Assembly: GCA_002311635.1 (NCBI GenBank)
Contig: DBZJ01000137.1
Coordinates: 1-24,531, forward strand
Source of the DNA: Syntrophaceae bacterium UBA1163
Lineage (GTDB): Bacteria > Desulfobacterota > BSN033 > UBA1163
Direction: 5' to 3'
Length of the DNA stretch: 24,531 bases
The stretch's first letter is position 1. Each line of letters begins with the position of its first letter. Below, in pieces: positions 1 through 24,531 of the stretch. The notes under the pieces were generated by a model. It worked only from the letters and a program-made list of their open reading frames with translations, searched no databases and was not told where the DNA came from. Made by a program: the position numbers and the translations under genes.

Positions 1-80
1 GGACGGGCAGAGGTCTTCCGGATCCTCTGGATCAACCCTTCTGCAATTTCTTTGTTGCGAAACTCATCGATGAATTTCAT
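1..80 (-). CDS. hypD: HypD, hydrogenase Fe-cyanide assembly protein (N-terminal fragment)
   Basis: The minus strand opens with ATG at 80-78 and reads MKFIDEFRNKEIAEGLIQRI before the window ends, so only the first 26 residues are visible. This matches the conserved HypD start (M-K-x-x-D-E-F-R). HypD is an iron-sulfur protein that works with HypC to build the Fe(CN)2CO group of [NiFe] hydrogenases in the cytoplasm. It is the last visible gene of the hydrogenase operon, 165 bp after hypC. An AGGA-type ribosome-binding site lies just upstream. The catalytic cysteines and C-terminal cluster lie outside the window. Identification rests on the N-terminus plus context. Confidence 0.82.
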   Translation of the reverse strand, partial: MKFIDEFRNKEIAEGLIQRIRKTSAR

Positions 81-114
81 GTGGATTCCTAAAAGGATTT
101 GTCTTTGCAAGGAG

Positions 115-204
115 TCCTGCCTTGGCAGGATGACGAAGCAATCTCGTGTCTAACAGATGAGATTGCCGCGCTCTCCCGCCGGCGCGGGGTCGCTCGCAAT
201 GACA
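115..204. repeat. Palindromic intergenic repeat between hypC and hypD
   Basis: This spacer holds a perfect 7-bp hairpin (TCCTGCC at 115-121 against GGCAGGA at 124-130) followed by a second inverted pair (GCAATCTC at 138-145 against GAGATTGC at 159-166) and a GC-rich tail ending in GCAATGACA. It resembles the 'GCAATCTC ... GCAATGAC' dispersed repeats common between genes of many environmental bacteria. It sits inside the hyp operon and could reduce hypD expression or stabilise the upstream mRNA. The latter is inference. Confidence 0.6.
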
Positions 205-245
205 ATGCAAACGTATCCGGTGCCCTCGGGACAATTCGCGGACGT

Positions 246-464
246 TCATATCGCTTCTGCCATTTTTCTCAAGAGATCCAGGGTCTCCTTGGCTTCTTCT
301 TCATCCACCTTTTGAATGGCAAAGCCTGTATGGATGAGGACGTACTCCCCTACGGAAACATCGGGACAGAGATCGAGCGAGATGTCTCTCGAAACACCGC
401 CCACGTCCACCTTTGCCACATTCTTTTCGATCTCTATAATTTTTCCAGGTATTGCTAAGCACAT
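246..464 (-). CDS. hypC: HypC, hydrogenase maturation chaperone
   Basis: This 72-residue protein begins MCLAIPGKI, the HypC/HybG signature. Cys2 (after Met removal the N-terminal Cys) is the residue that binds the Fe(CN)2CO unit and the hydrogenase large-subunit precursor. The VDVGGV segment and the acidic helix at the end also fit the family, and the length is normal (70-90). Its ATG overlaps the end of hypF by 10 bp, indicating translational coupling. HypC partners with HypD, whose gene follows. It presumably chaperones the HysA precursor encoded upstream in the same operon. Confidence 0.95.
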   Translation of the reverse strand: MCLAIPGKIIEIEKNVAKVDVGGVSRDISLDLCPDVSVGEYVLIHTGFAIQKVDEEEAKETLDLLRKMAEAI

Positions 465-2728
465 TGAGATAACCTCATATGGGCAATCACCGCCTGTCCT
501 AAGGAGATGCCGCCGTCATTAGGGGGTACCAAATGGTGAGTATAGACATCGAACCCCGATCTCTTCAAACCCTCCGTGACAAGGGAGAGAAGAAAAATAT
601 TTTGAAAGACCCCTCCGCTTAAAACGACCCGATTCAACGCCTCCTTGGACCGGATTGTCTGACAGGTCTCGATGATCATGCGGGAGATGGTTTGGTGGAA
701 CTTTCCTGAGATCCTTGATGAAGGCACCCCATCTATCAAATCACGGACTATCCCTCGGATCATCTCTGCTGGGTCAATTACCATCGGCATTTCATCTCCA
801 TGGTTTTGGAAAGGATATTCTTCTTTTGCCCCGTGATCTGCAATCATTTCCAGCTCGATGGCTGCCTGTCCTTCATAGTGGACCTCGTCTCTTATGGAGA
901 GGAGTGACGAAATCGCATCGAAGAGGCGCCCCATGCTCGAGGTCAACGGACTGTTAACCTTCTGTTTAATCGCCCTCTTCAAGATGTCCCATTTTTGAGA
1001 ATCGATTCTTTTCATCAGGTCAATCTTCAGTTTGGTGGCTTGATCCCCAAAAGCATCAAAAAGGTAAACCATAGCCATCCGCCAGGGCTCTTTAATGGCC
1101 ATCGAGCCTCCGGGCATAGGGACTTTTTTCAGATGGGCCAATCGACCAAAATCTCTTAGATTGACCTTAATGAATTCACCTCCCCACACGGTACCATCCA
1201 CTCCAAAACCTGTTCCGTCCAGAGCCACTCCGATGACATCCCCCTCTACTCCATTTTCAGCCATTGCACTGACGATATGGGCGTGGTGATGTTGGACGCC
1301 GATTTTTGGAATATCTGGAATCGAGAGGGCATACTGGGTAGAGAGGTAATCCGGATGAAGATCATAAGCAACTGCCTTTGGCTCAATATAGAAAAGCTTT
1401 TTGAAGTGTTGGATTCCTTCTTCGAAAGAGGTGAGCGTTTCCAGATTCTCGAGGTCTCCGATGTGGTGACTCATGAAGGCGTATTGACCACGGGTCAGGC
1501 AAAAGGTGTTTTTCAGTTCCCCCCCACAGGCCAGGATCATTTCAAGCGGGAAAGAAAGTTTAATAGGGAAGGGGACATAACCTCTTGACCTTCGCAGGAT
1601 ATAAGGTTTCCCATCGAAGATTCTTGTCACAGAATCGTCGCACCTCATATGGATCTCGCGGTTGTGAAAGAGGAAATAATCGGCAATTTTGGAGAGACGG
1701 CCAAAGGCCTCTTCATTCTTATAAGAGATGGGTTCATCGCTCACATTGCCACTTGTCATCACCAATGTTTTGAGGGGACCGTTGAGGAGAAGGTGATGAA
1801 GGGGTGAGTAGGGGAGCATGACCCCAAGGGTATCCTGATAGGGAGCGACCGCATGCGCAACCGGAGAATTTCCCCTCCTTCTCAGAATGACAATGGGCCT
1901 TTCTACACTCAATAATAATTTTTCTTCTTCCTCGTTGGCTTCGCAGTGTTTCTTCACTTCGTCAATATTCTGGCACATCACCGCAAAGGGTTTATCTTCT
2001 CTAAACTTTCGAGACCTCAAAGAGGAGACAGCGTCTTGATTTCTTGCATCACATGCCAGATGAAATCCTCCAAGACCTTTGATCGCCGCAATCCTCCCTT
2101 CAGATAGCAGATCCAGGGTCTTCACAATCGGAACTCCAGGAACTTCTTTTCCCTCTCTATCTTCGAGATGAAGAGAAGGGCCACAGGCCGGGCAGGCATT
2201 CGGCTGGGCGTGAAACCGCCGGTCCAACGGGTCTTCATACTCCTTCTGACAGACAGGACACATGATGAAAGGGGCCATGGTTGTTTTATGGCGATCGTAA
2301 GGGATGTCCTGGATAATCGTGAACCTCGGTCCACAGAGGGTGCAATTGATGAAAGGATATCGATACCTAAAATTCGTCGGTGAGAAAAGCTCGGAAAGAC
2401 ATTGATCGCACGTGGCTACATCGGGAGAGATGAGGACAAATTTTTCTTGGGCTTCTTCACTCTTTCTGATTTCAAAAGTGGAGTATCCCAAAGGTTCGAG
2501 GTACTTTACTTCGAACGATTCAATCCGGGCTAATGGGGGTGCGAGTTTGGGGATGTCCTGAATGAACCGGTCAAGGTTTCCGTCTTCGCTTTCGGCATCG
2601 ATCAATACGCCCTTTTCATTATTGAGAACCCATCCTCGAACGAGGTGCTTTTGAGCTAAACTGTAGATAAAGGGTCTAAATCCGATTCCCTGGACGATTC
2701 CGGTGATCCCAATCTCAGCCCGTTTCAT
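455..2728 (-). CDS. hypF: HypF carbamoyltransferase
   Basis: HypF uses carbamoyl phosphate and ATP to make the thiocarboxamide on HypE that becomes the CN ligands of the hydrogenase active site. All expected domains are present in order. An acylphosphatase domain covers residues 1-90 (GIVQGIGFRPF). Zinc-finger cysteine pairs are at 107/110, 129/132, 157/160 and 179/182. A YrdC-like domain covers about 200-390 (IAAIKGLGGFHLACDA), and a Kae1-like domain runs from about 400 to the end, with HHHAH and ALDGTGFG. The length of 757 is typical. The start lies 9 bp after the stop of the protease gene and has only a weak ribosome-binding site, which suggests coupled translation. Confidence 0.97.
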   Translation of the reverse strand: MKRAEIGITGIVQGIGFRPFIYSLAQKHLVRGWVLNNEKGVLIDAESEDGNLDRFIQDIPKLAPPLARIESFEVKYLEPLGYSTFEIRKSEEAQEKFVLISPDVATCDQCLSELFSPTNFRYRYPFINCTLCGPRFTIIQDIPYDRHKTTMAPFIMCPVCQKEYEDPLDRRFHAQPNACPACGPSLHLEDREGKEVPGVPIVKTLDLLSEGRIAAIKGLGGFHLACDARNQDAVSSLRSRKFREDKPFAVMCQNIDEVKKHCEANEEEEKLLLSVERPIVILRRRGNSPVAHAVAPYQDTLGVMLPYSPLHHLLLNGPLKTLVMTSGNVSDEPISYKNEEAFGRLSKIADYFLFHNREIHMRCDDSVTRIFDGKPYILRRSRGYVPFPIKLSFPLEMILACGGELKNTFCLTRGQYAFMSHHIGDLENLETLTSFEEGIQHFKKLFYIEPKAVAYDLHPDYLSTQYALSIPDIPKIGVQHHHAHIVSAMAENGVEGDVIGVALDGTGFGVDGTVWGGEFIKVNLRDFGRLAHLKKVPMPGGSMAIKEPWRMAMVYLFDAFGDQATKLKIDLMKRIDSQKWDILKRAIKQKVNSPLTSSMGRLFDAISSLLSIRDEVHYEGQAAIELEMIADHGAKEEYPFQNHGDEMPMVIDPAEMIRGIVRDLIDGVPSSRISGKFHQTISRMIIETCQTIRSKEALNRVVLSGGVFQNIFLLSLVTEGLKRSGFDVYTHHLVPPNDGGISLGQAVIAHMRLSQCA

Positions 2729-2737
2729 AACTTAATT

Positions 2738-3181
2738 CTAACTTTCTTTCAAAACGGCTTCAATAATGGCTGGGATTTTACTTTTCACCTCGTCGCTCAA
2801 CTCCATGCCCCAGTCCAGGACTTTCGGTTCGACTCCAAAGATCACCGTATCCATTTCAAGTCCCTTCTTTTTTGCCATGTCCAGGGTCTCTATAAGGCCG
2901 ATCTCATGAAGAGAAATGGGACCGTCTTCGGCCGGCAGTAGATCTTCGGGCCGACACTTATAGATCGTGCCGGGGATTCCTCCTGCCTTCATCGCATCGA
3001 TGACGACCAACTTTCTCACCCCCTCCAAATATGAAATCAGATCCATAGTGGAGGTTCCGATATCGAGCAATTCAACGTGATCCGGAAGTTCCAACGCTTC
3101 CATCCTTTCGATCACATGGACACCAATGCCTTCGTCGCGGCGGAGAAGGTTCCCGATGCCAATAATTAAGATTTTACCCAT
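2738..3181 (-). CDS. Hydrogenase maturation endopeptidase (M52/HyaD-HycI family)
   Basis: This 147-residue protein belongs to the nickel-dependent proteases that remove the C-terminal tail of the hydrogenase large subunit after Ni insertion. The family motif GIGNLLRRDEGIGVH is at residues 8-22. The three expected metal ligands can be seen: Glu17 in the DEG motif, Asp62 in VIDAM and the His of SLHEIGL near residue 92. The likely substrate is the selenocysteine-containing HysA upstream, whose predicted cleavage would follow the last His of its DPULGCSVH motif. No clear Shine-Dalgarno precedes the ATG. The gene lies directly after a terminator-like hairpin, so its level may be lower than that of the structural genes. 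Confidence 0.93.
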   Translation of the reverse strand: MGKILIIGIGNLLRRDEGIGVHVIERMEALELPDHVELLDIGTSTMDLISYLEGVRKLVVIDAMKAGGIPGTIYKCRPEDLLPAEDGPISLHEIGLIETLDMAKKKGLEMDTVIFGVEPKVLDWGMELSDEVKSKIPAIIEAVLKES

Positions 3182-3200
3182 AAGCGTCTAAGTTGTTTGT

Positions 3201-3237
3201 AAAATAAAGAGGCTGCTGGAATCAATCCAGCAGCCTC
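3201..3237 (-). terminator. Hairpin terminator after hysA
   Basis: A perfect 11-bp inverted repeat (GAGGCTGCTGG at 3209-3219, its complement at 3227-3237) with a 7-nt loop is followed, in the minus-strand direction, by TTTATTTTAC. This is a good rho-independent terminator for hysBA. The maturation genes follow on the same strand, so it probably acts as a partial attenuator that sets structural against accessory gene levels. The attenuator role is inference. Confidence 0.8.
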
Positions 3238-3262
3238 GCCACGCAATTCTTCTGAACAAAGA

Positions 3263-4741
3263 TTAAATTACTTTGAACTCATAGGCTTTCTTGGTTTCAG
3301 CGTGCAGCACGTGCACGGAGCAGCCCAGTCAGGGGTCAAAGGAACGAACGACCCGGACGATATTGAATGGGTTCTTGATGTCTGGAACGGGTGTTCCAAC
3401 AAGAGCCTCTTCAATCGGGCCCCGCTTGCCTTTATCATCCCTCGGAGAAGCATTCCAGATCGTGGCCGCCACCACCTGGTAATTATCGATCTTTTGATCC
3501 TTAATCGAAATCCAGTGTCCGAGGGCACCCCGTGGGGCTTCAGTCAGCCCGAACCCTTCTGCTTCCTTAGGAATCTCAACCTTCGTCCAGGAAGGAGCTC
3601 CTGGTTTGAGCTGATCGATCCATTTGTCCATGGCGTCAGCTACTAATTTGCACTCCTCAGCTCTTGCTGCAATTCTTCCAAGGATTGAAAAGGCTTTATC
3701 TCCAAGATCTCTGAAGCGAATTTCTTTACTCGAATCGACGCCCAGGAATTTGTTGGCGTTTTTACTTAATACGGGATTGGTCACCCACATTCTGGCAAGA
3801 GGTCCGCCTTCATGAGGAAGCTCCCGATACCTTGGGGCCTTGACATAAGAATAAGCGCCTTTCTTCTCAGGAACCCAGACGGTCTTCCCTTTGCTCGGAT
3901 GGAGTCCAGTGGTCGAGTCGTCATAGTTGGAGTACTTGACATACTCACGAATTTGAGTCTGATCCAGCGGGAGGTCCTTGCCCTGAGTGTAGGAACCCGG
4001 CTTAATGAGAAAGGTTTTTTCATCGTCGTCCAATGGGAATGCACCGAACGAGACGAAGTTTTTGCAGCCCACTCCCACACCGAAAAGATCCTTGTATGCT
4101 CCAGCCACAAGATAAACCGTGGGGAGGTAGGTCCCGTCGATGAACTCTTGGATCTCTTTGAGCCTCCATTTCAAGGAGACTATCTTATCCAAAGACGGAA
4201 TCTCGGTAGCTCCTCCTGCCACCATGCCGTAGGTAATGGGTGCTTTTCCTCCGAAGAGAGCAACCATCTGATGGCATTTCTGTTTGATGTCCAAGGCCTG
4301 AAGATACTGGCCAACCGCCACCTGATTCGTTTTAGGGTCAAGCCTGTAATCTCCTTCATATCGAGGGATGAAGGGTTGTGTATCAGGCCCCTTCACATAG
4401 TCAAGGGCGACCAAGTGGTAAAAGTGAAGGATGTGTGACATCAGGTAATCCGATCCGAAGATCAAATTCCTGATGATCCGGCCGTTGGTAGGCGGTTTAA
4501 CCTTAAAGGCATTTTCCAGACATCGGACCGAAGCTGTTCCGTGGGCAGTGGGGCAGACCCCGCAAATTCTTTGAGTAATCTGGGATGCATCTCTGGGGTC
4601 TCTTCCTCTCAGAATGTTTTCAATACCTCGGTACATGGTCCCCGATGATTTCGCATCGACTACCTTTCCGCCTTCCATATCCACCTCAATTTTGAGGTGA
4701 CCTTCAATTCGTGTTACCGGAGAAATCGTCAACTTTGTCAT
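3263..4741 (-). CDS. hysA: [NiFeSe] hydrogenase large subunit, selenoprotein (TGA = Sec471)
   Basis: This is the catalytic subunit of a periplasmic uptake-type hydrogenase. The N-terminal motif RICGVC gives Cys60 and Cys63 of the active site. At the C-terminus the frame reads RSFDP, then TGA at 3331-3329, then LGCSVH, followed by 15 residues (VLHAETKKAYEFKVI) and TAA at 3265-3263. With TGA read as selenocysteine the motif is DPUxxCxxH: Sec471 and Cys474 are the other two Ni/Fe ligands and His477 the expected maturation cleavage point. The precursor is 492 residues. A simple ORF call stops at the TGA and loses two essential ligands. I chose the ATG at 4741 because GGAGGAGGTGA lies 5 nt upstream; the ATG at 4759 lies before this ribosome-binding site. 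The gene is 17 bp after hysB. Confidence 0.95.
3301..3331 (-). promoter_or_regulatory. Selenocysteine codon with SECIS-like hairpin
   Basis: The Sec TGA is at 3331-3329. Eleven nucleotides later a perfect 6-bp stem (CGTGCA/TGCACG, 3317-3312 with 3306-3301) closes a 5-nt loop, CGTGC, that contains a GU. From memory, the 11-nt distance and GU-bearing loop match the E. coli fdhF SECIS, which SelB binds. The stem lies within codons for the conserved CSVH region, so its sequence is constrained by both RNA and protein. Confidence 0.8.
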
Positions 4742-4758
4742 CAATGTCACCTCCTCCA

Positions 4759-5676
4759 TTATCCTGTTGTTTTAACATAAAAAGGTGAAAAGTTATCCGG
4801 CCATCCCGGCTGCGTGCATCCTAAGCAGAGGGAGTTATGGACACACCAGTTGACATTGTTGTTCCATCCCCTCTTCCAGCAGTCTGCATAGGATTCGGGC
4901 CCTTTGCAACCCAGCTCCAGACGGCAGCCTACTTCTCCAAAAGATTTGGCAAACTTCTTTTCATCGTAGTAAGAACGGTAAGGACAGTTGTCGTGGACGA
5001 GGGTGCCATAAAACATTTTGGGTCGTCCGTCATCATCGAGTTCAGGAATCCCGAACAGGAGAGCGTGGGCGATGGTTCCCACGATCCAATCGGGATGGGG
5101 CGGACATCCTGGAATGTTAATGACCGGGGTCTTAACCGCCCTGCTTTTGAAGAAATCCCTTACGCTCTTCACGCCCGTGGGATTGGGCTCGGCTCCTGGA
5201 ATTCCACCGAAACCACATTGACCCAATGCCAACACCGCTGCCGCCCCTTTCCCTAAATACATGGTGAGATCGGTAAAAGGAACCTCCTTACCGCTTCTTT
5301 CTCCGGAAAGGCAGCACCTTCCCTCATTGGCTGTTTCAATTGCTCCTTCGGTCACGAGAAAGTATTTACCGTAGTTCTTGTCTGCGGTCTCCCACAGGTA
5401 ATCATAGGCCGTTTGTCCGGCCGAAGCCATCACGGTTTGATGGAATTTCAGGCTGATGATGTTTAGAAGCACTTCTGCAATGGTTGGATGGGTGGTATTC
5501 AGAAGAGAAACGGAACAGCCAGTACAGCCCGCCCCCTGAATCCACAGTACAGGCGGGTTTCCAGCGGCTGCCTTCTCTAACGCCGAAACGATTTCAGGGA
5601 GAAGACTCCCCGATACCGTTACTGCCACACCCGTTCCTGCAAAAACTTTCAAAAATTGCCTTCTGGTAATCGGCAT
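4759..5676 (-). CDS. hysB: [NiFeSe] hydrogenase small subunit, Tat-exported
   Basis: This subunit carries the three iron-sulfur clusters that move electrons between the active site and a periplasmic partner such as a c-type cytochrome. A twin-arginine signal (RRQFLK, residues 5-10) precedes a hydrophobic stretch to about residue 30. Probable proximal ligands are Cys51, Cys54, Cys154 and Cys191. Distal ligands are His228, Cys231, Cys251 and Cys257. Medial ligands are Cys266, Cys278, Cys284 and Cys287. Cys278, in NWC, replaces the Pro that leaves a [3Fe-4S] cluster in standard [NiFe] enzymes, so a medial [4Fe-4S] is predicted, as in known [NiFeSe] hydrogenases. No C-terminal membrane anchor exists, so the dimer should be soluble in the periplasm. 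A ribosome-binding site, AAGGGGTGA, precedes the ATG. Confidence 0.96.
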   Translation of the reverse strand: MPITRRQFLKVFAGTGVAVTVSGSLLPEIVSALEKAAAGNPPVLWIQGAGCTGCSVSLLNTTHPTIAEVLLNIISLKFHQTVMASAGQTAYDYLWETADKNYGKYFLVTEGAIETANEGRCCLSGERSGKEVPFTDLTMYLGKGAAAVLALGQCGFGGIPGAEPNPTGVKSVRDFFKSRAVKTPVINIPGCPPHPDWIVGTIAHALLFGIPELDDDGRPKMFYGTLVHDNCPYRSYYDEKKFAKSFGEVGCRLELGCKGPESYADCWKRGWNNNVNWCVHNSLCLGCTQPGWPDNFSPFYVKTTG

Positions 5677-5902
5677 GAGATATTCACCCCTTTCTCAGTT
5701 TAGTTTCTATAGGATTGATGCAATCCCTTATGAAGACTCGTAAAGATATAAAGTATCGTTCACCTCCCTCCTCCTTCGATGATGAAAGAGTTGCTTCATC
5801 GATAAATTTATGGGGTTTTCCATCGAGGGGCCATTGAAAAAGTTTAGTAAAGGTTAGGTTGATCGGGTTGAGCATGTCAAATTGTTAAACTAAGCCTCGA
5901 TA

Positions 5903-5930
5903 AATCTATCACAAGCTATTTTTTTGTCAA
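5903..5930 (-). promoter_or_regulatory. Candidate sigma-70 promoter of the hydrogenase operon
   Basis: On the minus strand TTGACA (5930-5925) is followed after 16 bp by TAGATT (5908-5903), four of six matches to the -10 consensus. It would give an untranslated leader of about 220 nt before hysB. The 5677-6052 spacer holds no convincing gene. I saw no clear sigma-54 (-24/-12) motif in it. A second TTGACA on the same strand at about 5880-5875 lacks a good -10. Confidence 0.5.
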
Positions 5931-6055
5931 GAAAAAAATGTGGGGACATCAAGTTCCATCTGAGAAGCTTTAAGGTTCACACGTTTGAGATAGAAGTTAA
6001 AAAGGGTTATTATTTCCAAACGGTAACTTCCTGGGTTCGTTAGGTCAGAGGAGTG

Positions 6056-6634
6056 ATGAAGAAAATTCGTTCGGCGATTGTGGTTATTGCAGTGTCATTC
6101 TTGACCATCTGCCAACAGAACCTTGCAGCTAACTTGCCCCCGGCTAAAGGTGGTGTGCTGCCACAGATCAGGCTCCCCGTCCCAAACGATCCGAGCGAGA
6201 AAAGCTATTTAGGGGTTTCCGGTAGCGGATTTTTCAGGATACCCCAAATCAAGGCTGAGGTTATCATCATAGAAATTTTCAGTATGTACTGTCCACAATG
6301 CCAAAAAATAGCGCCCGGGATGGACGAGCTTTATCACCTCGTCGAATCCAATCCAGACCTTCGGGATAAGATCAAATTAATCGGTATCGGTGCGGGGAAT
6401 TCCCGTTATGAAGTTGAGGTATTCAAGAAAACCTACCATACGTCTTTTCCCCTTTTTCCGGACAACGAGTTCGCCATCCATGAGGCCCTGGGAGATGTCC
6501 GATCCCCTTACTTCATTGTGATCAAAATCAATAAAGATGGGACTCACGAGGTAGTTCATTCAGAATTGGATAGCTTCAAAGAAGCCCATGCATTTCTGGA
6601 GTCAATCATTAAGGCTTCGGGACTGAAACAATAG
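6056..6634 (+). CDS. Secreted thioredoxin-like protein (TlpA/ResA type)
   Basis: The 192-residue protein has an N-terminal signal peptide (MKKIRSAIVVIAVSFLTI, cleavage probably after AA near residue 25). A thioredoxin fold follows, with the redox motif CPQC at Cys79/Cys82 preceded by IEIFSMY. The likely cis-proline loop is RSPYF near residue 150. It should act as a periplasmic thiol oxidoreductase or chaperone, and the substrate is unknown. I prefer the ATG at 6056; a GTG at 6053 is also in frame but overlaps the AGAGGAG ribosome-binding site. It is divergent from the hydrogenase operon, but functional linkage to it is not shown. Confidence 0.85.
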   Translation: MKKIRSAIVVIAVSFLTICQQNLAANLPPAKGGVLPQIRLPVPNDPSEKSYLGVSGSGFFRIPQIKAEVIIIEIFSMYCPQCQKIAPGMDELYHLVESNPDLRDKIKLIGIGAGNSRYEVEVFKKTYHTSFPLFPDNEFAIHEALGDVRSPYFIVIKINKDGTHEVVHSELDSFKEAHAFLESIIKASGLKQ

Positions 6635-6644
6635 GAGGATTCGT

Positions 6645-6768
6645 ATGGGTTAAAGTGTTTTTGCACCCAACGAGAACTTGTTTGGGAGTTGCTATCGGGG
6701 CAGGGGAAAAGTGCTGTCGACAGGAAAAGACGAAAGAAGTGGAAGTTGACAGGGTTATGCCAATCTGA
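6645..6768 (+). pseudogene. Possible frameshifted small ORF after the thioredoxin-like gene
   Basis: A strong GGAGG (6634-6638) is correctly spaced before ATG at 6645, but that frame stops after two codons (ATG GGT TAA). Shifting by one base opens a frame to TGA at 6766-6768 reading VKVFLHPTRTCLGVAIGAG, then a charged segment with a CC pair. Starting at the in-frame GTG (6655) it would be 37 residues. It may be a decayed gene, an assembly or indel error, or chance. I do not recognise the peptide. Confidence 0.25.
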
Positions 6769-6788
6769 TTTAATGAAACAAAACTCAG

Positions 6789-7577
6789 ATGAAAAAGACC
6801 CAAACCAAAATCTCCGCTGTTATCCCAGCGCGGTATGGTTCGACTCGGTTCGAAGGGAAACCTCTTGCCGATATTCTCGGGAAGCCCATGATCCGATACG
6901 TCTACGAGGGAGTGCGCCAATCAAAGCTGATTGACGAGGTGATCGTCGCTACGGACGATCAGAGAATCATAGAGGCAGTCAAATCCTTCGGAGGAAAGGC
7001 GGCGATGACCTCCCCAACCCATTTCACCGGAACCGACCGGGTGGCAGAGGTTGCCAGGAAACTCAGATCAGAGATCATCGTCAATGTCCAGGGAGACGAA
7101 CCCCTCATCAAAGGAGACATCATTGATAAAGCGGTAAGCCCTCTCCTCAGCGACGATACTCTCCCTATGTCCACTCTGATGACCAGGATAGAGGAGGTCA
7201 GGGATTGGCTCAATCCCCATATCGTAAAGGTGGTCGCAGACCAAAAGAATTTTGCCCTCTATTTCTCCCGGTCCCCCATTCCGTTCCCCCGAGATCTCCA
7301 AATCGGACGGTTGCAATCCCATCCCTTTGGAACAGATAGACCTCTTCCAAAGAGAGTATTTAAACACATCGGTGTCTACGTATTCCGTCGAAAATTCCTC
7401 CTCCAATTCTCAAAGATGAAGCCCACCCCTCTGGAAAAGCTTGAAAAACTTGAGCAGCTTCGAGCATTGGAAAACGGTTGGCGTATTAAAGTCGTCCTTG
7501 TCGATTATGAGCCGATATGTGTGGACACCCCTGAAGACATCCAAAGAGTGGAAAGCTTCCTTGTCTCACCTCATTGA
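6789..7577 (+). CDS. kdsB: 3-deoxy-manno-octulosonate cytidylyltransferase (CMP-Kdo synthetase)
   Basis: KdsB activates Kdo with CTP to give CMP-Kdo for the inner core of lipopolysaccharide, in the cytoplasm. The 262 residues show the family motifs in order: the nucleotide-binding loop PARYGSTRFEGKPL (13-26), VATDDQRI, GTDRVAEV, the metal-binding NVQGDEPLI around Asp103, KHIGVYVFRR, EKLEQLRALENG and VDTPEDI near the C-terminus. The length is usual (about 250). It is good evidence for a Gram-negative outer membrane. It starts at an ATG without a strong ribosome-binding site. No kdsA or lpx genes adjoin it here. Confidence 0.96.
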   Translation: MKKTQTKISAVIPARYGSTRFEGKPLADILGKPMIRYVYEGVRQSKLIDEVIVATDDQRIIEAVKSFGGKAAMTSPTHFTGTDRVAEVARKLRSEIIVNVQGDEPLIKGDIIDKAVSPLLSDDTLPMSTLMTRIEEVRDWLNPHIVKVVADQKNFALYFSRSPIPFPRDLQIGRLQSHPFGTDRPLPKRVFKHIGVYVFRRKFLLQFSKMKPTPLEKLEKLEQLRALENGWRIKVVLVDYEPICVDTPEDIQRVESFLVSPH

Positions 7578-7618
7578 GGCTCATTACCCTCGATATTTCG
7601 CGAAAATGTTTTGCGTCC

Positions 7619-7651
7619 ATAGAAAATAATTTCAGAAAAATGATTTTCTAT
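7619..7651. repeat. Inverted repeat abutting the promoter (operator candidate)
   Basis: ATAGAAAAT (7619-7627) and ATTTTCTAT (7643-7651) form a perfect 9-bp inverted repeat with a 15-nt gap. The right arm ends on the first base of the -35 box of the next promoter. It is not followed by a T-run, so it is a poor terminator for kdsB. It could be a regulator-binding site. This is inference. Confidence 0.4.
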
Positions 7652-7679
7652 TGACTCCACCAATTCATCGGATTATAAT
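7651..7679 (+). promoter_or_regulatory. Strong sigma-70 promoter for the cysteine-rich protein gene
   Basis: TTGACT (7651-7656), a 17-bp spacer and a perfect TATAAT (7674-7679) lie about 40 bp before the ATG at 7718. GGAGGTGA lies between them as the ribosome-binding site. Together with the terminator after the gene this makes a single-gene transcription unit. Confidence 0.8.
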
Positions 7680-7717
7680 GCTTGGGTATCGTGCAAATTG
7701 GAAGGAGGTGATATTGA

Positions 7718-8095
7718 ATGAAGAAGACGATCATTTTCACCCTCGTGCTTACCCTCGCTCTTGTAACCTTGGCCCTCGCCCTTGCCGATAAGACCAAGAT
7801 GACTGTAAAGGTGGGAGACCAACTCTACGTTTGTGGCTGTGGTGAAGGTTGTCCGTGTGACACGATGTCAAGAAACCCTGGCAAGTGCACCTGTGGGAAA
7901 GACCTGGTGAAAACAAAGGTGACGAAGGTTGAGGAGGGGAAAATTACGGTTGAGTCAAGGAAAAAGCCTTTCGTGAGCGTGGCGAAATATGTCTGCGATT
8001 GCGGCCCTGATTGTAAGTGCGACACAATCAGCCAGAATCCAGGTAATTGCACCTGCGGCAAAAAGATGGTGGAAGTAAAGGCAAAGGGTAAATAA
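7718..8095 (+). CDS. Secreted cysteine-rich protein with two HMBD-like metal-binding repeats
   Basis: The 125-residue protein has a signal peptide (about residues 1-23, ending ALALA). The rest is two copies, near residues 37-66 and 91-120, of a unit reading YVCxCGxxCxCDTxSxNPGxCTCGKxxV. The ...PGxCxCGKxLV half is like the heavy-metal-binding domain found in copper efflux proteins (YxCPMHPxxxxxxPGxCPxCGMxL), but the CPMHP part is replaced by a CxCGxxCxC cluster. Each repeat has six cysteines and could bind a soft metal ion in the periplasm. The two repeats are joined by a Lys/Val-rich segment. The gene has its own strong promoter, ribosome-binding site and terminator, so it may be highly expressed or regulated. 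Its function is otherwise unknown. Confidence 0.8.
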   Translation: MKKTIIFTLVLTLALVTLALALADKTKMTVKVGDQLYVCGCGEGCPCDTMSRNPGKCTCGKDLVKTKVTKVEEGKITVESRKKPFVSVAKYVCDCGPDCKCDTISQNPGNCTCGKKMVEVKAKGK

Positions 8096-8138
8096 GCAAT
8101 AAGCGATTGTTCAGAAATTTGATCAAGTTAACCTGAAA

Positions 8139-8178
8139 CGGGCAGGGTTCTGAGGTTTAAAACCTGCCTGTTTTTTTT
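8139..8178 (+). terminator. Rho-independent terminator of the cysteine-rich protein gene
   Basis: CGGGCAGG (8139-8146) pairs with CCTGCCTG (8163-8170), including one G-U pair, and is followed directly by eight Ts (8171-8178). The stretch from here to the next promoter (8179-8331) shows no gene or clear motif. Confidence 0.85.
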
Positions 8179-8331
8179 GGCAACGGGAGAACAAAGGCAG
8201 CTGCTGAGGTTCATGCCAGCTTAACATGCTGACAATATTTGGTATTTTTCTATTGGAGAAACCCCCTCGGACCCCTTTTCAGGTACCCTAAGGACCCGTA
8301 CAAAAAGTTATGAACTTTCGTGCAAATACAA

Positions 8332-8360
8332 TTGATTTTTTTGTATTTTTAGTGTATATT
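8332..8360 (+). promoter_or_regulatory. Sigma-70 promoter for the lipoprotein gene
   Basis: TTGATT (8332-8337), a 17-bp spacer and TATATT (8355-8360) lie in a very AT-rich stretch. A perfect TATAAT overlaps at 8362-8367. Transcription would begin near 8367-8375, which argues against the ATG at 8366 as the start of the following gene. Confidence 0.6.
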
Positions 8361-8398
8361 TTATAATGTTAATTCAAAAAGGGAAAAAGGTCTCCAAC

Positions 8399-9541
8399 GT
8401 GTCGAGATCCCGCCTTTCATTTTTCTTGATTCTCTTCTTTTTCCTTTTTTTTGTTTTTGCCTGCTCTATGCCGTCCTGGTTTCCAATTAAGAAAGGACCA
8501 TCTTCCGAGGCAAAAATGAAAGAACTGCAGGATCAGGAAGTGATCATCGTCGATAGTGAAAAGTATGTCAAGGTGTTAAACCCGAAGGCGTCGGAGGGAA
8601 AGGATCAACCCAAATACCTGTATGTTCCCGTTAACGAATACCTTTCCAAAAAGGAGAGCTTCGCCACCCCGTCCCCGAAGAAGGGGGAGGTTAAGAAAGA
8701 AACTCCCCCTGCTTCTGCGAAAACGCCGTCTTCCGTAGAAGAGGAGGTCCTCGTCGTATCTGCGTCGAAAGCGACCTCTTCGGGCTTGAAGAAAAAAGTT
8801 CTGATTCCTTATTTTGATGATCGAATCGCTGAGGGCGAAGAGGTGTGGGGAGACTGGGTCGCTGAAAAACTGATGAAGGAGGTAAACCGGCGGTCCCTCC
8901 AAATCCTGTTCACCGACTATCGAATGGTCAAAGAATTCCTCGGGGCAAGAGAAGTTGATTTAAAGGACCTTCAGACACCCAAAGTCCTCCAGTACCTCAA
9001 CGAAGTTTTTGGGGTCCATGCCCTTGTGGTGGGACAACTCTCAGGCCCCTATGTCTTCACCACCAAGACAACGAAGGATCAAGGAGGAACGGCTTCGGCC
9101 ATTATCAAAATAGACGTAAGGTTAGTCGACACCTTTTCCGGTAAAACCCTTAAGAATCTGTCCGCCAGTAACCCCATCGTCGCGGCCAAGGAAACGGGAA
9201 CCTTTTCCGAAGAGAAGGCCAAGGTGAAAGCGGTGGATCTGGCCATTGCTACACTGGGACGCTCCCTTGCCAAAGAATTAGATGGCATGGATTGGTTTTG
9301 TCGGATCGCCAAGGTAGAGGGTGAAAATGTTTACGTGAATGCCGGGAAATTAACCGGTCTTAAGGTGGGAGATGTGATGGAAGTATCTCGGCCCGGCGGA
9401 TCCGGAGAACGAGGAGAGGTGAAAGGCAAGATTCAAATCTCAGCCTTCTTTGGAATCGATGCCTCAATGGGCAGGCTGATCCAAGGGAAAAACCCCGATG
9501 TCGACGACATCTTGAGATTGGCCAAAGGTGAAGGGACCTGA
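8399..9541 (+). CDS. Outer-membrane-type lipoprotein with CsgG/LpoB-like and FlgT-like domains
   Basis: I place the start at the GTG (8399), preceded by AAAAAGG, because the ATG at 8366 lies within the promoter. From the GTG the protein is 380 residues. A hydrophobic leader ends in a lipobox (VFAC) with Cys22 as the lipidated residue. A Lys/Pro/Ser-rich flexible linker follows to about residue 125. A domain beginning KKVLIPYFDD then resembles the alpha/beta fold of CsgG, LpoB and TolB-like lipoproteins (EKLMKEVNRR, VFGVHALVVGQLSG, VDTFSGKTL). The C-terminal part (VYVNAGKLTGLKVGDVMEV) resembles the last domain of FlgT-type proteins. It probably acts on the inner face of the outer membrane, but the partner is unknown. 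It is a single gene, not next to curli, flagellar or PBP genes. Confidence 0.75.
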   Translation: MSRSRLSFFLILFFFLFFVFACSMPSWFPIKKGPSSEAKMKELQDQEVIIVDSEKYVKVLNPKASEGKDQPKYLYVPVNEYLSKKESFATPSPKKGEVKKETPPASAKTPSSVEEEVLVVSASKATSSGLKKKVLIPYFDDRIAEGEEVWGDWVAEKLMKEVNRRSLQILFTDYRMVKEFLGAREVDLKDLQTPKVLQYLNEVFGVHALVVGQLSGPYVFTTKTTKDQGGTASAIIKIDVRLVDTFSGKTLKNLSASNPIVAAKETGTFSEEKAKVKAVDLAIATLGRSLAKELDGMDWFCRIAKVEGENVYVNAGKLTGLKVGDVMEVSRPGGSGERGEVKGKIQISAFFGIDASMGRLIQGKNPDVDDILRLAKGEGT

Positions 9542-9667
9542 TTTTTCGCGCTGAATCGGCCATCATCAAACCAGTCCCGTTGTGGAAATATTTACTCGTT
9601 GTCGTGGCGTCGTCCAGATCCAAACTGAAGTTCCTTTTTTTACTGCCAGGAAGGAGGTTTTAATTTT

Positions 9668-10150
9668 ATGTTTCAGATCGGTGATAAAGCGGTTTATCCA
9701 GGACACGGTGTTGGAATCATCGAAGCCATCGAGACCAAACAGATCTCTGGCAAGGAACAGATCTTTTTCATCCTCCGAATTTTGGAAAACGGGATGACCA
9801 TTATGATCCCCCGGGACAATGTGGAGGCGGCCAAACTGAGGGGGATCATCCGGAAAATTGATGTCCGGAAGGTCATCGGAATCCTAAAGGATCGGGAAGT
9901 CACCGTCGATACTCAGACCTGGAATAGGAGATACCGGGAGTACATGGAAAAAATCAATACGGGGTCGATCTACGGCATTGCGGAAGTACTCCGGGATCTC
10001 CATCTTCTCAAAGAGGAGAAAGAACTTTCCTTCGGCGAGAGGAAAATTATGGACACCGCCAAAAATCTGCTGGTCAAGGAACTGGCCATCGCCCGGAATG
10101 TGAAAGAGACGGATATTTTGAGGGAGATCCATTCGATCTTTGGATCATGA
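9668..10150 (+). CDS. carD: CarD/CdnL-family transcription regulator
   Basis: The 160-residue protein starts MFQIGDKAVYPGHGVGIIEAIE, the hallmark of the CarD/CdnL RNA-polymerase-interacting domain (residues 1-60), and continues with the helical DNA-binding C-terminal domain (WNRRYREYMEKINTGSIYGIAEVLRDL, and ELSFGERKIMDTAKNLL). Family members bind the RNA polymerase beta subunit and stabilise open complexes at rRNA and other promoters. An AAGGAGG ribosome-binding site lies 10 nt before the ATG. It heads a gene cluster (PIN-TRAM, ispD, ispF, synthetases) that recurs in many bacteria. Confidence 0.93.
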   Translation: MFQIGDKAVYPGHGVGIIEAIETKQISGKEQIFFILRILENGMTIMIPRDNVEAAKLRGIIRKIDVRKVIGILKDREVTVDTQTWNRRYREYMEKINTGSIYGIAEVLRDLHLLKEEKELSFGERKIMDTAKNLLVKELAIARNVKETDILREIHSIFGS

Positions 10151-10228
10151 CCTCTTTCAAATTTCCGTCCTTCATTTTCATTGACATGTCTTCTCATACC
10201 ATCCCATTATGCAAAGGAGGTGAACAGT

Positions 10229-11275
10229 TTGGGTTCATGGATTCTTCGTATCTTATTATTCCTTATCTGCGCCATCAGCGGGTACTATCTATTCCAGGGT
10301 TTTTCTCCCTCTCCTCCAATTCCTCTTCTGGGGTTCGTCGGCGGACTTATCCTCGCAGCCTTGATCCTTTTGACCGAGAAGGGGTTGAAAAAGATCCCTT
10401 TAAAAAATCTTTTGGGAGGCCTCATCGGATTCATCCTCGGCATCATGGTAGCCAGTATCCTGTCCAACGCCTTTTTCTCCAATCTGTTTGACCATCAAGG
10501 AGCGGTCCTTCCTCTTTCGAGCATCCTCTACGGAGTCTGTGGATATATTGGCCTCCGAATCGGCTATAAGAAAGGGGAAGAAGTTCATCTGCCCAACTGG
10601 AAACTGTTTTCGAAAAATCTTCCTCAAACTGAAAATGCGAAGATTTTGGATACCAGTGTGATCATCGACGGCCGCATCGCCGACATTACAGAAACTGGAT
10701 TCATAGAAGGGCCGCTGGTCATTCCGCAATTCATACTGAACGAGCTCCAGCACATTGCTGACTCTTCAGACTCCATCAAACGAACAAGAGGCAAAAGGGG
10801 GTTGGAAGTTCTCCACCACATTCAAAAGCAGGCCACGGTGGATGTTCAGATTGTAGACAGGGATTATCCCGCTGTTAAAGAGGTCGATTCAAAATTGATT
10901 GAATTGGCCAAAGAGGTCCGCGGGAAAATCATCACCAACGACTCCAACCTCAATAAAGTGGCAGAGCTCCAGGGGATCGACGTGCTCAACATCAATGAGT
11001 TAGCCAATTCTATCAAACCTGTCGTCCTTCCCGGAGAGGAGATCAATGTCAAGATCCTGAAAGAAGGAAAAGAAATCGGGCAGGGGGTGGCCTATCTCGA
11101 TGATGGGACGATGATCGTGGTCGATAACGGAAGAAAACACATGGGCAAGATGATCGATGTCATCGTCACCAGCGTGCTCCAGACCCCTGCAGGAAGGATG
11201 ATCTTCGCCCGTCTGAAGGAGGAGGCGAATCGTGAGAACCAGGGGGAAGGATTATTATTACCGCCTGGACAGTGA
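10229..11275 (+). CDS. Membrane-anchored PIN-TRAM domain protein (YacL-like)
   Basis: From the TTG at 10229 the protein is 348 residues. This start is favoured by AAAGGAGGTGA (10213-10223) ending 5 nt before it; an upstream TTG at 10181 lacks such a site. Four membrane segments (about 4-22, 31-48, 60-80, 93-112) precede a PIN nuclease-like domain starting KILDTSVIIDGRI (Asp141 is the first expected metal ligand; TNDSNLNK carries later acidic residues). A C-terminal TRAM RNA-binding domain covers about 270-335 (PGEEINVKIL...GQGVAYLDDGTMIVV). The architecture equals that of Bacillus YacL. It probably acts on RNA at the inner membrane, but the substrate is unknown. It lies between carD and ispD. 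Confidence 0.92.
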   Translation: MGSWILRILLFLICAISGYYLFQGFSPSPPIPLLGFVGGLILAALILLTEKGLKKIPLKNLLGGLIGFILGIMVASILSNAFFSNLFDHQGAVLPLSSILYGVCGYIGLRIGYKKGEEVHLPNWKLFSKNLPQTENAKILDTSVIIDGRIADITETGFIEGPLVIPQFILNELQHIADSSDSIKRTRGKRGLEVLHHIQKQATVDVQIVDRDYPAVKEVDSKLIELAKEVRGKIITNDSNLNKVAELQGIDVLNINELANSIKPVVLPGEEINVKILKEGKEIGQGVAYLDDGTMIVVDNGRKHMGKMIDVIVTSVLQTPAGRMIFARLKEEANRENQGEGLLLPPGQ

Positions 11276-11381
11276 GTTTTAATAGAGAAGGAAGTAAGAA
11301 TATCAGGTTGGGATTGCGAGTATCCTGCCTTGCCACTGGGGCCTCAACCTTAACCTTTTCTTTCGGGTTTGCATTTGAACG

Positions 11382-12110
11382 ATGAAGGCTGACGCCGTGA
11401 TCGTCTCCGCTGGGAAGGGACTTCGCTTCATGGAGGGGAAGAAAAAGCAATTCCACTCCCTGGGCGGGAAACCCATCCTCGCTCATAGCCTTGAGAAATT
11501 CGAGACCTGCCCTCTGATTCGCTCCATCCTCCTCGTGGTTGGCGAGGAGGATATGGATTACTGCCTGAAAGAAATCGTCGAAAGATATGGATTTCAAAAA
11601 GTCTCCCAGATCGTCCCGGGCGGGAGGCGAAGGCAGGACTCCGTCAAAAACGGGATTGACGCTCTCCCGAGGGACGCGGACATCGTGGCGATTCACGACG
11701 GCGTCCGCCCTTTTATCACCAAAGCGATGATCGAAGATACCATTCATTCTGCGGTGCGATATGGAGCTGTGGTATTGGCCATGCCGGTCAAGGACACGAT
11801 CAAAATTTCCAACCCGGATGGGACCGTTCTCAAGACGCTGGATCGGGAATCCATCTGGCAAATCCAGACCCCCCAGACCTTCCAGGTCGATGTGATCAAA
11901 GAGGCTTACTATCGGGCGACGGAAGACGGGTTTGTTGGGACGGATGACGCCTCTCTCGTCGAACATCTGGGAGTAAAGGTCCATATCCTTCCGGGATCCT
12001 ATATGAATATTAAGATTACCACCCCCGAAGACCTGTTTTTGGCCAACCTCTTTCTCAAGACAGACATCCATTCTAAAGAAGATGTGACAGGAGGGACAAA
12101 AAAAAGATGA
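11382..12110 (+). CDS. ispD: 2-C-methyl-D-erythritol 4-phosphate cytidylyltransferase
   Basis: IspD couples MEP to CTP in the non-mevalonate isoprenoid pathway. The 242 residues carry VSAGKGLRF and KKKQF (CTP-binding loop), [38 protein letters not shown] and the closing [14 protein letters not shown]. The loop has Lys where many homologues have Pro-Lys-Gln, a minor variation. There is an in-frame TGA just before the ATG, so this is the first possible start. It has no clear ribosome-binding site. The stop overlaps the ispF start by 4 bp (ATGA), so the two successive-pathway enzymes are translationally coupled. Confidence 0.96.
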
Positions 12111-12589
12111 GAGTTGGCTTTGGATATGATGTTCATCCCTTCGTCCCAGGCCGGCCATTGATCCTGGGGGGGATAGGAATCCCTTATCTATTGGGGTTGA
12201 AGGGACATTCGGATGCGGATGTTCTCACTCATGCCATTTGCGATGCCTTGCTCGGGGCTGTTGCGGAGGGAGATATCGGAAGACATTTTCCGGACACGGA
12301 CCCCCAGTACCGCGATATTAAGAGCATGATTCTTCTAAAAAAGGTATTGGTCAAGGTGAGGGAGAAAGGGTTTCGCCCGATCAATGTGGATGCCACCATT
12401 GTGGCCCAGAAGCCCAAACTCGCGGATACCATTCCCAGAATGGTGAAAGAGGTCGCGGATGTCCTGGAGATCGAAACGGGGAGAGTCAATGTAAAGGCCA
12501 CCACGACAGAGGGGTTGGGATTTACCGGCAGGGAAGAGGGGATTGCTGCCTATGCCGTGGTACTGGTAGAAGAAGACACTGTGTCGTAG
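12107..12589 (+). CDS. ispF: 2-C-methyl-D-erythritol 2,4-cyclodiphosphate synthase
   Basis: IspF cyclises CDP-ME 2-phosphate to MEcPP with release of CMP and works as a trimer. The 160 residues hold the metal ligands at Asp8, His10 (GFGYDVHPF) and His42 ([10 protein letters not shown]), the same numbers as in E. coli Isp[15 protein letters not shown] and [22 protein letters not shown] are also present. Length is normal. It follows ispD with a 4-bp overlap. A long palindromic element begins directly after its TAG. Confidence 0.97.
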
Positions 12590-12772
12590 GACCGAACCCC
12601 GCCCTGGCGGGATCAGGCTCCTCAGCTTTAGAATGCGGTCTTTTAGGGTTATGGATAACTGAACTTCTTGCGAATTTTAATCTTTTTATCGGCTTGCATG
12701 CCAGCAGTTGACCGGTAAAAGGTTCCCGCTCTAAAGCTTCGTTACCTTACCCCACCAGGGCGGAATTCGGTC
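12590..12772. repeat. 183-bp nested palindromic element between ispF and gltX
   Basis: The outer arms, 12590-12607 and 12755-12772, share GACCGAA and CCGCCCTGG in inverted orientation, with small mismatches between. A second nested pair is perfect: AGCTTTAGA at 12624-12632 and TCTAAAGCT at 12730-12738, extended by GCGG/CCGC with a 2-nt bulge. The centre is AT-rich with a GGC...GCC hairpin near 12690. It contains no ORF. It could be a dispersed palindromic unit, a MITE-like element or a structured RNA in the ispF-gltX transcript. The element starts at the first base after the ispF stop. Confidence 0.65.
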
Positions 12773-12786
12773 TTGGAGCCGAAGCG

Positions 12787-12843
12787 GTGTCCGGATAATT
12801 GTGACACGCTGTCCTCGGGGAAAGTGAGCGGGGAGGAGGACAC
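12787..12843 (+). promoter_or_regulatory. Alternative hairpins in the gltX upstream region
   Basis: TGTCCTC (12810-12816) can pair with GAGGACA (12836-12842). GTGTCC (12787-12792) can instead pair with GGACAC (12838-12843), or GTGTC with GACAC at 12803-12807. These pairings are mutually exclusive, so a switch is conceivable, but no known riboswitch or T-box motif is evident. From 12850 to 12910 the sequence is a GATTT/AATTT-rich run of simple repeats. Confidence 0.25.
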
Positions 12844-12922
12844 ATATCGGTCATTTGGAATTGGTGCTTGAGATTTATTTGGGATTTGAAATTTGAGATT
12901 TGGTTATGGACGAGGGTTTTGA

Positions 12923-14368
12923 ATGACTTCAGAGGTTCGGGTTCGCTTTGCGCCTGCCCCTACGGGGCTTCTCCATATCGGAAATGCCCGGACGGCTCTC
13001 TTCAACTTTCTCTTCGCAAAACGAAATCAGGGAAGATTTGTCCTTCGTATTGAAGATACGGACTTGGAGAGATCGAACGATACCTCCATTGACCGGATTT
13101 TAGAAGATCTGGAATGGCTTGGAATTTCGTGGGATGAAGGTCCTGAGCGAGACGGACCCGTGGGTCCTTATCGTCAATCCCAGCGAGTGGGCATCTATCG
13201 TGAATTGGCTGACCGACTATCTCGAGAAGAAAAGAGCTATAAGTGTTTTTGCTCCGAAGAGAGGCTGGAAGCCCTTCGAAAAGAGCAACTTTCAAAAGGG
13301 AAAATGCCCCGCTACGACGGACATTGCCGTTCCCTCTCTTCGGAAGAGATTGCGAAGATGGAAGCGGCCGGTCTCCACCCCGTGCTCCGGTTTCATGTGG
13401 GAAGAGGGCAGATCCTGTTTGATGACCTTATTCACGGAAAAATGAATTTCGACTCCGCCGGGATCGGCGATTTTATCATTGTCCGATCGGATGGAATGGC
13501 TTCTTATAATTTTGCGTGTGTGATCGATGATCATTCCATGCGCATCACTCACGTCATCCGGGGGGAGGACCATCTCTCCAATACCCCGCGCCAGATCCTT
13601 CTTTATCAGGCCCTGTCCTGGCAACCCCCTCTCTTCGCTCACCATCCCCTGATCCTTGGGCCGGACCGGTCCCCGTTGAGCAAACGCCATGGGGCGACCG
13701 CTGTTTCCCAATATCGGGAGGAGGGCTTTCTGCCGGAGGCTCTTGAGAATTATCTCATTCTTCTGGGCTGGACGCCTCCTTCCGGCCGGGAAATGCTTTC
13801 TTTCGAAAGAATGGCGGAGGAGTTCTCAATCCATGACGTTTCGAAAAGTGCTCCTGTTTTCGATCGCAAGAAATTGGAGTGGTTGAACAGTGTCTACATC
13901 CGGGAGAAAGAAGAAGGGCCGCTTGCTGAAATTCTGATTCCCTATCTTCAAAAGGCTGGGATACGGACGGAGCAAATCGATCGCCAATGGGTCAACCAAG
14001 TCTTGGGTGTTCTAAAAGAAAATATCGTCGTCCTTTCACAGGTGGAAGAGTATCTGGGTATCTTTTTCGATGAGAAATTCTTCTTTGAGGAGGGAACCAA
14101 AACCCTGCTCCGGGACCCCGGAAATCGGGAGACCCTTCGCTCTGTCCTCGGAGTAGTAGAGGCTTGGCCAGAATTCACATCGGGTGAACAGACCTCCTTG
14201 CTTTCCCAATTGGAGAAAAAAACAGGCCGGAAAGGGAAAAGCCTTTACGCCCCTCTCCGAGCGGCGGTCACCGGAAAGACAAAGGGACCCGAATTGACCA
14301 GGACACTTCCCCTCCTCGGCAAGGAAAGGATCATGAGACGCCTGAAAATGGCGTTGGAGATTACGTAA
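12923..14368 (+). CDS. gltX: Glutamyl-tRNA synthetase
   Basis: This class I synthetase charges tRNA-Glu (and, in species lacking GlnRS, also tRNA-Gln). The 481 residues contain the signature HIGN at 18-21 (FAPAPTGLLHIGNARTALFN), LRIEDTD, and a zinc-binding set Cys108, Cys110, Tyr131 and Cys135. SYNFACVIDDHSM, HVIRGEDHLSNTPRQ and the KMSKS-equivalent SKRHG at 253-257 follow. The C-terminal anticodon-binding domain ends with the usual KGKSLYAPLRAAVTG segment. The start is preceded by GAGGG. It precedes cysS, as in many genomes where these synthetases adjoin ispDF. Whether it is discriminating cannot be told from sequence alone. Confidence 0.97.
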   Translation: MTSEVRVRFAPAPTGLLHIGNARTALFNFLFAKRNQGRFVLRIEDTDLERSNDTSIDRILEDLEWLGISWDEGPERDGPVGPYRQSQRVGIYRELADRLSREEKSYKCFCSEERLEALRKEQLSKGKMPRYDGHCRSLSSEEIAKMEAAGLHPVLRFHVGRGQILFDDLIHGKMNFDSAGIGDFIIVRSDGMASYNFACVIDDHSMRITHVIRGEDHLSNTPRQILLYQALSWQPPLFAHHPLILGPDRSPLSKRHGATAVSQYREEGFLPEALENYLILLGWTPPSGREMLSFERMAEEFSIHDVSKSAPVFDRKKLEWLNSVYIREKEEGPLAEILIPYLQKAGIRTEQIDRQWVNQVLGVLKENIVVLSQVEEYLGIFFDEKFFFEEGTKTLLRDPGNRETLRSVLGVVEAWPEFTSGEQTSLLSQLEKKTGRKGKSLYAPLRAAVTGKTKGPELTRTLPLLGKERIMRRLKMALEIT

Positions 14369-14380
14369 TGTAACATTATC

Positions 14381-14477
14381 AAATCCCCCTTAGTCCACCT
14401 TTTGCCTGTCTTTGACAGGAAAAAGATTACAAAGGGGGAGACTCCTCCCTTTAGCAAAGGGAGGTTGGGAGGGATTT
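14381..14477. repeat. Palindromic dispersed repeat between gltX and cysS
   Basis: The element begins AAATCCCCCTTAG and ends with the imperfect complement GGGAGGGATTT. Inside are two perfect hairpins: CCTGTC-TTT-GACAGG (14405-14419) and CCTCCCTTT-AGC-AAAGGGAGG (14444-14464). Such 'AAATCCCCC ... GGGATTT' elements are widespread intergenic repeats in environmental bacteria. It may form a strong mRNA hairpin just before the cysS ribosome-binding site. Confidence 0.65.
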
Positions 14478-14490
14478 TGAGGACAAACCG

Positions 14491-15963
14491 ATGTCCATTC
14501 GCCTCCACAATACCCTGACCGGCAACAAGGAAGACTTCGTTCCCCTTCACGATAAGAAGGTGGGGATGTATGTCTGTGGGGTGACCGTCTATGATCTCTC
14601 TCACATCGGGCATGCCCGTTCTGCCATCGTTTTCGATACGATCTATCGATATTTTCGTTATTGCGGTTATGAGGTGACCTTCGTTCGAAACTTCACGGAC
14701 GTCGATGACAAGATCATCAAGCGGGCCAATGAGGAAGGGGTCGACACCAAAACCATCGCCGAGAAATACATTAGCGAATTCAACATCGACATGGGCAAGC
14801 TGGGCCTGGAAAAACCCTCGGTTGAACCCAGAGCCACAGATCATATCCCTGAGATGATTCGCCTGATTTCAGCCCTCGTCCAAAAGGGGTTTGCCTATCA
14901 GAGCGGCGGCGATGTCTTTTTCTCTGTGCAAAAATTTAAGGATTACGGAAAGCTCTCAAAGAGGGATTTGGAAGAGATGCAGGCCGGGGCCCGGGTCGAA
15001 ATTGATGAGAAGAAAGAGAACCCGCTTGACTTTGCCCTTTGGAAAGCCAGCAAGCCCGGGGAGCCCTTCTGGGAAAGTCCGTGGGGAAAAGGAAGACCGG
15101 GCTGGCACATCGAATGTTCTGTGATGAGCCAGAAGTATTTAGGCGAGACCCTGGATATTCACGGCGGCGGAAGGGATCTCATTTTCCCTCACCACGAAAA
15201 TGAGATCGCTCAATCCGAAGCAGCCACCGGAAAAACCTTTGTCCGGTACTGGGTCCATAACGGCTTTGTCAATATCAACAAGGAAAAGATGTCCAAGTCC
15301 CTCGGCAACATTCTCACCATCAGAGAGATCCTCAAAGATTGGCATCCCGAAGTCCTTCGGCTCTTCTTTCTCTCTCATCATTATCGGAGTCCTGTGGATT
15401 ACTCAGAGGATAGCTTCGGCGAAGCTCAAAAAGGTTTGGACCGATTTTACACCACCATCCATGAGATTCAGGAAGAACTGAAGAGACCCCTTGTGTCACA
15501 AAGCAAGGTCGATCCTACGGCCATCGAAAATTGCCGCAGCGTCATCGAATCCTTTCCGGCCCGGTTCGAAGAAGCCATGGATGACGATTTTAACACCGCC
15601 CAGGCCTTGGGATATTTCTATGACCTCCAAACCCAGTTGAATAGCCTCCTGAGCCTTTCAAAAGGTCGGCCGACCGAAGAGATGATCTCCATGTTGAAAC
15701 AGGGCCTCAACCACTTCAGCATGAAGGGATGGGTCTTCGGTTTATTTCGGGAAGATCCTGAGAGATATTTGGCTCAGCGGAAAAAAGAGGGGCTAAAGAG
15801 GCTCAATCTCACGGAACAAACCATTCTCCAATTGATTGAAGAAAGAAATCTGGCTCGGAAGGCGAAAAACTGGAAAAGAGCTGACGAGATCCGAAATGAT
15901 CTTCTATCGAAAGGAGTTGTTTTAGAGGATACGCCTTCCGGAACAACCTGGAAAGTTAAGTAA
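14491..15963 (+). CDS. cysS: Cysteinyl-tRNA synthetase
   Basis: This class I synthetase charges tRNA-Cys. Over 490 residues the four zinc ligands fall at Cys29, Cys209, His234 and Glu238, nearly identical to E. coli CysRS (28, 209, 234, 238). The HIGH motif is HIGHA at 38 and KMSKS is exact at 266-270. NFTDVDDKI and GWHIECSVM are present, with the DALR-type anticodon domain after about 350. GAGGA lies before the ATG. It is the last gene of the carD-ispDF-synthetase cluster and is convergent with the next gene. Confidence 0.98.
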   Translation: MSIRLHNTLTGNKEDFVPLHDKKVGMYVCGVTVYDLSHIGHARSAIVFDTIYRYFRYCGYEVTFVRNFTDVDDKIIKRANEEGVDTKTIAEKYISEFNIDMGKLGLEKPSVEPRATDHIPEMIRLISALVQKGFAYQSGGDVFFSVQKFKDYGKLSKRDLEEMQAGARVEIDEKKENPLDFALWKASKPGEPFWESPWGKGRPGWHIECSVMSQKYLGETLDIHGGGRDLIFPHHENEIAQSEAATGKTFVRYWVHNGFVNINKEKMSKSLGNILTIREILKDWHPEVLRLFFLSHHYRSPVDYSEDSFGEAQKGLDRFYTTIHEIQEELKRPLVSQSKVDPTAIENCRSVIESFPARFEEAMDDDFNTAQALGYFYDLQTQLNSLLSLSKGRPTEEMISMLKQGLNHFSMKGWVFGLFREDPERYLAQRKKEGLKRLNLTEQTILQLIEERNLARKAKNWKRADEIRNDLLSKGVVLEDTPSGTTWKVK

Positions 15964-16068
15964 CGCTCGTCCCGATCTCATATTTTTAATTCTGCATTCG
16001 ACAATCCGCGATGGTGTCTTAATCTCTTTCCACCCAACGGGTCTTCACCCATTCGCCTGCGCGAAGCG

Positions 16069-16084
16069 CCGGCCTTTAGGCCGG
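16069..16084. terminator. GC hairpin between convergent genes (weak terminator candidate)
   Basis: CCGGCC-TTTA-GGCCGG is a perfect 6-bp hairpin in the 134-bp gap between the 3' ends of cysS and the large ATPase gene. It lacks a T-run on either side, so it may be just a folded spacer or part of a dispersed repeat. It is the only candidate for ending either transcript. Confidence 0.35.
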
Positions 16085-16097
16085 GGAATCAAAGGGT

Positions 16098-19000
16098 TCA
16101 CTCTCGTTGAGACCCGTCTCTTAAGAGGTTAGCCAAATCTTCTCTCGTATAGCTGTCTTTTATTCCTGGTTTTGAAAGCAGATATTTCACAATATCGTCA
16201 GGGGTTACTGGGTATACCTCTTTCAATCCGGAAAGGATGGCCTGCAGGTATTCGGGCGAGGGCGCAACAGGGGGCTCCAAGGCAATATTCTTTCCAGAGG
16301 TGAACGTGTAAATGGGGAAACCATCTCGTTCCCCCAGGTAGAGGATATTTCCGTACCATGACTCATGAAAGACCATCGAGCCTTGTTGTTTGACTTTCTG
16401 TAAATCCACGGAGATTTTTGCTCCCTCGTTTTCCTGGCTCAGCACATCGACGAATTGTTGTTCTGTGATGAGATACATCCTGCCCAGCGTGGCTTCGGTT
16501 TCTTCTTTTTTGAGTCCGATGAAAGCGACACCCTTATTGCTCCATCCGGAGGATTGTCTGGCGAAATATAATGGATAAGGGATCTTTATCGGTTGATCGT
16601 CTTTCGGAGGTGTTTTGTCACGGCAGCCGGAATGTGGCCTGGAGGCGCCTTCGGGCTGTCCGCCTTCGATGTAGCACATGAATCTCCGACTGCACAGGTT
16701 CGATCCATAACTTGCGTACCAGACGAGATTCGTCAAAGACAAGAAGCGCTCATCGTTTCTTAAATTTGCAAAGTCTTCTTCCTCTTTCGCTTCCAAAGCT
16801 CTGTTCTTGTCGATCTGTATCGCCTTGTAAAGGCTTTCCAGGGCCGCATCGGTATAACCCATTCTCGCTTCAAAGCAGGCCTTGTTATACCACCCCGTCG
16901 CATTATTTCTGTTGATCTGAACGATACTATCCCAGCATCTTATCCCTTCTTCATACCTGCCCAACTTAGAAAGTGCCAGCCCCTTAAGAATAAGGGCGTC
17001 GATGTTCGTCCATTCCTTATCCAGAACGGCATCCAGAGAAGTCAAGGCTTCCTCGTAACGTCCTGAGCTCAATAAAACCTGTCCCTTGGCCAATAAGGCG
17101 ACGATGTCCTCCGGATCCATTCGTAAGGCTTCATCCAAACAAGATAACGCGTCATCGTATCTGCCAAGGTTGAAAAGGGCGAGCCCCTTCACACCGAGCA
17201 ATGGATGGTTGACGGGATTAACCTTCAGCGATTTATTCGCAGCCTCTACGGCCTCTTCGTACCTCCCAAGATTGGACAGCGCCCTGGCCTGGCGATCCCA
17301 AAGGCTGGAATCTTCCGGATCGATTTCTGAGGCTTTCCGCAACAAGTCCAAAGCCTCCTCGTTTCTTCCCAGGTTGACCAAAATGGTACCTTTCATCTTT
17401 AGGGCGTCTGCCGAGTTGCGGTGTAGCCCCAACGCCTGGTCGACGTACTGCAGGGCCTCATCGTATTTTTTGGCATCTGAGAATATCTCGGCCTTGTCGA
17501 TCCACGGCAGTTCAAAGGAGGGATTTATCTCTATGGCTTTGTCCAAACATTCCAAAGCTTCCTTCATTTTGCCCTGCTTCAACAATCCCGCTCCTTTGTT
17601 GTGCCATGTGATCTCATCTTCAAGGTGAATTTTATATCCTAAGAAATTCAGTTTATCCTCCAGGGCTTTCAGGCGGTTTCGGAACCTTTCCTTATCTTCC
17701 TCCTTTTGAAACTTGACCTGGGTGACAAAACCTTGTTTCATCCATTCTATGTTTATTCGGTATCGGAGCGAGTGGGGTACTCCGAGATAGAATCCATTTC
17801 TCGACTCAGGAGATATTTCGAGAAGGGTGTGTGGTTCAGGAGGCAAGTTTGGAACTCGCGATCCGATAATAAATGTTTCAGTTTTTTCTCCTTTGACTTT
17901 TTCTTTCTTATCCAATCTTGTCTGGATGTAATATTCCGGGAAATCTTTAAGAAAGATCGTGTCGGTCAGCTTGCGATATAAAATGAAAATGGGATCTTCT
18001 GATAAGCTCATGGAGAACGCTTCCGTATCCATTACCCCTTTTGAGGCGCACAGATATTTTAGGTACAGCACGTCGAACGGGCTCCCATTGAAGCACAGCC
18101 CGGCATCCTCTTCGGATAAGACGCGATCTTTTTTAAGCTGTTCGATGGAGCTCCTCGCGATCGATTTTTTCCGGCGGATTTCTTTCGGCCCAGCGTCAAC
18201 TCCCTCGAGTAACATGAATTCAGAAAGCCATTCTCTTGAGACGTTTGGAAATTCAAGCAAAGATATCAAAACCTTCAGGAGGTCTGACCCATACCCTCTC
18301 ATCTTGTTGGCCACTCGGTATCGCCCGGATTTCCTTAATCCGTCGATTTCTTTTAAAACCTCATCCCACACCGCAGGAGACAGGGCGATCTTGGAATTTT
18401 TCCCATCTTTCCATTTACGGTACATATGATGGGCGATCAGGTTTATCTCATACGGGGCGCCGTTGGTGATCGCATGGATGTCGCCGATGTATGCCCGGTC
18501 AAAAGCTCTCTTTTCCTTATCGGCAATGGGTTTGAGCAGGCATTCTTCCGTCTCTTTCACGTTCTTGAAGTTCTCAACATCGATTCTTTTGAAAAACATG
18601 GGGACGGGTGAAAAGATGTCGCTGAGAGGGAGCCAAGTGTTTTCCGGGCCGGAGACGACTAAAACATAGCCTTCCACTTCCGTAAAAACATTTCTTATTT
18701 TCTCTAAGAGAACGTCATTCTGCGCCAACAAGTCACACTCGTCAAAAAGCAAGACAATGGTTGGAATACGCCGTTTCCGGGCTTCCTTATGGATCTCTTT
18801 TAAATCATGGAGGAGAACCTTTTGAGGCATTCCTCTGCTCTTTCTTTTCTTAAATCCTATATAGGCGCTGCCGTGCAGAAAAGGGATCTTCGTTTCGGCC
18901 TTGGTGTCGAGTCTGTCAACCACTTTCCGATAGGCTCTGTAAACGGTACCGGTTGTCCCTCCATAGAGCCCCTTTTCTGCACCAGCCGTGATGATTCCGT

Positions 19001-19304
19001 CGAAGACTTCCTTGAAAAATACAACATCGTTCTGCACCGCTTCCTTATTGAGCGGGATTTTTACGGCAAGGCACCTCAGATCATTTGCCATATGTTCGAT
19101 GATGTTGAGAAGGCTCGTTTTGCCGGCGGTTCGTGGGCCGACAAGGGCGAGGTGAAAATATTTAGGTTTTTCACCTTTGGAAAGCTTCAAATAGTATTCT
19201 ATCTCTTCGAGCTCGGCATGCCTCCCGGCAAAAAGTGCCGGGTCTCTGATCGGGCTCATGAAGTCGTACGGGTTATGATATTTTTTTTGTCCTGCATTCA
19301 TCAT
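16098..19304 (-). CDS. Large fusion protein: P-loop ATPase, TPR array, gamma-glutamylcyclotransferase-like domain
   Basis: The 1068-residue protein has three parts. An N-terminal AAA_16/STAND- or Cdc6-like ATPase contains Walker A GPRTAGKTS (56-64) and Walker B IVLLFDECD (183-191), followed by a probable winged-helix segment (about 335-420). After an uncharacterised region (420-560), about eight TPRs run from 567 to 836, many with LGRYEEAL-type cores. The C-terminus begins WYASYGSNL (862-870), a gamma-glutamylcyclotransferase-like signature, and continues with a GCRDKTPP segment. No signal or membrane segment is seen, so it is cytoplasmic. The combination resembles signal-sensing STAND proteins, some of which act in phage defence, but the usual effector-NTPase-sensor order is not kept. 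The function is unknown. The ATG is preceded by GGGAGAAG. Confidence 0.85.
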   Translation of the reverse strand: MMNAGQKKYHNPYDFMSPIRDPALFAGRHAELEEIEYYLKLSKGEKPKYFHLALVGPRTAGKTSLLNIIEHMANDLRCLAVKIPLNKEAVQNDVVFFKEVFDGIITAGAEKGLYGGTTGTVYRAYRKVVDRLDTKAETKIPFLHGSAYIGFKKRKSRGMPQKVLLHDLKEIHKEARKRRIPTIVLLFDECDLLAQNDVLLEKIRNVFTEVEGYVLVVSGPENTWLPLSDIFSPVPMFFKRIDVENFKNVKETEECLLKPIADKEKRAFDRAYIGDIHAITNGAPYEINLIAHHMYRKWKDGKNSKIALSPAVWDEVLKEIDGLRKSGRYRVANKMRGYGSDLLKVLISLLEFPNVSREWLSEFMLLEGVDAGPKEIRRKKSIARSSIEQLKKDRVLSEEDAGLCFNGSPFDVLYLKYLCASKGVMDTEAFSMSLSEDPIFILYRKLTDTIFLKDFPEYYIQTRLDKKEKVKGEKTETFIIGSRVPNLPPEPHTLLEISPESRNGFYLGVPHSLRYRINIEWMKQGFVTQVKFQKEEDKERFRNRLKALEDKLNFLGYKIHLEDEITWHNKGAGLLKQGKMKEALECLDKAIEINPSFELPWIDKAEIFSDAKKYDEALQYVDQALGLHRNSADALKMKGTILVNLGRNEEALDLLRKASEIDPEDSSLWDRQARALSNLGRYEEAVEAANKSLKVNPVNHPLLGVKGLALFNLGRYDDALSCLDEALRMDPEDIVALLAKGQVLLSSGRYEEALTSLDAVLDKEWTNIDALILKGLALSKLGRYEEGIRCWDSIVQINRNNATGWYNKACFEARMGYTDAALESLYKAIQIDKNRALEAKEEEDFANLRNDERFLSLTNLVWYASYGSNLCSRRFMCYIEGGQPEGASRPHSGCRDKTPPKDDQPIKIPYPLYFARQSSGWSNKGVAFIGLKKEETEATLGRMYLITEQQFVDVLSQENEGAKISVDLQKVKQQGSMVFHESWYGNILYLGERDGFPIYTFTSGKNIALEPPVAPSPEYLQAILSGLKEVYPVTPDDIVKYLLSKPGIKDSYTREDLANLLRDGSQRE

Positions 19305-19376
19305 TTCTTCTCCCGATTTCTTACGAATCGCATTTCTTCATGATCCTATCGATATGTTTCACCTTTTCGGGCCAGT

Positions 19377-19405
19377 ATTATATCAGCTTGAATGCGCTTT
19401 GTAAA
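19377..19405 (-). promoter_or_regulatory. Sigma-70 promoter of the large ATPase gene
   Basis: On the minus strand TTTACA (19405-19400) is followed after 17 bp by a perfect TATAAT (19382-19377), about 70 bp before the ATG at 19304. It lies back-to-back with the tRNA promoter. Confidence 0.75.
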
Positions 19406-19414
19406 CTTTTCAGT

Positions 19415-19443
19415 TTGACGGTCACCCCGAAAAATGGTAAACA
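19415..19443 (+). promoter_or_regulatory. Candidate promoter of tRNA-Thr
   Basis: TTGACG (19415-19420), a 17-bp spacer and TAAACA (19438-19443) lie just before the tRNA. The -35 box is good and the -10 weak (three of six). Transcription would start about 8 nt before the mature tRNA 5' end. Confidence 0.45.
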
Positions 19444-19457
19444 TTATCAAGAGAAGG

Positions 19458-19532
<75 letters not shown>

Positions 19533-19549
19533 AAAGTTAAAGAGTTGAG

Positions 19550-19627
19550 AATTATGAATTAAGAGTTATGAATTTATAATTAAGATTATTCAATTGATTC
19601 TAAACTCTAAACTCATAATTCATAATT
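19550..19627. repeat. AT-rich inverted repeat after the tRNA
   Basis: AATTATGAATTAAGAGTT (19550-19567) is matched at 17 of 18 positions by the inverted copy at 19610-19627; further ATGAATT/AATTCAT units lie between. The right arm overlaps the last codons of the thioesterase gene. It probably forms the shared terminator region between the convergent tRNA and thioesterase genes. Similar ATGAATTATGA repeats are common between genes in many bacteria. Confidence 0.55.
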
Positions 19628-20099
19628 TGCCTTTTGGCGCCATATGTTCGGGCATTGGAACGACTACGACCTCGCCCTTTGCACATATCTCGCCGTGAGC
19701 CGATACCGTAGCACTAACCACGACTTTGCGTCCCTTGATCTCCTTTACCTTTCCACGGACCTCCAGAGCCACTCCCAGCGGCGTAGGCCGAGTATAGTCA
19801 ACGTGCAGTGACGCCGTAACAAAACGGACCCGGGGCTCCGTACCCATTTCACGGCCTTCAGCACGATAGGTTGCCGCGGCTGCCGTCCCCGTGCTGTGGC
19901 AGTCGATGATCGAAGCAATCAGCCCGCCGTAGACATAGCCTGGAATGGCAATGTGATATGGCCGGGGTGTAAAGAGAGCCACCGTCTCTTCTCCGTCCCA
20001 ATAGCTCTTGAGCTTGAGACCTTGCTCGTTGAGCTGACCGCACCCGTAACAGTAGTTCAGGTCATCCGGATAGTAGTCTTGAAACGCTTTCTGATTCAT
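19620..20099 (-). CDS. Hotdog-fold thioesterase (PaaI-like)
   Basis: The 159-residue protein shows CYGCGQLNEQGLKLKSYW near the N-terminus and PGYVYGGLIASIIDCHSTGTA around residues 53-73, the central helix and active-site region of PaaI-type hotdog thioesterases. The later VTASLHVDYTRPTPLG strand fits too. Such enzymes hydrolyse acyl-CoA thioesters in the cytoplasm. The substrate cannot be inferred. A GGGGGAG ribosome-binding site precedes the ATG. It is a single gene, convergent with tRNA-Thr. Confidence 0.85.
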   Translation of the reverse strand: MNQKAFQDYYPDDLNYCYGCGQLNEQGLKLKSYWDGEETVALFTPRPYHIAIPGYVYGGLIASIIDCHSTGTAAAATYRAEGREMGTEPRVRFVTASLHVDYTRPTPLGVALEVRGKVKEIKGRKVVVSATVSAHGEICAKGEVVVVPMPEHMAPKGKL

Positions 20100-20357
20100 A
20101 TCGGTATCTCCCCCGTCAATTTCACGGCAATAGACTAAATTTTATTCGTCTTTTTCCTGGCGCCCAATATATCACATTTTCGGGGCCGGACGGTAGTCAT
20201 TTGGGATTTTTGTGAAAATTATTTCCACTTCTGCAATTGAGGAAGATTTCATATTTTAGGAAAATCCTTTGACTTTAGCAAGTTAGCCTCACAGGTAGGT
20301 CTGGCATTAAAATTGCTGTTTTATTAAATAGATTCTGTTTATGAATGCCCCTTTTCC

Positions 20358-20427
20358 GTCATGCCGGACAAGATCCGGCATCCAGAGGGTGTTGAAATAA
20401 CTGGATTCCGGCTTTCGCCGGAATGAC
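20358..20427. repeat. Dispersed palindromic repeat (GTCATGCCGG type)
   Basis: GTCAT at 20358 and ATGAC at 20427 bracket two hairpins: TGCCGGA-CAAGA-TCCGGCA and CCGGC-TTTC-GCCGG, with CATCCAG/CTGGAT pairing between them. This is the well-known intergenic repeat form 'GTCATGCCGGAC..ATCCGGCATCCAG..CTGGATTCCGGC'. It lies in the roughly 400-bp gap 20100-20497, where I see no gene or clear promoter. Confidence 0.75.
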
Positions 20428-20497
20428 AACCTTCTTTGAAAACGTTAGCTTATGGGCACACTCTAAATAGCTTGAAAGACTGAAGGGAGATAAGACA

Positions 20498-20740
20498 ATG
20501 GTGGCTTACGAATACTACTGGCGTGACGTCACGAGAGGGTATGAATTGATTGGCGTATTGCCAGAAAGAAGAAAAGATACAAGTAGAATTAGCCAGAAGT
20601 CTGTCATTGGGTTCGGGAAGAAGTTTTGGGGGGATCATGTGGATAGCAATAATATTCTTTTCGTAAAGGTAACCATTGATAAAACGACAGGGAAAATTTC
20701 CCGGCCCAAGTTTCCTTTGGGATTTGACTTCGAGGACTAA
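20498..20740 (+). CDS. Small protein of unknown function
   Basis: This 80-residue ORF starts MVAYEYYWRDVTRGYELIGVL and ends in an acidic FDFED. An upstream GAAGGGAG lies 9 nt before the ATG. The composition (many aromatic and charged residues, no Cys, no membrane segment) is that of a real soluble protein. I do not recognise a family. It is a single gene between a thioesterase and an acetyltransferase. Coding status is probable because of the ribosome-binding site and balanced composition, not from homology. Confidence 0.6.
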   Translation: MVAYEYYWRDVTRGYELIGVLPERRKDTSRISQKSVIGFGKKFWGDHVDSNNILFVKVTIDKTTGKISRPKFPLGFDFED

Positions 20741-20791
20741 GAAATCGGATTGAAAGTAGTGAACGTCGGCAATTCAAACAGCCTGTGAGAT

Positions 20792-20813
20792 ATCCCCGAA
20801 ATCAATCGGGGAT
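20792..20813. repeat. Perfect 8-bp hairpin (ATCCCCGA/TCGGGGAT)
   Basis: ATCCCCGA (20792-20799) and TCGGGGAT (20806-20813) close a 6-nt loop AATCAA. There is no T-run, so it is at best a weak terminator of the small gene upstream. The form is also seen as a dispersed repeat. Confidence 0.45.
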
Positions 20814-20866
20814 GCCATTAGAATTGTTAACCTCCCTCTAAATCTCATCTCATCAAAAATATCCAG

Positions 20867-20895
20867 TTGACACCATAGACTCTTTTCTTTATCTT
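20867..20895 (+). promoter_or_regulatory. Sigma-70 promoter of the acetyltransferase gene
   Basis: A perfect TTGACA (20867-20872), a 17-bp spacer and TATCTT (20890-20895). Transcription would begin near 20902, only 8 nt before the ATG at 20910, favouring the ATG at 20958. Confidence 0.65.
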
Positions 20896-20957
20896 TTGTT
20901 TATGGGAGAATGATTTTTCGAAAAGAGAATCAACTCCGACCGGGGGTGAGAAGTCCG

Positions 20958-21446
20958 ATGAAAATTCGTTCGTTGGCCGAAAAGGACAGGGCTCGGTTGC
21001 TTTCCATGCTGATCAGAACACAAGCTTTCACTTCTGTGGAAATCGACGTGGCCATGGAATTGATCGACATCGCGCTGAAGGATGAGAATCAAAAGGATTA
21101 CCAGATCGATTGCATGGCGGACGATCAGGATCAGGCCATCGGCTATACCTGTTATGGGTCCGCACCGATGACCCAGGGGACCTTCGACCTCTACTGGATC
21201 GCCGTGGACCCTGACTCTCAGGAAAAAGGGGTGGGCTCAAAGCTTTTGAGTTTTTTGGAGAAGCGTGTGAAGGCGGAAGGAGGGCGGATGATTCTTGCAG
21301 ATACCTCTACCATACCTCAGTATGAAAAGACTCGGAAATTCTATCTGAAGAATGGATTCGAAGAAGTGGCCGTCATTCGGGATTACTATCACCCTGGCAA
21401 TGATCGGGTTACTTTCTGCAGAAGGTTAAATGATAAAATGACGTGA
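20958..21446 (+). CDS. GNAT-family N-acetyltransferase
   Basis: The 162-residue protein (start chosen at ATG 20958 after GGGGGTGAG and well inside the transcript; an upstream ATG at 20910 is possible) has the GNAT acetyl-CoA loop VDPDSQEKGVGSKLL, the preceding YWIAV strand and the downstream YEKTRKFYLKNGF helix typical of the fold. It transfers an acetyl group from acetyl-CoA to an unknown amine. There are no neighbours that suggest the substrate. A promoter of its own lies upstream, and pfk follows after 48 bp, perhaps on the same transcript. Confidence 0.88.
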   Translation: MKIRSLAEKDRARLLSMLIRTQAFTSVEIDVAMELIDIALKDENQKDYQIDCMADDQDQAIGYTCYGSAPMTQGTFDLYWIAVDPDSQEKGVGSKLLSFLEKRVKAEGGRMILADTSTIPQYEKTRKFYLKNGFEEVAVIRDYYHPGNDRVTFCRRLNDKMT

Positions 21447-21494
21447 CACGTGCTCGTGACTCGTGTCCGGCAAGAATGATTCTGGAGGAAATCT

Positions 21495-22604
21495 ATGGAG
21501 AAGAGAAGAATCGGGGTTCTCACCGGCGGCGGGGATTGTGCCGGACTCAATTCGGCGATCAAGTGGGTGGTGAAAACGGCATTCGATGATCGGCTCGTTA
21601 AGACCAGGAAGATCGAATATGAGGTCGTCGGAATTCGCGATGGTTGGAAAGGCCTGGTTTCGCCCGATGGCGACAACGATGATCCGACTCCAAGGATTTA
21701 TACTTTGACAGAGGAAATGGTGAGAACCTGGGACCGATACGGTGGGACCATGCTTGGAACTTCGCGAACCAATCCGTATGATCCGAAGCACAGCCAATCC
21801 AAGACCCTCCTTGAGAATATGGACAGATATCATTTGAATTACTTAGTGGCGATCGGGGGAGAGGATACGCTCGGAGTGGCTCACAAGCTCTATCTGGAAG
21901 GTGTGAAGATGGTGGGCATTCCGAAGACCATCGACAAAGACCTCTCCGGGACGGATTACACCCTTGGATTTGAGACGGCGGTGAACGTGATCACCGAAGA
22001 GATCGATCGTCTCCGAACGACCGCAGGCTCTCACCGGAGGATCTTTGTGGTGGAGACGATGGGGAGGCAAGCGGGTTGGTTGGCCCTGGAAGGAGGAGAG
22101 TCGTGCGGGGCCTACGTTATTCTGATTCCCGAATACGATTTTGAGGTTGAAAAGGTGAGTCAATTGGTTTCGGAAGGAAGAAGAAAAGGGCTCCGGTACG
22201 AAATTATTGTAACGGCCGAAGGAGCGAAGCCGTCCGGATATGGTCCGATCACCAAAGAAGAGGGTGCCGATAGTTTCGGCCATAAGACATTAGGAGGGAT
22301 TGGAGAGTTCTTAGCGCGAGAAATAACGCGTTCGACGAAGATCGAGACCCGCAGTCTTACCTTAAGTCATCTGCAGCGAGGAGGGGTCCCCTGCGCCTAT
22401 GACCGAAGGATGGGAAGGTATTTTGGAATTGCGGCCGTGGACCTGATCGTGAAAGAAGATTTCGGGAAAATGGTAAGTTATCGAAATGGGCGAATCACCG
22501 CTGTTCCGTTGAAAGAAGCCATTAGCAAATTGAGCCTGGTGGATGTCCATACCCAATATGATACAGACCGCTATAATGGCCGGAGAACAATCTTAAACTC
22601 GTAA
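21495..22604 (+). CDS. Phosphofructokinase family, predicted PPi-dependent
   Basis: The 369-residue protein phosphorylates fructose 6-phosphate in glycolysis (reversibly if PPi-dependent). The GGGDCAGLNSAI loop is at 11-22. GGEDT is at 121-125, where Asp124 takes the place of the Gly of ATP-dependent enzymes. PKTIDKDL is at 143-150, with Lys144 in the place of Gly; these two residues are the classic marks of pyrophosphate specificity. The catalytic Asp147 and Asp149 of TIDKD and the substrate motif ETMGRQAGW are kept. An unusual point is GGED/IDKD rather than GGDD/IDND. GGAGGA lies 6 nt before the ATG. PPi-PFK fits an energy-limited anaerobe, but the cofactor is predicted only. Confidence 0.9.
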   Translation: MEKRRIGVLTGGGDCAGLNSAIKWVVKTAFDDRLVKTRKIEYEVVGIRDGWKGLVSPDGDNDDPTPRIYTLTEEMVRTWDRYGGTMLGTSRTNPYDPKHSQSKTLLENMDRYHLNYLVAIGGEDTLGVAHKLYLEGVKMVGIPKTIDKDLSGTDYTLGFETAVNVITEEIDRLRTTAGSHRRIFVVETMGRQAGWLALEGGESCGAYVILIPEYDFEVEKVSQLVSEGRRKGLRYEIIVTAEGAKPSGYGPITKEEGADSFGHKTLGGIGEFLAREITRSTKIETRSLTLSHLQRGGVPCAYDRRMGRYFGIAAVDLIVKEDFGKMVSYRNGRITAVPLKEAISKLSLVDVHTQYDTDRYNGRRTILNS

Positions 22605-22722
22605 ATTCTTAGCCATTATACCTTTGGTTAAGCCGTTCTTATCATTAACATCAGCAATTAATCGTTGACCTATTCGACGGCGCTTAGCCGCGCCTTTTGA
22701 GGCGGGGTAAAGAAGCGTCCTT

Positions 22723-22777
22723 CAGGGTCAACCCTGAGCAAGCCCGGGCTTTCAGACAGGGGAGTCGAAGGGTTGAC
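22723..22777. repeat. Nested hairpins upstream of the cassette genes
   Basis: GTCAACCCT (22727-22735) and AGGGTTGAC (22769-22777) form a perfect 9-bp inverted repeat; CAGGGT-CA-ACCCTG (22723-22736) is an alternative small hairpin, and AGCCCGGGCT at 22741-22750 is a palindrome. The right arm overlaps the -35 box of the next promoter. The rest of the 22605-22845 spacer shows GC-rich repeat debris (GCCGCGCC/GAGGCGGGG) and no gene. Confidence 0.5.
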
Positions 22778-22800
22778 AGCCCCCCTCTATTAACTATAAT
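22773..22800 (+). promoter_or_regulatory. Near-consensus promoter driving the cassette array
   Basis: TTGACA (22773-22778), a 16-bp spacer and TATAAT (22795-22800) are both perfect boxes, 45 bp before the first cassette gene. A GTTAAAC (22823-22829), matching the integron core-site consensus GTTRRRY, lies between promoter and gene. In role it could replace the Pc promoter of an integron. That is inference. Confidence 0.75.
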
Positions 22801-22845
22801 GTGAGAGCATACGCAGAAGAAGGTTAAACAATAACTTAAACTCAA

Positions 22846-23583
22846 ATGAAAGATACCAAAATAAATAGAATCCTTACATTCGGAGTTCCTTTCATTTTAG
22901 GAGTCGGAGCCGGTTGGATAGTGGAAGGCAGACATTGGGATATTTTCCTCACATCGTATGTTCCGGCATTGGCAACCTTAGTTGCTGCATTCTACGGCGC
23001 AAAGTATGCTTTCCAATTTCAAAAGGATAAAGAGAAAAAAGACGAGAGAAGACGTAATGTAGTTAATGGAAACAGCGTAATATTTGACATGATGCGCATG
23101 GTAACTACATTGAGGAATGTCCAGAAACAAATTATCGAGCCAGCACGTAATCGTCCAGCGCGCTTCCTTCAAATACTGCCAACCCTTCACTTGAACGAAA
23201 ACGACATAAAATTAAATATTGAGTCGCTGTATTTCCTATTAGAAACTGACGAGAGAAACATATTAGGCGAAGTGGTAATTGAAGAGGCCCGTTATCGTGG
23301 AGCTCTGCAATCAATTAACGAGAGATCACATATTCACAGAGAAGACGTTCAACCGCTGCTTGAGCGGGCGGGAATCGTGGAAGGCGTTGAATATCCTCTT
23401 GGCCAGATTGAGAATGCTCTTGGCAATCGCCTATATAAAATCATACAACTTTCAACAGAAGAAATGATAAATGCTGTTGATGAAACAGTCTTGAGTCTAA
23501 GGACGGTTGCCGATAAGCTTAGAGCAAGCCTCAAGAAAGTCTACCCGGACGAAAAAATAATAGGATTTGAAATAACACCGTGA
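22846..23583 (+). CDS. Membrane protein of unknown function (cassette gene 1)
   Basis: The 245-residue protein has two predicted membrane segments (about 10-27 and 33-52) followed by a charged KDKEKKDERRR stretch and a long helical cytoplasmic domain. I do not recognise the family. Small two-helix membrane proteins with a soluble helical part are common in accessory regions. Its base composition is more AT-rich than the neighbouring housekeeping genes, suggesting transfer. There is no strong ribosome-binding site. The TGA stop (23581-23583) is directly followed by an attC-like site at 23584, the arrangement expected of an integron gene cassette. Confidence 0.75.
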   Translation: MKDTKINRILTFGVPFILGVGAGWIVEGRHWDIFLTSYVPALATLVAAFYGAKYAFQFQKDKEKKDERRRNVVNGNSVIFDMMRMVTTLRNVQKQIIEPARNRPARFLQILPTLHLNENDIKLNIESLYFLLETDERNILGEVVIEEARYRGALQSINERSHIHREDVQPLLERAGIVEGVEYPLGQIENALGNRLYKIIQLSTEEMINAVDETVLSLRTVADKLRASLKKVYPDEKIIGFEITP

Positions 23584-23667
23584 ATTTAACAACTGGCTCG
23601 ACGGCGACAGGGAATAGCCTCTGTGCTTTTTCGGATAGGCAGGTTACCTCAGCGCCGAGCGTTATGT
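23584..23667 (+). other. attC-like recombination site 1
   Basis: It begins with ATTTAAC (23584-23590), a perfect RYYYAAC inverse core, and ends with GTTATGT (23661-23667), six of seven to GTTRRRY. Between them GCTCG...GGCG near the left end pairs with CGCCGAGC at the right end, with unpaired extra bases as attC sites have. The length of 84 nt is in the attC range. The following gene starts 13 nt later. Confidence 0.7.
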
Positions 23668-23680
23668 AACGGATGGTGAC

Positions 23681-24175
23681 ATGAAAGCACTGAGAGTGCT
23701 AATTATTCTGCCTGCCTTCTTCGTGACTATCGCGGTGCTTCCCGGGAGAGTCCGAGGTTCAGATCTTGAGGCAGTGCCAACGACCGAACTTGAGACGAAG
23801 TTTAAGGAAGCGGAGGCCATCCTTTACGACCTTCTGTTACCAAATACGATGGCTCGTACCCAGCCACGATCCAAACAACAGGAACGGGGCCTCTTGAATC
23901 AGTTTGAGAGAATCTCTGCCGCGTTCAAGAAACATCCGGACGCTTCCGTCCGTTTTCTGGCTGCCAAAGTGGCGTCTACACCCTCTGATGATCAGGATCC
24001 TGCATTTTGCGCCCTGCAATTGCTGTATGAGATTAATACCGAAGCATCTCGCAAAGTGATCCGAGAGGCACAGAACCACCCGGATGAAGTGGTTTCACGA
24101 TTGGCAAAGGGAATGGTCGATGAAAGCCATGATGCTCTTTGGGGTTTTCGCAATGAGAAAAAGGACGGCACTTAA
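23681..24175 (+). CDS. Secreted protein of unknown function, HEAT-like helices (cassette gene 2)
   Basis: The 164-residue protein starts with a signal peptide (MKALRVLIILPAFFVTIAVL, cleavage about residue 26). The mature part is helical: KHPDASVRFLAAKVAS and NHPDEVVSRLAKGMVDE resemble HEAT-repeat helices. The function is unknown; it should be periplasmic. GGATGGTGA lies before the ATG. The TAA stop (24173-24175) lies inside the RYYYAAC box of the next attC-like site, a hallmark of integron cassettes. Confidence 0.75.
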   Translation: MKALRVLIILPAFFVTIAVLPGRVRGSDLEAVPTTELETKFKEAEAILYDLLLPNTMARTQPRSKQQERGLLNQFERISAAFKKHPDASVRFLAAKVASTPSDDQDPAFCALQLLYEINTEASRKVIREAQNHPDEVVSRLAKGMVDESHDALWGFRNEKKDGT

Positions 24176-24237
24176 CCAGCAGCTGCAGTGGATCGGCAGG
24201 AAATGGCGTCTGCTTTCCGGCGAGCGCATCGTTATGC
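24170..24237 (+). other. attC-like recombination site 2
   Basis: It begins ACTTAAC (24170-24176), a perfect RYYYAAC, and ends GTTATGC (24231-24237), six of seven to GTTRRRY. GGAAA/TTTCC with flanking GC/GC pairs make a central hairpin. It has the same layout and GTTATG end as site 1. The stop codon of gene 2 and the ATG of gene 3 overlap its two ends. Confidence 0.7.
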
Positions 24238-24531
24238 ATAGAATCAAAAATGTTGCTGCCATCTCACTGCGCTCATTTCTGATAATCTCATGCGCTACTG
24301 CAAGGAAGGATTGTCCTTTGGTAGGGAGATGGCGTTCAAACGAAAAGGCAACGCTTGAGCAGATGGAAAAATATGGAAATCTTACGGAGGAACAACGAAA
24401 TGCCTTTTCAAATTTTTTTGGCAAGCTCACCCTTGAATATACGTGTTCAAAGGTGACTTCATATTATAAAGGCAGTTTAGTAACAAAAGATATGAAGTCA
24501 GTAGTGTCCCAACGTTATTTGAATAATTTTA
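24234..24531 (+). CDS. Probable lipoprotein of unknown function (cassette gene 3, 3' end missing)
   Basis: The open frame starts at the ATG embedded in GTTATGC (24234) and runs off the window after 99 codons without a stop. It begins MHRIKNVAAISLRSFLIISC, a short signal with a lipobox-like ISC (Cys20), then ARKDCPLVGRWRSNEKATLEQ, and an aromatic-rich region. I do not recognise it precisely. The GRWRSN-type start after a lipoprotein signal is reminiscent of lipocalin-like small exported proteins, which is only an impression. No ribosome-binding site is visible, which is common in cassette genes. Confidence 0.65.
   Translation, partial: MHRIKNVAAISLRSFLIISCATARKDCPLVGRWRSNEKATLEQMEKYGNLTEEQRNAFSNFFGKLTLEYTCSKVTSYYKGSLVTKDMKSVVSQRYLNNF

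Follow-up and report, generated by a model that had tools for sequence, protein, structure and literature searches.

The question raised by this locus is whether a hydrogenase large subunit ends at an in-frame TGA, or whether that codon is read as selenocysteine (Sec) and translation continues beyond it. The gene lies in a window of 24,531 nucleotides, the whole stretch of DNA that was analysed, which is contig C46 of a draft genome of 4.08 Mb in 248 contigs that is 90.58% complete. It is almost certainly hysA of a periplasmic [NiFeSe] hydrogenase, with Sec inserted at the UGA, the C-terminal tail cleaved and the product exported with the small subunit. The enzyme is otherwise an ordinary [NiFeSe] hydrogenase, spotted correctly in the preliminary description of this DNA, and it adds a likely Sec enzyme to an uncultured lineage.

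The hysA reading frame and its solved relatives

Under translation table 11, the ORF at 4759..3329 on the minus strand terminates in ...VVRSFDP at the TGA, the ordinary call ending at RSFDP that had been noted earlier. With TGA translated as U, the frame continues as ULGCSVHVLHAETKKAYEFKVI to a TAA at 3265..3263 (-), which restores DPULGCSVH and the 15-residue tail as had been claimed. The coordinates first given for the gene are correct, and the strand, left unstated there, is the minus strand. A start at 4741 is preferable to the 4759 of the ORF list, since GGAGGAGGTGA lies just 5′ of it and an in-frame stop directly precedes the same Met in two relatives (L023 and L024). The features of the locus are collected in Table 1.

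Table 1. Features of the hydrogenase locus, with positions in the window.
Feature	Position	Strand	Evidence
hysA, [NiFeSe] hydrogenase large subunit, 492 residues, Sec at 471	3263..4741	-	Translation with TGA as U; NF033181; PF00374; Shine-Dalgarno-like GGAGGAGGTGA
TGA codon, in all probability read as Sec, the Ni ligand of DPUxxC	3329..3331	-	TGA at the site in 29 distinct relatives, own gene counted; TGC/TGT in 65
15-residue C-terminal tail VLHAETKKAYEFKVI after His477, cleavage expected	3266..3310	-	Translation; kept in relatives; 4kl8 and 1cc1 chains stop at the equivalent His
Hairpin CGUGCA-CGUGC-UGCACG, proposed bacterial SECIS	3301..3317	-	Nucleotides 15-31 from the U of UGA; six pairs, comparative
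hysB, small subunit, twin-arginine signal RRQFLK	4759..5676	-	TIGR00391, 243.6 bits (cut-off 179.5)
Hydrogenase maturation protease, HycI/HupD-type	2738..3181	-	TIGR00072, 143.6 bits (cut-off 47.45); PF01750
hypF, carbamoyltransferase for active-site ligands	455..2728	-	TIGR00143, 810.4 bits (cut-off 466.1)

The HysA protein carries RICGVC and, with the TGA codon, DPULGC, which at the level of sequence correspond to the two Ni-binding motifs, RxCxxC close to the N-terminus and DPUxxC, led by Sec, at the C-terminus. It scores 690.8 bits against NF033181 (NiFeSe_hydrog, cut-off 600) and 449.4 bits, over the cut-off, against PF00374. Its best-scoring model is the NCBI exception model NF045518 (HysA), at 744.9 bits under a cut-off of 780, and the protein is not to be filed under that narrow name.

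In a search of solved structures with the large subunit, the first eleven entries listed are [NiFeSe] enzymes with 646-610 bits, followed by a chain with 379. When aligned with HysA, 4kl8 and 1cc1, which are taken here to be the [NiFeSe] hydrogenase of Desulfomicrobium baculatum, show an X at the Sec column. This X is read here as Sec. Both chains finish at the His where the tail of HysA begins. The chain of 5jsu, presumably like 2wpn the [NiFeSe] hydrogenase of Desulfovibrio vulgaris, retains the start of the tail and is aligned with HysA through HVLHAE. The alignment that had been proposed as a check agrees with the [NiFeSe] C-terminus that had been claimed.

The enzymes of these two species are the best-scoring solved relatives of both subunits and have the DPxLGC-VH motif and the tail start in common with HysA. 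Periplasmic Cys-containing [NiFe] hydrogenases share the PF00374 fold family and the principle of a cleaved tail, but contain Cys where HysA has Sec, and the best solved one reaches 379 bits against 610-646 for the [NiFeSe] chains. The motif region also matches VhuU (NF041786), the separate Sec subunit of a methanogen hydrogenase, at 22.4 bits. This score is under the model's cut-off of 70, and VhuU is a small subunit of its own (model length 45), whereas the motif of HysA lies within one large subunit.

That the TGA is a true stop, leaving a truncated subunit as a recent pseudogene or as a functional truncation, is very improbable. The ordinary ORF call does end there, and 108 of 120 listed homologues (from 7969 matches) are likewise recorded as ending at the DP preceding the codon, 104 of them in R-x-[FYH]-DP and four in other ...DP ends (P0103, P0112, P0119, P0120). 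Such a truncated protein would, however, be without two Ni ligands, and the frame, motif and tail past the TGA persist at an overall identity of 84% and also in less closely related genomes. The presence of Sec machinery in the host genome also speaks against a stop. Since conservation of the protein sequence extends to either side of the TGA in the four relatives aligned with it, a chance origin of the open frame beyond it is unreasonable.

The remaining listed homologues are eleven full-length Cys proteins and one that ends otherwise (P0073). In the DP-ending records a TGA presumably follows the DP, and their number shows how often near relatives are recorded without the active-site end. Gene-finding programs tend to shorten such enzymes at UGA, and the enzyme type itself is known. 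The earlier label of a 'hidden selenoprotein' is therefore apt as regards gene calling in these records, and does not hold as the announcement of a new kind of protein.

Sec machinery and the use of UGA in the host

It had been predicted that SelA, SelB, SelC and SelD would be encoded in the organism outside the window. All four were found in the host draft, with no listed match on C46. Family cut-offs are exceeded by selA (643 bits, contig C11), selB (364 bits, contig C93) and selD (386 bits, contig C76). The tRNA-Sec, also on C11, scores 81.4 bits, over the cut-off of a search (RF01852) that is not fully specific, as 5 of 14 control genomes also exceed it. ARAGORN likewise calls this tRNA SeC, with the anticodon TCA. 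Together with the alignment to solved [NiFeSe] subunits, this machinery supports the reading of the TGA as a probable Sec codon.

Further in-frame TGA codons occur in the host. The selD frame holds one, giving ...KKAGUASK..., and adjoins a gene (L018, 2530-3120, minus strand) labelled here, by assumption, as a YedF-like sulfurtransferase. One TGA also lies in the top-scoring formate dehydrogenase match, which at 902.6 bits exceeds the cut-off, and a weaker match under the cut-off likewise contains a TGA.

Reassignment of UGA throughout the genome to a different amino acid would be compatible with an open frame taken alone, and nothing else was found in its favour. It is already contradicted by the window, where TGA ends 9 of the 20 ORFs picked and labelled here as genes; UGA is otherwise a normal stop in this host. 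Against reassignment there is also the tRNA called tRNA-SeC from its TCA anticodon, and the Cys found at the corresponding residue of relatives that lack Sec. In each of the relatives L130 and L140, a single hysA gene has TGA both as the Sec codon and as the stop at its end. The probability left to this explanation is negligible.

For the preferred reading, Sec at the UGA, the following course may be proposed. SelB with Sec-tRNA(Sec) would bind the hairpin just after the UGA, Sec would be inserted as the nickel ligand of the DPUxxC motif, and translation would proceed to the TAA. The NiFe site would be assembled by Hyp proteins, including the HypF encoded downstream, after which the downstream-encoded protease would cut off the last 15 residues following His477. 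The large subunit would be exported together with the Tat-signal small subunit, and H2 would be taken up or released.

Sec and Cys codons and the hairpin among relatives

Matches to HysA at 1e-60 or better were found in 22 of 59 genomes searched, and at 1e-130 in 13 of 395 genomes of the phylum, the own genome being included in both counts. The four other matches at 65-84% identity, L023-L026, align along almost the full length, and in each of them the codon is TGA. A readable DPx..C motif was present in 84 of the 108 loci L022-L129, the other 24 being dropped, and in nine of the loci L130-L140 (L132 and L137 being without it). Pooling and removal of duplicates left 29 TGA and 65 Cys (TGC/TGT) sequences; a tail longer than eight residues is present in 54 of the Cys set. 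Within the own family three genomes retain both the TGA and the tail, as do eight elsewhere in the phylum; the genomes outside the family with TGA at the codon are G038, G059, G075, G094, G126, G131, G159 and G204. A sequencing or assembly error that changed TGC or TGT to TGA might be considered in a draft of 248 contigs, but 28 further distinct relatives, taken from separate assemblies, have TGA at this codon too, and such an error is scarcely credible.

A search for selA covered the genomes of 50 loci out of the 80 that are named. The gene is over the cut-off in 16 of 17 TGA genomes versus 17 of 30 Cys genomes, the other three being without a codon call. The sole TGA genome without selA over the cut-off is that of L050 (2.5 Mb). 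A periplasmic [NiFeSe] hydrogenase is named in the consulted portion of a paper on Thermacetogenium (PMC6895022), and in an extract of another the hydrogenase of Syntrophaceticus schinkii is compared with the D. vulgaris [NiFeSe] enzyme (PMC5113046). The codon is TGC in the gene of Thermacetogenium sp. (L071) and TGT in that of S. schinkii (L083). Ten large subunits have no tail and end exactly at the conserved His (L030, L049, L078, L107, L116, L120, L122, L123, L127, L128).

The stretch directly after the UGA is predicted, on statistical and comparative grounds, to form a SECIS-like hairpin. All six of its pairs, between nucleotides 15-20 and 26-31, are present in 26 of the 29 TGA genes, the others being L139 (five pairs), L118 (four) and L064 (two). 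None of the 54 tailed Cys genes has the complete hairpin; four of them reach five pairs. In 20 aligned Sec sequences all 120 of 120 pair cells are standard, compared with 91.8% in shuffles, and one pair occurs as C-G in 11 sequences and as G-C in the other nine. This two-sided change may go back to a single event within one clade, many of the sequences being close kin, and two of five covariation measures applied to these 20 sequences were not above shuffles. Single-sequence folding of the stretch after the UGA was no better than shuffles (z -0.48 and z -0.71). At Rfam gathering scores the window gave no SECIS-type match and only a tRNA.

In a tree of 86 rows, 25 of them Sec, hysA falls within a clade of 25 rows with support 100/99. 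This clade contains 23 Sec rows and two Cys rows, L136 and L138; four of the 29 TGA sequences (L134, L135, L139, L140) are not in the tree. Given the starred branches, no fewer than four label changes are required. Two genomes encode both Sec and Cys large subunits, L139 and L136 in G094 and L134 and L138 in G204, and the hairpin present in the Sec copies is absent from the Cys copies. The position of these Cys copies inside the Sec clade, together with their lack of the hairpin, suggests a Sec-to-Cys reversion after duplication. Two large subunits that fall outside the main Sec clade have TGA at this codon as well: L064, from Ammonifex sp. (Bacillota), and L118, from Candidatus Subteraquimicrobium (Actinomycetota). 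Their hairpins differ, and selA is present in both genomes.

The host, the operon and neighbouring genes

The glutamyl-tRNA synthetase of the window is 93% identical to that of a Thermodesulfobacteriota bacterium and 80% to those of Deltaproteobacteria RBG genomes, among the few named matches listed. In the 90.58% complete host draft there is no dsrA match and no aprA over the cut-off. Across 17 genomes searched, dsrA is over the cut-off in nine and aprA in six. Thirteen of the 17 carry the hydrogenase, eight with dsrA, six with aprA and five with neither over the cut-off (G000, G006, G013, G131, G185), although G131 is 76% and G185 86% complete and G013 has a 21-bit dsrA match. The own family has 17 genomes among the 59 searched for HysA, and eight of these family members were covered by the dsrA and aprA searches; aprA is over the cut-off in none of the eight and dsrA in two, G002, which is without this hydrogenase, and G009, which has it.

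The excerpt seen of a 2026 review places [NiFeSe] enzymes exclusively in sulfate reducers and methanogens (PMC13188914), and the part consulted of a 2016 paper in a few sulphate-reducing deltaproteobacteria (PMC4730141). The chances are evenly balanced that the uncultured, Thermodesulfobacteriota-like lineage served by this enzyme is one without sulfate respiration, the range of Sec hydrogenases then extending beyond those groups, and that Sec has been gained or lost more than once. Repeated gain or loss is suggested by the lone Sec codons in the Bacillota (L064) and Actinomycetota (L118) records. The presence of dsrA in two other genomes of the own family, G002 and G009, counts slightly against the combined reading. 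A host without sulfate respiration is a lead and not a result, as missing contigs and sulfite respiration are possible. Should sulfate respiration truly be absent from the host, [NiFeSe] enzymes have a wider range than is stated in that excerpt of the 2026 review (PMC13188914).

The genes are ordered hysB-hysA-protease-hypF on the minus strand, and the protease placed on the same operon by the preliminary description is the HycI/HupD-type gene downstream of hysA. Among solved structures the hysB product is closest to 1cc1_S, 4kl8_S and 2wpn_A, all [NiFeSe] small subunits. It scores 415.8 bits against the [NiFeSe] small-subunit model NF045520, under the cut-off of 470, and the protease scores 120.8 bits against the companion model NF045519, under 190. 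As far as the available section of one source shows, the D. baculatum operon consists of the two structural genes and a protease gene, as here (PMC10362691). Differences from the D. baculatum and D. vulgaris systems are that hysA, hysB and the protease here fall under the narrow NCBI model cut-offs, that hypF comes after the protease, and that the host is of an uncultured lineage whose draft is without dsrA and aprA over the cut-off.

Past the hysA stop and ahead of the protease gene, at 3209-3237 (-), lies a terminator-like hairpin that has a perfect 12-bp stem and a T-rich tail. A strong hairpin past the hysA stop was also present, with varying sequence, in all seven relatives inspected. It may lower the expression of the protease and hypF relative to the structural genes.

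Elsewhere in the window, 7718-8095 (+) encodes a small protein that looks secreted and contains two Cys-rich CGCGxGCxCDT-like repeats. It gave no Pfam match, and an ExtJ match of 22.8 bits is under the cut-off of 52.5. A 1068-residue protein encoded at 16098-19304 (-) has many TPR repeats after an N-terminal part that is ATPase-like, as judged here from its sequence.
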